From: Kineothrix sp. MB12-C1
Lineage (GTDB): Bacteria > Bacillota > Clostridia > Lachnospirales > Lachnospiraceae
DNA: 64,000 nucleotides
NCBI RefSeq assembly: GCF_030863805.1
Contig: NZ_CP132957.1
Span: forward strand, 2,480,001 to 2,544,000
Direction: 5' to 3'
Shown: in pieces, positions 1-64,000 of the stretch
Numbering within the stretch: position 1 is the first letter of the stretch
How the letters are laid out: each line of letters begins with the position of its first letter
Position numbers and translations under genes: made by a program
Notes under the pieces: model-generated
Seen by the model: the letters and a program-made list of their open reading frames with translations, nothing else
What the model was told of the DNA's origin: nothing
The model's database searches: none

Positions 1-836
1 TTAAGACTTGCTTCGCTCCCCCTCATCCGGATTTTGCCCACGGCTATATGGATGGCCTGTCTCTTCATTATTATGTACATCCGGAAGGCTGGGAGATTAA
101 GGGTAGTGCCACGGAGTTTGACGATAAGGTGTGGTATAAGACCTTGGCGAAGGCGAAATACATGGAAGAACTGGTAGAGCGCCATGGTGCTATTATGGAT
201 CAGTATGACCCGGACAAGAAAATCGGAATGATTGTAGATGAATGGGGATGTTGGTTCAGCGTGGAGCCGGGTACGAATCCTGGATTCCTTTATCAGCAAA
301 GTACAATGAGAGATGCGTTAGTAGCGGGTGTCACATTGGATATTTTCAACAAGCATTGTGATAGGGTGCAAATGGCATGTATCGCACAGATGATAAATGT
401 ACTTCAATCGGTAGTGTTGACGGAGGGAGAGAAGATGGTTCTTACTCCTACCTATCACGTATTTCATATGTATAAACATCATCAGGATGCAGATCTTGTT
501 GAAAGTTTCGTGGAAGGGAATAAGACCATTGGTGTGGGAGAGGAGTATCAAGTACCTCTTTTGAGCGAATCAGTATCTGTTGATAAGGAAGGTTATGTGA
601 ATATTACGATTAATAATCTGTCTGTTTCTGAAAATGTACCGGTGGAAGTGGCATTTGCAGAACTGACTCCTTCCGAGATCGAAGCATCTGTGCTCACACA
701 GGAGATGCGTGCGCATAATACCTTCGAAGACCCGGAGAAGGTAAAAGAGGAAGAACTTACCGATTTCGTCGTTGAAGATAGGAAGATTAAGTTCACCGCT
801 CCTGCATGTAGCGTTGTTAGCTTCCGCGTAAGGTAA
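1..836 (+). CDS. alpha-L-arabinofuranosidase, GH51 (5' truncated by window edge)
   Basis: C-terminal part of a GH51 arabinofuranosidase, which removes alpha-L-arabinosyl groups from arabinan or arabinoxylan oligosaccharides. The frame is open to the window edge (codons start at base 3), so the true start lies upstream. [10 protein letters not shown] begins at base 48, and VDEWG at about 234-248 carries the Glu that is the nucleophile in GH51. The tail is the beta-sandwich domain typical of the family. No secretion signal can be judged. The importer that follows at 1437 may carry arabino-oligosaccharides, which is inference. The first 15 residues before MDGLSLHYY look unlike the segment usually found there. 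Confidence 0.9.
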
Positions 837-843
837 ACATGAA

Positions 844-859
844 GTAACTGAACAGTTAC
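844..859. repeat. minimal palindrome GTAACTG-AA-CAGTTAC
   Basis: A perfect palindrome with 7-bp arms around AA, between the GH51 and DUF6171 genes. The arms match the ends of the 148-bp palindromic element described at 48558 and 63408, so this may be an end-only remnant. Confidence 0.6.
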
Positions 860-899
860 AGCATGAGAAGCTGGCAAAGCAGATGGAGGATGGAAAAAT

Positions 900-1196
900 A
901 TGGAGGTTGTCATGGAAGTGGCTATGGAAATAGAGCGAAAAGGTATTTGCAGAAAATGTCTGACAAGGGATATGGACAAACGGGAATACTTTGAGAATCT
1001 TCATAAATATATTGTGAATCTGGAAGAAGATATTAAGGTGGAACAGCTGGTTTATGAAAGGCGTCTAGCCGTCTGCCAGCACTGTGAGCTTCTGATGGAT
1101 GGCATGTGCAGAGCCTGTGGATGTTATGTGGAACTGCGCGCCGCTATGCGCGTGAAAGCCTGCCCATATGAAAAATGGAGGGCAGAAAATGCATGA
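900..1196 (+). CDS. DUF6171-like small cysteine-rich protein
   Basis: A 98-residue protein of unknown function. It carries Cys pairs CRKC near the N terminus, CQHC in the middle, CRACGC after it and one further Cys, a pattern suggesting one or two structural zinc sites. The pattern recalls the DUF6171 family of Lachnospiraceae, from memory only. A GGAGG sits 10 bases before the ATG at 900; a later in-frame ATG at 924 is also possible. It lies about 60 bp after the GH51 gene and about 240 bp before the importer operon, with a promoter in between, so it is not obviously part of the transport operon. Confidence 0.65.
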   Translation: MEVVMEVAMEIERKGICRKCLTRDMDKREYFENLHKYIVNLEEDIKVEQLVYERRLAVCQHCELLMDGMCRACGCYVELRAAMRVKACPYEKWRAENA

Positions 1197-1250
1197 AAAA
1201 ATTAAAGTATTTCAATTATATAGTAAATTCTAAAATAATTTAAATTAATA

Positions 1251-1279
1251 TTGACATATATGTTATCGTATTGTACAAT
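1251..1279 (+). promoter_or_regulatory. sigma-A-type promoter for the 1437 importer operon
   Basis: TTGACA (1251-1256), a 17-bp spacer and TACAAT (1274-1279). This leaves an AT-rich leader of about 150 bases before the ATG at 1437. No clear operator or catabolite-response site was recognised. Confidence 0.7.
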
Positions 1280-1436
1280 ATGAACATAAGAAAACCGCAA
1301 AATAAAGAAAAGCATACAAAGTGCTTAATTTGTCAAATGGTACTAATGGTAAATATATGTATTTTACTAAAATATTTAACTATTTGTGCAATTTGAAATG
1401 AGCGGTTCCAGTCAATCAAATCAAGGAGGTAGGGAA

Positions 1437-2870
1437 ATGAAGAAAAAGTTATTGGCTACAATTTTAAGCGTTGCATTGGCAGCGTCCTTGTTAACAGGCT
1501 GTGGTTCCGGTGCGGCTACGGGTGAGACGCCGGCGGCGGGTTCTTCCACAGAGGAAACAGCAGGAGAAGGTGAAGCGGCAGCGACGGAAGAAGGGGAAGT
1601 TGCAGAAGGTGAAGCGGCTCCGGAGGCAGTTACTACAGCGGGAGATCCTAACGGTACACATATGGAGATGTGGTCTTTCGTAGAACTTCACAATACATTC
1701 TATGCAGGAATGTTGGAGAAATGGAATGAGCAGAATCCAGACAGAACAATCGAAATTACATTTACAACATATCCTTATCCGGATATGCATACGAAATTAT
1801 TAACCTCTTTAAATGCAGGAACGGGTGCTCCGGATCTCTGTGACGTAGAGGTTGGGCAGTTCCCTAACGTAGTAAAAGGTGTGGATACTTGGTTATATCC
1901 TATCGATGACGCATTGGCTCCTTATGCTGCAGATTTGGTACAATCTCGTATCGACACATATGCAGGATCAGACGGCAAACATTATGGTGCGCCTACACAC
2001 GTCGGAGCGACGGTTATGTACTACAATGCAGAATTGCTTGAGTCTTATGGTATCGATTATACACAGATTAAGACATGGGATGATTACACTGCAGCCGGCG
2101 AAAAGTTATTGGAAGCTTCCAATGGTGAAGTTAAAATGACATCTGTGGATACGGCGGGCGTTGACTGGATGTGGGTTGCAATGGCAGAATATGGTGAAGA
2201 TTGGACTGGCGGTTTCGAGGGTCCCTCAAACGTACAGCTTGAATCTGTAAAGAACATGCTTACAATGCAGCAGGGATGGTTAGATTCCGGTATCGCAATG
2301 GTATCTCCTGACGGTCATGTTGACTTGGAAGCCGGCTTCCAGAATATCTTAGACGGAAATATCGCTTCTTTCCCGAAGGCACTTTGGTTCATGAGCCGTT
2401 TCCTTAACTACATGCCGGAAGAAGAAGGAAAATGGGCTTTGGCTCCCTGCCCGGTATTCGAAGAAGGTCAGCCTCGTTCCGTTGGTATCGGCGGTACAGG
2501 TACTGTTGTAACGAATCAGTCTTCAGATCCTACTTTAGCAGCAGACTTTATCGCTTTTGCTAAATGTTCCGAAGAAGGTGCCAAGGGAATTTGGGAAGTA
2601 TTAGGATTCGACGTTTGCAACAGCGCTATGTGGACAGATGAGTCTATCACGCATGATTCTAACAACGCATACGTTAATTTCTTCAGAACCAATCCTTATG
2701 ACGTACTTAATGAAGTAAAAGACGAAATCGGTAAGATTAGCGTAGTGGCTATCAGCCCGACAATCAATGAGCAACTCTGCAATGTTACTTTGAATGATGT
2801 ATTAGAAAATAAAATGGATGTAGATGAAGCATTACAGACTGCACAGGATGTAATCAGCCTAGAGGAATAA
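1437..2870 (+). CDS. sugar ABC transporter substrate-binding lipoprotein (arabino-oligosaccharide type?)
   Basis: Extracytoplasmic binding protein of an ABC sugar importer, 477 residues. The start at 1437 is chosen because an AAGGAGGT site lies just upstream and the protein then begins with a normal lipoprotein signal, MKKKLLATILSV, ending in the lipobox LTGC. A Gly/Ala/Glu-rich linker follows before the folded family-1 binding domain. In-frame codons reach back to 1386 but have no ribosome site. Two permease genes follow after a strong hairpin, and a GH51 arabinofuranosidase precedes. An arabinosaccharide substrate is inferred from that neighbour alone. No ATPase gene is present. Confidence 0.88.
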   Translation: MKKKLLATILSVALAASLLTGCGSGAATGETPAAGSSTEETAGEGEAAATEEGEVAEGEAAPEAVTTAGDPNGTHMEMWSFVELHNTFYAGMLEKWNEQNPDRTIEITFTTYPYPDMHTKLLTSLNAGTGAPDLCDVEVGQFPNVVKGVDTWLYPIDDALAPYAADLVQSRIDTYAGSDGKHYGAPTHVGATVMYYNAELLESYGIDYTQIKTWDDYTAAGEKLLEASNGEVKMTSVDTAGVDWMWVAMAEYGEDWTGGFEGPSNVQLESVKNMLTMQQGWLDSGIAMVSPDGHVDLEAGFQNILDGNIASFPKALWFMSRFLNYMPEEEGKWALAPCPVFEEGQPRSVGIGGTGTVVTNQSSDPTLAADFIAFAKCSEEGAKGIWEVLGFDVCNSAMWTDESITHDSNNAYVNFFRTNPYDVLNEVKDEIGKISVVAISPTINEQLCNVTLNDVLENKMDVDEALQTAQDVISLEE

Positions 2871-2915
2871 TAGTGCGGAAATAAAATTTTTACACGCAGC
2901 TTTGTGCCTGCGGCT

Positions 2916-2951
2916 CAAAGGTTGCAGGCTATGGGAAAAGCATAGTTATTA
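2916..2951 (+). repeat. 36-bp repeat, copy 1 of 2
   Basis: This 36-bp stretch, starting CAAAGGTTGCAGGCTATG, matches 38363-38398 at 31 of 36 positions without gaps. It lies between the substrate-binding protein gene and the hairpin at 2957. Function unknown. Confidence 0.6.
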
Positions 2952-2956
2952 CAAGA

Positions 2957-2991
2957 GGGATTGCTTAGGAAGTGGCTTCCTGGGCAATCCC
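2957..2991 (+). terminator. hairpin between SBP and permease genes (attenuator-like)
   Basis: A stem of about 16 bp, GGGATTGCTTAGGAAG pairing with CTTCCTGGGCAATCCC across a TGG loop, followed by a weak T-stretch (CTTTAG). It probably stops part of the transcription or protects the upstream mRNA, so the binding protein is made in excess of the permeases. Confidence 0.75.
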
Positions 2992-3054
2992 CTTTAGTTA
3001 TATAATAGGAATAGTCGAGTTAATGGGGTTGTTAGGTAAGGAGTGTGATTGCGC

Positions 3055-3951
3055 ATGAAAGTAAAGAAGTTTTTATATTCTCAGAGAGTGGCGCCTTATG
3101 TATTTGTTCTGCCTTTTATATTGAGCTTTTGTTTCTTTTGGATTTATCCGTTAATGAGTACGATTACAATGAGTTTCCAAGATATTCTCCCCACCGGGAC
3201 CGAATGGATTGGGCTCAAAAATTATAAAAAGCTGATGATTGATACTACCTTTCATCAAGCCATCTTAAATAGTTTTCAGTATATGGTATTGACCATTGTT
3301 TTATTGATACCTTTTCCGATGGCATTTGCAGTGTTGATGGATTCCCGTCTGGTAAAAGCGAAGGGCGTATGGAAGGCGTTTCTTTATCTTCCGGCGTTGA
3401 CTTCCGTTGTTATCTCAGGTACGTTATTCCGTTTGATGTTCTCCGAGTACAGCACAGGACAGTTGAATGTGATTACAAGTATTTTGGGGCTCGGTACTTT
3501 TAAATGGCTGAAAGTAAAAGCCACCGGACTTTTTGCTCTTGTATTAGTCTGTTGCTGGAGATGGACCGGTGTGAATATGCTCTATTTCTTATCCGGTTTA
3601 AAGGGAATTGATGGAGCTTTATACGAATCTGCGGAAATAGACGGAGCTTCCGGATTTCAGAAGTTTGCATATATTACAATTCCGCTTTTGAAGCCTACGA
3701 CAATTTATGTACTTACGATTAGTATTTATGCCGGATTGGCGATGTTCATGGAAAGTTATATGCTATGGGCAGGTCCGGATTCACCGAATAACATAGGACT
3801 TACCATCGTAGGATACCTGTACAAACGCGGTATTGCTAAGAACCAGTTAGGTTATGGAAGTGCAGTAGGACTCGTGCTTCTTGGAATTGCACTTGTCATT
3901 AATGTTGTTCAGTTGATACTAAGCGGTACATTTAAGAAGGAGGAAAAATAA
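3055..3951 (+). CDS. sugar ABC transporter permease, MalF type
   Basis: Integral membrane subunit of the sugar importer, 298 residues with six predicted membrane segments. The cytoplasmic EAA loop reads ESAEIDGASGFQKF near residues 193-206 and contacts the ATPase. The ATG at 3055 follows a GGAG at 3040 by 11 bases; a TTG at 3049 is an alternative two codons upstream. It is separated by one base from the second permease gene and the pair forms the channel. The ATPase must come from elsewhere in the genome. Confidence 0.9.
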   Translation: MKVKKFLYSQRVAPYVFVLPFILSFCFFWIYPLMSTITMSFQDILPTGTEWIGLKNYKKLMIDTTFHQAILNSFQYMVLTIVLLIPFPMAFAVLMDSRLVKAKGVWKAFLYLPALTSVVISGTLFRLMFSEYSTGQLNVITSILGLGTFKWLKVKATGLFALVLVCCWRWTGVNMLYFLSGLKGIDGALYESAEIDGASGFQKFAYITIPLLKPTTIYVLTISIYAGLAMFMESYMLWAGPDSPNNIGLTIVGYLYKRGIAKNQLGYGSAVGLVLLGIALVINVVQLILSGTFKKEEK

Positions 3952-3952
3952 T

Positions 3953-4840
3953 ATGGCAAATACAAAATCCCCTTCCATAGATGACAAAATGGGTATGAGT
4001 AAAAAGAATAAGATATTGAGCTTTTTTGCTACAGCTTGGTTTGTAATGCTTTCCTTCGTTATTGTATTTCCTATTTTTGCCGGGTTGCTCGCTTCTTTTC
4101 GTCCCGGTCAGGAGCTGATTCGAAAGGGGCTTAGTATAGACTTAGATTTCTCCACTATGACATTGAATAATTATATCTATTTATTCAGTGGAAATGTGGA
4201 CTCACAGAAATATTTTATGTGGTTTAAGAACAGTATGGTTCTTACTTTAATATCTGTTGTGGGAACTTTGGCTATTTGTTATCTCGTTGCATATGGGCTG
4301 TCCATGTATGAATTCCCTTTAAGAAGGATTCTCTTCTTCATGGTAATCGCAACGATGATGGTGCCTTTCGAAATATTGATGCTCCCATTATATAAGGAAA
4401 TGATTACATTTAAACTTATCGATACGACTGCCGGAGTTGTGCTGCCCGGATTATGCGGTGCTTCTACCATATTCTTCTTCCGCCAATATATGATTGGTCT
4501 TCCGAAGGAGCTTCTGGATGCAGGACGTATAGACGGGGCGACTGAATACGGTATTTGTTTCAAGATTATGCTTCCGATTACGAAGCCGGCCTTTGCGGCA
4601 ATGTCCATTCTCTGCGCGATGGGAGCGTGGAATAATATCCTCTGGCCGATGCTCGTATATAGAAGTGCTAACAAGTTCACACTTCCGATAGGTCTTAACA
4701 CCTTGTTGACACCATATGGAAATAACTATGATGTCCTTATTGCCGGCTCCATGTTCGGCATCATACCGGTGTTTGTTGTATTCCTTTGCTTCCAGAGTTA
4801 TTTCATCGACGGAATGACAGCAGGAGCAGTCAAAGGATAA
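3953..4840 (+). CDS. sugar ABC transporter permease, MalG type
   Basis: Second membrane subunit of the 1437-4840 importer, 295 residues. It has a hydrophobic segment near residues 28-50, a loop DAGRIDGATEYGICFKI of EAA type, and the family C terminus FIDGMTAGAVKG. Its start lies one base after the upstream stop, with a GGAGG site inside the end of the previous gene. It is the last gene of the unit and is followed by a terminator. Confidence 0.9.
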   Translation: MANTKSPSIDDKMGMSKKNKILSFFATAWFVMLSFVIVFPIFAGLLASFRPGQELIRKGLSIDLDFSTMTLNNYIYLFSGNVDSQKYFMWFKNSMVLTLISVVGTLAICYLVAYGLSMYEFPLRRILFFMVIATMMVPFEILMLPLYKEMITFKLIDTTAGVVLPGLCGASTIFFFRQYMIGLPKELLDAGRIDGATEYGICFKIMLPITKPAFAAMSILCAMGAWNNILWPMLVYRSANKFTLPIGLNTLLTPYGNNYDVLIAGSMFGIIPVFVVFLCFQSYFIDGMTAGAVKG

Positions 4841-4874
4841 TTATTATAAAGCAATAAAAACACTCCATTACCTG

Positions 4875-4919
4875 AAAAGTCGTTGTATTGGCTGGAAACA
4901 GTCCGATACAGCGGCTTTT
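4875..4919. terminator. terminator between convergent importer and araC genes
   Basis: Long stem with a GAAA loop. The left arm starts AAAAGTCGTTGTATTGG and the right arm ends CGATACAGCGGCTTTT, with some G-U pairs. A- and T-rich ends on both sides suit termination in both directions between the convergent genes. Confidence 0.8.
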
Positions 4920-4934
4920 CGTTGTTGGTATAAC

Positions 4935-5771
4935 TCATATATTTTCTTGGTATTTCATACGATACTCATTAGGAGATAATTTCATATAGCGCTTAAATGC
5001 TTTGGAAAAGGTGGCATAATCGCTGTAGCCTACGGAATAAGCGATATTCTGGATGGAGATACTATCTTTTTCCAGCATAATACAAGCCGATTTCATGCGA
5101 TATGACATAAGATAATCTTGAGGTGTTCTTCCCGTGGCTTCTTTAAAAAGTCTTGTCATATAGCTCCGGTCGAGTCCGCATGCATAAGCGATATCATTCA
5201 TATGTATGGGTTCGCTGTATTTGATATCGATAAAATTAATTATTTTCTTGATATAAGCTAATTTTGTATTGTGCTGCGTATGTATAGCATGCGTAGAGTG
5301 ATGGATAATGTGATCGAATAACTCATAAATTTTGCCGATGCAGAATAGTTCTCTATTGTTGTTTATCAAAAGTTCCTGCATAACAGAAGCTATTCCATTG
5401 AAAGGTTCTGCTGGAAGAAATAATGGCTGTTCAATGGACATGCCTGATTGTTGGAAGAATTCTACTGTCTTAGGTCCGTCTAAATGTACCCAAACATAAT
5501 CCCAGGGATCTGTCTGACTCGCTTCATAATAGGCGAGAGTATTTGGAAGAATAACGAAACCTTGGTGGGCAGACAAGATATATCTCTTATCATTTACAAA
5601 TAAAGTGCCGCTTCCTTTCAGAATATAATGGAAAATATAATGCCCTCTCATAATAGGGCCGAAAGAATAGGAAGGAGGGCATTTTTGTTTTCCTATCTCA
5701 TATAACTGTAAGTCATTACATTGATTATAATTCAAAAAGTAACATTCGTCGTAAGTTCTTATTTCGTTCAT
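4935..5771 (-). CDS. AraC-family regulator of the alpha-galactoside operon (MsmR/RafR type)
   Basis: Transcription factor of 278 residues: an N-terminal cupin-like sugar-sensing domain (about 1-160) and a C-terminal AraC double helix-turn-helix (about 180-278), with the typical SVGYSDYATFSKAFKRY signature near the end. The start at 5771 is chosen because a GGGGG site lies just upstream; the frame extends 18 codons further without support. It is divergent from the alpha-galactoside importer, and the shared intergenic region holds tandem operator-like repeats. Activation of the 5979-11346 operon by an alpha-galactoside is inferred from this arrangement. Confidence 0.88.
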   Translation of the reverse strand: MNEIRTYDECYFLNYNQCNDLQLYEIGKQKCPPSYSFGPIMRGHYIFHYILKGSGTLFVNDKRYILSAHQGFVILPNTLAYYEASQTDPWDYVWVHLDGPKTVEFFQQSGMSIEQPLFLPAEPFNGIASVMQELLINNNRELFCIGKIYELFDHIIHHSTHAIHTQHNTKLAYIKKIINFIDIKYSEPIHMNDIAYACGLDRSYMTRLFKEATGRTPQDYLMSYRMKSACIMLEKDSISIQNIAYSVGYSDYATFSKAFKRYMKLSPNEYRMKYQENI

Positions 5772-5873
5772 CGGTATCCCCCGTATCTTATAAAAAGTAA
5801 GTAAAAATGTGATTAATACGTCCATATTGTAACTTGATATGTTCCATTAGTAAATAGGATGATTAATATAAAG

Positions 5874-5909
5874 GTCACAAAATGACATATAGAAGTCATA
5901 ACATGACAT
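5874..5909 (+). promoter_or_regulatory. tandem 15-bp operator repeats, probable AraC-type activator site
   Basis: GTCACAAAATGACAT (5874-5888) and GTCATAACATGACAT (5895-5909) match at 13 of 15 positions and start 21 bp apart, two helical turns. Each also contains GTCA-N5-TGAC. The second repeat ends one base before the -10 box and covers the region downstream of a poor -35, as expected for an activator-dependent promoter. Confidence 0.75.
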
Positions 5910-5916
5910 TTATAAT
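5888..5916 (+). promoter_or_regulatory. activator-dependent promoter of the alpha-galactoside operon
   Basis: A perfect TATAAT (5911-5916) has only TATAGA at the -35 position (5888-5893, 17-bp spacer). The weak -35 lies between the tandem repeats, so activation by a bound AraC-family protein is likely. Confidence 0.65.
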
Positions 5917-5978
5917 ACTAGAAATACATGATTAAATAATAGCATCAAAACAAATTATTTTTGCTGGGAGGAAGTAAA

Positions 5979-7304
5979 ATGAAAAAAAGAATCATAAGTA
6001 CATTGCTCTGCACGGCTATGCTTGCTGCGACGCTGGCTGGATGTGGTAATACGACTGATAGTGCGGCAACTGCTAATGGGCAGGAAGAAGTGAAGACAGA
6101 AGTAACTGTTGATGCTGCGAAAGAAACTCCATCCAAAGATGCAGTAACGATATCCTACGCTTGCTGGGATTCTAATCAGGCCAATTTAATCAGAACTATG
6201 GCAGATGAATTCGAAGCACAGAATCCTGATATTAAAATCGATATCCAGGTAAGCGGATGGAGTGATTACTGGACAGGCTTAGAGGCAGCGGGAACAGGCG
6301 GTTCTTTACCGGACACCTTTTGGATGCATTCCAACAATATTTACTATTATGGCGCCAATGATCAGTTGCTCGATTTAGGGGATTATATTGCGGGCAGTGA
6401 TAACGTTGATCTTGCGAATTATCCTGAAGGATTAAATGAAATTTATAATATCGATGGTAAGCAGTATGCAGTACCCAAAGATTATGATACCATCGCCCTT
6501 TGGTATAATAAGACATTATTCGATGAGGCGGGAATTGGTTATCCTGATGATACATGGACATGGGATGACTTAAAAGAGGCTGCAAGGAAATTGACGAAGG
6601 ATGATGGAAGTCAATATGGATTCTGCGCCGGTCTGCATAATCAGGAAGGATATTATAACTTTGTATATCAAAACGGCGGAGAGATCATTACAGGAGACAG
6701 GAAGTCCGGATACGATGAAGAAGCAACCATTGCTGGTATTGAAGAGTATTTTAGCTTTGTAAAGGAAGGCTTATCCCCTGAGATTTATGATGATCAGGCA
6801 CGTGCGGAAGCAATTCAGAACGGGTTATGTGCAATGGGGCTATTCGGTTCATGGAATCTTTCCGGTTTTGCGGCATCTGACTTTATGAAAGAGAACTTTG
6901 ACTGCGCGGTATTGCCAATGTCTAATGAGGGAGGCAAATCATCAATTTTCAACGGACTTGGAAATGCAATTGCTGCAACGACTCAATATCCGGATCAGGC
7001 ATGGAAATGGGTTGAATATTTAAGCAGCAAGGAAGGACAGGAGCGCCAGGCAGAGCTTGGAGTTGCTATCTCAGCATATAACGGGACAGCAGATATGTTT
7101 ACCGATGCGTATCCTATGTTCAATGCCAAATCTTATATCGATATGGTCGATTATGCGCAGATTCGCCCTTACTCCAATCAGACAAGTGTTTGGGAAGATA
7201 AGGCCTATGAATTGTTGAAGGATGCTTATGCAGGAAAAGAAGATACGGCAGACGCATGTATTAAAGTTGCGGAAATGATGAATCAAGCTATTTCAGAAGA
7301 ATAA
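5979..7304 (+). CDS. alpha-galactoside ABC transporter substrate-binding lipoprotein
   Basis: Family-1 solute-binding lipoprotein of 441 residues. The signal sequence MKKRIISTLLCTAMLAATLAG leads into a GC lipobox, and the mature domain follows a short Asp/Glu/Lys-rich linker. The ATG at 5979 has a GGGAGG site 8 bases upstream. The operon continues with two permeases and a GH36 alpha-galactosidase, so raffinose, melibiose or galactosyl-oligosaccharide capture is the likely role. The adjacent AraC gene probably controls expression. Overall arrangement resembles msm/raf operons, but substrate is inferred. Confidence 0.9.
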   Translation: MKKRIISTLLCTAMLAATLAGCGNTTDSAATANGQEEVKTEVTVDAAKETPSKDAVTISYACWDSNQANLIRTMADEFEAQNPDIKIDIQVSGWSDYWTGLEAAGTGGSLPDTFWMHSNNIYYYGANDQLLDLGDYIAGSDNVDLANYPEGLNEIYNIDGKQYAVPKDYDTIALWYNKTLFDEAGIGYPDDTWTWDDLKEAARKLTKDDGSQYGFCAGLHNQEGYYNFVYQNGGEIITGDRKSGYDEEATIAGIEEYFSFVKEGLSPEIYDDQARAEAIQNGLCAMGLFGSWNLSGFAASDFMKENFDCAVLPMSNEGGKSSIFNGLGNAIAATTQYPDQAWKWVEYLSSKEGQERQAELGVAISAYNGTADMFTDAYPMFNAKSYIDMVDYAQIRPYSNQTSVWEDKAYELLKDAYAGKEDTADACIKVAEMMNQAISEE

Positions 7305-7310
7305 AAAAAT

Positions 7311-7344
7311 AGATGCGGTAGTAGCAATGCTGCCGCATCTTTGT
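7311..7344 (+). terminator. hairpin between SBP and permease genes
   Basis: AGATGCGGTAGTA pairs with TGCTGCCGCATCT around a GCAA loop, followed by TTGT. Probably a partial terminator that lowers permease expression relative to the binding protein. Confidence 0.75.
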
Positions 7345-7358
7345 CGAGGTAAGAATAA

Positions 7359-8276
7359 ATGAGAAGCAAAAGAATAACAAAAATAAAGAGTTCAAGGAAG
7401 ACATGGAATGAATGGTGCTGGGGATGGGTGATGATATTTCCTACCATTGCCGGACTCCTTATATTGAATATCATTCCTATATTTGAAACATTTTATCTCA
7501 GTTTCTTTAAAAGTGGAGCATTCGGGAAGGGTAATATATTTATCGGATTAGAAAATTATAGAAAAATGTTTCAGGATGCTCAAGTATGGTATGCCGTGAG
7601 AAATACGCTGGGATATACTTGCCTTGTTGTTCCTGCAACAATTGTAATTGCTCTGCTTCTCGCCGTAGCGCTGAATGGAAAAATGAGAGGAAAAGGAATA
7701 TACAGAACAATTTATTTTATTCCTATGGTAGCAGCGCCGGCAGCAGTAACTATGGTTTGGAAATGGTTGTATAATAATCAATACGGATTGATTAATTACC
7801 TATTGAATAGATTGGGAATCGATACTGTTAATTGGATAGATAATCCTAAGATAGCGTTGGTATCTGTTTCAATTATCGGTATTTGGAGCACGATAGGATA
7901 CAGCATGGTTCTGCTTCTTGCAGGGCTGCAGGAGATTCCAAGGGATTATTATGAAGCATCTAATATTGACGGAGCCAGTGGTATTCGTCAGTTTTTTCAT
8001 ATTACGCTCCCGTTAGTGTCACCAACATTATTCTTTGTACTTGTTACAAGTATTATTACCTCAATGCAAGTATTTGATGTGGTTTATATGATGATTGGAG
8101 TTACAAACCCTTCTTATGATAGTACAGTATCGCTGGTTTATTTATTCTATAATAATTCCTTTAAATACTCGAATAAGGGATATGGATCTGCTATTGTTAT
8201 GCTCCTGCTGCTGATTATTATGTTAATTACAGTAGTACAAGGGAAGCTGCAGAAGAAATGGGTAAATTACATGTAG
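7359..8276 (+). CDS. sugar ABC transporter permease, MalF type (alpha-galactoside importer)
   Basis: Membrane subunit of 305 residues with a first hydrophobic segment near residues 24-46 and five more. The EAA loop reads EASNIDGASGIRQFFHITLP, close to the consensus. The ATG at 7359 has a GAGG site upstream. It sits 13 bp before the partner permease and downstream of the hairpin at 7311. The ATPase is not encoded nearby. Confidence 0.9.
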   Translation: MRSKRITKIKSSRKTWNEWCWGWVMIFPTIAGLLILNIIPIFETFYLSFFKSGAFGKGNIFIGLENYRKMFQDAQVWYAVRNTLGYTCLVVPATIVIALLLAVALNGKMRGKGIYRTIYFIPMVAAPAAVTMVWKWLYNNQYGLINYLLNRLGIDTVNWIDNPKIALVSVSIIGIWSTIGYSMVLLLAGLQEIPRDYYEASNIDGASGIRQFFHITLPLVSPTLFFVLVTSIITSMQVFDVVYMMIGVTNPSYDSTVSLVYLFYNNSFKYSNKGYGSAIVMLLLLIIMLITVVQGKLQKKWVNYM

Positions 8277-8289
8277 GAGGATAGCGGAT

Positions 8290-9120
8290 ATGAAAAGAAG
8301 AAAGACAATTACCACCTTATTAATACATACGTTTTTAGTGTTAGGTGCTTGCATTATGATGCTGCCATTTTTATGGATGGTGATAACATCTCTAAAAACA
8401 ATAAGTGAATCTACATCTATGAATCCATTCGTATTTTTCCCGAGGGAAGCACAATGGGATAATTACAAAACGGTAATTCAACAGAATGATTTTATACAGT
8501 TATATTTCAATACCTTTGCGATGATGGGCCTCCGTGTAATTTGTGCAGTGCTATTCAGTGCAATGGCAGCCTATGCATTTGCCAGACTGAAGTTCCCCGG
8601 AAGAGATTTTTTCTTTAGCCTAGTGTTATTTCAGATGATGGTACCGGTTCAAATTTTTATCGTTCCACAGTATTTAATGATTGATAGATTGGGGCTACGT
8701 AACACGATTTTCGCGCTGGTATTTCCTGGATTGGTAAGTGCGTTTGGAACATTTCTCCTGCGGCAATTTTTCATGGGGCTTCCAAAGGAACTGGAAGAAT
8801 CGGCAAGGTTAGATGGGTGTAACATCGGTCAGACTTTTTGGAAAGTAATGCTTCCATTGACGAAATCGGGATTGATAGCATTGGCTATCTTTACTGCTCT
8901 TTTTTCATTTAAGGACTTAATGTGGCCGATGATAGTCAATTCTAACTCTGATGCAGCTACATTATCTTCAGCATTGGCGAAAATTTCAAGTGCATATTCT
9001 GTAAATTATCCACAGTTAATGGCAGCAGCAGTCTTGGCTATTTGGCCAATGATGCTGATTTACATTATTTTTCAGAGACAGTTTATTGAGGGAGTTGCAA
9101 CATCAGGAGGAAAGTTATAG
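8290..9120 (+). CDS. sugar ABC transporter permease, MalG type (alpha-galactoside importer)
   Basis: Partner membrane subunit, 276 residues. It has six predicted membrane segments, the EAA loop ESARLDGCNIGQTFWKVMLP and the C terminus FIEGVATSGGKL. An AGGAGG site precedes the ATG. The stop codon at 9118-9120 directly abuts the ATG of the GH36 gene, so the two are translationally linked. Confidence 0.9.
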   Translation: MKRRKTITTLLIHTFLVLGACIMMLPFLWMVITSLKTISESTSMNPFVFFPREAQWDNYKTVIQQNDFIQLYFNTFAMMGLRVICAVLFSAMAAYAFARLKFPGRDFFFSLVLFQMMVPVQIFIVPQYLMIDRLGLRNTIFALVFPGLVSAFGTFLLRQFFMGLPKELEESARLDGCNIGQTFWKVMLPLTKSGLIALAIFTALFSFKDLMWPMIVNSNSDAATLSSALAKISSAYSVNYPQLMAAAVLAIWPMMLIYIIFQRQFIEGVATSGGKL

Positions 9121-11346
9121 ATGGCCATTATATTTTCGGAGCAAACGAGAGAGTTTCATTTATTTAATCACCAAATTAGTTACATTATGAAAGTATTGCC
9201 CAATGGGCAGATGGGGAATTTATATTATGGCAAAAAGATAAAACATAAAAATAATTATTCCTATTTGCTGGAAGGAGGACACCGTTCTTTGGCAGTGTAC
9301 TGCGAGGAGAATGAGTATTTCTTCAGTCCTCAGTATACGAGGATGGAATATCCATGTACCGGAATGGGTGATTTTAGAGAGCCTGCTTTTGAACTTCTTC
9401 AGGAAAACGGAAGCAGAATCACCAATTTCCAATATCAGTCCCATATTATTTATAAAGGAAAGAATCGACTTTCAGGACTTCCGGCTTTATATGTGGAAGA
9501 TGAGGACGAGGCAGAAACAATAGAAATTACCTTAACAGATTCCTTGTTAAAGGTAGATTGCATTTTACAATATAGCATATTCAGAGACTACCCTGTGATT
9601 GCGAGAAGTGTAAAGTTCTATAATCATGGCAATGAAAAAGTAACATTGGATAGGGTATTGAGTGCGAGTATCGATTTGCCGGATGCAGAATATGAAATGA
9701 TTCAGTTGTCAGGGGCATGGGCGAGAGAAAGGGATGTTATATGCCGGAAGCTGAATGTGGGTGTGCAGGGAATTAATAGCAGGCGGGGAATTAGTAGCGC
9801 CGAACAAAATCCTTTTATAGCGCTTAAGCGCCCGGAAACGAATGAATTCTCAGGTGAAGCAATAGGATTCAGTTTGATTTACAGCGGGAACCATATGGAA
9901 TCGGTGGAAGTGGATACCTGTAATATGTCGAGAATTCAAATAGGAATTCACCCGGAGGGCTTCTCTTGGCTACTGAAGCCGGAGGAATCGTTCCAAAGTC
10001 CGGAAGCGGTATTGGTGTATTCCGATCAGGGGATGAACGGAATGAGCCAGACCTTTCACAGAATCTATCGCAGTCGTCTGGTGCGTGGTCTGTGGAGGGA
10101 TAGAGAGCGCCCTATCTTAATAAATAACTGGGAGGCTACCGGGCCGCAATTTACGGAGCGGCAAGTTTTGGATATTGCCTCAACAGCCAAAAAAATGGGA
10201 ATAGAGCTCTTTGTTTTGGATGATGGCTGGTTTGGAAAAAGGGACGATGATAAATCAGGTCTTGGAGATTGGTATGTAACAGATTATGATAAGCTTCCGG
10301 AGGGAATAGAAGGGCTGGCTAAGAAGATTAATGCCATGGGTATGGATTTCGGCTTGTGGTTTGAGCCGGAGATGATAAATAAGGATTCGGATTTATTTAG
10401 AGAACATTCCGATTGGATTCTGTCAGCGCCGGGAAGGAAGGCATCCCCAAGCAGAAACCAATATGTATTGGACTTCACAAGCGAGAAAGTGGTGGAATAT
10501 ATCTATAACTTGATGGAGCGAGTGTTGATGAATGCTCCTATAACATATGTGAAATGGGATATGAACCGTTACCTTTCGGAAGTCTATTCCACCGCCCACA
10601 AGGCAGGGGAGCAAGGAAAAGTATTCCACAAGTACATACTTGGAGTTTATCGGTTGTATGAGCTCTTAATAGAAAAGTTTCCGGAAGTATTATTTGAATC
10701 CTGTTCCAGCGGAGGGGCCAGATTTGATCCGGGGATGCTCTATTATGCACCGCAGACATGGACCAGCGATAATACGGATGCAATAGAACGTATTAAAATT
10801 CAGTATGGAACATCTTTTGTATACCCTTTAAGCAGCATAGGAGCACATGTTTCCGAAGTTCCTAATCAGCAAGTAGGCAGAGTGACACCGCTGGAAACAA
10901 GAGGAAATGTGGCGCAATTCGGAATGCTCGGATATGAATTGGACCTGCAGAGGCTAACAGAGAGGGAGCGGCAAATAATAAAAGAACAAGTAGAGTTTCA
11001 TAAGAAATATAGAAAGCTAATTATGAGCGGCGATTTTTATAGGTTGCAAAATCCGTTCGAAGGAAAAGCAGGTGCATGGATGGTAGTGTCGCAAGACAAG
11101 AACGAAGCGTTCGTTGGATTTTATAAAATATTGAGTATAGCCAATGAAGAATGGATACGCCTGAAGCTAACCGGCTTGGATGAGAACAAAAGATATATTT
11201 TGGATGAAGATGAGTCCGAATGGTTTGGCGGAGATGAATTAATGCATGCAGGAATGGTCATATGTAAAGAGGACCTGTGCGGCCGCGGGAGAGATTTTAG
11301 CTCGAGGATTTATCGATTAAAGTCTTGCATGGGCCAGGAAGGCTAG
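9121..11346 (+). CDS. alpha-galactosidase, GH36, intracellular
   Basis: Hydrolyses terminal alpha-1,6-galactose from raffinose-type sugars or galactomannan oligosaccharides. It has 741 residues, the usual length for bacterial GH36 enzymes. There is no signal peptide, so it acts in the cytoplasm on imported sugars. An N-terminal beta-sandwich (about 1-330) precedes the (beta/alpha)8 barrel. VLDDGWFG, YVKWDMN (Asp480, nucleophile by family) and SDNTDA (Asp550, acid/base by family) are all present, as is the CSSGGARFDPGM loop. Its start abuts the permease stop. A second GH36 at 27849 is a clear paralogue, tied to the mannan locus. Confidence 0.93.
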   Translation: MAIIFSEQTREFHLFNHQISYIMKVLPNGQMGNLYYGKKIKHKNNYSYLLEGGHRSLAVYCEENEYFFSPQYTRMEYPCTGMGDFREPAFELLQENGSRITNFQYQSHIIYKGKNRLSGLPALYVEDEDEAETIEITLTDSLLKVDCILQYSIFRDYPVIARSVKFYNHGNEKVTLDRVLSASIDLPDAEYEMIQLSGAWARERDVICRKLNVGVQGINSRRGISSAEQNPFIALKRPETNEFSGEAIGFSLIYSGNHMESVEVDTCNMSRIQIGIHPEGFSWLLKPEESFQSPEAVLVYSDQGMNGMSQTFHRIYRSRLVRGLWRDRERPILINNWEATGPQFTERQVLDIASTAKKMGIELFVLDDGWFGKRDDDKSGLGDWYVTDYDKLPEGIEGLAKKINAMGMDFGLWFEPEMINKDSDLFREHSDWILSAPGRKASPSRNQYVLDFTSEKVVEYIYNLMERVLMNAPITYVKWDMNRYLSEVYSTAHKAGEQGKVFHKYILGVYRLYELLIEKFPEVLFESCSSGGARFDPGMLYYAPQTWTSDNTDAIERIKIQYGTSFVYPLSSIGAHVSEVPNQQVGRVTPLETRGNVAQFGMLGYELDLQRLTERERQIIKEQVEFHKKYRKLIMSGDFYRLQNPFEGKAGAWMVVSQDKNEAFVGFYKILSIANEEWIRLKLTGLDENKRYILDEDESEWFGGDELMHAGMVICKEDLCGRGRDFSSRIYRLKSCMGQEG

Positions 11347-11402
11347 TATAAATTATTGTAAATAAGGATGCCGTAATAGTCTTTTACTAAAGGAAAGTAA
11401 AA

Positions 11403-13106
11403 ATGAGAGAATATAAACAAAGAAAATGGATGTCTATAAAGGCAAAAGTGCTCGCATTGGTACTTGTATCAATAGCGTTCACGATAGCTATTGTTTTATC
11501 CCTGGTCATGTCCATTGTCGGAAGAAGTTATAATCAAATATTGCGGAATTATATGTCCGATGTATGTGATACGACAGGTGCCAATATCGATGAAGCTATT
11601 TCGAGAAGTATAGCGGCGAATATGGTACTTAATAAAGAGGCGTTGGAGAGATTAATAGGCAAAGTTCAGATTAATGGTGTTGAGTCCAGTTATGCGTATG
11701 TATTTTTGGCAGATGGAACAATGTTATATCATCCGGATTCAGATAAAATTGGAAAAGCAATAAAGAATGATTGGTCAGACAATCTTCTCTCGAATATTGC
11801 TACTCATGATATTCCTGAAAATGATGTAGTTATAATAACAGATGATGGAATAGAAAGATATGCCGCCTATTATATTATTAGGAATGCCACGGCTGTGCTT
11901 GTTATCACTGCGGATAAATCAGAGGTATTAAGTTCTGTGGATAGAATTTTTTCTTCAGTTGTTCTATGTGGAATTATCGCCTTTATAATAATTGGAATTA
12001 TTGCCTATGGCATAGCAGAACATATTATCCGGCCATTATTAAAGCTTACATCAGTAATAAAACGATTTGCTATGCTAGATTTCACTGAAAAAGTACATAA
12101 CTTGCAAATTACAAATCGTAAAGATGAAATGGGACAAATTGCAAATACAATCGATGAGCTCCGTGAAAGGCTAGTAAACATTGTTTCCCAGATTAAGCAG
12201 CAGAGTATGATTCTTTATGAAGCATCCTATAATTTGGATAATAATGCAGATTTAGCAGTATCTTCGGTAAAATGTGTGGAAAAAGCAATAGATGAAATTG
12301 TGGCAGAAACAACAAATCAGGCTGATAAAACGGAAAGTGCAACGGAAGATATCGTTAATATTGGCAACCTGATCAGAGGTACCAATTCCGAAGTAACCCA
12401 GTTGATACAAAAAATGAATCTGATGAAAGAATCGATTGATGAAGCTACGAACACTTTGGATGAGTTGAATGATATAAATAAACACGCAATTAACTCGATC
12501 GGAGTGATATATGAGCAGACAAACACAACGAATGATTCCGCCATGAGAATTCAGGAAGCAACTAAAATAATTGCTGCTATCGCTGAAGAAACAAATCTAT
12601 TATCGCTAAATGCCTCAATTGAGGCAGCGAGATCCGGGGAAACAGGAAGAGGCTTCGCGGTCGTAGCTTCCCAGATAAAGAAACTTGCAGAACAATCAAG
12701 TGCGTCAGCTCAGCAAATTGAGAATATAATCAAGGTTCTAATTAGTAATTCTCAAAAAGCAGTTCTTACAATGAATGAAGTAAAGATAATTATGGAAAAG
12801 CAGAATAAAAATGTAGCGGAGACAGAAAGGATATTTGAAAAGATACTCGATGGGATAAGTCATTCATTTTTATCTGTGAATAAAATTGCATCTAGCTCCT
12901 CACAGCTAGATGAGGCGAGGGGCTGTGTTACACAAGCGGTTCAAAGCTTGGCAGCAATTGCCAGAAAAAATGCAGAAAATACAGAGGAAACATCGGTATC
13001 CGTTAGCGAGTTCAGGAATACGACCCAAGAAGTCAAGGATAATTCCCATCAGTTAAAAGTTGTTGCTGACATATTAGAAAAAAATATGAGCATGTTTCAA
13101 TTATAA
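11403..13106 (+). CDS. methyl-accepting chemotaxis protein with Cache-type sensor
   Basis: Chemoreceptor of 567 residues. Membrane helices lie near residues 14-37 and 184-205 and enclose an extracellular domain of about 145 residues. Its segment YAYVFLADGTMLYHPDSD resembles single Cache/PAS-like sensors. A HAMP domain (about 206-258) and the cytoplasmic signalling domain follow, with the conserved tip [17 protein letters not shown]. It lies 56 bp after the GH36 gene without a terminator between, so it may be co-transcribed with the alpha-galactoside operon. It is only distantly related to the receptors at 21031 and 41650. The ligand is unknown. Confidence 0.9.
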   Translation: MREYKQRKWMSIKAKVLALVLVSIAFTIAIVLSLVMSIVGRSYNQILRNYMSDVCDTTGANIDEAISRSIAANMVLNKEALERLIGKVQINGVESSYAYVFLADGTMLYHPDSDKIGKAIKNDWSDNLLSNIATHDIPENDVVIITDDGIERYAAYYIIRNATAVLVITADKSEVLSSVDRIFSSVVLCGIIAFIIIGIIAYGIAEHIIRPLLKLTSVIKRFAMLDFTEKVHNLQITNRKDEMGQIANTIDELRERLVNIVSQIKQQSMILYEASYNLDNNADLAVSSVKCVEKAIDEIVAETTNQADKTESATEDIVNIGNLIRGTNSEVTQLIQKMNLMKESIDEATNTLDELNDINKHAINSIGVIYEQTNTTNDSAMRIQEATKIIAAIAEETNLLSLNASIEAARSGETGRGFAVVASQIKKLAEQSSASAQQIENIIKVLISNSQKAVLTMNEVKIIMEKQNKNVAETERIFEKILDGISHSFLSVNKIASSSSQLDEARGCVTQAVQSLAAIARKNAENTEETSVSVSEFRNTTQEVKDNSHQLKVVADILEKNMSMFQL

Positions 13107-13416
13107 ACTAGTATAATTTGTTTTATATTATTTTATCAGGTCAGGCAAATGATTAAGTATAATATTTGTATGACCTTGTCCTTAGGGATATGAGTTAACT
13201 CATCTTCGAGGTAGCTTCCAGTTCTAAAGCAGGAAATCTTATTGCAAAGAAGGCATAAAGTGAGCACCTTAAATAAAGGCAAAAATGTATAGTAAATGAT
13301 TAAAAAGTATATTAGAAATTAACACTCCTCATGTTACAATGAAAAAACATGGGGAGTTTTTATTTACTTTAAAACTTTATAAATACATATGTTGGTTTGT
13401 GATAGGGGTGAAACAC
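13107..13416 (+). other. 310-bp non-coding leader ahead of the sensor kinase gene
   Basis: AT-rich stretch between the chemoreceptor and the kinase. TATAAT occurs at 13158-13163 but lacks a clear -35. A bulged stem, GAGGTAGCTT (from about 13207) with GTGAGCACCTT (to about 13271), is possible. The region ends in the terminator-like hairpin at 13321. It may be a short non-coding RNA or an attenuated leader; no known riboswitch class was recognised. Confidence 0.4.
13321..13365 (+). terminator. intrinsic terminator upstream of the sensor kinase
   Basis: AACACTCCTCATG pairs with CATGGGGAGTTTT, with G-U pairs, and is followed by TTTTTATTT. It lies about 50 bp before the kinase start, so it ends the upstream transcript or attenuates the downstream one. 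It also rules out a kinase start at 13339, which falls inside the hairpin. Confidence 0.7.
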
Positions 13417-15144
13417 ATGTCAATAAAGAAAAAAATCTTTTTAGTAGTCTCCGTAGTATTAATATTAAGTGGAATTATCATAACATCGGTATGGTATCGG
13501 GTCAGCAGTAACCTAACGGATACTTATTTGAGAAATATATCGGAAAGTACGATGTTGGATGCTTGTCATGCATTTGAATATTTATTAGAAGATACTTCGT
13601 ATATGGCATCGATGATATCCTTGAACAAAAACAATATAGTTCAGCCCATGGAAGAATTAAATGAAAATGTGATAATGACTAAGGGGCAATGGAATCAGGA
13701 ATATTTGAAAAATAAGAGGGTTATAGAACGCTTTATCAAGGGATTGAATGGTTATAAATATTATATTGTAGGAATTACTATAGTTGTTAAAGAAGACTGT
13801 GTATTTTCTAGTTCACATTTAATGCAAGATCATGAACAACTATATGAAAAGATTGTAGAGCTGGACCAAGAGACGTTGAAGACCAATATGGTTATGATGG
13901 ATCCTATTCATGTTGAGGGGGGCAAATCGACGTATTCCAGCAATTATGTGGTCCCGGCAATTAGAGGAATTACAGATTGGCACAAGAATTTATTGGGCTA
14001 TGTCGTTCTATATTTTGATTACGGAGTGATAGAGCAGATGTTCTCGGCCAATCTTCCGGAGGGTAGTAAGTTCCAGGTAGTAAATGAAAATAAATCCATG
14101 ATATTTTCAAATTGCGGCGATGAAATATTGGAGGGGAAATATCGGGAGAAAGGCTTTGTTTATAATACTTTTGAAGCAAAGGATGTAGGATGGACCTTCA
14201 CTATGGCAATACCGTCAGATTATTATATTCGAGATATCCATCGAACGGCACTGCTCACGATGGTATTGATGATTATTATATTGATTTTGGCGGGAACAGT
14301 AGCGATTCTTATTATATCGAAAATGACAATGGAGATTACGTTATTAAGAAATAGTATGGAAGAGGTCTCTCAGGGGAATCTGAAGATTGTGTATCCGGTC
14401 AGGAGTAAAGATGAAATAGGTCAGATGGGACGTACATTCAATCATATGGTATCCAGAATTAAGGAATTAATGGAGAAAGTTGCGGAAGAAGAAAAACAGA
14501 AACGCAAAGTAGAAATGGATTTCCTGCAAGCACAAATAAATCCTCATTTTATTTCTAATGCACTGAATACGGTAATCTGGATGGCCAAAATACAAAATGC
14601 GGATAATTTAGTGCCGCTTATCACTTCTCTGAATTCATTGCTTCAAAGTGCTATGCATCAGGAACAAAATATTATTCCGTTGAAAGACGAACTGGCTTAT
14701 GTGGATAATTATCTTACAATGATAGAGTATGGTGGAGGATATGATTTCCTGGTGGAAAAGGATATTACAGGCGAAGAGATAGAGTCACTGCATGTCCCTA
14801 AGTTTATTTTACAGCCCATAGTAGAAAATGCAGTTTACCACGGAATACCAAAGGATTTATCCCGACAAGGAATTATCAGAATATGTGCGGAAGTAAAAGA
14901 AGAAAAGTTATATATAACTGTTGAGGACAACGGAGATGGGATGACGAAGGAGCAGATGAAGGGGATTCTCAGCAAAAAAACCAGAAAAGAGAGTACCTTT
15001 AACGGTATTGGGGTGCAGAATGTTAATGAAAGAATAAAGCTGTTCTTTGGGAATGAATATGGGCTTCACTACGAAAGCAAAGAGGGCATTTATACAAGAG
15101 CGGTATTTGTGCTTCCCGTTGTTGAGGAAGGAGGAAATATATGA
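13417..15144 (+). CDS. sensor histidine kinase, YesM/LytS type
   Basis: Membrane sensor kinase of 575 residues. Helices lie near residues 7-29 and 278-302, with an extracellular domain of about 250 residues. A HAMP region follows, then the His_kinase box QINPHFISNALNT with the phospho-acceptor His377, then an ATPase domain with VENAVYHGI and VEDNGDGM. The start at 13417 is chosen for the GGGGTG site and because an earlier in-frame codon at 13339 lies inside a terminator. Its stop overlaps the next gene by ATGA, so kinase and regulator are translationally coupled. It presumably senses a glycan or binding protein and controls the importer-GH43 genes downstream. Confidence 0.92.
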   Translation: MSIKKKIFLVVSVVLILSGIIITSVWYRVSSNLTDTYLRNISESTMLDACHAFEYLLEDTSYMASMISLNKNNIVQPMEELNENVIMTKGQWNQEYLKNKRVIERFIKGLNGYKYYIVGITIVVKEDCVFSSSHLMQDHEQLYEKIVELDQETLKTNMVMMDPIHVEGGKSTYSSNYVVPAIRGITDWHKNLLGYVVLYFDYGVIEQMFSANLPEGSKFQVVNENKSMIFSNCGDEILEGKYREKGFVYNTFEAKDVGWTFTMAIPSDYYIRDIHRTALLTMVLMIIILILAGTVAILIISKMTMEITLLRNSMEEVSQGNLKIVYPVRSKDEIGQMGRTFNHMVSRIKELMEKVAEEEKQKRKVEMDFLQAQINPHFISNALNTVIWMAKIQNADNLVPLITSLNSLLQSAMHQEQNIIPLKDELAYVDNYLTMIEYGGGYDFLVEKDITGEEIESLHVPKFILQPIVENAVYHGIPKDLSRQGIIRICAEVKEEKLYITVEDNGDGMTKEQMKGILSKKTRKESTFNGIGVQNVNERIKLFFGNEYGLHYESKEGIYTRAVFVLPVVEEGGNI

Positions 15145-16688
15145 CGAAAATTAAGTTGATAATCGTTGATGACGAGATGACTAGCAGGAATACGATAAAG
15201 AAACTACTGGAAGACAATGCAGAATATGAAGTTGTGGCGGATTTTTCTGATGGAAAAACGGCAATTGAATGGCTTAGGAAAAACGAAATAGATATCATGC
15301 TATGCGATATGCAAATGCAGGAAATAAATGGTGTGGAATTGATGCGGATGGTACATGTGATCAACGAATTTCTTCCAATAATAGTGATTAGTGCATTCGA
15401 TGACTTTAAGTTTGTAAGGGGAAGCTTGATTAACGGTGCTGCTAATTATCTTCTAAAACATGAACTGACGAAAGAAAATCTTATAAGAACACTTTATCAG
15501 GTTAGAGAGAAATATAGGATAGTACCGGAGGAAAGGATGCTTTATCACCGTATCGGTTACTGTATCAAAGATAAGAATGAATTTAAAGCAGAAGTTATTA
15601 AGGAAATGTCTGATAAGAAGTTCATTGATTTTACATATCACAATGTTGTTCCGTTAGCAGTCAGCCCGGATTATTTATTTTCAGAGGGTGTGATGCCTTC
15701 AGAGTATAAGCAAGAACTCGGCAAAGCTGTAATCGATATTCTTGGACAGATATTGGGGCGGGAATATCAATATGTAGTCTATTTTACCAAACAAGCACAT
15801 CTTATACTTTTGTTATCTTTTGCAGGTATAACAAGTACTCTTCTTATTATAAATGTAGTAAAGAACCTAACAGGAAGATTACAAAGACAGATTATTCGAA
15901 TGTTAGATACAACAGTGACAATGGTGGTAGGCGAAGCGCAGGCAAATCTGGAAGCTGCAGTACAGGAAGCATACCGTTTAGATGAGATATTGAAGGATAA
16001 ATTCTATTTTGGAGGAAACCGTATCATATCCGCCGCAGTTTCCGGGAAAATTAAATACCGTAAAGAAGAAATACCGGAAAGCCTTTGGAAGCAGCTTAAC
16101 TTCGAGCTTTCTGATTGGAAACGGGATAGTACGGATGTATTAAATGAAATATTTTCATATATGGAAGAAGTGCGGATGGATAGAGAGTATGTATACCATT
16201 TTTGTGAAAAGGTAATCGGACTTATGCAGGAACAAGGAATGCTAATGGAAGAAGAGAAGGAAAGGGTTCTTAGGCGCATTAGGGAAAACGAAATCTTTGA
16301 GCAGATACGGATTGAAATAATGGAGTGGTATAATAGCAGGAAGCTGCATGCCGAAGGGGAAAAAGATAAATATTCGGCCATCGTACAAAGAACCGTAGAT
16401 TATATTTCCAAAAATTATGACAAAGATATATCGCTTGAGAGATGCGCAGAAGAAGTGGGAAGCAGCTATACGTATTTGAGCAGGGCATTTAAGCAGGAGA
16501 CGGGAATGCGCTTTGTGGAATTTCTCAATGAACAGAGAGTGAATAAAGCCAAAAGTCTATTGCTGAGAAATAACATAACAATGAAAGAAGTAGCGGGGCA
16601 GGCAGGGTTCCGTAATTATAACTATTTCTTTAAGGTGTTTAAGGAAAATGAGGGGATGACACCGGCAGAATTCATAGCAAAAAATTAG
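15141..16688 (+). CDS. response regulator, YesN type (receiver plus AraC DNA-binding domain)
   Basis: Partner of the kinase, 515 residues. The receiver domain (about 1-120) has the acidic pair DDE near residue 10 and phospho-acceptor Asp56 in LCDMQM. A long middle region (about 130-400) follows, then an AraC-type double helix-turn-helix (about 410-515) ending VAGQAGFRNYNYFFKVFKE. The gene overlaps the kinase by 4 bp. It is expected to activate the transporter and GH43 genes starting about 95 bp downstream. Confidence 0.92.
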   Translation: MTKIKLIIVDDEMTSRNTIKKLLEDNAEYEVVADFSDGKTAIEWLRKNEIDIMLCDMQMQEINGVELMRMVHVINEFLPIIVISAFDDFKFVRGSLINGAANYLLKHELTKENLIRTLYQVREKYRIVPEERMLYHRIGYCIKDKNEFKAEVIKEMSDKKFIDFTYHNVVPLAVSPDYLFSEGVMPSEYKQELGKAVIDILGQILGREYQYVVYFTKQAHLILLLSFAGITSTLLIINVVKNLTGRLQRQIIRMLDTTVTMVVGEAQANLEAAVQEAYRLDEILKDKFYFGGNRIISAAVSGKIKYRKEEIPESLWKQLNFELSDWKRDSTDVLNEIFSYMEEVRMDREYVYHFCEKVIGLMQEQGMLMEEEKERVLRRIRENEIFEQIRIEIMEWYNSRKLHAEGEKDKYSAIVQRTVDYISKNYDKDISLERCAEEVGSSYTYLSRAFKQETGMRFVEFLNEQRVNKAKSLLLRNNITMKEVAGQAGFRNYNYFFKVFKENEGMTPAEFIAKN

Positions 16689-16733
16689 AGTATTTCAAAA
16701 AAAGTTGTTATCTTTTTTGCATGCAGTATTTCC

Positions 16734-16739
16734 TATAAT
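16734..16739 (+). promoter_or_regulatory. possible -10 box for the permease-SBP-GH43 unit
   Basis: TATAAT upstream of the permease at 16783, with no good -35 at the right distance. Such a promoter could depend on the YesN-type regulator encoded just upstream. Weak evidence. Confidence 0.35.
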
Positions 16740-16782
16740 ATGTTTAGGTTCACAAGTATGGAAAGGAGCATGGATATTCAAG

Positions 16783-17658
16783 ATGAACAAATTAGGGAAA
16801 AAGAACGATTGGTGGGCATACTTATTCATTCTGCCAATGATGGTGCTGTCTTTTGCACTTATTTATTATTGTATTATCTATACGATAGGAACGAGTTTTA
16901 CAGATTGGAATGGTATGTCCAAGGATATGAACTTTGTAGGGCTAAAGAATTACTCGAAGATGCTCAATGATAAGACATTTTGGACGGCGGTATTTAATAA
17001 CATTGTTTTCTTTTTCGGCACGGTCTTCGTGCAGGCGGCCGTAGGATTCTTTCTGGCGTTGCTGCTGAAGAATCGATTGCCGGGAAGCAATTTGTTCAAA
17101 GCAATTTATTTTATGCCTATTGCAATGGCAACATCGATTACTACTGCAATTTTTAAGATTATCATGGATCCGACGAATGGTACGTTAAACGTATTTTTGC
17201 GGGCAGTGGGATTAGATTTCATGGCAGTAAGCTGGCTGGGAGATAAAAGGTATGCACTTTTGGCTGTTATTATTGTAAATATATTTCAGTGGATGGGATT
17301 CTCTATGATTACCTATTATGCAGGGCTAATGGGATTGCCTGATGATGTGTATGAAGCGGCCAAAATCGATGGAGCGGGATTTTGGAGGACGACTTTTTCC
17401 ATAACACTTCCAATGTTGAAAGGAACAAGTAACGTATTGATTATCCTAGGTATAGTAGGTTCCCTTAAGACTTTCGATATTGTTAAGCTTCTGACGGCAG
17501 GAGGACCAGGACGCTCCACTACGGTACTCAATACCTATCTGTATGAAAAGGCATTCAAGGACTTTAATGCAGGAGGGGCAGCATCCATCGGTGTAGCGAT
17601 ATTAATCATAGCGGTTGCCATGTCATTTTTGCAAATTAGACTGGCAAAGGAGGACTGA
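16783..17658 (+). CDS. sugar ABC transporter permease, MalF type (YesMN-linked importer)
   Basis: Membrane subunit of 291 residues beginning MNKLGKKNDWWAYLFILPMM. The EAA loop reads EAAKIDGAGFWRTTFSITLP. The ATG at 16783 is chosen by family alignment; an AAGGAG lies rather far upstream (about 15 bases) and an in-frame TTG at 16705 has no site. The stop at 17658 is one base before the partner permease start. Gene order here is permease-permease-SBP, opposite to the other three importers in this window. Confidence 0.88.
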   Translation: MNKLGKKNDWWAYLFILPMMVLSFALIYYCIIYTIGTSFTDWNGMSKDMNFVGLKNYSKMLNDKTFWTAVFNNIVFFFGTVFVQAAVGFFLALLLKNRLPGSNLFKAIYFMPIAMATSITTAIFKIIMDPTNGTLNVFLRAVGLDFMAVSWLGDKRYALLAVIIVNIFQWMGFSMITYYAGLMGLPDDVYEAAKIDGAGFWRTTFSITLPMLKGTSNVLIILGIVGSLKTFDIVKLLTAGGPGRSTTVLNTYLYEKAFKDFNAGGAASIGVAILIIAVAMSFLQIRLAKED

Positions 17659-17659
17659 A

Positions 17660-18463
17660 ATGGCAAATAGTAAATGGAAAATGACAGCAGGGAGTTATAT
17701 TGTTTTTATTATATGTGCATTTATATGGATTCTGCCGATTGGAATTGCAATTGTAAAGTCGCTGCAAATCAGTGGACTTAGCAATTATACATATGTTTTA
17801 AGCTATGAAAAAATCAGCTATTTTAAAGTCATATTTAATAGTATGTTCATAGCTATATCCACAGCATTGTTAGTAACCCTTATTACAACATTATCGGCAT
17901 ATGCTTTTTCCAAAATGAAGTTTAAGGGAAGTAAATTAATCTACGGAGCAATTTTGGCTTGCCTTACGGTGCCGGTCGCAGCGGTAACAAGCCCTTTGTT
18001 CACCACAATTAAGAATTTTAATTTACTGGATAAACACTTGGGAGTAATTGTCCCGTTGGTAGCGTTTAACACACCGATGATGCTGCTTATGATAAAGAAC
18101 TATTTTGATACGATACCGGATGAACTTCTGGAAAGTGCCAGAATAGACGGGGCTTCTACTTTTCGCATTTGGTATGAATTCATGATGCCGCTTGGAAGTC
18201 CGATTATAGCGAATGTTATGGTTCTTACTTTTATCTATTCCTGGAATGATTATCTAATTCCTCTATTAGTAATGAGAAGTGAGAAAAATTATACAGTTAC
18301 ATTGGCGGCACAATATTTTGTATCCAGTACATATCAGAGTCCCGAAGATGTAGCGAGGATATATGCAGTTATGATGCTTCTGACGCTTCCGTCAATTTTG
18401 GTGTACCTGTTCAGTCAGAAGTTTCTTGTAGGTGGAATCACGGCAGGTTCGGTAAAAGGATAA
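17660..18463 (+). CDS. sugar ABC transporter permease, MalG type (YesMN-linked importer)
   Basis: Second membrane subunit, 267 residues, with EAA loop ESARIDGASTFRIWYEFMMP and C terminus FLVGGITAGSVKG. The ATG at 17660 follows an AAAGGAGG site; the frame runs further back into the upstream gene but without a start signal. It is followed after 93 bp by its binding protein gene. Confidence 0.9.
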   Translation: MANSKWKMTAGSYIVFIICAFIWILPIGIAIVKSLQISGLSNYTYVLSYEKISYFKVIFNSMFIAISTALLVTLITTLSAYAFSKMKFKGSKLIYGAILACLTVPVAAVTSPLFTTIKNFNLLDKHLGVIVPLVAFNTPMMLLMIKNYFDTIPDELLESARIDGASTFRIWYEFMMPLGSPIIANVMVLTFIYSWNDYLIPLLVMRSEKNYTVTLAAQYFVSSTYQSPEDVARIYAVMMLLTLPSILVYLFSQKFLVGGITAGSVKG

Positions 18464-18556
18464 CAAAAAATCGAATAGAAAAGCAAAAAGTTGTAGTAAA
18501 AAGAAATAAAATTGGTAGTATGCTTAATCTATAAAAAAATTAGGGAGGTACTTACA

Positions 18557-19939
18557 ATGAAGTGGAAAAAACTGATGTCAATTGTTTTAACAACAGCGAT
18601 GATTGCAACTTTGGTAGCTTGTGGAAATGATGCGGGAAGCGGAAAGTCATCGAATACTGAAGCACCGGCATCTACGACGGATGCAGATGCAGGCGCGGCT
18701 GTGGAGGACTCAGGGGAACAGGTGGAGGGGGATGTTGTGACGCTTAGTTTTTGGTCATGGCTGCCGACAACAAATCAATCGGATATTATGATCGAAGAAT
18801 TCGAAAAAGAAAATCCGAATATTAAAATTGATTATATTCGTACGGAGCAAGATGATTATTTTGAGAAATTGCAGGTCGCTATGGCTTCCGGCACGGGACC
18901 GGATCTATTCGGATTAACAACCGGAGCGATGAAAGATCAGTATGCACCCTTTGCAGAGGATATGAAAGGGTTGGCAGATCAGTATTGGAACGGATGGGAT
19001 GGGAAAATTAGCGAAACGGCTGTAGGACAGTGTATATCCCAGGATGATACCATGGTGGGAATGCCGTTGCTGGTAGCAGGAATGACAGACTTGCTCTATA
19101 ATAAGACCCTGATGGATGAATGTGGTATTGAAAAGGTTCCGACTACCTATGCTGAGTTAAAGGATGCGGCAGAGAAGGCGAAAGCGAAGGGCTATGTATG
19201 TGTGGCTGCAGGTGCTGCAGATGATTGGATTAACTCGGACTGGTTCATTCAGATTTCTAATGAATTTGAAGAGGGTGCGGTTTATGAAGCAGAAAGAGGA
19301 GAACGTCAGTGGACGGATCAATGCTTTGTAGATACTATGCTCGCATGGCAGAAGTTGTTTACCGATGGTATATTTGAGGATGGTGCTTTGGGGGTTGCGA
19401 CTTATCCAGATGCCCGTGACCAATATTTCTTTGCCAGAAAGTCAGTATTCTTCATGACTGGTTCATGGCACTTAGGACCTACCTCCCCAACAAATGCAGA
19501 GATACAGGGAACAGAAATTGCTAATCAGGAAGATATTATCGGAATGTCAGTATTCCCCTCCATGGCAGAAAGCGGTACCATAGCCGGAACTTCAGGAGTT
19601 GATATAATGCTCGCTGTCAATAAGGACTGCGAACAGAAAGAAGCAGCAATGAAATTTGTTGAATACATGTCGAATGGTGAAGGGCAGCAGTATTGGGTAA
19701 ATCAGCTTCAGGGTGCCCCTGTATCCAATGAAATAACTTATACAGGAACAATTGACGGTGAATTGCAGCAGCAATCTATCGATGAAGTTAACTATTATGT
19801 GAGCAATGCAGTAGGAAATAGACAGTTGACTAATAGCGAACTTGTGACCGCTATTCAGGTTGCGATGCAGAATGTTGCAGCAGGTGATGATCCGGCAGAA
19901 GAGCTGAAAGCAGTACAGGCGGTAGCGGACGCTCAATGA
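18557..19939 (+). CDS. sugar ABC transporter substrate-binding lipoprotein (YesMN-linked)
   Basis: Family-1 solute-binding lipoprotein of 460 residues: signal MKWKKLMSIVLTTAMIAT, lipobox VAC, then an acidic Ala/Ser-rich linker and a binding domain starting VVTLSFWSWLPT. The ATG at 18557 has a GGGAGG site 11 bases upstream. It lies between the two permeases and the GH43 gene. A xylo- or arabino-oligosaccharide ligand is inferred from the GH43 neighbour. Confidence 0.88.
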   Translation: MKWKKLMSIVLTTAMIATLVACGNDAGSGKSSNTEAPASTTDADAGAAVEDSGEQVEGDVVTLSFWSWLPTTNQSDIMIEEFEKENPNIKIDYIRTEQDDYFEKLQVAMASGTGPDLFGLTTGAMKDQYAPFAEDMKGLADQYWNGWDGKISETAVGQCISQDDTMVGMPLLVAGMTDLLYNKTLMDECGIEKVPTTYAELKDAAEKAKAKGYVCVAAGAADDWINSDWFIQISNEFEEGAVYEAERGERQWTDQCFVDTMLAWQKLFTDGIFEDGALGVATYPDARDQYFFARKSVFFMTGSWHLGPTSPTNAEIQGTEIANQEDIIGMSVFPSMAESGTIAGTSGVDIMLAVNKDCEQKEAAMKFVEYMSNGEGQQYWVNQLQGAPVSNEITYTGTIDGELQQQSIDEVNYYVSNAVGNRQLTNSELVTAIQVAMQNVAAGDDPAEELKAVQAVADAQ

Positions 19940-19986
19940 TAAAATATCGTATATCTGGCTAATTTCAAGATGTATGTTTTAAAGGG

Positions 19987-20025
19987 CTTTTGTACCGTCC
20001 GGATTGATGACGGTGCAAAAGTTCT
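19987..20025 (+). terminator. hairpin after the SBP gene
   Basis: CTTTTGTACCGTC pairs with GACGGTGCAAAAG, followed by TTCTTTG. It separates the binding protein gene from the GH43-chemoreceptor pair and probably reduces read-through. Confidence 0.75.
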
Positions 20026-20099
20026 TTGATTAGCAGGAAGTATAGAGATGAGAATGATTGTGACTTAAGCAAAATAGAGGAATGGAAGGATACAAAATT

Positions 20100-21026
20100 A
20101 TGAAGTTATATAATAGAAAGATAAATGATCCTGCTCCTTTAGGGCAGGCAGATCCCTATGTAATAAAAGCAAGCGATGGAAGATATTATATGTATGCTAC
20201 AGGAGGGCAGGTATATAGCAGCGATGAACTCTTAAATGGGTGGAAATATGAGGGAGTCCATTTGGATATGCCGGGGCAGAAAGTCTGCTGGGCACCGAGC
20301 GTGATTGAAATTGACGGTAAATATTACATGTATTATTCCAGTATAGATGAAGATTGTGATGACGAACACGGTCATACTATGCGGGTAGCGGTGTCGGATA
20401 CCCCGGCTGGAGTGTTTAAGTATGAAAAGACATTATTGCCTCCCTTTTCCATTGATGCACATGTTGTAGAAACTCCATCGGGTCTGTATCTTTTCTATTG
20501 CAATAATGATTATGAAGCAGAACGTGCGGGTACATATATTCTGTGTGATAGGATGGAAAGTCCGCTTGTTGTAGAAGGAAAACCAATTCCTGTAGTGTGC
20601 CCTACGATTGATGAAGAAATTTATATGAAGGATAGATTCAAAGTCGGACAGCATTGGCATACGATAGAAGGTGCTTTTTATTTCTATCACGATGGCATTC
20701 ATTTTCTGATGTATTCCGGCGCATGCTATCAGAATCCTACGTATTTTATCGGATATTGTATTGCACATGGCCCGGAGAATGCTGATTTAAGAGAATTGGA
20801 ATGGAAGAAGTATCCTGATAATCATACGTATGCTCCTCTTTTGAGAAAGAATGAGTTTATAGAGGGGATGGGACACAATAGTGTTATATTTGATAACGAG
20901 AAATGTTATATCATATATCATGGACGTGATAACGGAGATATTGCATTGAAAGAGGATGCGCGTTCGGCGAGAATCGACGAGATGTTTATTGATAGGGAAA
21001 AACTATTTGTTAATGTGACGCGGTAA
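20100..21026 (+). CDS. GH43-family glycosidase (beta-xylosidase or alpha-arabinofuranosidase type)
   Basis: Five-bladed beta-propeller glycosidase of 308 residues with no signal peptide, so probably cytoplasmic. The three acidic residues of GH43 are visible: Asp18 in QADPYV (base), Asp119 in SIDAHVVETP (pKa modulator) and Glu190 in HTIEGAF (acid). The start at 20100 follows an AAGGA at the right distance; an ATG at 20082 with AGAGG is a possible alternative. The gene is 4 bp from the chemoreceptor start and in the importer unit, so it acts on oligosaccharides brought in by that transporter. The exact substrate cannot be told. Confidence 0.87.
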   Translation: MKLYNRKINDPAPLGQADPYVIKASDGRYYMYATGGQVYSSDELLNGWKYEGVHLDMPGQKVCWAPSVIEIDGKYYMYYSSIDEDCDDEHGHTMRVAVSDTPAGVFKYEKTLLPPFSIDAHVVETPSGLYLFYCNNDYEAERAGTYILCDRMESPLVVEGKPIPVVCPTIDEEIYMKDRFKVGQHWHTIEGAFYFYHDGIHFLMYSGACYQNPTYFIGYCIAHGPENADLRELEWKKYPDNHTYAPLLRKNEFIEGMGHNSVIFDNEKCYIIYHGRDNGDIALKEDARSARIDEMFIDREKLFVNVTR

Positions 21027-21030
21027 TATT

Positions 21031-23178
21031 ATGAAGAAAATAACTTTACCCAAAATGAATTTTTATAAAATAAGAACCGGAAGAAATAAAAGTAACATAA
21101 AGAATAGAATAATACCTGAAATATTGTCGGATACAAGTATAAAGGGAAGTTTAATCAAGGCCTTTCTCGTTCCCATTGTACTTATTATTGTGTTTGGGGT
21201 CGTATCTTATAAAACTGCTTCCGGTGTCATAAAAGAAAAGGTTGAGAATTCCTCTATAAGCACAATATCGGCCATGAGTATGTATTGTAATCTACTTACC
21301 GGCAATATATCTTCGAAAGCGCTGGAACTAGTGGTAGGGGATGATTTATCTTCATATTATGAAGGAAATTATAAGCAAAATGATAGTAAGGCAATGCAAT
21401 ACTGGCGCAGCGCGAAAAAGGATCTTCTCCAAATAAAAGCTAGTGTGCAATATTTATATAGTTATTCTATCATTCCGGCTAATGGGCTATCTCTTAGTTA
21501 TATATCCGGAAACATGGGAGAAGATATTTATGAAGGATTTATGGAATCTGTGCAGGGAAAATACTTCGAGGAAAATGAAGCGCTCAAAAACGGATGGTTC
21601 GGATATCATTCATTCTTGGATGAGCGGCTATCTATTTCCGAGGATGAATATGGTCTTGCCTTTTTCCAGAAGTTTTTGAAGGCCGATGCCTACCTTATCC
21701 TCGATATTACCATGGAAACTATTGAGAAAATGTTGGGTGAGATGGATTTCGGCAATAATAGCCTCAAGGCTCTTATCTCTCCTGATGGTCGTGAAATTGT
21801 ATATATACAGCAGGAAAAGTCTGAAGTGGATACGCCTCTTCAAGCTCATTCGGCAATTTTTACGAATAAGGACTTTTACCGAGATAGCCTGAATGCAAAA
21901 GAAGCCGGAGGCAATTATGTTAAATATAATGGAGCGACTTATTTGTATGTATTCTCGCCGGTGGGTGATACAGGAATTATGCTATGTGGATTAATTCCAC
22001 AGGATAATATTATAAAAGAAGTAAAATCAATACGAAATCTATGCATTCTTATGGTATTGTTCGTGTGTGCTATCGCTTTTGTTATAGGAGGAAAGATTGC
22101 ATCAGGTATGAGTAAGTCTGTAGGCATAATTGTCGAGGGGCTGAATGAGGTTGCAGGGGGGAATCTCATGCAGAAATTCGAGATTACTAGAAAGGATGAA
22201 TTAGGTCTTCTTGTTAACGGATTGAACGACATGTTGAGAAGCATGCGGACACTTATGAAGGATATGCAGACATTTGGAAATAAAGTAAAGGAGATGACAG
22301 GCGGAGTCGGGGTACAGTCAGAGACAATCAATACATCCATCAAGGAAATTTCTGCGGCAGTAGACGAAGTGGCAAAAGGAGTAGAAATTCAAGCGAAAGA
22401 TGCGGATCATGGTAATGATAGGATGTCTAATTTTGCGGTAAAAATCGATGAAGTTTATGAGAGCACCGGAGATATGAACAACACCGCAGACAAGGCTATT
22501 GCGGCAGTGGGACAGGGGCGTATTATCGTCGGCGAGTTGAATAAGAAGTCGGAGACAACGGCAGCTATTACAAAGGTGCTGATAGAAAAGATAAATGATG
22601 TGCAGGATCGTTCCTTAGAAATCGAATGTTTTATCGATACGATTAATAGCATAGCCAGACAAACTAACCTTCTCTCATTAAATGCTTCTATAGAGGCAGC
22701 AAGGGCAGGAGAGAATGGTCGGGGATTTGCAGTTGTTGCGGAAGAGATTAGAAAGCTTGCGGATGAATCCATGAAGGCGGGTAAGAGTATTAAGTATATC
22801 GTTAATAATATGACTGAGACAACGAAGAAGACAACAGAAGCGGCCGGGGAAACTGAGTTAATGATTTTTGAGCAAGCGACTTCTTTGGATAAAACGATTC
22901 GAGTATTTGAAGAAATTAATGGTTGCGTGGAAAACCTCGTGGGACATCTCGATCATATTGTGGACAGCATGAAGGAAATCAGTATAGATAAGGAACAGGT
23001 TCGGGAATCTATCCAGAATATTTCTTTGATATCGGAGCAGTCGGCGGCTGCCACTGAGGAAGTAACCGCCAGCCTGGATAATCAAGTTAAGATTGTTTCT
23101 GATTTAGCAAAGAATATTGAAATGCTGAGAAAAGATGCGGATGTGTTAGACAAGTCTATTAGAAGGTTTAGAGTATAG
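21031..23178 (+). CDS. methyl-accepting chemotaxis protein, paralogue A
   Basis: Chemoreceptor of 715 residues. Membrane helices lie near residues 42-62 and 335-355 and enclose a large extracellular sensor of about 270 residues. A HAMP region and a signalling domain with the tip [20 protein letters not shown] follow. It starts 4 bp after the GH43 gene, so co-expression is nearly certain. It matches the receptor at 41650 along nearly its whole length, including the sensor (shared [12 protein letters not shown] and [14 protein letters not shown]), which shows a duplication. The ligand is unknown; the sugar of this operon or its binding protein is a natural guess. Confidence 0.92.
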   Translation: MKKITLPKMNFYKIRTGRNKSNIKNRIIPEILSDTSIKGSLIKAFLVPIVLIIVFGVVSYKTASGVIKEKVENSSISTISAMSMYCNLLTGNISSKALELVVGDDLSSYYEGNYKQNDSKAMQYWRSAKKDLLQIKASVQYLYSYSIIPANGLSLSYISGNMGEDIYEGFMESVQGKYFEENEALKNGWFGYHSFLDERLSISEDEYGLAFFQKFLKADAYLILDITMETIEKMLGEMDFGNNSLKALISPDGREIVYIQQEKSEVDTPLQAHSAIFTNKDFYRDSLNAKEAGGNYVKYNGATYLYVFSPVGDTGIMLCGLIPQDNIIKEVKSIRNLCILMVLFVCAIAFVIGGKIASGMSKSVGIIVEGLNEVAGGNLMQKFEITRKDELGLLVNGLNDMLRSMRTLMKDMQTFGNKVKEMTGGVGVQSETINTSIKEISAAVDEVAKGVEIQAKDADHGNDRMSNFAVKIDEVYESTGDMNNTADKAIAAVGQGRIIVGELNKKSETTAAITKVLIEKINDVQDRSLEIECFIDTINSIARQTNLLSLNASIEAARAGENGRGFAVVAEEIRKLADESMKAGKSIKYIVNNMTETTKKTTEAAGETELMIFEQATSLDKTIRVFEEINGCVENLVGHLDHIVDSMKEISIDKEQVRESIQNISLISEQSAAATEEVTASLDNQVKIVSDLAKNIEMLRKDADVLDKSIRRFRV

Positions 23179-23211
23179 AAATTATAATACATAAAATTTA
23201 TAACAAAATGG

Positions 23212-23239
23212 ACATCAGGCCTTTTCGGTCTGATGTTTC
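23212..23239 (+). terminator. terminator of the YesMN-GH43-chemoreceptor unit
   Basis: ACATCAGGCC, TTTTC loop and GGTCTGATGT followed by TTT. It isolates the operon from the heat-shock gene downstream. Confidence 0.8.
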
Positions 23240-23266
23240 TAATTTTATAAATTTTTTATAATTCTG

Positions 23267-23293
23267 CTAGCACTCACCTATTGACAGTGCTAA
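23267..23293. promoter_or_regulatory. CIRCE-like operator for HrcA
   Basis: CTAGCACTC, nine bases, CAGTGCTAA. It differs from the CIRCE consensus at one base in each arm and has the exact 9-base spacer. It overlaps the -35 box of the hsp20 promoter, so HrcA binding would block transcription. Confidence 0.8.
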
Positions 23294-23309
23294 CAATGAG
23301 TGATATATT
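23281..23309 (+). promoter_or_regulatory. promoter of the hsp20 gene
   Basis: TTGACA (23281-23286), 17-bp spacer, TATATT (23304-23309). The right CIRCE arm overlaps the -35 box. Confidence 0.82.
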
Positions 23310-23365
23310 ACATATAGAACAAATAAATAATACAACACAAACAAATAGAAATGGAGGAATGACTT

Positions 23366-23818
23366 ATGTTACTACCTAGTATTTTTGGAGAAAGCTTATT
23401 CGATGACTTTATGAATTTTCCGTTTGAAAAAGAATTCTTCGGAAGACGCAGCCCTCTATATGGAAGATATGAGAAGAATTTGATGAAAACGGACATTAAG
23501 GAGACAGATTCTGCTTATGAAGTAGCAATCGATTTGCCGGGCTTTAAGAAAGAAGATGTTTCTGCGAAGTTGGAAAATGGATATCTTACTGTTAGCGCAT
23601 CCAGAAACATGGATAAAGAGGAAAAGGATGAACAGAATGGTGCTTACATCCGTAGAGAGCGCTATAGCGGGGAGTGTTCAAGAAGCTTCTATGTAGGTGA
23701 TGCAGTTGTGGAAGAGGATATCAGAGCCAGATTCGAAGATGGAATACTGCAGCTTACAATAGCAAAGAAGGAAGAGAAAAAGATAGAAGAAAAGAAGTTA
23801 ATTGCCATTGAAGGATAA
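23366..23818 (+). CDS. small heat-shock protein, Hsp20/alpha-crystallin family
   Basis: ATP-independent holdase chaperone of 150 residues. The alpha-crystallin domain spans about residues 40-135 (DIKETDSAYEVAIDLPGFKKEDV ... FEDGILQLTI in part), followed by a Lys/Glu-rich C-terminal tail. The N-terminal MLLPSIFGESLFDDF is typical of clostridial members. A GGAGG site precedes the ATG. Control by HrcA is indicated by the CIRCE-like site in its promoter, which links it to the hrcA operon 27 kb away. Confidence 0.93.
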   Translation: MLLPSIFGESLFDDFMNFPFEKEFFGRRSPLYGRYEKNLMKTDIKETDSAYEVAIDLPGFKKEDVSAKLENGYLTVSASRNMDKEEKDEQNGAYIRRERYSGECSRSFYVGDAVVEEDIRARFEDGILQLTIAKKEEKKIEEKKLIAIEG

Positions 23819-23853
23819 ATTGGGCTGAATAAAGAGTCCAAGACTCAAATAAT

Positions 23854-23886
23854 AAAAGCGCTGTATTAAATGCAGCGCTTTTATTA
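23854..23886 (+). terminator. terminator of hsp20
   Basis: AAAAGCGCTG, short loop, CAGCGCTTTT followed by ATTAAT. A strong GC-rich stem with T-rich 3' side. Confidence 0.85.
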
Positions 23887-23980
23887 ATCTTTGAACGTTT
23901 TATGAACTCCATTGAAACATGCCTGTATCTGTGCTACACTAAAAAATCTAAGGGAATATCTTAGGATATGAAAGGAAATG

Positions 23981-24012
23981 ATAACTATTCAGTGAGAGTA
24001 CTGAACTGTTAC
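23981..24012. repeat. short derivative of the dispersed palindromic element
   Basis: ATAACTATTCAGT and ACTGAACTGTTAC surround a 6-base centre. Both arms match the ends of the 148-bp element. It lies in the lgt leader. Confidence 0.65.
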
Positions 24013-24042
24013 AGGAAATAATAGACAGAACAGGAGAAGTTT

Positions 24043-24807
24043 ATGAAGAATGAATTATTTGCTATAGGACCTATTGTTGTATACGGGTATGGACTTATGA
24101 TTGCTATCGGTATTCTGGCGGCATATTTCGTAGGAGAATATCGGGCGAAGAGAAAGGGATTGGATGCGGACCATATATTTAATTTTGTAATATGGTGTGT
24201 AATAGGCGGATTCCTCGGTTCCAAGCTACTCTACTCGTTAACGAATATTAAAAATATTATAGCCAATCCATCCCTTTTACTCGATTTTCAAAATGGATGG
24301 GTAGTATATGGCGGTATTATCGGTGGTATTTTCTCTGCTATAATTTATTGCAGGATAAAGAAGCTGAAGTTTCTTCCTTATTTCGATTTGCTCATTCCAT
24401 CGGTAGCGCTGGCACAAGGTTTCGGAAGAGTTGGTTGTCTCTTGGCAGGATGCTGCTATGGACATGAGACGAATAGCCCAATCGGAATTGTATTCCATAC
24501 GTCTGCGTATGCGCCTAATAATATAAGCCTTGTCCCCACACAGATTATATCTAGTGGGCTTAACTTTCTTCATTTCTTCGTATTAATATGGTTTGCAAAG
24601 AGGAAAAAAGCAGATGGACAGGTTGGAGCTGTTTATTTGATTCTATACAGCATCGGTCGATTCATTCTGGAATATTATAGGGGAGATTTGATACGAGGCA
24701 GTGTGGGTGCGTTATCCACATCACAATTCATCTCTATTTTCACCGTGATTGCGGGAGTGGTACTCTTTATCATAACCGGACGCCAGGCCCCAAAAGAGCA
24801 ATTATAA
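24043..24807 (+). CDS. lgt: prolipoprotein diacylglyceryl transferase
   Basis: Membrane enzyme that moves a diacylglyceryl group from phosphatidylglycerol to the lipobox Cys of prolipoproteins, the step needed for the binding lipoproteins in this window. It has 254 residues and about seven membrane segments. The Lgt signature appears as GRVGCLLAGCCYGHET near residues 127-142, with WVVYGGIIGG before it and GRFILEYYRGD after it. A GGAG site precedes the ATG at 24043. It is a single-gene unit closed by a terminator. Confidence 0.95.
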   Translation: MKNELFAIGPIVVYGYGLMIAIGILAAYFVGEYRAKRKGLDADHIFNFVIWCVIGGFLGSKLLYSLTNIKNIIANPSLLLDFQNGWVVYGGIIGGIFSAIIYCRIKKLKFLPYFDLLIPSVALAQGFGRVGCLLAGCCYGHETNSPIGIVFHTSAYAPNNISLVPTQIISSGLNFLHFFVLIWFAKRKKADGQVGAVYLILYSIGRFILEYYRGDLIRGSVGALSTSQFISIFTVIAGVVLFIITGRQAPKEQL

Positions 24808-24847
24808 AAGACATTTAGAAAAATTTTCTTAAATATTTGTTATTAAG

Positions 24848-24890
24848 CAGTGTAAATCCTACTAAACTTGTCGGGATTTACACTGTTTTT
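24848..24890. terminator. terminator between convergent lgt and AEC transporter genes
   Basis: CAGTGTAAATCC pairs with GGGATTTACACTG, followed by TTTTTG on the plus strand. Confidence 0.83.
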
Positions 24891-24948
24891 GTTAATTTTT
24901 TGTAAGTAGATTTTGCTTCGCTGCAAGAGATAAATGGGGATGTGATTG

Positions 24949-25944
24949 TTATACAAATAAGGTCACAATAGGTATCGTAACAAAGGAAAGCAGCGTGGAG
25001 AGGATAATTCCTCTGGAGATAAGAGCGCTGTCCAAATCATGCTGCCTGCATAGAATAAGAGGTACATTACCGGCAGGTACTGAGAGCATAAGTGCAGTCG
25101 TGCTGATAATAAGCGTATTATCTGTAAAAAGACGGAACAGGAATACACAAAGTACCGGAATGAGAACCATACGAAGCACTGCAAATGCATATAGCTTCTT
25201 ATGAGAGAAAATAGCGGCAAAGGGCATCTGTGCTACTGAAACACCGAGTACGAGCATGGACAAGAAGGTAGTGGAACGCCCCACATGGGTAAGGGTATCG
25301 GAAAAAAGTGCCGGAATATGGATATCGCTCAGATATAATATAATGGTTAAAAAAGCGGATATGGTTCCGGCATTGATGAATTTGCCCGTGATTTGGAAGA
25401 AACGATGAGCATAGCTTTTCGCTTCTTCTTTTTTTGTCTCATTATTTGGGATATCATCGGAAGGAACAAGAGGCTTATTCCTTTTAACGGCAGCCTTAAT
25501 GGTAGCGATTCCTTGTGTATAAACAAGTATATTGTATATAAGATTGCTGATAGATACATAGATCAATGAGCCGGGACCAAGTACAGCCATGGATAAGGGA
25601 ATTCCAATAAAGCCTACGTTACCATAAATGGTAAGAAGTCCATAAGCGAAGTGATCCTCCTTCGGAGCGCGGAGAATATAGGGCATTAGATAACCGCATA
25701 AAATGAGGATAGCATAAGAAATCAGTATAATAAAAGAACCGGTAAGCAAATCGGAAGTGGAGGCTTTGGGGCCGGCATCGAATACCGAGCAGATAAGCAG
25801 AGCCGGATTGCATATGTTTATAATAAGAGCAGAGACCTGTTTGGCGGTGCTGTCAGAAAGCATCGATTTGCGGTAGAGAAACGCACCGATCATAATAAGA
25901 ATAAATATCATCATCATTTGTTGTAGTAAAATTCCAATGCTCAT
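24949..25944 (-). CDS. AEC-family transporter (auxin efflux carrier type)
   Basis: Membrane protein of 331 residues with about ten hydrophobic segments in two halves, as in bacterial AEC carriers of the YfdV/MleP group. The N terminus MSIGILLQQMMMIFILIMIG and the motif IINICNPALLI near residue 43 fit the family. A charged cytoplasmic loop lies near residues 155-175 (KKEEAKSYAHR). Such carriers often move malate or other organic acids; the substrate here is unknown. It stands alone on the minus strand, convergent with lgt. Confidence 0.85.
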   Translation of the reverse strand: MSIGILLQQMMMIFILIMIGAFLYRKSMLSDSTAKQVSALIINICNPALLICSVFDAGPKASTSDLLTGSFIILISYAILILCGYLMPYILRAPKEDHFAYGLLTIYGNVGFIGIPLSMAVLGPGSLIYVSISNLIYNILVYTQGIATIKAAVKRNKPLVPSDDIPNNETKKEEAKSYAHRFFQITGKFINAGTISAFLTIILYLSDIHIPALFSDTLTHVGRSTTFLSMLVLGVSVAQMPFAAIFSHKKLYAFAVLRMVLIPVLCVFLFRLFTDNTLIISTTALMLSVPAGNVPLILCRQHDLDSALISRGIILSTLLSFVTIPIVTLFV

Positions 25945-26000
25945 AATTTAACACGCTTTCCCTTTATAAAAAGTTGAAATATCGATAAGTATAAATGAAA

Positions 26001-26029
26001 GTAACTATTCAGTAGGTCTGAGCAGTTAC
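26001..26029. repeat. short derivative of the dispersed palindromic element
   Basis: GTAACTATTCAGTAGGTCTG followed by AGCAGTTAC. The first 20 bases match one end of the 148-bp element at 19 positions, and the last nine resemble the other end, as if the centre had been deleted. Confidence 0.68.
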
Positions 26030-26209
26030 ATACAAAACCATATAGAAGAATAGCACAGGAATATTTCTTTGTCAAAATAGATTCATTGACTTGGTATACA
26101 ATTATCATTAGTAAAATATAAGTCCAATTCCTAAAAAATATCGAAAAATAATTGTAGAAATGATATGATAGAATTATGAAATGGTAAGATAGGAGACGGA
26201 AGAAAGAGT

Positions 26210-27709
26210 ATGAAAAAATATATTATGGCCCTGGATCAGGGGACAACTAGTTCCAGGTGTATCTTATTCGATAAGAAGGGAAAGGTATGCAGCAGTGCCC
26301 AGAAGGAGTTTCGCCAGATTTACCCTGCTCCCGGGTGGGTGGAACACAATCCGATGGAAATCTGGTCCTCTCAGCTTGCCGTGGCTACGGAAGCTATGGC
26401 AATGGTGGGAGCCAGTGCGGAAGAAATAAGCGGTATCGGTATTACGAACCAGAGAGAAACGACGATTCTATGGGATAAGAGGACGGGAGAGCCCGTATAC
26501 AATGCGATTGTCTGGCAGTGCCGGAGAACAGCGGATATTATAGATGCTCTGAATGCAGAGGGTTATGGAGATGTTATTAAAGAGAAGACAGGTCTGATTC
26601 CCGATGCCTATTTCTCTGCGACTAAGATATCCTGGATATTAGATCATGTAGAAGGCGTACGTGAGCGTGCGCAGGCAGGAGAGATTCTCTTTGGAACGGT
26701 GGATTCCTGGCTGATCTGGAATATGACAAAAGGAAAGGTACACATTACCGATTATACTAATGCATCTCGCACCATGCTTTTTAATATCCATACGCTTTGC
26801 TGGGATGAAGAGCTTCTTGCTAAGCTTAATATTCCTGCCATTTTATTGCCGGAGGTGAAGCCATCGAGTTATGTTTACGGATATACGGCCGGGGGCATTC
26901 TAGGCGGGAAGATTCCCATAGCAGGTGCGGCTGGCGATCAGCAGGCAGCTCTTTTCGGACAGTGCTGCTTCGAGTCGGGACAAGCGAAAAATACTTATGG
27001 AACGGGTTGCTTCCTGTTGATGAATACAGGGAGTAAGGCGATTTCCTCGCAAAAAGGACTCTTGACCACGATTGCAGCGAGCACCACGGAGAACCGGGCG
27101 GAATATGCCTTAGAAGGAAGTGTATTCGTAGCAGGAGCATCCATTCAATGGCTGCGAGATGAAATGCACATGATAGAAAGATCCGCTACCTCGGAAGAAT
27201 ATGCAAGAGAGGTGGAGGACACGAACGGAGTTTATCTTGTGCCTGCATTTACAGGATTGGGAGCACCTTATTGGAATCAACATGCTAGAGGAATGGTAGT
27301 AGGTATTACGCGAGGATGTAAGAAGCAGCATTTCGTGCGTGCGGCATTGGAATCTGTAGCATATCAGACGGCGGACGTATTGAGGGCCATGGAAGAGGAC
27401 TCGGAAATCAAAGTGAAGGAATTGAAGGTGGACGGCGGGGCCAGTGCCAATGACTTCCTTATGAAGTTCCAGGCGGATATTGTGAACACGCAAGTACACA
27501 GACCGGATTGCATCGAAACAACAGCTTTGGGGGCGGCTTACTTGGCGGGGCTTGCCACCGGCTATTACAAAGATAAAGAGGAAATAAAAGAAAACTGGCA
27601 GCTCGGGGGAAGCTTCCAACCATCTATGGATGAAGCTCTTAGAAATCATCTGTTGAAAGGGTGGAAAAGAGCGGTTCGCTGTGCACTTGTTTATACGGAA
27701 GAAGAATGA
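26210..27709 (+). CDS. glpK: glycerol kinase
   Basis: Phosphorylates glycerol to glycerol 3-phosphate with ATP. It has 499 residues, the normal length, in the FGGY kinase fold. The N-terminal phosphate loop [14 protein letters not shown] (near 6-19), [13 protein letters not shown], the WQCRRT segment and the C-terminal [18 protein letters not shown] are all present. A GGAG site precedes the ATG. No glycerol facilitator or dehydrogenase gene is adjacent, so it looks like a single-gene unit. In Firmicutes GlpK can be controlled by HPr phosphorylation at a conserved His; that site was not examined in detail. Confidence 0.96.
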
Positions 27710-27771
27710 AGGAAAAGTAAGCCATGCAGTTCGCTTCTGAAATATTTGTAGAAAATAATTTAGAAATAAGA

Positions 27772-27823
27772 TTGACATTACCTATATTTAATTTATAATT
27801 TAATTAAAATTACTTTAATTAAA
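27772..27823 (+). promoter_or_regulatory. promoter and tandem TTTAATTAAA sites ahead of the second GH36
   Basis: TTGACA (27772-27777), 16-bp spacer, TATAAT (27794-27799). Two copies of the palindrome TTTAATTAAA (27799-27808 and 27814-27823) sit at the expected transcription start, where a repressor such as the LacI protein at 30106 could bind. The boxes are clear; the operator idea is inference in AT-rich DNA. Confidence 0.65.
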
Positions 27824-27848
27824 CTTAAAAATATTTTAGGAGAATAAT

Positions 27849-30065
27849 ATGGGAATTAAATGTTATGATTGCGAGCCTCAAAATACATGTATGGCTAAAA
27901 AGATCTTTAAATTGGATACACCAAATACTTCATATATTATGGCAGTGGTGGATGATGGCAGTTTTCTCGGACATGTATATTACGGAAGCAAGCTGGAAGA
28001 TTATGACATTGCTTACTTGCTTCGTACGCAGGAAGCGCCATTTGTACCTTCGGTAAATGGACGGGATAGATGCTCTTTTATGGATTCTTTTCCGGTTGAA
28101 TATCCGGGGCATGGTGTGGGAGATTATCGGGACGGATGTATCGAAGTGCTTTCCGCGACGGGGCATCGTGCGGTGAACCTCTCCGCTGTATCGCATCGTA
28201 TATATGAAGGAAAACCGGAACTTGCAAGTTTGCCGGCAACTTTTGGAGGAAAAGAGGAATGTACTACTCTTGAGGTGGAATGTGAGGATGCGGCGATTGG
28301 ACTTAACGTAACGCTTAGCTATACAACATTTGAAGATGTGGATGTCATAACGCGGAGCGTACATATCATGAACGCTTCTTCAAAGGAATTGTATTTGACC
28401 AAGGTATTATCAGCATGTATTGATATGGATAATAGAGAGTTTGAGCGAATAACTCTGCATGGTTCATGGGCGAGAGAACGCAATATTCAGCGCGAGAAAA
28501 TTGGATATGGAAAGTATAAGGTTTCTTCCCTACGTGGAGAACCAGGTCATCAGAATCATCCTTTTATGGCACTTGTGACAGAGGGAACCACACAGGAAAC
28601 GGGAGAAGTGTATGCTGTTCATTTTGTATACTCCGGTAATTTCATGGTACAGGAGGAAGTGAACCAGTTCGATAGCGTTCGTCTGACCATTGGGATTAAC
28701 CCGGATGATTTTTCTTGGAAGCTTGCACCAGGAAAAGGATTTCAGTCGCCGGAAGCTGTCTTGGTATATTCTGATAATGGAATTGGGGCTATGACTCGTA
28801 CGTTCCATGATTTGTACAGAAATCACCTAATAAGGGGAGAATACAGAGATAAAAAGAGGCCGGTGCTTATTAATAATTGGGAGGCAACTTACTTTGACTT
28901 CGACACAGATAAACTGATAGCGATTGCAAAACAGGCAGCCGAGCTTGGTATCGAAATGCTTGTTATGGATGATGGCTGGTTCGGCAGCCGCGATAGTGAT
29001 AACAGCGCATTGGGCGATTGGAAGGTGAACGAGGAGAAATTAAAAGGGGGGCTTGACTTTCTTGTAAAAGAAGTGAACCGGCTCGGGATGAAATTCGGCA
29101 TATGGTTTGAGCCCGAGATGATCTCTCCGGATTCTGATTTGTATAGAAGCCATCCGGATTGGGCTATTGCGATACCGGGCAGGGAGCCGGCACTGGCAAG
29201 GAACCAGTATGTACTCGATTTGACGAGAAAAGAGGTGCGAGACTACGTCTATGAATGTGTGGCGAAGATACTGCGAAGTGCTAATATCGAATATGTCAAG
29301 TGGGATATGAACCGTCCCCTTTCTGACATCGGCAGCGCATGCCTTCCCGCAGACAGACAAGGTGAGATATATCATCGTTATGTACTTGCACTATACGAAC
29401 TGCAGAACCGTCTTATAAAGGAATTTCCCTATTTACTCTTGGAGAACTGCTCCGGTGGAGGTGCGAGATTCGATCCTGGTATGCTTTACTACAGCCCGCA
29501 AATATGGTGTTCGGATGATACGGATGCGGTAGAGCGTCTGTCGATTCAGGAAGGGACGGCGCTCATTTACCCTCTTTCCTCCATAGGTGCACATGTGTCT
29601 GATTGTCCAAATCATACGGTGGGAAGAGTGACTCCTTTTGAGACAAGGGGATATGTGGCACTGGCGGGAACCTTCGGTTATGAGCTGGATGTGACGAAGA
29701 TCTCGGAGGAAGAGCGGAATATGATTCCTGATCAGATTGCTATGTATCACAAGTACAATGATCTGGTACGTCGTGGTGATTACTATCGAATTGCTTCCTA
29801 TCAGGAAAATCATCTGTATGATTGCTATGCAGTGGTAAGCAAGGATAAGACAGAAGCGCTTATTACATACATCCAGGTATTGAACCGCCCGAATGTTCAC
29901 AGTCGGCGAATTTATGTAAAAGGCCTTGATTCAAATAGGAAGTATCTGGTAGAGGGAGGAGAAAAAGCTTATTATGGAAATACTTTAATGAAAGCAGGAA
30001 TTCCGGTGGAAGACGTTTGGGGAGATTTCAAGGGAAAGTTGTACTATTTAAGGGCGGTAGAATAA
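27849..30065 (+). CDS. alpha-galactosidase, GH36 (mannan locus)
   Basis: Second GH36 alpha-galactosidase, 738 residues, cytoplasmic (no signal peptide). It keeps VMDDGWFG, YVKWDMN (Asp486, nucleophile by family), the CSGGGARFDPGM loop and CSDDTDAVER (Asp556, acid/base by family). It is a paralogue of the enzyme at 9121, alignable over the full length. An AGGAG site lies 7 bases before the ATG. It is followed by a LacI regulator and lies beside the mannan operon, so its likely job is removing galactose side groups from imported galactomannan oligosaccharides. It probably forms one unit with the LacI gene 40 bp downstream. Confidence 0.93.
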   Translation: MGIKCYDCEPQNTCMAKKIFKLDTPNTSYIMAVVDDGSFLGHVYYGSKLEDYDIAYLLRTQEAPFVPSVNGRDRCSFMDSFPVEYPGHGVGDYRDGCIEVLSATGHRAVNLSAVSHRIYEGKPELASLPATFGGKEECTTLEVECEDAAIGLNVTLSYTTFEDVDVITRSVHIMNASSKELYLTKVLSACIDMDNREFERITLHGSWARERNIQREKIGYGKYKVSSLRGEPGHQNHPFMALVTEGTTQETGEVYAVHFVYSGNFMVQEEVNQFDSVRLTIGINPDDFSWKLAPGKGFQSPEAVLVYSDNGIGAMTRTFHDLYRNHLIRGEYRDKKRPVLINNWEATYFDFDTDKLIAIAKQAAELGIEMLVMDDGWFGSRDSDNSALGDWKVNEEKLKGGLDFLVKEVNRLGMKFGIWFEPEMISPDSDLYRSHPDWAIAIPGREPALARNQYVLDLTRKEVRDYVYECVAKILRSANIEYVKWDMNRPLSDIGSACLPADRQGEIYHRYVLALYELQNRLIKEFPYLLLENCSGGGARFDPGMLYYSPQIWCSDDTDAVERLSIQEGTALIYPLSSIGAHVSDCPNHTVGRVTPFETRGYVALAGTFGYELDVTKISEEERNMIPDQIAMYHKYNDLVRRGDYYRIASYQENHLYDCYAVVSKDKTEALITYIQVLNRPNVHSRRIYVKGLDSNRKYLVEGGEKAYYGNTLMKAGIPVEDVWGDFKGKLYYLRAVE

Positions 30066-30105
30066 ATATTTACCATAGGTCGAAGAATGCGAAAGGAGTT
30101 AGAGA

Positions 30106-31128
30106 ATGGCGAAAGCGGTTAAGATGGCAGACATTGCAGAAATGATGAATGTCAGTGTAGTCACTGTATCCAAAGCTTTATCCGGGCAAAAGGGCGTCAG
30201 TGAGGAAGTTCGGGAGAAGATCATAAAGTTGGCAAATGAAATGGGATATAGGCAGCCTTCCGCACTTAAACTGGCAAAAAACCGTAAGAGTTATAATATA
30301 GGAGTGCTTGTATCCGACCGTTTTCTGGATAAATATAAGTCATTTTATTGGGAAATGTATCAGGAGGTAGCACAGAAAGCGCTGCAGAAAGACTGCTTTA
30401 CGATGCTGGAGGTGCTTGAAGCCGATGATGAAAAGGCTCTTATTCTCCCTAAACTTTTGCAGGAAGAAAAAGTAGATGGCATGATAGTGATTGGCCTGTT
30501 GAACGAAGATTATTTGGAAATGCTCAGCAATATAGTGAAAACACCTTTGCTTTACCTTGATTTTTATGATAAAAGACATAAGTGTGACGCTATCATAACC
30601 GATAACTATTATGGAATGTATAAGCTTACGAGTTATCTCTTTGATATGGGACATACGCAGATTGCTTATGTAGGAACTTTGTTGTGTACGGGGAGCATAA
30701 CGGATCGTTATTTTGGCTATGCAAAGGCTTTGCTGGAGCACGGACAAAAGACGCGGGAAGATTGGATAGTGGGGGACAGAGACCCTGTTACGGGAAGGTC
30801 GGATCTGGGCTTTGAACTGAAGCTTCCGGAGGAAATGCCCACGGCATTTGTATGTAACTGTGACTTATGTGCGAGCCAGCTGATTAAAAAGCTGGAAGAG
30901 AAAGGATATCGTGTGCCAGAAGATATTTCCGTAGTGGGATTCGATAATTATCTTTATCCAGGATTGTGTAATGTAGAAATTACCACATATGAGGTGGATA
31001 TGAAGGAAATGGCGAGAAAGAGTATTAATAATCTTGTGCGAAAAATATCCGGTGAATATTATAAGAAAGGGATAACGATTGTAGAAGGGCATTTAGTGCC
31101 GAAGAATAGCGTAAAAAGAAAAGAATAA
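30106..31128 (+). CDS. LacI-family transcriptional regulator
   Basis: DNA-binding regulator of 340 residues. The helix-turn-helix is near residues 7-26 (MADIAEMMNVSVVTVSKALS), followed by a hinge and a periplasmic-binding-like sugar domain (about 60-335) with DGMIVIGLL and VVGFDN segments. It has the AAAGGAG site and follows the GH36 gene by 40 bp. It probably represses its own unit and perhaps the mannan operon. A terminator separates it from the AraC gene on the other strand. Confidence 0.93.
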   Translation: MAKAVKMADIAEMMNVSVVTVSKALSGQKGVSEEVREKIIKLANEMGYRQPSALKLAKNRKSYNIGVLVSDRFLDKYKSFYWEMYQEVAQKALQKDCFTMLEVLEADDEKALILPKLLQEEKVDGMIVIGLLNEDYLEMLSNIVKTPLLYLDFYDKRHKCDAIITDNYYGMYKLTSYLFDMGHTQIAYVGTLLCTGSITDRYFGYAKALLEHGQKTREDWIVGDRDPVTGRSDLGFELKLPEEMPTAFVCNCDLCASQLIKKLEEKGYRVPEDISVVGFDNYLYPGLCNVEITTYEVDMKEMARKSINNLVRKISGEYYKKGITIVEGHLVPKNSVKRKE

Positions 31129-31143
31129 TGATAGAAGCTATAG

Positions 31144-31190
31144 AACCGCTCTCAGATTCAAAACATTCGTTTTGTCCGGGAGCGGTTTTT
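31144..31190. terminator. terminator after the LacI gene
   Basis: AACCGCTCTC pairs with GGGAGCGGTT around a long loop that can itself fold, followed by TTT. It lies between convergent genes. Confidence 0.75.
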
Positions 31191-31227
31191 GAATATTATT
31201 AGGCTGTTTTGCGTACAGGAACAGAAG

Positions 31228-32136
31228 TCACTTACGGATAATATTAAGTGATTTTTGTTTATAGGACAAGGGAGTCATCCCTGTTTCTTTTTTAAAAAGA
31301 TAAATAAAGTGGTTGGTGTTGTCGATACCGACCAGGCTGCCTATTTCATGAATGCGGTAATCTGTAGTAAGGAGCAAGTCCTTAGCAATCTCCACTCTTC
31401 TGGCATTCAGATATTGTAGCGGTGATTCTCCGTAATACATGCTGAATTCGCGGCATAACCGATATTTGCTGATAGAAAAGTGATTTTCTAGTTCATTCAA
31501 AGTGTAGCTTTCCTGGTAAGCGATATCAAAGAGCGCTTTTATCTCCTGTAAATAGCCGGGAGCTTTTGTTACGGGATTTTCAGCCTCCATACTTTCCATC
31601 AATAAATCACAGATAATATCTGTCAGAATACGGGAATCATATAACTTATTTCGGATTTCGCCTGTTGTGCCGTTTAGTGCCAGCTTCTGAATGTTCCTTA
31701 TGATGGTTGAGTGTTCGGGAGGGGTATAAAGCGGGAAACCGTATTGGAGCAATAATTTGCTATAAAAGTCAAGAATTTCTCCTTTTATAAAGAATACTTT
31801 ATAATTCCAGGGAGATACGGCGATTTCTAGCTTAAAACGTTGGTCGCATTTCACAAAAAGCAAGGTATTACTTTCCAGGGAATAAATGCTGTTTTCATAA
31901 TGCAGCTTTCCATATCCGTTCTCCGTATATAAAAGTAAATAGCAGTTTAGTGGATTAAGCTGAAAAGAATATGGAAAAGATGCTTCCAGGGATCCTCCGG
32001 AAAGAATAGAGATTAGTTTTTCGTCGATATCTTTGCCGGGTTCATATATGTTCCCAAGAAAAAAAAGGGGTGATTTATCTGGGGAAAGGCGGGGAGGGGA
32101 GACCATATAGCTTTCAAAATCATTGGTAAAGTTCAA
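31228..32136 (-). CDS. AraC-family regulator of the mannan operon
   Basis: Transcription factor of 302 residues, with an N-terminal sensing domain (about 1-190) and a C-terminal AraC double helix-turn-helix (about 200-300). The latter contains HFSISKYRLCREFSMYYG and IGSLVGIDNTNHFIYLFKKE. The gene is divergent from the mannan importer operon and separated from it by a 438-bp AT-rich region. By position it is the likely activator of that operon. Confidence 0.9.
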   Translation of the reverse strand: MNFTNDFESYMVSPPRLSPDKSPLFFLGNIYEPGKDIDEKLISILSGGSLEASFPYSFQLNPLNCYLLLYTENGYGKLHYENSIYSLESNTLLFVKCDQRFKLEIAVSPWNYKVFFIKGEILDFYSKLLLQYGFPLYTPPEHSTIIRNIQKLALNGTTGEIRNKLYDSRILTDIICDLLMESMEAENPVTKAPGYLQEIKALFDIAYQESYTLNELENHFSISKYRLCREFSMYYGESPLQYLNARRVEIAKDLLLTTDYRIHEIGSLVGIDNTNHFIYLFKKETGMTPLSYKQKSLNIIRK

Positions 32137-32574
32137 ATGTTACCTCCTTGTTTGAGAAAACCCGAAATTTCTTCTATCATACGAAAATCCTCTCTGTAGC
32201 AGGGTATGAAAGTATTTTTTCCTAATAATACAAAAGCTCTTCGGGTAAACAATAAAGTATATAATTGATTATACTATGAGTAGTTATATAACACAAATCA
32301 TAAATTAAATTAAAGTAATAAAAGTAAGTAAAAAAGACTAAAACCGTAAAAGTAAATTTAAAATGAAGATATATAAATTTTCAATATATGAATAATGCAC
32401 AAAAATATAGTGTTAAAATTGTATAAATAGAAGAAATGGACAATAGACGCAATTAATAGAGATTAAAAACAAGAATAAATGATGATTAAAAAATAAAGTT
32501 AAATATAATTAAAATAAAGTTATATAGTAGCTCGTCACAAAAAACAAACGAAACAAAAAGGAGGAACACCTATT
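32137..32574. other. 438-bp AT-rich divergent control region of the mannan locus
   Basis: No gene is seen. It must hold the promoters for the AraC gene and the mannan operon. AAAGTAA occurs three times (32312, 32321, 32348). AATTAAAGTAAT at 32307-32318 is also found, inverted, between the two TTTAATTAAA palindromes ahead of the second GH36. An AGGAGG site lies just before 32575. No confident -35/-10 pair was picked. Confidence 0.5.
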
Positions 32575-34011
32575 ATGAAACTGAAAAAAGTTTTAGCACT
32601 CAGTATGGCGACGGTACTTACATTATCGATGACCGGATGTGGATCTGGAAGCGGTGAAAGCGCAGCGGTAAGCACGAATGAAGAAACGGCAGCAGTAGAG
32701 GAGGCACCGGCAGAAGAAACGGGGAATGATGCGACAGCAACAGGGGAATTGAATTATGCGGATATTGTATTGGGGGAAAGCTATACGGATATTACGACTT
32801 CAATCAAATGGCTCTCTCACAGGACGGACTTGATCGAAAGCGGAATGATGGATACTTACCTTGCGAATTTCAATGAAATGTATCCTGATATTACGGTGGA
32901 AGTGGAAGGCGTTACCAATTATGCGGACGATGCTCTGCTTAGGCTTACGGCAGGTAACTGGGGCGATATTATTATGATTCCTGCAGTTGATAAAAATCTC
33001 CTGAGTGAATACTTTGTACCTTATGGAGATTTGGACAGCATGAGCAAAGTAGTGAGATTTGCAGACCAGTGGATGTATGACAATATAGTATACGGAGTGG
33101 CTTCAACCGGTAATGCGCAAGGTATCGTATACAATAAGGCGGTCTTTGAATCAGCGGGAATTACAGCTATCCCGAAGACACCGGAAGAATTTATGGATGC
33201 TTTGCAGGCAATCAAGGATAATACGGATGCGATTCCTTTATACACCAACTATGCGGCAGGTTGGACAATGGGTGCATGGGATGCGTATATCAACGGTTCA
33301 GCTACAGGTTCAAGTAAATATATGAATCAGGAACTCCTCCATACAAAGGATCCTTTCAAAGATTACGGTGATGGTACACATGCTTATGCGGTATATAAGG
33401 TTTTATATGATGCTGCTGCAAACGACCTGATAGAAGATGACTACACAACGACCGACTGGGAAGGCTGCAAAGGTATGATCAACGGCGGGCAGATCGGATG
33501 TATGGTACTCGGTTCATGGGCATATACCCAAATGGTAGATGCAGGAGAGAACGGCGATGATATCGGTTATATGTCATTCCCGATTACTATAGGCGGAAAA
33601 CAATACGCATCCGCAGGCCCAGACTATAATTATGGAATTAATATTAATGCTTCCGACGATAATAAAGCAGCAGCTATGGTATTTGTAAAATGGATGACGG
33701 AAGAATCTGGATTCTCATTTAATGAGGGTGGTGTTCCAATCAGCATGGACGGAGAATATCCGGAGCTTTATGCAGCTTTTGACGGCATTGAATTCGTAGC
33801 AGATGAACCGTCACTGCCAGGAGAGGAAGATATTCTCAATGAATTAAATGCGGAATCAGAGCTTAATATTAACAGCGGCGGAGACAGCAAGATTCAGGCG
33901 ATTATCGAGCATGCGGCAAACGGAGATAAGACGTTTGACGAGATTATGGACGAATGGAATGCGGCGTGGAGCAATGCTCAGGAAGTTGCAGGAGTAGAAA
34001 TAACGAACTAA
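32575..34011 (+). CDS. mannan-oligosaccharide ABC transporter substrate-binding lipoprotein
   Basis: Family-1 solute-binding lipoprotein of 478 residues. The signal MKLKKVLALSMATVLTLSM leads to lipobox TGC, then a Ser/Ala/Glu-rich linker (about 25-60) and a binding domain. An AGGAGG site precedes the ATG. It is the first gene of the operon that carries two mannoside phosphorylases, an epimerase and two acetyl esterases, so it probably binds acetylated (galacto)(gluco)manno-oligosaccharides. The gene order resembles the mannan locus described for Roseburia intestinalis. Confidence 0.9.
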   Translation: MKLKKVLALSMATVLTLSMTGCGSGSGESAAVSTNEETAAVEEAPAEETGNDATATGELNYADIVLGESYTDITTSIKWLSHRTDLIESGMMDTYLANFNEMYPDITVEVEGVTNYADDALLRLTAGNWGDIIMIPAVDKNLLSEYFVPYGDLDSMSKVVRFADQWMYDNIVYGVASTGNAQGIVYNKAVFESAGITAIPKTPEEFMDALQAIKDNTDAIPLYTNYAAGWTMGAWDAYINGSATGSSKYMNQELLHTKDPFKDYGDGTHAYAVYKVLYDAAANDLIEDDYTTTDWEGCKGMINGGQIGCMVLGSWAYTQMVDAGENGDDIGYMSFPITIGGKQYASAGPDYNYGININASDDNKAAAMVFVKWMTEESGFSFNEGGVPISMDGEYPELYAAFDGIEFVADEPSLPGEEDILNELNAESELNINSGGDSKIQAIIEHAANGDKTFDEIMDEWNAAWSNAQEVAGVEITN

Positions 34012-34060
34012 TATTTGACTCAAATAAGGGGAAGTAATTTTAATAAATAATTTTTAATTT

Positions 34061-34092
34061 CATAGAGTCAGGGGAATCTGCCTGACTCTATG
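34061..34092 (+). terminator. hairpin between SBP and permease genes (mannan operon)
   Basis: CATAGAGTCAGG pairs perfectly with CCTGACTCTATG around an 8-base loop. No T-run follows, so it is more likely an mRNA-stabilising or partial attenuation hairpin than a full terminator. Confidence 0.7.
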
Positions 34093-34124
34093 ATAATGAA
34101 GACAGTAGATAAGGAGGATACGGT

Positions 34125-35141
34125 ATGTCGGCTGCTGCAAATCAAATGGTGCAGGCAAAACAGAAAAAGCCCTTTCAATTTTTAAAATGGGCGAAAAGCA
34201 GAAAAGGACAACAGACAATTATCATAGTGGCATTTATGTTTATACCTCTTTTGCTGCTGTTTACTTTTACCTATTTTCCGTTTGCGGAAATGTTTAAATT
34301 CAGTTTTTATAAGATGAAATACATCGGACCGAGGAAGTTTGTGGGTCTTGGTAATTATATTCAAGTATTTAAGAGGGATGATTGCTTCGGTGCCTTGAAG
34401 CTTAGCCTTTATTATATCGGTGGCGCCATGGTACAGCTTATAATTGCGTTGTATCTTGCAACAATGCTCAGTTTTAAAGCAAAAGGCGGTAATGTTTTTA
34501 AAGGATTTATGTTTTTTCCTTATCTTGTCAGCGGTATTGCAATTGGATTCATTTTTAAATTTTTTTATACGAGAGGATTCGTATTGGATACAGTTCTTCA
34601 ATGGTGCGGTTTTGAACTGGAAAATCTTCCGTATTGGCTGAAAGATCAGCGTATAAATAATATTTCGCTGGTAGCCACCAGCGTATGGCGTTATTTCGGA
34701 CAGAACATGGTATTGTTTATCGGTGCAATCATGTCTGTGGATGCGGAGCTGTATGAGGCGGCGGAGCTGGACGGTGCAAATAAATTTCAGCAGTTTAAAT
34801 ATATTATTCTGCCTAGTATTAAAACAATCGTAACGCTTAATGTTATTTTATCCATTACAGGTTCCTTGAGTGCGTTTGAACCGCCTTATGTTATTACGAG
34901 CGGTGCAAACGGAACGGGCACCTATTTTGTAATTATGAACGAAATTGCCCACGTCAGCCAGAAAGTAGGTCTTGCGTCTGCCATGGCAATCGTTCTTTTG
35001 ATGATTATTTTTGCAGCGACAATCCTACAGAAACTTTTCTTTAAATATGTTATGAGAGATGCCGAAGATGAGAATAAAAACGCGGGGATCAAGAGGGAAA
35101 AGAAGCTTCAGCGCTATAGAAGGAGAAAGGGGGCAGTTTAA
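34125..35141 (+). CDS. mannan-oligosaccharide ABC transporter permease, MalF type
   Basis: Membrane subunit of 338 residues with a longer, charged cytoplasmic N terminus (about 35 residues) than the other MalF proteins here and a Lys/Arg-rich C-terminal tail. The EAA loop reads EAAELDGANKFQQFKYIILP. An AAGGAGG site precedes the ATG. It is 3 bp before the partner permease and downstream of the 34061 hairpin. Confidence 0.9.
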   Translation: MSAAANQMVQAKQKKPFQFLKWAKSRKGQQTIIIVAFMFIPLLLLFTFTYFPFAEMFKFSFYKMKYIGPRKFVGLGNYIQVFKRDDCFGALKLSLYYIGGAMVQLIIALYLATMLSFKAKGGNVFKGFMFFPYLVSGIAIGFIFKFFYTRGFVLDTVLQWCGFELENLPYWLKDQRINNISLVATSVWRYFGQNMVLFIGAIMSVDAELYEAAELDGANKFQQFKYIILPSIKTIVTLNVILSITGSLSAFEPPYVITSGANGTGTYFVIMNEIAHVSQKVGLASAMAIVLLMIIFAATILQKLFFKYVMRDAEDENKNAGIKREKKLQRYRRRKGAV

Positions 35142-35144
35142 ATA

Positions 35145-35990
35145 ATGATATTAATGAAGTGCAAAAAGTTTATAGGGACATTCTTGAAATATTTTTCGCT
35201 CGTATTTTTCTCCATAGTTGCCATATTGCCCATTGTATCTTGTGTGATCACCGCATTTAAGACGGATGCTGAATATCAAAGCACGAATGTAATGACCCTG
35301 CCTGAAAGCTGGCTCAATTTCAGCAATTTTACGGAGGCATTCCGACGTGCCAATATGGGGCAGGCTTTTATAAATTCTACCATTGTACTTGTTGTTGTAC
35401 TGATGGGCTCCATATTGCTCGGAACACAGATTGCCTACATATTGAACCGCTTTAGTTTTCCTGGGAACGGACTTGTCAGAAATCTTTTCCTTTTTGCAGC
35501 TTTACTGCCCGGAGTGGCCATGCAGGTTTCGGTTTATTCTATAATGAACTCTTTGGGATTTATTAATCATTTATACGGATACATAATCCTGATGATGGGA
35601 ACAGATGTTATTTCCATATATATTTTTATACAATTTTTTGAAAATATATCAATATCATTGGACGAATCGGCAATCATGGACGGTGCTTCCTACTTTACAA
35701 TTTATGCAAAAATACTTTTCCCGCTTTTAAAGCCGGCGATTGTAACATGCATGATATTGAAAGGAGTAGGGACATACAACGAATATTATATGGCACAGCT
35801 ATACTTGCAGGATAAGACAAGGCTGGGGACGGTAGCCACCTCGCTTTTTACATTTACGGGCCCCCTTGGAAGCAAGTATAACTTAATCTGTGCAGGAGTT
35901 ATTATATCGCTGCTACCCGCGCTTGTTGTTTTTATATTATGTCAGAAACAAATATACAGCGGCCTTACGGCAGGAGCTGTAAAAGGATAG
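35145..35990 (+). CDS. mannan-oligosaccharide ABC transporter permease, MalG type
   Basis: Membrane subunit of 281 residues with EAA loop [20 protein letters not shown] and C terminus [12 protein letters not shown]. An AGGAG plus GGGGG region ends about 13 bases upstream of the ATG at 35145; ATG 35154 is an alternative start three codons later. It completes the importer; the ATPase gene is elsewhere. The fused epimerase-phosphorylase gene begins 11 bp after its stop. Confidence 0.9.
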
Positions 35991-36001
35991 GAGAGAAGAG
36001 T

Positions 36002-38344
36002 ATGCTGGCCCAAGAGATGAAAGAGCATCTTACGACTACCATTATTCCTTTTTGGAAAAAAATGCGTGATGATGAAAACGGCGGTTATTACGGCTGGATG
36101 GATTATGATTTGAAAATAGATAAAAAAGCGATTAAGGGATGTGTTTTGAATAGCCGGGTCACATGGTTTTTTGCCAATGCTTATATGTTGTTAAAGGATG
36201 AGGAGCTGCTTGATTATGCGAAGCATGGATTTGATTTTATGAAAGCATACTGCATAGACCGGAAATATGGAGGTGTTTACTGGTCAATTCGCCCAGATGC
36301 AAGACCGGAGGATACGGAGAAGCATACTTACAATCAGGCGTTTGCCATCTATGCGCTTTCTTCCTATTATGAGGCAAGCGGCAATAAAACAGCATTGGAT
36401 ATGGCCATGGATTTGTTCCATATTATAGAAGAAAAATGTATGGATGAGTTCGGGTATAAGGAATGCTTTAACAGGGGATTTGAAGAAATAGATAACGATA
36501 AGCTGTCTGAAAATGGAGTGATTGCGGAAAAGACGATGAATACCCTTCTGCATGTATATGAAGCATATACGGAATTGTACCGTGTCGGCAGATGTGAAGC
36601 CGTAAAGGAAAGAATGCTTTGGATCATGGACACTTTTAAGAATAAGGTATACAATCCGAAGCTGCGCAGGCAGGAGGTGTTCTTTGATGAAGAAATGAAT
36701 TCTATTCTCGATTTGCATTCATATGGCCACGATATTGAGACCGCGTGGCTTATAGATAGAGGATTGGACATTCTAAAAGAAGAAAAATATGAAAAGCTTA
36801 TGCGTCCTGTTACCGAATCGTTAACAGAGCATGTATATAAGACAGCATTTGACGGCAATTCCCTTGCCAATGAATGTGAGAAGGGGGTTGTGGATGAGAG
36901 CCGTATCTGGTGGGTGCAAGCGGAAGCTGTGGTGGGATTTTTAAACGGTTACGAGCGCAATCCCTACAGAGAAGAATACAGGCAAGCAGCTGAAAGCGAA
37001 TGGAAATTCATAAAAGAACATATTGCCGATAAGCGTCAGGGCGGTGAATGGTATTGGAAAGTGGATAAAGAAGGAAAGCCGATAGAGGGAGCGCCTATTG
37101 TGGAACCTTGGAAATGTCCGTACCATAACGGCAGAATGTGCTTTGAAGTAATTAGGAGAGCGGCTATGCTACATAAGCAATATTATAAAGAGCTTCAAAA
37201 GTATGAAGCTTTGATAAACAGGAAAAACGAGACGGATAAAAGTTTCTATAACGGCATTTACGACAGATATAAATATCCGGTGCTGACAAGAGAGCATATT
37301 CCGCTGACATGGCAGTATGACTTGAATGTGAAGACGAATCCTTATTTTATGAAAAGGTTGGGAATCAATGCGGTAATGAATTCGGGAGCCATAGAACTGA
37401 ATGGCAAATATTATCTCGTAGCACGCATAGAAGGAGATGATAGAAAATCTTTTTTTGGAGTGGCGGAAAGCAACAGCGGGACGGATGGATTCCGGTTCTG
37501 GGATTATCCCATACTTCTTCCTGACAAATATCCGCAAGAAACCAATGTATATGATATGCGGCTGACAAAACATGAAGACGGATATATTTATGGATTATTC
37601 TGCTCGGAAAGTAAGGATAATTCCGTAAACGATCTGTCTGCGGCGGTAGCGGCAGCCGGAATTGTCAGGACAAAAGATTTGAAAACGTGGGAAAGACTTG
37701 ACAATCTGGTGACAGAAAATTCTCCCCAACAGAGAAATGTAGTATTGCATCCTGAATTTATAGATGGAAAATATGCGTTTTATACGCGCCCGATGGATGA
37801 TTTTATTGAAACCGGATCGGGGGGCGGAATTGGCTTCGGCTTATGCGGTGATATTACACATGCGGTAATTGGAGAAGAAAAGCTGATTAGTCTTAGAAAA
37901 TACCATACGATTACCGAAGCGAAAAACGGTGCAGGTGCAGTGCCGGTTAAAACTGAAAAAGGATGGATACATATCGCCCACGGGGTAAGAAATACGGCGG
38001 CTGGGCTCCGGTATGTAATTTATGCATTTGCAACGGATTTGGAAGATCCCTCCAGGATTATTGCGGAACCTTCAGGCCTTCTGATCGGACCGAGAGAAGG
38101 AGAGCGTATAGGTGATGTTTCGAATGTGGTTTTTACGAATGGAGCAATTGTAAATGAAAATGGAGAAGTATTCATTTATTATGCGTCAGGCGATACGCGC
38201 CTACATGTGGCGGTTACTACGATCGATAAACTTACGGATTATGTTTTCCGCACTCCAGAGGATCCGCTTCGTTCTGTGGAATGTGTAAAGCAAAGGTATG
38301 ACCTTATAGAGAAAAATCTTGAATACTTAAATAAATATAAATGA
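36002..38344 (+). CDS. cellobiose 2-epimerase :: GH130 mannosylglucose phosphorylase fusion
   Basis: One 780-residue polypeptide with two catalytic domains. Residues about 1-395 are an N-acylglucosamine/cellobiose 2-epimerase: [11 protein letters not shown] gives His243 and Glu246, and PYHNGRM gives His375, equivalent to the catalytic residues of Ruminococcus albus cellobiose epimerase (recalled numbering 243, 246, 374). Residues about 399-780 are a complete GH130 subfamily-1 phosphorylase, with Asp518 in NVYDMRL as expected catalytic acid and [11 protein letters not shown] and GSGGGIGFG segments. Together they convert mannobiose to mannosyl-glucose and then, with phosphate, to mannose 1-phosphate and glucose. 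The two are normally separate genes. The ATG at 36002 follows GGATAGGAG; the frame also runs back into the upstream permease without support. Confidence 0.93.
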
Positions 38345-38362
38345 TGTGAGAATACATCGGCC

Positions 38363-38398
38363 CAAAGTTTGCAGGCTATGAGAAAGGTATGGTTATTA
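38363..38398 (+). repeat. 36-bp repeat, copy 2 of 2
   Basis: Matches 2916-2951 at 31 of 36 positions without gaps. It lies immediately upstream of the second GH130 start and overlaps its ribosome-binding region. Confidence 0.6.
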
Positions 38399-38400
38399 AG

Positions 38401-39423
38401 ATGAATAAGATAAAAATGATAAGTGAGCCGGTAAAAAATGTTCCGTGGCAGGAGAGGCCGGAGGGATTGCAGGATGCACCGGTATGGAGGTACAGTGAAA
38501 ATCCGGTTATCGGAAGGAATCCTATAAAGGGCGTTGCGAGGATTTTTAACAGCGCAGTGATACCTTACGGTGAGGAATTTATCGGTGTATTTCGTGGAGA
38601 ACAAATAAACGGAATACCTTATATTTATATGGGGAAGAGCAAGGACGCTATCCATTGGCAGATCGAGGAGGAGAAAATTCCTTTTGTGGATGATGACGGC
38701 AATCCGTTTATGCCGGTATATGCCTATGATCCGCGTCTCGTGAAGATAGAAGATACTTATTATATTATATGGTGTCAGGACTTTTACGGTGCGGCAATCG
38801 GCATGGCAAAAACAAAAGACTTTAAAATCTTTGTAAGAATAGAGAACCCTTTTCTTCCTTTTAATAGAAATGCGGTGTTATTTCCGAGAAAAATAAATGG
38901 AAATTTTATGATGTTGAGCCGTCCCAGTGATAGCGGGCATACTCCTTTTGGCGATATTTTCGTAAGTGAAAGTCCTGATATGGTATATTGGGGAAAGCAC
39001 CGTCATGTAATGGGAAAAGGGAATGAGTGGTGGGAATCCCTGAAAATAGGAGGAGGTGCAGCTCCTATCGAAACAACGGAAGGATGGCTCTTATTTTATC
39101 ACGGAGTGAGTGGTACTTGTAATGGATATGTTTATTCTATCGGCGGTGCGATATTGGATCTGGAGAACCCGTCGATCGTAAAATACAGATGCGGAAATTT
39201 TCTTCTGACTCCCGAAGAGTGGTATGAGGAAAGAGGATTTGTTCCTAACGTATGCTTCCCCTGTGCGACGATTCATGATTCGGAAAGTGGAAAAATTGCT
39301 ATTTACTATGGAGCGGCAGACAGCTATGTAGGGCTTGCATTTACACAATTAGAGGATATTGTAGCCTATATAAAGGAGAATAGCACGGTTACCGTATCGG
39401 ATACTGAAATAGGGAAGCGTTAA
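38401..39423 (+). CDS. beta-1,4-mannooligosaccharide phosphorylase, GH130 (subfamily 2 type)
   Basis: Phosphorolyses beta-1,4-mannooligosaccharides from the non-reducing end, giving mannose 1-phosphate. It is a 340-residue five-bladed propeller without signal peptide. Asp110 in YAYDPRL is the candidate catalytic acid, and NRNAVLFPRKI and GGGAAPIETTEGWLLFYHG are typical of GH130. The sequence is clearly different from the GH130 half of the preceding protein, so the two have complementary chain-length roles. The start at 38401 has AAAGG 13 bases upstream; ATG 38389 is an alternative four codons earlier. Confidence 0.9.
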   Translation: MNKIKMISEPVKNVPWQERPEGLQDAPVWRYSENPVIGRNPIKGVARIFNSAVIPYGEEFIGVFRGEQINGIPYIYMGKSKDAIHWQIEEEKIPFVDDDGNPFMPVYAYDPRLVKIEDTYYIIWCQDFYGAAIGMAKTKDFKIFVRIENPFLPFNRNAVLFPRKINGNFMMLSRPSDSGHTPFGDIFVSESPDMVYWGKHRHVMGKGNEWWESLKIGGGAAPIETTEGWLLFYHGVSGTCNGYVYSIGGAILDLENPSIVKYRCGNFLLTPEEWYEERGFVPNVCFPCATIHDSESGKIAIYYGAADSYVGLAFTQLEDIVAYIKENSTVTVSDTEIGKR

Positions 39424-39455
39424 AGTAAGCGTCAGAAAAAGGAAGTAAATGACAT

Positions 39456-40517
39456 ATGATTCTAAGACCGGATAACGATAAATTTACATACAGCGGAAGA
39501 ATTGATTTTGAAGAAAGGAATGAACCTGTATTTGTATATCCAGCCAGCAGCATCATGCTGAAGGTAAGCGGCAGCTTCATACGCATTATCGTAAGCAATA
39601 AAAGAGCGTACTGGGAAAATTCGTTAGGATTCGTGATAGACGGCAGGCAGGGGAAGGTAATACTTCCGGAGGAAGAAAAGGAAGTGGTGCTTACCCTGGC
39701 GGAAAATCTGGAAGATAAGCTTCATGATGTTTTGATTTTTAAGAGGCAGGACTCCTGCCATATATTTAAATTTCATGGGGTAGAGGTGGAAGATGGTGCT
39801 TCCATACAGCCTTCGGAACCTGTGCCGGAACGAAAGATAGAAGTGTATGGCGACAGCGTTTCGGCAGGAGAAGTTTCTGAAGCTGTGGAATACACAGGAA
39901 AAGAAGACCCGGAACATAACGGGGAGTATTCTAACAGCTACTATTCCTATGCGTGGATGACTGCGCGGAAGCTAGATGCGCAGATACATAATATTGCCCA
40001 AGGTGGTATTGCACTCCTTAACGGTACAGGATGGTTTTCGGAGCCCGGTTATATAGGAATGGAAGAAATGTATGACAAGATAAGGTATCATCCGGAACTA
40101 GGACCGGTAAAGCGGTGGAATTTCGCAAAGTACAGGCCTCACCTTGTCATAGTGGCTATCGGACAAAATGACAACCATCCGGAAGATTATATGGCAGAGG
40201 ATTACGAGAGTGAAAAAAGTATACATTGGCGGAAACGGTACAAGATTTTTGTGGGAAGATTAAGAAAAATATACCCACAGGCAGCAATCATACTGAAAAC
40301 CACCATTTTAAATCATCATCAAAATTGGGACCGTGCCATTGAACAAGTGTGCGAGGAACTGCAGGATTCCCGTATATATCATTTCCGCTATATGAATAAC
40401 GGATGCGGTACGCCGGGACATATCCGAATTCCTGAGGCGGAGAGGATGTCAGAGGAACTGGTGATGTTTATAAAGTCTCTTGGAGAAAGTGTGTGGAAGG
40501 AAGAATATGACGCATGA
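39456..40517 (+). CDS. carbohydrate esterase family 2 (acetyl-mannan/xylan esterase)
   Basis: Removes O-acetyl groups from oligosaccharides. 353 residues in the two-domain CE2 layout: an N-terminal jelly-roll (about 1-125) and an SGNH hydrolase domain. YGDSVSAG contains the nucleophile Ser134, GQNDNH is the oxyanion Asn block, and PGHIRIPEA contains His322. No signal peptide, so it works on imported sugars. Its 3' end overlaps the next esterase gene by 11 bp. Together with CE17 it recalls the esterase pair reported for the R. intestinalis mannan locus. Confidence 0.88.
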   Translation: MILRPDNDKFTYSGRIDFEERNEPVFVYPASSIMLKVSGSFIRIIVSNKRAYWENSLGFVIDGRQGKVILPEEEKEVVLTLAENLEDKLHDVLIFKRQDSCHIFKFHGVEVEDGASIQPSEPVPERKIEVYGDSVSAGEVSEAVEYTGKEDPEHNGEYSNSYYSYAWMTARKLDAQIHNIAQGGIALLNGTGWFSEPGYIGMEEMYDKIRYHPELGPVKRWNFAKYRPHLVIVAIGQNDNHPEDYMAEDYESEKSIHWRKRYKIFVGRLRKIYPQAAIILKTTILNHHQNWDRAIEQVCEELQDSRIYHFRYMNNGCGTPGHIRIPEAERMSEELVMFIKSLGESVWKEEYDA

Positions 40518-41640
40518 AGAAAAATGTAATACGGCTATGGGGAGAGGTGTAATAAACAGGGGTAACCTATATAGGCTGAAAAGAAATATGGAACGAGCGA
40601 AAAACGGTGAAAAGCTTGTGATTGGATTTATAGGCGGTTCCATAACGCAGGGTTCTTTATCCTCGTCTTCGTCTTCCTGCTATGCGTACCTTGTATATAG
40701 TTGGTGGAAAGATAGATTTCCTGAAGCAGAGTTTGCATATGTTAATGCTGGAATAGGAGGAACTACCTCTCAGTTTGGAGTGGCAAGAGTGCATGACGAT
40801 CTGCTCTGCCATAGCCCTGATTTTGTCATTGTGGAATTCAGTGTGAACGATGAGAACAACAGTCGCTTTGCCGAAACTTATGAAGGCCTTATACGCAATA
40901 TTTATGCAAGTGTTTGTCATCCAGCCATAGTATTGCTTCATAATGTCCGCTATGACAACGGAATAAATGCACAGGAGGAGCATTCAAGAATCGGAAAAGC
41001 TTACGGACTTCCGTGTATTAGCATGAGAGAGGCTGTTTTTCCAAAGGTTGCGTCAGGAGATATTCCGGTACGCAGCATCACGCCGGATGATTTACACCCG
41101 AACGATGTGGGACATAAGCTGGTGGCAGAAACTGTTATACGATTTCTTGAGGAAGCATATGCGGAGCGCAGTAAATATGAGTTGTTGTTTAACAAAGGCG
41201 AAATGCCGGAGCCTTTGACGGGAAACGGCTATGAGCATTCTTTTCGTTACCGGAATAATAATTGTGTTCCGAAATGCAATGGATTTACAGCAGATACGGG
41301 AAAAGATGGAAGAAGTTCACATATTTTTCAAGGGGGTTGGACTGCGAGCTGTATAAATAATAGAATAATATTCGAAATTGAAGGCACGGGTATTGCTGTT
41401 CAATATCGAAAAACTATATATAAGCCAGCACCGGTAGCTCGTGTTACCGTTGACGGAAATATAGAGAAATCTATTTTGATTGACGGAAACTTTGACGAGG
41501 ACTGGGGCGATTGCCTATACATTGATACAGTTGCGGAACATATGGAAGATACTGTACATACGGTAGAAATCACTATTGTGGAAAGCTATGAAGATTTAGC
41601 GGTTCCGTTTTACCTTGTATCAGTGATTGGTTCACGATAG
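40507..41640 (+). CDS. carbohydrate esterase family 17-like (SGNH esterase with C-terminal CBM35-like domain)
   Basis: Acetyl esterase of 377 residues. The SGNH domain (about 1-215) has GFIGGSITQG with Ser45, a Gly block NAGIGGTTSQFG, EFSVNDEN, and DDLHPND with Asp194 and His197. The C-terminal 150 residues form a beta-rich domain in the position of the CBM35 of CE17 enzymes. The start at 40507 is chosen because a GGAAGGAAG lies just upstream; this makes an 11-bp overlap with the CE2 gene and suggests translational coupling. Known CE17 enzymes remove 2-O-acetyl groups from mannosides; specificity here is by analogy. Confidence 0.85.
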   Translation: MTHEEKCNTAMGRGVINRGNLYRLKRNMERAKNGEKLVIGFIGGSITQGSLSSSSSSCYAYLVYSWWKDRFPEAEFAYVNAGIGGTTSQFGVARVHDDLLCHSPDFVIVEFSVNDENNSRFAETYEGLIRNIYASVCHPAIVLLHNVRYDNGINAQEEHSRIGKAYGLPCISMREAVFPKVASGDIPVRSITPDDLHPNDVGHKLVAETVIRFLEEAYAERSKYELLFNKGEMPEPLTGNGYEHSFRYRNNNCVPKCNGFTADTGKDGRSSHIFQGGWTASCINNRIIFEIEGTGIAVQYRKTIYKPAPVARVTVDGNIEKSILIDGNFDEDWGDCLYIDTVAEHMEDTVHTVEITIVESYEDLAVPFYLVSVIGSR

Positions 41641-41649
41641 GAGGATGCC

Positions 41650-43842
41650 ATGAGGGCAGGAGACGAAAAGAAAATTTATAGTAAATTCCAAGAATTAATG
41701 GGGAAAATCAAAAATGTTATAAATATTGAGAATAATGAAACGGTAAAGGGATCAAAGGAAAATTTCCGAATTAAGTTCACGTTTAAAGCATTGACAAATA
41801 CTAGTATAATGGGAACTTTAATCAAGGCATTTTTTGTTCCTATTGTATTGATTATAGTGTTAGGCTTTGTATCTTATAAAGCTGCTTCTAATATTATCAT
41901 GGAGAAGGTGGAAGATTCCTCTGTAAGTACGATATCGGCCATGAGTATGTATTGTGACTTATTGACGAGCAACGTATCTTCAAAAGCTCTTGAAATAGTA
42001 GCTGGGAATGATATGTCCGCATATTATGAAGTTTATTATAAGCAGAATGACAGTAAGGCCATGGAATATTGGCGTAATGCGAAGAAGAATCTTCTTCAGG
42101 TGAAGTCCAGCGTACAATATTTGTATAGTTATTCTATTATTCCGGAAGATGGAACTTACCTTACGTCCATATCGGGAAGTATGGGAGACGACGTTTATAA
42201 AGGATTTATGGAGTCGCCGGAGGGTAAATACTTTCAGGAATTTGCCACACGTAAAAACGGATGGTTTGGATATCACTCATTTTTGGATGAGAGGTTATTT
42301 ATTCCCGAAGATAGATATGGTCTTGCATTTTTTCAGAAATTCTTAAAAGCGAATACATATTTGGTATTGGATATTACGACTGAGGCAATAGAAGAGATGC
42401 TCAATGAAATGGATTTTGGAGAGAACAGCATCAAGGCATTGATTGCGCCGGATGGCCGTGAAATTGTACGTATACAGCAGAGTGAAGAAAAAGCGGTAGA
42501 TCCAGAAGATAAAAGAGCTGTATTCACGGATAAAAGCTTCTATGCACAAAGCAAGGAAACGGAGGAAACCGGCAGCAGTTATGTTACATATAATGGAGGC
42601 ACTTATCTGTATGTACATGCTCCGGTTGGCAAAACGGGTATCATGCTTTGCGGATTGATTCCTCAGGATAATATCGTAAGGGAAGTAAGTTTTATACGCA
42701 CCTTATGTGTTATGCTGGTACTTCTTGCGTGTATTATTGCGTTTGTAATTGGAAGCAGAATTGCAACAGGCATGAGTAAGTCTGTAAAAGTAATGACAAA
42801 TGGCTTGAATGAAGTTGCCAAGGGAGATTTGACGCAGAAATTTGCGATAAAAAGAAAAGATGAATTCAGCCTTCTTGCACAAGGTCTGAGTGATATGTGT
42901 GAAAGTATGCGGACGCTTATGAGAGATATGCAGAACTTTGGAAATAAAGTAAAGGAAATGGCGGACGGGGCAGCCACCAAATCGGAAATCATTCATACAT
43001 CTATAAAGGAAATTTCCACCGCGGTAGATGAAATGGCGGAAGGAGTGCAGACACAGGCAAAGGAAGCGGATAACGGTAACGATAAAATGACGGATTTTGC
43101 AGTAAAGATAGATGAAGTCTATGAAAGAGCCGGCGATATGACCAATATTGCAGACCGGACAACCGATGTGGTAGAGCAAGGCAGAATCATTGTGGACGAA
43201 CTGAACAGGAAATCGGAGACAACAGTAGCCATTACGAAAGTTCTAGTAGAAAATATAGACAATGTCCAGAAACGTTCTGCGCAGATTGAAGGCTTTATCG
43301 ATACCATTAACAGTATTGCCAGACAGACAAATCTGTTGTCTTTGAATGCATCCATAGAAGCAGCAAGGGCAGGGGAGAGCGGACGTGGGTTCGCTGTTGT
43401 TGCGGAAGAAATTAGGAAGCTTGCCGATGAGTCTATGGAAGCGGGCAAAAGTATTCGGGATATTGTTGGAAATATCGGGGAAACAACCACAAGAACGACA
43501 CAATCGGCAAAGGAAGCGGAGATGATTATTTTCGCACAGGCAGCGTCTCTGGAAGAGACGATACAGGTATTCGGTGAAATACACGGCTGTGTGGAAAGCC
43601 TTGTGAATGGCCTTAAAAATATTGCTGACAGCATACGGGAAATCAACATGGAAAAGGAACAGGTACAGGAGTCTATTCGCAGTATTTCCGTTGTTTCAGA
43701 GCAATCGGCAGTTGCTACCGAAGAGGTTACCGCTACTTTAGATGACCAAGTTAGTACCGTTTTCAATTTAGCAAGGGATGTAGAACTATTGAAAACAGAA
43801 GCGGATGCGTTAGACCGATCTATCGGGAGATTTATCATATAG
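41650..43842 (+). CDS. methyl-accepting chemotaxis protein, paralogue B (in mannan operon)
   Basis: Chemoreceptor of 730 residues. Helices lie near residues 57-77 and 350-370, with an extracellular sensor of about 270 residues between them, then HAMP and a signalling domain with tip [20 protein letters not shown]. It is a full-length paralogue of the receptor at 21031. A TAGGAGG site precedes the ATG, only 9 bp after the CE17 stop and 55 bp before the GH1-ManA gene, so it is embedded inside a metabolic operon. It probably reports on mannan sugars or the loaded binding protein. Confidence 0.92.
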
Positions 43843-43897
43843 TGATATTAGCCATACATAAAGCTTGAAAGCTGCAGGATAGAAACGGAGAGCAGAA

Positions 43898-46210
43898 ATG
43901 TTTTGTGATGATTTTGTTTGGGGTGTTGCCAGCAGCGCCTATCAGATAGAAGGAAGAGATAAAGAAGATGAATGCGGGAAAATCATATGGGATACTTTTG
44001 CGGAAGCAGGAAAAACCGCAGACGGACACAGTGCCGAGGTGGCTTGTGACCATATTCACAGATACAAAAAGGATTATGCGCTGATGCGCCTTATGGGAGT
44101 AAAGGCATATCGCTTTTCCTTGAATTGGGCACGAATCTTGCCGGAAGGGACAGGAAGGGTTAATGAGAAAGCAATTGCCCTGTATCGGGATATGGTTCAG
44201 GAGATGAGAAAGAACAACATAGAACCGTATATTACATTGTATCATTGGGAATTTCCTCAAGCTTTGCAGGATAAGGGGGGATGGCTAAATGCTGAGAGTG
44301 TAGACTGGTTTGCGGAATATGCCAGAGTTGTGTCGGAGAATTTTTCTGATTTATGCAAATATTTCATTACATTTAATGAGCCGCAATGCTTTGTGGGATT
44401 GGGGAACCTTTCGGGAGAGCACGCGCCGGGCCTTAAGCTGCCGATTAAAGATGTCTTTCAAATAGCTCATAATGTGCTGAAGGCTCATGGAAAGGCAGTA
44501 ATTAACTTACGCAAATATGCTAAACAGCTTGTGAAAGTGGGATATGCACCTACTTGTAGCATGGCGTATCCTGCAACTGACAGTAAAGAGGATATTGAGG
44601 CGGCTAAAAAAGCATTGTTTGGATTCTTTAACCCTGTAGAGAAATGGACGTGGAATGTGTCATGGTTTTCTGATCCGGTATTTTTGGGACACTACCCGGA
44701 AGAAGGGGTAGAAAAGTATAAGGAATACCTGCCTGAGATAACGCAAGAGGATATGAAATTAATATCACAGCCACTGGATTTTATGGGACAAAACATATAT
44801 AATGGGTACATGGTAAGCGCAGATGCAGATGGGAAGCCGGTATTTGAGAGTAGAAAACCGGGCTATGAAAAAACTGCAGCAGGTTGGCCGGTAACACCGG
44901 AAGCCATCTATTGGGGAGTCAGGTTTCTCTATGAAAGATATGAACATCCGATGTATATTACGGAAAACGGCATGTCTTGTCATGATGTGGTTTCTCTGGA
45001 TGGCCGGGTGCATGACCCTAATAGAATTCATTTTTTGGATATGTATTTGTCCGAACTTCAGAAGGCGAGCGACGATGGTGTAGATGTGAAAGGGTATTTC
45101 CTCTGGACGTTTCTTGATAATTTTGAATGGGATAAAGGATATACGGAACGTTTCGGCATTGTTCATGTGGATTTTGAGACACAGAAGCGAACTGTAAAGG
45201 ATTCTGCTTTTTGGTATCAGAGGGTCATGGAGACAAATGGAAAGGAACTCAGTATCAATAAGCTGATGAGACAAATATTATTTTTGAATCCTATTTTTAA
45301 AAAGATGGTCTGGGGCGGCGAACGCTTAAAGACCGAGTTTGAATACGATACTACATCACGGGATGTAGGGGAGTGCTGGGGAATCAGCGCCCATCCTCAC
45401 GGAGACTGTGAAGTAAAAGAAGGCTTTTACAAAGGGAAAAAGCTTTCCGAATTATGGAGAAAACTTCCCGGACTGTTCGGGAATTATGATGCGGAAAATT
45501 TCCCCCTTTTAGTAAAAATGATAGATGCAAAAGAGGATTTGAGCATTCAGGTTCATCCTGATGATAAATATGCCGGTATGCACGAGGGAGGGAGTCTCGG
45601 AAAGACGGAATGTTGGTATGTGATGGATTGTGATGAAGATGCCAGATTGGTTATCGGACACAACGCGGAAACGAAGGAACAGATGGCACAAATGATTGAA
45701 AAGGGCGAATGGGAAAAATTTATACGTGAGATTCCTGTGCGCAGGGGTGATTTCATCCAAATCGATCCGGGAACTGTGCACGCGATTAAAGGCGGCCTTA
45801 TGATATTGGAGACGCAGCAAAGCAGCGATATCACATATAGGCTTTATGATTATGGCAGAATGGTGAATGGAAAGCCGAGAAAGCTTCACCTTGATAAGAG
45901 TATGGATGTGATTACCGTTCCTTCTAATGATATCAATAAGGATGTAGAAAATACTCTTGGTTTAAATGCCAACTCTATGAACGTTCTCGTTTCTAACGAA
46001 TATTATACGGTCTGGAAGCTGGAGGTAGCGAAGGACTTTACTTTGAGTCAGGACTATCCCTTTATGAACATGAGTGTTATCGAAGGGGACGGGCTTATTA
46101 ATGGGCAGTTTATAAAGAAAGGCGATCACTTCGTGCTCCCCGCTGACTTCGGTTTGATTGAGCTCCACGGAAAGATGCAGTTAATCGCTTCGGCGGTGAA
46201 AATAATATAA
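43898..46210 (+). CDS. GH1 beta-glycosidase :: mannose-6-phosphate isomerase fusion
   Basis: One 770-residue protein of two enzymes. Residues about 1-450 are a full GH1 beta-glycosidase: FVWGVASSAYQIEG at the N terminus, acid/base Glu161 in TFNEPQ, nucleophile Glu356 in YITENGM and WTFLDNFEW near the end. Residues about 452-770 are a class I mannose-6-phosphate isomerase: NPIFKKMVWGG, zinc-ligand segment SIQVHPDD (His553), KTECWYV and PGTVHAIKGG (His628). The junction is in frame with no stop or start signal. The GH1 half could cleave glucosyl or mannosyl residues from gluco-mannosides; the isomerase half sends mannose 6-phosphate to fructose 6-phosphate. No signal peptide. Last gene of the operon. 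Confidence 0.93.
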   Translation: MFCDDFVWGVASSAYQIEGRDKEDECGKIIWDTFAEAGKTADGHSAEVACDHIHRYKKDYALMRLMGVKAYRFSLNWARILPEGTGRVNEKAIALYRDMVQEMRKNNIEPYITLYHWEFPQALQDKGGWLNAESVDWFAEYARVVSENFSDLCKYFITFNEPQCFVGLGNLSGEHAPGLKLPIKDVFQIAHNVLKAHGKAVINLRKYAKQLVKVGYAPTCSMAYPATDSKEDIEAAKKALFGFFNPVEKWTWNVSWFSDPVFLGHYPEEGVEKYKEYLPEITQEDMKLISQPLDFMGQNIYNGYMVSADADGKPVFESRKPGYEKTAAGWPVTPEAIYWGVRFLYERYEHPMYITENGMSCHDVVSLDGRVHDPNRIHFLDMYLSELQKASDDGVDVKGYFLWTFLDNFEWDKGYTERFGIVHVDFETQKRTVKDSAFWYQRVMETNGKELSINKLMRQILFLNPIFKKMVWGGERLKTEFEYDTTSRDVGECWGISAHPHGDCEVKEGFYKGKKLSELWRKLPGLFGNYDAENFPLLVKMIDAKEDLSIQVHPDDKYAGMHEGGSLGKTECWYVMDCDEDARLVIGHNAETKEQMAQMIEKGEWEKFIREIPVRRGDFIQIDPGTVHAIKGGLMILETQQSSDITYRLYDYGRMVNGKPRKLHLDKSMDVITVPSNDINKDVENTLGLNANSMNVLVSNEYYTVWKLEVAKDFTLSQDYPFMNMSVIEGDGLINGQFIKKGDHFVLPADFGLIELHGKMQLIASAVKII

Positions 46211-46226
46211 AATATAATGAGAAGAT

Positions 46227-46260
46227 AAGGTCACTGTTTTTGTGGTGACCTTGTTTTTAT
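46227..46260 (+). terminator. terminator of the mannan operon
   Basis: AAGGTCAC pairs with GTGACCTT, followed by GTTTTTATT. A standard intrinsic terminator 17 bp after the stop. Confidence 0.85.
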
Positions 46261-46471
46261 TCTATAAGAAAGACCTTGTTACATTAAAGTATAAAAGCAA
46301 TTATCCTATAGGATAAAAGCCTTTCAGGCAAACAATGCGCAGCTACGAGCGCGGATATATAAAGATAATAATACCGCAATAAGAAAATCTGTGATAAAAT
46401 AATCAAAGTAAAAGTAAAAATCGCTATAGAGTATAAATTTGACACAAGGTTTGAAAGGAGAATGCCGATAA

Positions 46472-47659
46472 ATGATTGCAGCAAAATATAAAGATATGCT
46501 AGGTGCTAAATCCGTAATTCGGGAGCTGTCAGAATATGCGGCGGTAAGGGGAAAGGAAATCGGATATGAAAATGTCTTCGATTACAGCCTCGGCAACCCT
46601 TCGGTACCGACGCCGGAGAAATTTAAGAAGGCAATGGTAGATTTGTTGGAGCAATGCGATCCTATGGAGATACATGGATACAGCCCCAGTCTTGGAATCC
46701 CTTCGGTGAAAGAGGCGGTAGCACATTCTTTGAACAAAAGATTTGGCATGAAATATACTTTTAAACATATATTTATGACGTCAGGCGCTGCGGGAGCCCT
46801 GGCTCATGCGGTTCGCTGTGTAACAGTGCCGGGAGATGAAGTGCTTACCTTTGCTCCGTTCTTCCCCGAATATCATCCTTATGTGGATCTAAGCGGTGCG
46901 GTGCTGAAAGTAGTTCCTCCCAATACAGAGGCGTTTCAGGTTAATTTTGAATGTTTTGAAGAGATGTTAACGGATAAGGTAATGGCGGTGCTTATCAACA
47001 CACCCAACAACCCTTCCGGCGTCGTATACACGAGAGAAACACTAGAGAAGCTAGCTTTAATTATGAGGGAGAAGTCTGAAGAATACGGGCACGATATTTA
47101 TTTGATTTCCGATGAACCTTACAGGGAAATTATATTTGCAGGCGTTGAGAATACTTACGTTTCCAAAGTGTATGATAATACGATTAGTTGCTATTCTTAT
47201 TCCAAATCGTTGTCGATACCTGGTGAGAGAATTGGATATATAGCGGTTAATCCAGCTTGCTCGGATGCTGAGACCATCATAAATATGTGCGGTCAGATTT
47301 CCAGAGGGATCGGGCATAACTGTCCATCTTCCATCGTGCAGCTCGCGGTAGCGCAGGTGCTGTATGACACCTCTGAACTATCTGTATATGAGACGAATAT
47401 GAATCTTCTTTATGAGGAACTTATCAGCCTTGGACTCGCCTGTATAAAGCCGGGTGGGACTTTCTACATCTTTCCCAAGGCATTGGAAGAGGATGCGAAA
47501 GTTTTCTGCCAAAAAGCTAAAAACTACGACCTGATTCTCGTTCCGGGAGATAGCTTTGGCTGTCCCGGCTATTTCCGCATGGCCTACTGTATGGACACCG
47601 AAAAGGTAAAACGGTCGCTCCCTGCACTGAGGAGATTTGTCGAAACGGAATACAGATGA
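46472..47659 (+). CDS. pyridoxal-phosphate aminotransferase, class I/II
   Basis: Fold-type I aminotransferase of 395 residues. TSGAAGAL binds the phosphate of the cofactor, NTPNNPSG and ISDEPYREI are the usual Asn and Asp segments, and SYSKSLSIPGERIGY contains the Schiff-base Lys. It is close to aspartate-type aminotransferases, but the amino donor cannot be read from the sequence. The ATG at 46472 follows a GAAAGGAG. It is 48 bp before the patatin gene and may be co-transcribed. Confidence 0.9.
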   Translation: MIAAKYKDMLGAKSVIRELSEYAAVRGKEIGYENVFDYSLGNPSVPTPEKFKKAMVDLLEQCDPMEIHGYSPSLGIPSVKEAVAHSLNKRFGMKYTFKHIFMTSGAAGALAHAVRCVTVPGDEVLTFAPFFPEYHPYVDLSGAVLKVVPPNTEAFQVNFECFEEMLTDKVMAVLINTPNNPSGVVYTRETLEKLALIMREKSEEYGHDIYLISDEPYREIIFAGVENTYVSKVYDNTISCYSYSKSLSIPGERIGYIAVNPACSDAETIINMCGQISRGIGHNCPSSIVQLAVAQVLYDTSELSVYETNMNLLYEELISLGLACIKPGGTFYIFPKALEEDAKVFCQKAKNYDLILVPGDSFGCPGYFRMAYCMDTEKVKRSLPALRRFVETEYR

Positions 47660-47707
47660 TATAGAGACAGATATTATATAAAGTTATGAAAGAAAGGAAA
47701 TACCGAA

Positions 47708-48553
47708 ATGTATCAAGCTGGTCTTATTTTAGAAGGCGGCGGTATGAAAGGAGTTTATACTGCCGGTGTCTTGGATTTTTTTCTCGATAAGGAAATAGAA
47801 TTCTCCTCTTGTTATGGAGTATCGGCAGGTTCCTGTCATATGTGCAGTTATTTGTCGAAGCAGAAGAAACGTGCTTACCGCATCGCGGTAAACTATCTGG
47901 AACACAAGAAGTATTGTAGCCCATATAGTCTGCTCACGACTGGAGATCTATTCGGGGTGGATATGTGCTATGATTTAATTCCGAATTATCTGGATCCTTA
48001 TGATTATGACGCTTTCAATCAATATGAGGGAAAAGCATATACTGTTGTGACGAATATCCGAACCGGACAAGCAGAGTACATACAGCTTAAGGATATGCAC
48101 AGAGATATTATTGCAGTACGTGCGTCCAGCTCCATGCCGCTCGTATCGCGCAATGTGAAGATCGGAGATGAGCTATATCTGGATGGGGGAATTGCGGATT
48201 CCATTCCGATTAAAAGGTCAATACAGGATGGGAACGAGAAAAATATCGTTATAATGACGAAAGAGGACGGATATCATAGAGAACCTTCTTCCAGTCTTTC
48301 CTTTGTAAAAATGCGCTATATTAAGTATCCGAAGATATATGAACGGATGAAAGAAAGGCACAAGGAGTACAATGAGACTTTGGACTTCTTGGCACAGCAA
48401 GAAGAAGAGGGTAAGGCCTTCGTTATCCGACCTAAAAAGGTGAGTGAAGTAGGAAGGGTGGAGAAGGACAGAAAGAAGTTGGAAGCTTTATATGAAGAAG
48501 GTTATAGGGACGCAGAAAGCCGTTATGTGGAACTTTTGGAGTATTTGTCCTGA
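47708..48553 (+). CDS. patatin-like phospholipase (YjjU type)
   Basis: Serine lipid acyl hydrolase of 281 residues. The oxyanion loop GGGMKG is near residues 11-16, the nucleophile elbow GVSAG contains Ser39, and the dyad Asp159 is in LDGGIAD. Length and order fit the bacterial YjjU-like patatins. An AAAGGAAA site precedes the ATG. The true substrate is unknown. A 148-bp palindromic element follows 4 bp after the stop. Confidence 0.9.
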   Translation: MYQAGLILEGGGMKGVYTAGVLDFFLDKEIEFSSCYGVSAGSCHMCSYLSKQKKRAYRIAVNYLEHKKYCSPYSLLTTGDLFGVDMCYDLIPNYLDPYDYDAFNQYEGKAYTVVTNIRTGQAEYIQLKDMHRDIIAVRASSSMPLVSRNVKIGDELYLDGGIADSIPIKRSIQDGNEKNIVIMTKEDGYHREPSSSLSFVKMRYIKYPKIYERMKERHKEYNETLDFLAQQEEEGKAFVIRPKKVSEVGRVEKDRKKLEALYEEGYRDAESRYVELLEYLS

Positions 48554-48557
48554 TTTT

Positions 48558-48705
48558 GTAACTGTTCAGTACCCTCACAGTTACAAAAGCAAAGATTGCT
48601 TTGTGAAAATCCATTAAAATCACCTTCGGTGATGGGATTTTCACTTGCTTTCCTAAGTATTCTTACGGTCAGCGCAGCAGATGCGCAGACCTGCTGAATA
48701 GTTAC
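48558..48705. repeat. 148-bp dispersed palindromic element, copy 1
   Basis: Imperfect 12-bp terminal inverted repeats (GTAACTGTTCAG and CTGAATAGTTAC) enclose several nested stems, including GTGAAAATCC/GGATTTTCAC around CACCTTCGGTG with a UUCG-type loop. The reverse complement of this whole stretch is found at 63408-63555 with the same length and about 17 mismatches by eye. It lies between the patatin gene and uppP. Small open frames inside it are by-products of the repeat. Confidence 0.85.
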
Positions 48706-48904
48706 TTGATTTGTTTCATGAATACATGGAGAAATAAAAGAATAGATTTCGTTATATATTATAATATGATATCAGGGGTAAAAGGTCATGTGTTTTAGAA
48801 TTTCGAGAGCACAAAGTGCGCAGTAACCCGTAGATATCAGCCCCAACATCATAATAATAAGGGGAGACGAGATTGGATTATGCGTCTTCCAAGGAGGTTT
48901 AAGG
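48706..48904 (+). promoter_or_regulatory. possible structured leader of uppP
   Basis: TATAAT at 48760-48765 suggests a transcript start near 48771. The leader of about 130 bases can form GATATC/GATATC (48769-48774 with 48833-48838), a small GCAC/GTGC hairpin and a GGGAGACG/CGTCTTCC stem (48862-48869 with 48883-48890) that ends directly at the AAGGAGG ribosome site. GGGG at 48861 can instead pair with CCCC at 48841. No known riboswitch class was recognised. The rest holds no gene. Confidence 0.45.
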
Positions 48905-49726
48905 ATGATAGAGATTTTAAAGGCGATACTTTTCGGTATTGTGGAAGGTATTACGGAGTGGCTGCCAATCAGCAGTACAGGACATATGATTTTATTGAAT
49001 GAATTCGTCACGTTGGACGTATCTGCTGAATTTTGGGAGATGTTTCTTGTAGTAGTACAGTTGGGAGCTATTCTCGCGGTAGTTCTTTTGTTTTGGAACA
49101 AGATATTTCCCTTTGATTTGAAAGGGAAGCCTTTTATTAAGAAGGATATTTTCACGCTTTGGTTTAAGATAATAGTTGCCTGTTTACCGGCGGCTATCGT
49201 AGGAATTTTATTCGATGATTTGTTCAATGCACTTTTCTATAATTATACTTGTGTTGCCATTGCGCTTATTGTATTCGGTATCTTATTTATTATCATTGAG
49301 AATCGCAATGCCAAGGAGAATAAAGCTCCTAAGATTACGGATGTTTCCCAGCTTACTTATAAAGCGGCAGTTATTATTGGGATCTGGCAGTTGATTGCTG
49401 CGATATTCCCCGGAACTTCTCGTTCAGGAGCTACTATTATCGGTGCCCTGCTTCTTGGAGTATCCAGAACGGTAGCTGCAGAGTTTACATTTTTCCTTGC
49501 AATTCCTGTTATGTTCGGTGCAAGTCTCTTGAAGCTCCTTAAGTTCGGCCTGGCATTCAGTGCAGCAGAATGGACGATTCTGGCGGTAGGAATGGTAGTG
49601 GCGTTTATTGTTTCGGTTATTGTAATAAGATTCCTGATGGGTTATATAAGGAAACATGACTTTAAGGTATTCGGTTGGTATCGAATTGTTCTGGGCATTC
49701 TTGTGTTGCTATACTTCATGTTCTAA
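48905..49726 (+). CDS. uppP: undecaprenyl-diphosphatase
   Basis: Integral membrane phosphatase that recycles undecaprenyl diphosphate to the monophosphate lipid carrier for peptidoglycan; gives bacitracin resistance when abundant. It has 273 residues and about eight membrane segments. Both active-site motifs are clear: EGITEWLPISSTGH (near 13-27) and PGTSRSGATIIGALLLG (near 167-183). An AAGGAGG site precedes the ATG at 48905, behind a possibly structured leader. Confidence 0.95.
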   Translation: MIEILKAILFGIVEGITEWLPISSTGHMILLNEFVTLDVSAEFWEMFLVVVQLGAILAVVLLFWNKIFPFDLKGKPFIKKDIFTLWFKIIVACLPAAIVGILFDDLFNALFYNYTCVAIALIVFGILFIIIENRNAKENKAPKITDVSQLTYKAAVIIGIWQLIAAIFPGTSRSGATIIGALLLGVSRTVAAEFTFFLAIPVMFGASLLKLLKFGLAFSAAEWTILAVGMVVAFIVSVIVIRFLMGYIRKHDFKVFGWYRIVLGILVLLYFMF

Positions 49727-49741
49727 TGTAGATAATCTCTG

Positions 49742-49790
49742 GTTACTATTCACAGAAAGCCAATGCAAAGTCAAAATTGCGTTTCTGTAT
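49742..49790. repeat. possible half-copy of the palindromic element plus hairpin
   Basis: GTTACTATTCAC resembles an end of the 148-bp element. It is followed by a stem, CAGAAAGCCAAT with ATTGCGTTTCTG (49753-49787), that could end the uppP transcript although no T-run follows. The relation to the element is uncertain. Confidence 0.35.
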
Positions 49791-49818
49791 CGTTATAGCA
49801 CGCTATCGCATTGAAGAG

Positions 49819-49847
49819 TTGACAAGACAGTGTAATTGAGATATGCT
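49819..49847 (+). promoter_or_regulatory. promoter of the DUF6465 gene
   Basis: TTGACA (49819-49824), 17-bp spacer, TATGCT (49842-49847), about 40 bp before the ATG at 49887. Confidence 0.65.
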
Positions 49848-49886
49848 TTTTATGAGGAGTGGGGCATGTGCGAAAGGAGAAAACCT

Positions 49887-50318
49887 ATGGCAGAAGTGAA
49901 GAAAACATCAACTGTGAAGACGGACGCGGTGGAAACCACGGCAAATAGTTCAGGTGCTGAGAAAGTATCCGGAAAAGAAACAAAAACGACAGCAAGGAAG
50001 ACGACCACGAAGACAACTGCAAAAGCAGCAGTAAAAAAAGCTCCGGCGAAAAAGGAGACGAAGGCTGCAACGAAGGCAACAGAGAAGACGATAAAGACAC
50101 CCAGGAAAAAAACACCGGTAAAGCCAACGGTGAATCTGCAGTTTAGTGGTAAGTCATACAGTATAGAAGACTTAACCAAAATCGCAGAGGACGTTTGGAA
50201 GTATGATTTACATAAGGATGAGGAAGCGTATAAATCTCTGGAACTTTATGTTAAGCCGGAAGAGAGTGTTGCATATTATGTATTTAATGAGGATATTGCA
50301 GGAAGCTTCTTTATTTAA
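49887..50318 (+). CDS. DUF6465-like protein with histone H1-like Lys/Ala/Thr-rich N terminus
   Basis: 143 residues of unknown function. The N-terminal half (about 1-90) is low-complexity and very rich in Lys, Thr and Ala, with motifs such as TTARKTTTKTTAK and KKAPAKKETK, much like eukaryotic H1 tails or AlgP. The C-terminal half (about 95-143) starts NLQFSGKSYSIEDL and ends ELYVKPEESVAYYVFNED, recalling the DUF6465 domain of Lachnospiraceae. The start at 49887 has a GGAG site; the frame extends 17 codons further back without one. The basic tail suggests nucleic-acid binding, which is inference. Confidence 0.75.
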   Translation: MAEVKKTSTVKTDAVETTANSSGAEKVSGKETKTTARKTTTKTTAKAAVKKAPAKKETKAATKATEKTIKTPRKKTPVKPTVNLQFSGKSYSIEDLTKIAEDVWKYDLHKDEEAYKSLELYVKPEESVAYYVFNEDIAGSFFI

Positions 50319-50410
50319 TTAATGTAGTAATAGTAATTGATATTTTAAGAGAAAATATGAGCAGAATATTCTGTTCATATTTTTTTTATAATTATTTTCC
50401 GGGTTATCTG

Positions 50411-50439
50411 TTGACATTATATATAGTAAGTGATATTTT
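50411..50439 (+). promoter_or_regulatory. promoter of the hrcA-grpE-dnaK operon
   Basis: TTGACA (50411-50416), 17-bp spacer, TATTTT (50434-50439). The CIRCE operator begins 15 bp after the -10 box. Confidence 0.82.
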
Positions 50440-50453
50440 ATGGTAAGAAGATA

Positions 50454-50480
50454 TTAGCACTCCCATCTAATGAGTGCTAA
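50454..50480. promoter_or_regulatory. CIRCE operator (perfect)
   Basis: TTAGCACTC, nine bases, GAGTGCTAA: an exact match to the consensus HrcA-binding inverted repeat, in the leader of hrcA. It implies self-repression of the operon. Confidence 0.97.
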
Positions 50481-50503
50481 TAAAAAGATAGGAGGATGAT
50501 GAA

Positions 50504-51535
50504 TTGCAGTTAGATGAAAGAAAAATAAAAATAATGCAGGCCATTATCCGCAACTATCTCGAGACCGGAGAACCGGTAGGAAGCAGAACCATTTCCAAAT
50601 ATACAGATTTGAATCTGAGTTCGGCGACCATAAGAAATGAAATGGCGGATTTGGAAGAGTTGGGTTACATTGTTCAACCTCATACTTCTGCAGGAAGAAT
50701 TCCTTCCGATAAAGGATATCGCTTATATGTGGATCAGATGATGGAGGAGAAGGAACGGGAAGTTGAGGAACTTAAAGAACTCTTGTTAGAGAAAGAAGAT
50801 AAGATGGATCACTTGCTAAAGCAAGTCGCGAAGGTCTTAGCTCAGAATACGAACTATGCCACTATGATATCCGCACCTCAATACCATCGGAATAAGTTGA
50901 AGTTCATACAGTTATCCCGGGTAGATTGCCATCAGCTTCTGATAGTTACGGTTGTGGAGGGCAATGTCATTAAGAATGATATCCTGAATATAGAAGAAGA
51001 GTTAGACGATGAGATTCTACTGAAGTTGAATATTTTATTGAACACTCATTTGAATGGGTTAGCGCTGGAAGAAATTAATTTAGGCATGATAGCATCGATG
51101 AAACAGCAGGCTGGCATACACAGCACGATCGTTGGAGAGATTATTGATGCGATAGCCGAAGCGATTAAGGCTGATGAAGACTTGGAGATATATACTAGCG
51201 GTGCGAATAATATTTTCCGTTATCCCGAGCTTGCGGATAATCGCAAGGCAAGTGAATTGATCAATGCTTTTGAGGAAAAGAAACTTCTTGGAGAATTGAT
51301 AGAAGGAAGGCTTGCGGACGAAGATAGCACCGGCATTCAGATTTATATTGGAGATGAGACGCCGATACAGTCCATGAAGGATTGCAGTGTTGTAACGGCA
51401 ACCTATGAATTGGAGGAAGGAATGAGAGGAACCATTGGTATTATTGGCCCTAAGCGCATGGATTACGATAAGGTAGTAGGCACGCTTAAAATGCTTATGC
51501 ATCAATTGGATGATCTATATAAAAAGCGGGAATAG
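50504..51535 (+). CDS. hrcA: heat-inducible transcription repressor HrcA
   Basis: Represses class I heat-shock genes by binding CIRCE. It has 343 residues: an N-terminal winged helix (about 1-70, with GEPVGSRTISKYTDLNLSSA and LGYIVQPHTSAGRIPS), then a GAF-like domain. The start is a TTG at 50504, 8 bases after AGGAGG; no nearer ATG is in frame. The operon continues with grpE, dnaK and dnaJ. Confidence 0.96.
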   Translation: MQLDERKIKIMQAIIRNYLETGEPVGSRTISKYTDLNLSSATIRNEMADLEELGYIVQPHTSAGRIPSDKGYRLYVDQMMEEKEREVEELKELLLEKEDKMDHLLKQVAKVLAQNTNYATMISAPQYHRNKLKFIQLSRVDCHQLLIVTVVEGNVIKNDILNIEEELDDEILLKLNILLNTHLNGLALEEINLGMIASMKQQAGIHSTIVGEIIDAIAEAIKADEDLEIYTSGANNIFRYPELADNRKASELINAFEEKKLLGELIEGRLADEDSTGIQIYIGDETPIQSMKDCSVVTATYELEEGMRGTIGIIGPKRMDYDKVVGTLKMLMHQLDDLYKKRE

Positions 51536-51567
51536 GCAATAAAATAAGAAGGAAAGGAATAAATGAA

Positions 51568-52227
51568 GTGGCAGAGCAGAAAGATATCAATATGGAAGAA
51601 GCAGTGAAAGAGGATTCAATAAATAAAGAAGATACTATTAACTGCGAAGAAGTAGTAAATAATGAAGCCCCGGCAGATGAAGATCTTTTACAGGAGGATA
51701 CCTTACAGGAAGAAATTGAATCCGAAGAAATAGAAGGTGAGGAAGAGAGTAGTAAGGGATTTTTCAAAAAGAAAACAGATAAAAAACAGGATGCATTAAA
51801 ACAAAAGGTAGAAGAGCTTGAAGACAGAGTAAAGCGTCAGATGGCAGAATTCGATAACTTCAGAAAGCGTACAGATAAAGAAAAGGCAGTGATGTTCGAA
51901 ACCGGCGCAAAAAGCATTATAGAAAAGATACTACCGGTAGTAGATAATTTCGAAAGAGGCCTGGCTACTGTGCCGGAAGAGGAAAAGGGAAGTGGATTTG
52001 CAGAAGGCATGCAGATGATTTATAAGCAGCTTATGACAGAGCTTGAAAGCCTCGGTGTAACGCCGATAGAAGCAATCGGCCAGGAGTTCAATCCCGACTA
52101 CCACAATGCTGTTATGCAGGTGGAAAGTGAAGAGTACGGGACAGGGATTATCGCGCAGGAGCTTTTGAAGGGCTATATGTACCGTGATACGGTAGTAAGA
52201 CATAGCATGGTGGCAGTAGTAAGCTAA
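51568..52227 (+). CDS. grpE: nucleotide exchange factor GrpE
   Basis: Exchange factor for DnaK, 219 residues. It has an acidic N-terminal extension (about 1-60, almost all Glu/Asp with scattered hydrophobic residues), a coiled coil (about 70-115, LEDRVKRQMAEFDNFRKRTDKE) broken only briefly, and a C-terminal beta-wing ending LLKGYMYRDTVVRHSMVAV. The start is a GTG at 51568 with GGAAAGGAA upstream; the ATG at 51563 is out of frame. It is 32 bp after hrcA. Confidence 0.95.
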   Translation: MAEQKDINMEEAVKEDSINKEDTINCEEVVNNEAPADEDLLQEDTLQEEIESEEIEGEEESSKGFFKKKTDKKQDALKQKVEELEDRVKRQMAEFDNFRKRTDKEKAVMFETGAKSIIEKILPVVDNFERGLATVPEEEKGSGFAEGMQMIYKQLMTELESLGVTPIEAIGQEFNPDYHNAVMQVESEEYGTGIIAQELLKGYMYRDTVVRHSMVAVVS

Positions 52228-52276
52228 CCGTGAAAGAAAATGATAAGTGGCAGACAATGGAAACAATATATTTTAG

Positions 52277-54139
<1,863 letters not shown>

Positions 54140-54424
54140 GAATCATTTTGGAAAGTTTCGTGAGAATAAATATAACGGCTCTGCCGTAGACAGAATATGA
54201 AGTTCTCCTTATAAGAGGAAATCCTCTAATAAGAGGAACTTCATATCGTGCTTAACGGAGAAAACGTGTAACAACGGTATAGAGATAGGAAATGAATGAA
54301 ATAAAAAAAGTTAATGCAAATGTACCGGAAATAATATATACTCAAAAAGATAGGCACTTATTCTGTAAAGTTAAAAATAACAGTTTTAAATAAGATGGAA
54401 ACAATATAGTTAGAGGAGTTAATT
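54140..54424 (+). other. 285-bp dnaK-dnaJ spacer with long hairpin
   Basis: Contains a near-perfect 52-bp inverted repeat at 54195-54246 (arms start ATATGAAGTTC and end GAACTTCATAT, internal CCTCTTAT copies) without a T-run. A second small ACGGC/GCCGT hairpin lies at about 54177. TGGAAACAATATA at about 54394 also appears upstream of dnaK. It suggests processing or attenuation between the two genes. No gene seen. Confidence 0.6.
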
Positions 54425-55594
54425 ATGGCAGAACAAAAACGAGACTACTACGAGGTACTCGGAGTAGATAAAAATGCAGATGATTCTGCAATTAAAAAGG
54501 CATATCGAGTTCTGGCTAAGAAGTACCATCCCGATATGAACCCGGGAGATAAAGAGGCAGAGAAACTATTCAAAGAAGCCTCAGAGGCGTACGCTGTACT
54601 TAGTGATCCTGAGAAAAAGCGCCAGTATGACCAATATGGCCATGCTGCATTTGACGGTGGAGCCGGCGGTTTCGGCGGATTTGATTTTAATAGTGCTGAC
54701 TTTGGAGATATTTTCGGTGACATTTTCGGAGACTTCTTTGGCGGTGGACGCCGCGGCGGCAGGGCGAATAATGGGCCGATGAAAGGTGCCAATATTCGTA
54801 CCAGTGTACGTATTACTTTTGAGGAAGCGGTATTTGGCGTAGAGAAGGAAGTGGAGCTTACGCTGAAGGATGAATGTACGACTTGCCACGGTAATGGTGC
54901 GAAGCCCGGAACCAGCCCTGAGACATGTACGAAGTGCGGAGGAAAGGGGCAGGTAGTATTTACCCAGCAATCTTTCTTCGGAACGGTAAGAAATGTACAG
55001 ACTTGTCCGGATTGTAACGGTACCGGAAAGGTAATTAAAGAGAAATGTTCGGATTGCCACGGAAGCGGTTACATCGCAAATAGGAAGAAAATTAAGATAT
55101 CCATTCCTGCCGGTATCGATAACGGCCAGAGCGTTAGAATTAGAGATAAGGGAGAGCCGGGAATCAACGGAGGACCAAGAGGTGACCTTCTCGCTGAAGT
55201 AATGGTAGGCAGGCATCCGATCTTCCAGCGTCAGGATTACAATATTTATTCCACGGTACCTGTGTCATTTGCGGTAGCAACCCTCGGCGGAGAGATTATG
55301 ATCGATACGGTGGACGGTAAGGTTATCTATGAAGTGAAGACCGGAACGCAGACCGATACAAAAGTGCGCTTAAAGGGTAAGGGAGTACCTTCTCTTCGAA
55401 ATAAAGAAGTACGCGGCGACCATTATGTAACCTTAGTCGTTCAAGTACCCGATAAGCTTTCTAATGAAGCGAAAGAACTGTTAAGACAGTTCGATGCGGA
55501 GACCGGCAATACCTTACAGGCCACCCAGGCACAAAGCAAGAACGCTGAATCGGAAGCAAAAGATAAAGATAAGAAAAAGAAGTTCTGGAAATAG
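54425..55594 (+). CDS. dnaJ: chaperone protein DnaJ (Hsp40)
   Basis: Co-chaperone that stimulates DnaK, 389 residues. J domain at about 1-72 with the HPD motif in [11 protein letters not shown], then a Gly/Phe-rich linker (about 78-115). Four zinc-binding repeats follow: [24 protein letters not shown] and CSDCHGSG. The C-terminal beta domains end in a Lys-rich tail. An AGAGGAG site precedes the ATG. It may be transcribed from the operon promoter or separately, given the 285-bp spacer. Confidence 0.97.
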
Positions 55595-55611
55595 AATAAT
55601 GGGATATAGAA

Positions 55612-55651
55612 AACGGACGGATGCATAAAATTATACATCCGTCCGTTCTTT
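55612..55651. terminator. terminator between convergent dnaJ and DUF3048 genes
   Basis: AACGGACGGATG pairs with CATCCGTCCGTT around a 12-base loop, followed by CTTTT on the plus strand. Useful in both directions. Confidence 0.85.
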
Positions 55652-55662
55652 TATTCTTGAAT

Positions 55663-56844
55663 CTATTCGTATTCTACAAATTCACCATACTCATCCCAGA
55701 TATTGCATATCCATGTTTTTCCCTGATTGAAGACAATTTCATTATCATCTTTATCATAGAACTTAGCAGGAGTGGCATCGCCGTCATAGCGTTTCCATAT
55801 TCCTTCGATTACTTTACCGTCAGTGAAAATGAGGGCTTCGCCTTCACCGTGTACGCCAAAAGCAAGATAATCCTTCGCATCGCGGACTTCGCCGTGGCAG
55901 TATTGAAGAACTACATTGGAGACAGAGAGCTGCTCATTGTTATATTCGTCAATCTGTGCTTTACCATTTTGGAAGCGATAGTAAAGCTTATCTTCCTCAT
56001 CGTATTCGAAATAGGGATTGTAGGAGCCGTAGCCGCCTGCATTGCTTTCCTTGCCCCCGGGATAGATGAGAGTAGCATCTTTGTTATCGGGATATTCCGC
56101 ACGGTAATCATCGGCGATAAAGGTAAACTGCGGAACATAATCTTTATCGTATTCTGTTTCGTATTCCCGGCGTTCAATGGCTTTGGCAAGGCCGTCCATA
56201 AATAGATAACCGGTGAACTCGGTAGCATATCCGGGTCTGCTGATTCTTCCGAATGCCACATCGGAAGGATTGTGGATTCCTTCTACCGCAGCGCTGATAT
56301 TCTGAACAGTATCTCTATTGATAAGCTCTTCTACATAGGGTCTTGCGAGTCCCCAATTGCAATAGATGGCCTGATAGCCCATGGCAACATAGATATAATA
56401 GTCACGGCTGCTTCGCACAGGACCGATGTGATCCAATTCATCGTAATCTTCGAACATAGCCATTAATCTTGTAATGCGCCCTTCTACGGGAGCTTCATAG
56501 ATGATACCCGCTTTCGTAAGACCGTATTGGGGTAATGCCTGTGTATTGTTGGGTATCATAACAGCGATAGGTCTTCTTGTAGCGACCTCCTCATCCAACC
56601 ATTCTCCGGTCAGATAACTTTGCATCTTGCCGCCTACCACTTCTCGTTCTTCAATGATGGGAGGCCCTTCCTCCACCGGTTCCTCTTCCGCTACTTCCGG
56701 GACTGGCGCCGGTTCTTCTTCCGCAGGGGCTTCGTTCACCTCGCCAAGGGATAGCTCGTCCGTGTTATTCTTGCCGCATGCTGTCAAAATGAGCGGAACG
56801 GATAACAAGAAAGCAAACAATAAATATTTGTAATTTCTCTTCAT
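55663..56844 (-). CDS. DUF3048 (YerB-type) lipoprotein
   Basis: Surface lipoprotein of 393 residues. Signal MKRNYKYLLFAFLLSVPLIL with lipobox TAC, then a Pro/Glu-rich linker of about 50 residues (repeated EEPxPVPE-like units) and the DUF3048 N- and C-terminal domains. The latter include RPIAVMIPNN, HIGPVRSSRDYYI and LAFGVHGEG. The start at 56844 has AGAGGAA upstream; the frame extends 15 codons further without support. Function unknown in the family. It interrupts the usual dnaJ-prmA order from the opposite strand. Confidence 0.9.
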   Translation of the reverse strand: MKRNYKYLLFAFLLSVPLILTACGKNNTDELSLGEVNEAPAEEEPAPVPEVAEEEPVEEGPPIIEEREVVGGKMQSYLTGEWLDEEVATRRPIAVMIPNNTQALPQYGLTKAGIIYEAPVEGRITRLMAMFEDYDELDHIGPVRSSRDYYIYVAMGYQAIYCNWGLARPYVEELINRDTVQNISAAVEGIHNPSDVAFGRISRPGYATEFTGYLFMDGLAKAIERREYETEYDKDYVPQFTFIADDYRAEYPDNKDATLIYPGGKESNAGGYGSYNPYFEYDEEDKLYYRFQNGKAQIDEYNNEQLSVSNVVLQYCHGEVRDAKDYLAFGVHGEGEALIFTDGKVIEGIWKRYDGDATPAKFYDKDDNEIVFNQGKTWICNIWDEYGEFVEYE

Positions 56845-56926
56845 CTGCGTTAATTCCTCTGAATAATAAATCGTATTTGCATATTGCATATGTAAATAAC
56901 TCGATAAGATTATTAGTTACATGGCT

Positions 56927-56956
56927 ATTATATAATACGCAATAGCAACTTGTCTA
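56927..56956 (-). promoter_or_regulatory. possible promoter of the DUF3048 gene
   Basis: On the minus strand, TAGACA (56956-56951), 18-bp spacer, TATAAT (56932-56927), about 80 bp before the start codon. Confidence 0.5.
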
Positions 56957-57053
56957 TGGAAGAAAAATCTGGCTTGTTAAGGCATTTGCTGTTATTTATA
57001 ACTTTATAAATAAGGGAAAAGGTGTTATGATAGCAGGGAAAAAGAAAAAGAAC

Positions 57054-57080
57054 GTAATTATGAAGGTGCTGAACAGTTAT
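57054..57080. repeat. degenerate short copy of the palindromic element
   Basis: GTAATTATGAAGG followed by TGCTGAACAGTTAT. The right arm matches the element end well; the left arm is degenerate. It lies in the prmA leader. Confidence 0.45.
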
Positions 57081-57112
57081 AAAAGAACACCATAAAAAGG
57101 ATGGGTTAACAT

Positions 57113-58099
57113 ATGAGATGGATAAAATTCAGAGTGAAAACGGTGACGGAAGCGGAGGATATTATTATCAGTACTCTGTATGATATCGGTTTGGAAGGGG
57201 CACAGATAGAGGATAAGGTGCCGCTTACCGCTTTAGAGAAGGAGCAGATGTTCGTAGATATTTTACCGGAAGTGCAGGAAGATGATGGTATTGCATATTT
57301 GAGTTTCTTTGTGCAAGAGAATGAGGACGGCAGCCTGAAACTACAGGGAAAGGATGTGACGTCAGAGGAGATTCTTGAGGCGATAAAAAGGGAACTGGAA
57401 GATCTGCGCATGTTTGTGGATATCGGTGAGGGAACGGTCACGGTAGATCGAACCGAGGATATCGATTGGATTAACAATTGGAAACAATATTTCCATCAGT
57501 TCTATATCGATGATGTACTGGTAATTCCTTCATGGGAAGAGGTGAAGGAGGAAGATGCGGATAAGATGATTCTCCATATCGATCCGGGAACTGCATTCGG
57601 CACAGGGATGCATGAGACGACCCAACTCTGCATCCGCCAGCTTAGGAAATATATTACTCCCCGGACAAAGTTGCTCGATGTAGGAACAGGAAGCGGGATT
57701 CTTGCCATCCTATCGTTAATGTTCGGTGCAGAGGAGGCAGTTGGTACAGATTTGGATCCTTGTGCAGTAGAAGCGGTAAGGGATAATATGGAAGCCAACA
57801 GCATTTCTCCTGAGAAGTTTTCCATGATGATAGGTAATCTTATTACGGAGAAAGAGATACAGGATAAGGTCGGCTATGGGTGCTATGATATTGTGGTGGC
57901 TAATATTCTTTCTGATGTACTCGTACCTCTGACCCCGGTAATCGTAAATCAAATGAAGCCGGGCGGCATTTATATTACCTCCGGCATTATCGATGATAAA
58001 GAAAAGGCAGTAGCTGAGGCGGTAGAAGCGGCAGGGCTTTCTATCGTGGAAACTACCTATCAGGGTGAATGGGTATCCATTACAGCGAGAAAGGTATGA
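57113..58099 (+). CDS. prmA: ribosomal protein L11 methyltransferase
   Basis: Methylates ribosomal protein L11 using S-adenosylmethionine. It has 328 residues: an N-terminal L11-recognition domain (about 1-120) and a methyltransferase fold with LLDVGTGSGILAILS near residue 184 and the NPPY-like VVANILSDVLVPL. HIDPGTAFGTGMHETTQLC is the family signature. An AAGGATGG site precedes the ATG. It is 7 bp from rsmE, the common Firmicute pair. Confidence 0.95.
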   Translation: MRWIKFRVKTVTEAEDIIISTLYDIGLEGAQIEDKVPLTALEKEQMFVDILPEVQEDDGIAYLSFFVQENEDGSLKLQGKDVTSEEILEAIKRELEDLRMFVDIGEGTVTVDRTEDIDWINNWKQYFHQFYIDDVLVIPSWEEVKEEDADKMILHIDPGTAFGTGMHETTQLCIRQLRKYITPRTKLLDVGTGSGILAILSLMFGAEEAVGTDLDPCAVEAVRDNMEANSISPEKFSMMIGNLITEKEIQDKVGYGCYDIVVANILSDVLVPLTPVIVNQMKPGGIYITSGIIDDKEKAVAEAVEAAGLSIVETTYQGEWVSITARKV

Positions 58100-58106
58100 T
58101 TTTATT

Positions 58107-58847
58107 ATGTATAACTTTTTTATAGAGCCTTCACAAATACAAGGGAATCAAATAACGATAACGGGAAGCGATGTAAATCATATTAAGAACGTGCTTCGTA
58201 TGAGAATAGGGGAAGAAATTTCACTCAGTAACGGCGTGGATGGGAAGGAATACCGCTGTGGCATTGAGTGTATAGAAGAGGATAGGATTCTTTGCACCCT
58301 GCGCTTTATAAAAGAAGATGGAGTAGAGCTTCCTTCTAAGGTATATCTTTTTCAAGGGCTTCCAAAGTCGGACAAGATGGAATTAATTATTCAGAAGGCG
58401 GTAGAACTCGGGGTCTATGAAGTGATTCCTGTAGCGGCTAAGAGAGCTGTCGTGAAGCTGGATGCGAAAAAGGCCAAATCTAAGAGAGAACGTTGGCAGA
58501 CCATTGCAGAATCTGCGGCCAAGCAGAGCAAACGCGGTATTATTCCTAATATAAAGGAAGTTATGACGATGAAAGAGGCTATTTCCTATGCAGCGGATAT
58601 GGAAGTGAAGCTGATTCCTTATGAACTGGCGGAAGGGATGCAAGGAACGAAGGATATCATTTCTTCTTTGAAAAGAGGAGAGCCCATCGCTATCTTTATT
58701 GGCCCCGAAGGTGGATTCGAGGAAGGCGAGATACAGGAAGCGAAGGAAAATGGTATTGTTCCTATTACGCTTGGAAAAAGGATACTGCGCACTGAGACTG
58801 CGGGCTTTACAATTCTGGCATGGATAATGTACCAATTAGAAGAATAG
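58107..58847 (+). CDS. rsmE: 16S rRNA (uracil1498-N3)-methyltransferase
   Basis: SPOUT-family enzyme that methylates U1498 of 16S rRNA, 246 residues. N-terminal PUA-like domain (about 1-75), then the knotted domain with IAIFIGPEGGFEEGEI and LGKRILRTETAGFTIL near the C terminus, both strongly typical. The start at 58107 has AAAGG upstream; the frame extends 14 codons back into prmA without a site. Confidence 0.95.
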   Translation: MYNFFIEPSQIQGNQITITGSDVNHIKNVLRMRIGEEISLSNGVDGKEYRCGIECIEEDRILCTLRFIKEDGVELPSKVYLFQGLPKSDKMELIIQKAVELGVYEVIPVAAKRAVVKLDAKKAKSKRERWQTIAESAAKQSKRGIIPNIKEVMTMKEAISYAADMEVKLIPYELAEGMQGTKDIISSLKRGEPIAIFIGPEGGFEEGEIQEAKENGIVPITLGKRILRTETAGFTILAWIMYQLEE

Positions 58848-58916
58848 GCATATAGTAACAATATAAACCTAAATTCATCAAATTATGTGACGATATCGGC
58901 GGTAAAGTCCGGTGGC

Positions 58917-58943
58917 GTAACTGTTCACTCCGTGAACAGTTAC
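58917..58943. repeat. perfect short copy of the palindromic element
   Basis: GTAACTGTTCAC, TCC, GTGAACAGTTAC: a perfect inverted repeat with 12-bp arms. It lies between rsmE and the cysteine desulfurase gene and could form a stable hairpin about 20 bases ahead of that gene's ribosome site. Confidence 0.75.
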
Positions 58944-58981
58944 TCGGTGACCGCTATGAAAAATAGGAGATGGCAGACAGC

Positions 58982-60136
58982 ATGGAAGTATATTTGGATA
59001 ACTCGGCTACAACAAGATGTTTCGACGATGTGGCTTCCCTTATGACACAAATTATGTGTGAGGATTATGGGAACCCGTCCAGTCTGCACTTAAAGGGAGT
59101 ACAGGCGGAGAGCTACATCAGGTATGCCAAAGAAACTATAGCAAAGATACTAAAGGTAAGCGAAAAGGAGATTTTTTTCACATCTGGCGGAACGGAAGCG
59201 GATAATATTGCTTTAATAGGTGCGGCATGGGCGAATCATAGAAGAGGAAAGCATCTCGTTACGACGGCAATTGAGCATCCGGGGATTATGCAGACAATGA
59301 AACACCTGGAGGAAGAGGGCTTTCGTGTCACTTATCTTCCGGTGGATAAAAACGGCTTGATTCGTGAAGCGGACTTGGCAAATGCGATAATGAGGGATAC
59401 GATACTCGTTTCCATTATGCATACGAACAATGAAATCGGAGCGTTGCAGCCAATTGCAGAAGCGGGAGCGCTTATTAAACGGAGGAATCCAAATACTTTA
59501 TTTCATGTGGATGCGGTACAGGGCTTTGGTAAGTTCCATATCTATCCGAAGAAGATGAATGTCGATATGCTTTCTGCAAGCGGACATAAAATCCACGGTC
59601 CCAAAGGGGTAGGATTTCTATATATTAATGAAAAGACGAAGGTAAGGCCAATCAGTTTCGGCGGCGGACAGCAAAACGGTATCCGTCCGGGAACAGAAAA
59701 CGTGCCCGGATCGGCGGGATTGGCGAAAGCAGCAGAAATGCTCTATACCAATCTGGATGAAGAAGTGAATATGCTCTACACCTTGAAACAGAAGTTCGTC
59801 GATGGGGTGACGAGAATTGAAGGAGTCAATGTAAATGGATTGACGGGAAGAAACAGTGCGCCTCATGTAGTTAGTGTATCTGTCAGAGGGGTCAGAAGTG
59901 AAGTGCTCCTTCATGCTCTGGAAGATAAAGGAATCTATGTATCAGCAGGAAGTGCTTGCTCAGCACGTAAACCACAGCCGTCAGCCACCTTGAAGGCGAT
60001 CGGTGTGGAGAGAGATTTGTTGGAATCTACGATACGTTTTAGCTTTTCAGTCTTTACAACTGTAGAGGAAATCGATTATACTTTACAGACGATGTACGAT
60101 ATGATACCGATGCTTCGAAGATATACGAGACATTAA
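58982..60136 (+). CDS. cysteine desulfurase (NifS/IscS family)
   Basis: PLP enzyme that takes sulfur from cysteine, 384 residues. MEVYLDNSATT starts the protein, SGGTEADN and the Schiff-base Lys203 in SGHKIHGPKG follow, and Cys326 in SAGSACSARKPQPS carries the persulfide. The short, tight loop around Cys326 is of the NifS/IscS type. The ATG at 58982 is chosen: the AGGAG at 58965 is 12 bases away, whereas it touches the ATG at 58970. It is followed by thiI, so it probably supplies sulfur for 4-thiouridine in tRNA. Confidence 0.93.
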   Translation: MEVYLDNSATTRCFDDVASLMTQIMCEDYGNPSSLHLKGVQAESYIRYAKETIAKILKVSEKEIFFTSGGTEADNIALIGAAWANHRRGKHLVTTAIEHPGIMQTMKHLEEEGFRVTYLPVDKNGLIREADLANAIMRDTILVSIMHTNNEIGALQPIAEAGALIKRRNPNTLFHVDAVQGFGKFHIYPKKMNVDMLSASGHKIHGPKGVGFLYINEKTKVRPISFGGGQQNGIRPGTENVPGSAGLAKAAEMLYTNLDEEVNMLYTLKQKFVDGVTRIEGVNVNGLTGRNSAPHVVSVSVRGVRSEVLLHALEDKGIYVSAGSACSARKPQPSATLKAIGVERDLLESTIRFSFSVFTTVEEIDYTLQTMYDMIPMLRRYTRH

Positions 60137-60147
60137 CGAGAAAGTCG

Positions 60148-60172
60148 GTAACTACTCAGCAGGTCTGTGTAT
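60148..60172. repeat. half-copy of the palindromic element
   Basis: GTAACTACTCAGCAGGTCTG matches one end of the 148-bp element at 19 of 20 bases, with no matching second end. Just downstream of the desulfurase stop. Confidence 0.6.
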
Positions 60173-60195
60173 TTATGAAGATCGATAGATGATGT

Positions 60196-60216
60196 CCCGC
60201 GGTGTTGCGCCGCGGG
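60196..60216 (+). promoter_or_regulatory. GC-rich hairpin directly before the thiI ribosome site
   Basis: CCCGCGG, 7-base loop, CCGCGGG: a perfect 7-bp GC-rich stem, unusual in this AT-rich DNA, ending one base before TAGGAGG. It could modulate thiI translation. Confidence 0.5.
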
Positions 60217-60231
60217 TAGGAGGATAATAAG

Positions 60232-61413
60232 ATGTTTACAGCTTTTTTGATAAAATATGCCGAAATAGGTATTAAAGGAAGGAACAGATATATTTTTGAA
60301 GATGCTTTAGTACAGCAGATAAAATATGCGGTGAAAAGGTGTGATGGTGAATTCAAAGTTTATCGGACACAGGGAAGAATTTATGTAGAAGCGTTATCGG
60401 AATTCGATTTCGATGAAGTGGTGGACAACCTTAAGACAGTCTTTGGTATTTCCGGTATCTGTCCGGTAGTTTATGTAGAGGACGAGGGCTTTGAAAAGCT
60501 GGGAGAAGAAGTTGTTAAGTACCTCGGGGAAGTATACCCGGAGCAAAATAAAACGTTCAAAGTACATGCCAGAAGAGCGAGGAAAAATTACCCACTGAAT
60601 TCCATGGAAATCAACAGTGAAATGGGCGGTGTTATTCTGGATAGCTATCCTGAGATGCGTGTGGATGTTCATAATCCGGATATTATGTTGAACATAGAGA
60701 TTCGGGAAAAAATTTATATTTATTCGGAGATTATTCCCGGACCGGGTGGAATGCCTGTAGGCACAGGCGGAAAGGCAATGCTCCTTTTATCAGGAGGTAT
60801 CGATTCACCGGTGGCGGGATATATGGTTGCCAAGCGCGGTGTGAAGATCGATGCGGTATATTTTCATGCACCTCCGTATACGAGTGAACGTGCGAAACAG
60901 AAGGTAGTGGATTTGGCCAAGTTAGTTTCCCGCTATACAGGCCCTATTTACCTGCACGTTATTAATTTCACGGATATTCAGTTATATATTTATGAGAAAT
61001 GTCCTCACGATGAACTTACTATTATTATGCGCCGCTATATGATGCGTATTGCGGAGAGGATTGCAAGGCAGACGGAGTGCCTTGGACTGATTACAGGAGA
61101 GAGTATCGGTCAGGTAGCTTCACAGACGCTACAGAGCCTGGCTGCAACAAATGAAGTGTGTACGATGCCTGTTTATCGTCCCCTGATTGGTTTTGATAAG
61201 ATGGAAATTGTGGAAGTTTCAGAGAAAATCAATACTTATGAGACGTCTATACTTCCTTATGAGGATTGCTGCACCATTTTTGTGGCGAAGCATCCGGTTA
61301 CTAAGCCGAACCTTAATATTATAAGGAAGCATGAAGAGAATCTGGCGGAGAAGATTGAAGAATTGGTGGAAACCGCGCTTGCAAATGATGAATTGATCAT
61401 AGTGCATCAATAA
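60232..61413 (+). CDS. thiI: tRNA 4-thiouridine synthase ThiI
   Basis: Adds sulfur to U8 of tRNA after adenylation, 393 residues. It has an N-terminal ferredoxin-like domain, a THUMP domain (about 60-165) and an ATP-pyrophosphatase domain with PP-loop LLSGGIDSPVAGYM near residues 184-197 and DCCTIFVAKHP near 345. It lacks the C-terminal rhodanese domain of the E. coli protein, as is usual in Firmicutes, so it depends on a partner desulfurase, encoded just upstream. Start has TAGGAGG. Confidence 0.95.
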   Translation: MFTAFLIKYAEIGIKGRNRYIFEDALVQQIKYAVKRCDGEFKVYRTQGRIYVEALSEFDFDEVVDNLKTVFGISGICPVVYVEDEGFEKLGEEVVKYLGEVYPEQNKTFKVHARRARKNYPLNSMEINSEMGGVILDSYPEMRVDVHNPDIMLNIEIREKIYIYSEIIPGPGGMPVGTGGKAMLLLSGGIDSPVAGYMVAKRGVKIDAVYFHAPPYTSERAKQKVVDLAKLVSRYTGPIYLHVINFTDIQLYIYEKCPHDELTIIMRRYMMRIAERIARQTECLGLITGESIGQVASQTLQSLAATNEVCTMPVYRPLIGFDKMEIVEVSEKINTYETSILPYEDCCTIFVAKHPVTKPNLNIIRKHEENLAEKIEELVETALANDELIIVHQ

Positions 61414-61439
61414 TCTACATGAATACATTTTATTTGTAA

Positions 61440-61632
61440 AATACACGTAAGGACACCTTCGACACGGAGTGCTTTTATTCCGCGCGCGCAGCTGCGCATC
61501 CGTTTTATGTAATGGAAGCACTTCCCTATTACATAAAAAAAGCACTCGGAAAACTCCGAATGCCTTTCGCACTTATGTTGCAATCACATTTCATGTATGG
61601 CCTGTCTGGGTAGACACGGCCCTTAGTACATG
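61440..61632. terminator. palindrome-rich region with terminator of the HPr-like gene
   Basis: On the minus strand, GCATTCGG, loop, CCGAGTGC and seven T (61563-61535) form a strong terminator for the HPr-like gene. Further stems: TTTTATGTAAT... with ATTACATAAAA (61503-61538), GCGCAGCTGCGC (about 61487-61498), and CATGTATGGCC... with a GGCC/CATG arm (61592-61632). Convergent with thiI. Confidence 0.75.
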
Positions 61633-61863
61633 TTAAATCATGTAAGGTTTCAATGCATCGAGAACTACTTCTGCATTGTCTTCTGCATGAATATTCAGAT
61701 CGATTGGTTTTGATAAATCCAAGCTGAAGATACCCATAATGGACTTCGCATCAATCACATATCTGCCGGATACTAAATCAAAATCATAGTCGAATTTCGT
61801 AATATCGTTTACAAAAGATTTTACCTTATCAATGGAATTTAAAGAAATCTGAACTGTTTTCAT
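61633..61863 (-). CDS. HPr-like phosphocarrier-fold protein without His15
   Basis: 76 residues in the HPr fold. KSIMGIFSLDL keeps the regulatory serine (Ser41 here, Ser46 in HPr), and TKFDYDFDL aligns with the SKFNSDINL segment. The active-site stretch GIHARPA is replaced by NSIDKV, so the phosphoryl-accepting His15 becomes Ser. It cannot act as a PTS carrier but could be phosphorylated at Ser41 by HPr kinase and act as a co-repressor with CcpA, as Crh does in Bacillus. A GAGG-type site precedes the start. Single-gene unit. Confidence 0.85.
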   Translation of the reverse strand: MKTVQISLNSIDKVKSFVNDITKFDYDFDLVSGRYVIDAKSIMGIFSLDLSKPIDLNIHAEDNAEVVLDALKPYMI

Positions 61864-61965
61864 TGGTTTCTACCTCCTTGATGTTTTCATGCCTTCTGTT
61901 ATAATACTAACGGTTGGATTGGTAAAAGTCAATGCTAAAACAATACAAAAAAAGTGAGGAATAAT

Positions 61966-63342
61966 ATGAAAAGTGTAGCATTACATAACCTGGGGTGTAA
62001 GGTGAATGGATATGAACTGGACGTAATGCAACAAATGTTACAAGAAAAGGGATATAATATTGTATCTTTTGATGAATGGGCGGATATATATATCGTTAAT
62101 ACATGTACTGTGACAAATATTGCAGATAGAAAGAGCAGGCAAATGCTCCATAAAGCACGCAAATTGAACCCTAAGGCAGTGGTGGTAGCTGCAGGCTGTT
62201 ATGTGCAGACCGGCAAGGAAGATATTATCAAAGATGTGGGCGTAGATTTGGCGATTGGGAATAATAAAAAGAAAGAGCTTGTCTCTATTCTGGAAAAATA
62301 TCTGGAAGAGTGCGGCAAGGGAGAAAGTGGAAAAGCAAACGAAAAAACGAATGAAGAAACAGAAGTCGGACTCTGGAATGAAAAGACGCTGGATGATACG
62401 ACGATTATCGATATAGGAAGCATTAGTGAATTCGAAAATATGGAGCTGAAAGAGACTTCCGGGAATACCCGCGCTTATATTAAGGTGCAAGATGGCTGTA
62501 ATCAGTTCTGCTCTTACTGCATTATTCCTTATGCGAGGGGCAGAGTGAGAAGTCGAAGACAAGAAGATGTTCTTCAAGAAATCACAGGGCTTGCAAAGCA
62601 TGGTTATAAAGAAGTAGTGTTAACAGGAATTCATATCAGCTCTTATGGCGTTGATTTCGGAGCGCCTGCGCTTCCGGAACTTATAAAAGCCATTCATGAA
62701 GTGGAAGGAATTGAAAGAATTCGTTTAGGTTCCCTGGAACCCGGAATTATTACGGAGGAGTTTGCAGAGAAACTGCGTATACTTCCTAAGTTCTGTCCGC
62801 ATTTCCACTTGTCTCTTCAAAGTGGCTGTGATGAGACTTTGAAAAGAATGAATAGGAAATATACCTCAGGGGAATACTACGAAAAAGTGAAGCTTTTACG
62901 TCGGACCTTTGATAATCCGGCTATTACTACTGATATTATCGTAGGATTTCCGGGAGAAACAGAAGAAGAATTCCAGATCACAAGAGCATATTTAGAGAAG
63001 ATAAAGCTCTATGAAATTCATGTTTTCAAGTACTCCAAGAGAAAAGGCACCCGTGCGGCGGAAATGGAACATCAGGTAACGGATGAAAAAAAGACGCAGA
63101 GAAGTAATATACTTTTGGCAATGGAGAGAGAGAATTCTACAAGTTATAGAGCGGAATACATAGGAAGAGAAATAGAAGTACTGTTCGAGGAAGAGAAAGA
63201 GATAGATGGAGTGCTCTACCAGACAGGCCATACTGCACAATATGTAAAGGCGGCGAAGAGGGCTGAAGGGACCTTATCCAATCAATTGATAAGCGGTAAA
63301 GCAGTAGGCTTTTTGCAGGGAGATATCTTGCTCATGGAATAA
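61966..63342 (+). CDS. mtaB: tRNA (t6A37) C2-methylthiotransferase MtaB
   Basis: Radical-SAM enzyme that converts t6A to ms2t6A at tRNA position 37. It has 458 residues: UPF0004 domain with Cys in LGCKVN, VNTCTVT and AAGCYVQ, a radical-SAM cluster CNQFCSYC near residue 165, and a C-terminal TRAM domain. An insertion rich in Lys/Glu (about 125-140) lies between the first two domains. The start at 61966 follows GTGAGGA; the frame extends four codons back to a GTG within that site. Confidence 0.94.
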   Translation: MKSVALHNLGCKVNGYELDVMQQMLQEKGYNIVSFDEWADIYIVNTCTVTNIADRKSRQMLHKARKLNPKAVVVAAGCYVQTGKEDIIKDVGVDLAIGNNKKKELVSILEKYLEECGKGESGKANEKTNEETEVGLWNEKTLDDTTIIDIGSISEFENMELKETSGNTRAYIKVQDGCNQFCSYCIIPYARGRVRSRRQEDVLQEITGLAKHGYKEVVLTGIHISSYGVDFGAPALPELIKAIHEVEGIERIRLGSLEPGIITEEFAEKLRILPKFCPHFHLSLQSGCDETLKRMNRKYTSGEYYEKVKLLRRTFDNPAITTDIIVGFPGETEEEFQITRAYLEKIKLYEIHVFKYSKRKGTRAAEMEHQVTDEKKTQRSNILLAMERENSTSYRAEYIGREIEVLFEEEKEIDGVLYQTGHTAQYVKAAKRAEGTLSNQLISGKAVGFLQGDILLME

Positions 63343-63407
63343 AGAAATCATTAAATTAGTGTAAATTGATTGAATTTTCCAGATGGATGGGGTAATATTA
63401 AAAGATA

Positions 63408-63555
63408 ATAACTATTCAACAGGTTTGCGCATTTACTGCGCTGACCGTAAGAATACGTGGAACAGTAAGTGAAAATCCCACCACCGAAGGTGATTTTAAT
63501 GGATTTTCATAAAGCAATCTTTGCTTTTGTAACGGAGAGGGGACCGAACTGTTAC
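63408..63555. repeat. 148-bp dispersed palindromic element, copy 2 (inverted)
   Basis: Starts ATAACTATTCAACAGG and ends CCGAACTGTTAC. It is the reverse complement of 48558-48705, equal in length, without gaps, about 131 of 148 bases identical by eye. It lies between mtaB and ireB. Internal TTTTAATGGATTTTCA produces a short spurious reading frame shared with copy 1. Confidence 0.85.
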
Positions 63556-63596
63556 ATGATAGGACGTAATGCAACAGTAGATAAGGGCGTGGTGAT

Positions 63597-63866
63597 ATGC
63601 AGGATTTTGGTAATACACAATTTTTTAACGTGGAGACGGAACCGGAGACAGGTGTGGAAGTAGTTTTGTCTACCGTATATGAAGCATTGACTGAGAAGGG
63701 GTACAACCCTGTGAATCAGATTGTAGGGTATATTATGTCCGGAGACCCAACATATATTACGAGCCATAAAAGTGCGAGAAGCCTTATTATGAAAGTGGAG
63801 CGAGATGAATTAGTAGAAGAGCTGCTTACCAAATATATTGAGGCGAAGCGCTGGAAGAATGGTTAA
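63597..63866 (+). CDS. ireB: IreB-family regulatory phosphoprotein (UPF0297)
   Basis: 89-residue protein of the IreB/YrzL family. NTQFFNVE near the N terminus contains the Thr region that is phosphorylated by the PASTA kinase in Enterococcus, and [20 protein letters not shown] and [14 protein letters not shown] are the family signature. In enterococci it reduces cephalosporin resistance; role here unknown. It precedes ruvX, the standard Firmicute order. Confidence 0.95.
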
Positions 63867-63932
63867 GCATTCGAAATGAATTATAATATTCAATGAATAA
63901 AGAACATTCGTGGAAGGATATAAGGTGAATCC

Positions 63933-64000
63933 ATGCGTATTATGGGCTTGGATTTCGGGTCGAAGACGGTAGGAGTGGCAATTAGCGATGCGTTGTTACT
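63933..64000 (+). CDS. ruvX: Holliday junction resolvase RuvX/YqgF (3' end beyond window)
   Basis: Only the first 22 codons are present: MRIMGLDFGSKTVGVAISDA. GLDFGSKTVGVA is the RNase H-like N-terminal motif of RuvX with its catalytic Asp. An AAGG lies about 7 bases before the ATG at 63933. It follows ireB by 66 bp, as in other Firmicutes. Confidence 0.9.
   Translation, partial: MRIMGLDFGSKTVGVAISDALL

Follow-up and report, generated by a model that had tools for sequence, protein, structure and literature searches.

The 64,000-nucleotide stretch of the Kineothrix sp. MB12-C1 chromosome analysed here (contig NZ_CP132957.1, positions 2,480,001 to 2,544,000; hereafter the window) contains twice, in opposite orientations, a 148-bp palindromic sequence. 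The locus raises the question of whether this sequence is a mobile repeat, and of which kind, or a structured RNA with a function of its own. The original prediction, made from the letters of the window, had described it as a MITE-like or REP-type element, or a structured RNA spread by one.

Structure of the element and its relatives in the window

Aligned with the reverse complement of copy 2 (63408-63555, minus strand), copy 1 (48558-48705, plus strand) differs at exactly 17 of 148 positions, and no gap is needed. The first copy lies 4 bp 3' of a patatin-like ORF (end at 48553) and 199 bp before uppP, and the second between an MtaB-like ORF ending at 63342 and an ORF starting at 63597, in agreement with the intergenic, gene-free location first proposed. 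The minus-strand 96-aa mechanical ORF that overlaps copy 2 is not taken for a gene. Just downstream of copy 1 (48755-48850) lies a second, unrelated dispersed repeat, and sequence related to it (81-90% over parts) is present in three further stretches of the host genome (L059, L005 and L216).

On the plus strand of copy 1, the predicted terminal inverted repeats are found as GTAACTGTTCAG (48558-48569) and CTGAATAGTTAC (48694-48705), which pair with each other. The left one opens hairpin I (48558-48584), a 27-bp unit that also occurs alone as a solo insertion. It is followed by an extra stem-loop (48586-48602), present in the 148-158 bp versions of the host and not in the 131-135 bp versions, by hairpin II (48603-48644), which has an asymmetric bulge and a UUCG-type loop, and by hairpin III (48667-48691; GGTC-GCGCA...TGCGC-GACC). 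The predicted CACCTTCGGTG loop is present inside the element. When folded, all four strands of the two copies beat 200 of 200 shuffles, with z-values of -7.4 (top) and -5.4 (bottom) for copy 1 and -4.5 (top) and -3.8 (bottom) for copy 2.

Hairpin I, the bulged hairpin II, hairpin III and the closing ends are common to 40 full elements from many species. In their alignment the 12-bp terminal inverted repeats are paired in 95.6% of cells, and this terminal helix is conserved in sequence, with no covariation. Across the 31 modelled pairs, 95.5% of cells pair and 14 pairs show double changes, all of them in hairpin II (8 of 14 pairs) and hairpin III (6 of 9) and none in hairpin I. The covariation score was 0.249, against a shuffled mean of 0.090, and was reached by 0 of 500 shuffles; the number of further pair types, reached by 485 of 500, was not above shuffles. 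Within the host, one pair of hairpin I occurs both ways (T-A 44 and A-T 9, of 64). What is conserved is thus the sequence of the ends and the fold of the interior, the inner hairpins presumably being retained since their pairing matters. Paired stem changes could come from templated repair within palindromes as well as from selection.

The window also contains relatives that the original prediction overlooked. Four sequences in the window fit the 27-bp left-end pattern with up to 3 mismatches, as against none in 100 shuffles. A solo hairpin I of 27 bp (57054-57080, minus strand) is flanked by a perfect 8-bp duplication, GTTCTTTT on both sides, and a 32-bp internal-deletion derivative (23981-24012, minus strand), in which the left end is fused to the right end, has a duplication matching at 7 of 8 positions; a control scan of the reversed window gave no counterpart of either. 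A 27-bp perfect palindrome with the same termini (58917-58943, plus strand) has duplication-like flanks (6/8), the flanks of a 29-bp derivative joining left and right ends (26001-26029, minus strand) match only at 5/8, and a diverged hairpin-I-like sequence with 3 mismatches (833-859, minus strand) shows no duplication.

Copy number, target-site duplications and distribution

The host genome is a single contig of 3.94 Mb, and the element is far from restricted to the two copies first seen. A blastn search with the 148-bp sequence gave 43 matches, some of them partial, the left-end 27-mer with up to 3 mismatches gave 157 and the right-end 39-mer 66, the backward control of both patterns giving 0. 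A covariance model built from the 40 elements (E up to 0.01; 150 of 2220 candidates scored) gave at least 126 matches, 55 of them strong (E 1.4e-10 or better); as the contig ends repeat each other, a few copies near the ends are counted twice. Copies 1 and 2 score 137.9 and 107.7 bits with this model. In the host, elements flanked by a duplication of at least 7/8 measure 131-158 bp or 27 bp, so that 148 bp is one length class among several. Three 135-bp copies of one subfamily, at distant sites (L253, L254 and L255), are identical by eye and in score, with duplications of 7/8, 8/8 (ttaataac) and 6/8, respectively, which points to recent movement.

The gene arrangements around the copies vary from copy to copy. 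With ORFs called by a simple longest-ORF rule, a position relative to ORFs could be assigned to 44 of the 55 strong copies, the other 11 lacking a stretch with a 1-kb flank on each side; five of the 44 overlap an ORF by at least 87 bp and the others by at most 58 bp. A 6S RNA gene (L003, 1250-1441; Rfam 74 bits) ends 59 bp upstream of one full element. GC skew changes sign at 1.88-2.06 Mb and at 0.08-0.26 Mb (20 samples), which would place the host origin near 2.0 Mb. The top strand of the element is then opposite to the leading strand in 44 of all 55 strong copies (p = 9e-6). It is antisense to flanking codirectional genes in 25 of 30 copies, a count in which replication and transcription are confounded, just one copy lying between lagging-strand genes; of the 14 copies in convergent or divergent intervals, 11 are oriented against the leading strand (p = 0.057).

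The duplications expected of a transposed element flank most of the full elements examined. Among those of other species (n = 67) the flanking octamers match at 8/8 in 36 and at 7/8 in 8 (44/67 at 7/8 or better), and among those in host stretches (n = 28) at 8/8 in 12 and at 7/8 in 8 (20/28). Duplicated octamers are AT-rich, with a tendency towards T and then C or T as the last two letters. These counts cover the 116 of 125 sites with the required 300 bp of downstream sequence, and 'partial' sites that have inner sequence and no right end (7 in other species, 11 in the host) were left out of both the full and the solo counts. Because an exact match to the 27-mer pattern was the selection criterion for the other-species set, that set gives no measure of how conserved the 27-mer is. 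Neither window copy has a clean duplication. At copy 1 the probable left (48550-48557) and right (48706-48713) duplications, identified by flank comparison on the plus strand, have decayed to 6/8 (CTGATTTT / TTGATTTG), and at copy 2 none is clear. In another stretch (L054, 851-1133), a full element lies beside a second end-bearing sequence, with the octamer AATAAAAG before, between and after both, as in repeated insertion at one site.

An empty orthologous site was found for copy 1. All 15 other genomes of the genus have uppP; in 14 of them the neighbouring patatin gene is readable (in the fifteenth, uppP is near a contig edge), and in each of these 14 relatives the patatin-uppP interval is without the element. 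Conservation at the same site, the mark of a fixed RNA gene, is therefore not what is seen at copy 1. When the covariance model was run on the patatin-uppP loci with E up to 1, the host gave the sole match; in one relative (G007) the alignable part of the interval passes through the copy 1 site without the element. The interval of another (G011, L332) holds a short piece resembling the right end of the element, which may be a separate old insertion.

Model matches occur in 13 of the 16 genomes of the genus, host included, with 1 to 143 per genome. Beyond it, the 27-mer pattern was found in at least 119 stretches of a species-genome collection. By record title, the 80 listed among these belong to Lachnospiraceae, Clostridiales, Eubacteriales, Clostridia or an unspecified bacterium, including the Lachnospiraceae genera Blautia, Oliverpabstia, Eisenbergiella, Murimonas, Coprococcus, Roseburia and Acetatifactor; one is a Clostridium sp. 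metagenome bin. Judged by these matches, relatives of the element occur in many Lachnospiraceae. The full 148-bp query, which is too specific for the wider family, gave 0 matches in 25 genomes outside the genus and none in a plasmid search. It matched four unannotated faecal phage records, three of them over most of its length at 72-73% identity.

Candidate partner transposases

The GTAACTRTTCAG ends of the element and its 8-bp duplication match those of divergent IS66-superfamily transposons of Lachnospiraceae, whose transposases have the PF03050 domain, several with an N-terminal PF20042/DUF6444 domain; the element was therefore filed as a non-autonomous IS66-type MITE. The most complete evidence comes from a 2358-bp element (L234/L310) that encodes a 558-aa PF03050 transposase between the ends GTTACTGTTCACACCC and GTTACTGTTCAGACGC, has GTTACTGTTCA ends and is flanked on both sides by the duplication GCCGGAAT. 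At L241, an IS66 transposase (NCBIfam 222.6 bits, cut-off 180) lies between GTATCTGTTCAGAACCCCC and GTAACTGTTCAGAACCCCC; the L234 and L075 transposases fall below that cut-off. In the host genus, the end GTAACTATTCAG at L069 adjoins a PF03050/DUF6444 gene. L241 and L069 carry GTAACTGTTCAGAACCCC and GTAACTATTCAGAACCCC, exact 12-mer matches to the two ends of the element. Two contigs of one genome (L240 and L244), whose outer flanks share ATTGTATT, probably hold one element split between them, and a GTAACAGTTCAG-like end marks a boundary common to L075, L083 and L087. Only two elements in the 17 partner-candidate loci, L234 and the L240/L244 pair, show a matching duplication; L238, L241 and L068 have two ends each and no matching duplication, and no partner candidate has the exact end GTAACTGTTCAGTACC.

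The pattern GTAACTNTTCAGAACCCC was found in 23 of 397 genomes of the family, with no control match among the matches listed. Its loci include transposase-side ends at L347, L355 and L354 (the last being the end of L241); the L347 gene is backed mainly by DUF6444, its PF03050 score being under the cut-off. In other Lachnospiraceae, elements of 142-197 bp with GTAACTRTTCAG-like ends and perfect 8-bp duplications were observed at six loci (L334, L340, L345, L349, L352 and L359). In one further genome (G057; L343, L361), at least five contigs share the GTAACTGTTCAGAACCCC end, each time about 105-126 bp from the contig edge, the pattern that a long element in many copies would leave if its body did not assemble; a PF03050 search of this genome gave no match.

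The search for a transposase with matching ends was thus successful elsewhere in the family, and in the host genome neither PF03050 nor DUF6444 gave a match. Within the reach of these searches, the copies in the host are currently orphans. The other particularly copy-rich genome of the genus, G011 (143 model matches), likewise has no PF03050 or DUF6444 match, its assembly being only 87% complete, and the genus members with DUF6444-type genes have 1 (G013), 2 (G008) and 26 (G003) model matches, so that in this genus the presence of the gene and the number of copies do not go together. A host without the transposase gene and a copy number independent of it are the main weakness of the partner link.

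Other sources of a partner were considered. Classical IS66 was rejected as the partner, the host having no PF03050 match and the classical ends differing from those of the element: classical copies of the genus and family with both ends found read GTAASYGTCAAATA (L073, L276 and L291), and another classical end (L063) reads GTAAGCGCTCAATAA. An apparent autonomous element in the host, with left and right ends about 2.7 kb apart in two places, was set aside, as these stretches (L093 and L094) hold ordinary genes. The same stretches (6-11 kb and 3.903-3.908 Mb), where the contig start repeats the contig end and many reading frames are broken, look like overlapping, poorly polished contig ends. A scan of 233 loci for end pairs 260-7000 bp apart with duplications gave a sole pair of 283 bp, at L054. 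A general end-pair scan of 44 loci gave four, namely two classical elements (L276 and L291), L310 and a poor pair at L304 that was discarded. No relative was confirmed in viral contigs scanned with the L241 transposase, and three insertion sequences of another genome (G158) have ends other than those of the element.

Taken together, these features make it probable that the element is a gene-less MITE moved in trans by divergent IS66-superfamily transposases (PF03050) encoded elsewhere in Lachnospiraceae. A divergent IS66-type enzyme would recognise the conserved ends GTAACTGTTCAG / GTAACTATTCAG and would insert the element where the two target strands are cut with an 8-bp offset, at AT-rich sites often ending in ..TC or ..TT; joining at such staggered cuts would leave the 8-bp duplication.

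Alternative explanations and known systems

The covarying inner hairpins, the fold z of -7.4 and the orientation bias would also suit a structured RNA that has a cellular role of its own and was spread by a mobile element, its hairpins being selected as RNA. We regard this as quite unlikely, however: the copy 1 site is empty in relatives, neighbouring genes vary between copies, further pair types are not raised over shuffles, and templated mutation within palindromes could give paired changes too. Rfam gave 0 matches in the window at gathering score and, with E up to 1, none over the element in three loci. The original proposal of a structured RNA spread by a mobile element is in line with the covarying inner hairpins, but has no match to a known RNA family behind it. 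Short and mostly extragenic palindromes, in more than 100 copies and with an orientation bias relative to replication, are likewise compatible with mobilisation of a REP/REPIN-type element in single-stranded form by a tyrosine transposase (RAYT). Fixed 8-bp duplications are unexpected for that mechanism, however, and the ends read GTAAC or ATAAC, not the GTAG tag; given the duplications, this origin is highly improbable, and the label 'REP-type', taken in the RAYT sense, is not supported, whereas 'MITE-like' is upheld by the copy number, the terminal inverted repeats, the duplications, the empty site and the transposase-bearing elements with matching ends.

Two other readings concern the 27-bp hairpin. 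It could be the basic mobile unit, inserting alone, with the long elements as composites built on it. The solo termini GTAACTGT/ACAGTTAC are proper ends, and solo flanks match at 7-8 of 8 positions at exactly +27 in 24 of 42 solos of other species (0/588 at neighbouring offsets) and in 8 of 24 solos of the host (2/336), which indicates that many solos are discrete insertions or insertion remnants. Their duplications are nevertheless more decayed than those of full elements, perfect ones being rarer in other species (9/42 solos against 36/67 full elements, p = 0.001) and, at a level that is not significant, in the host (5/24 against 12/28, p = 0.14), so that solos look older. Intermediate deletion forms of 32 bp (7/8), 69 and 78 bp (both 8/8) and 86 bp (7/8) keep the duplication, and AGTTAC, found where hairpin I ends, recurs at the right end, so that a single slippage deletion yields exactly 27 bp. 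The last base of the 27-mer is T in 2 of 50 solos and 0 of 118 full elements, which are small numbers. On this evidence a deletion origin is favoured, the 27-bp solos would be remnants of full elements, and a basic 27-bp unit is rather unlikely. It is still somewhat less likely that an IS66-type enzyme captures or inserts the element at replication forks in the form of a folded single strand, that this is why selection maintains the fold across Lachnospiraceae, and that the 27-bp hairpin is able to move alone. If true, this would account for the paired stem changes, the conservation of the ends in sequence only and the bias against the leading strand, and the 27-bp hairpin, which bears both termini, would be among the smallest transposons known.

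No paper describing the element was found among titles and abstract openings of the open-licence literature on Lachnospiraceae MITEs, palindromic or dispersed repeats, IS66 with MITE, and IS66 ends; the end 12-mers turn up in 16 papers, whose titles point to primers or markers. In the main text of the MITE review PMC10969869, a term search gave no occurrence of IS66 or Clostridi-. We classify the element as a new MITE family, of IS66-superfamily type and widespread in Lachnospiraceae. For gut members of this bacterial family it provides a widespread mobile repeat whose ends and duplications are clear and for which a group of candidate transposases can be named. Two questions are raised, namely why the inner stems stay paired in a parasite for which the ends alone should suffice, and how insertions of 27 bp flanked by target duplications come about.

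REPs carry a GTAG tag, fixed target-site duplications are not expected of IS200/IS605-type transposition, and the small dispersed repeats (SDR) of Nostoc are mobile and about 20-27 bp long. REPs and REPINs are described as small palindromes with a high copy number outside genes in PMC3116915, where SDRs are also named. The element resembles REPs and REPINs in all these respects and differs from them in its 8-bp duplications and its ends without the tag. With the Nostoc repeats it shares a mobile form of about their size, but its 27-bp form is nested in a larger element, from which it is probably derived.

For the IS66 family, an 8-bp duplication and a terminus beginning GTAA are described, and classical ends are given as GTAAGCG (PMC11946415) and also as GTAAGCGTCCGG (PMC12888890). 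The element has both the 8-bp duplication and a GTAA terminus, and PF03050 superfamily transposases are found with the same ends. Unlike classical IS66 it reads GTAACTG, which is shared with the divergent group only, and it has no transposase, its candidate partner group being itself divergent. With MITEs it shares a short, gene-less and non-coding body, terminal inverted repeats, duplications of fixed length, many copies, an empty site (at copy 1 only) and ends common to autonomous, transposase-bearing elements; unlike them, its interior consists of three hairpins, two of which are conserved in pairing across species, and its 27-bp solo derivatives are frequent.
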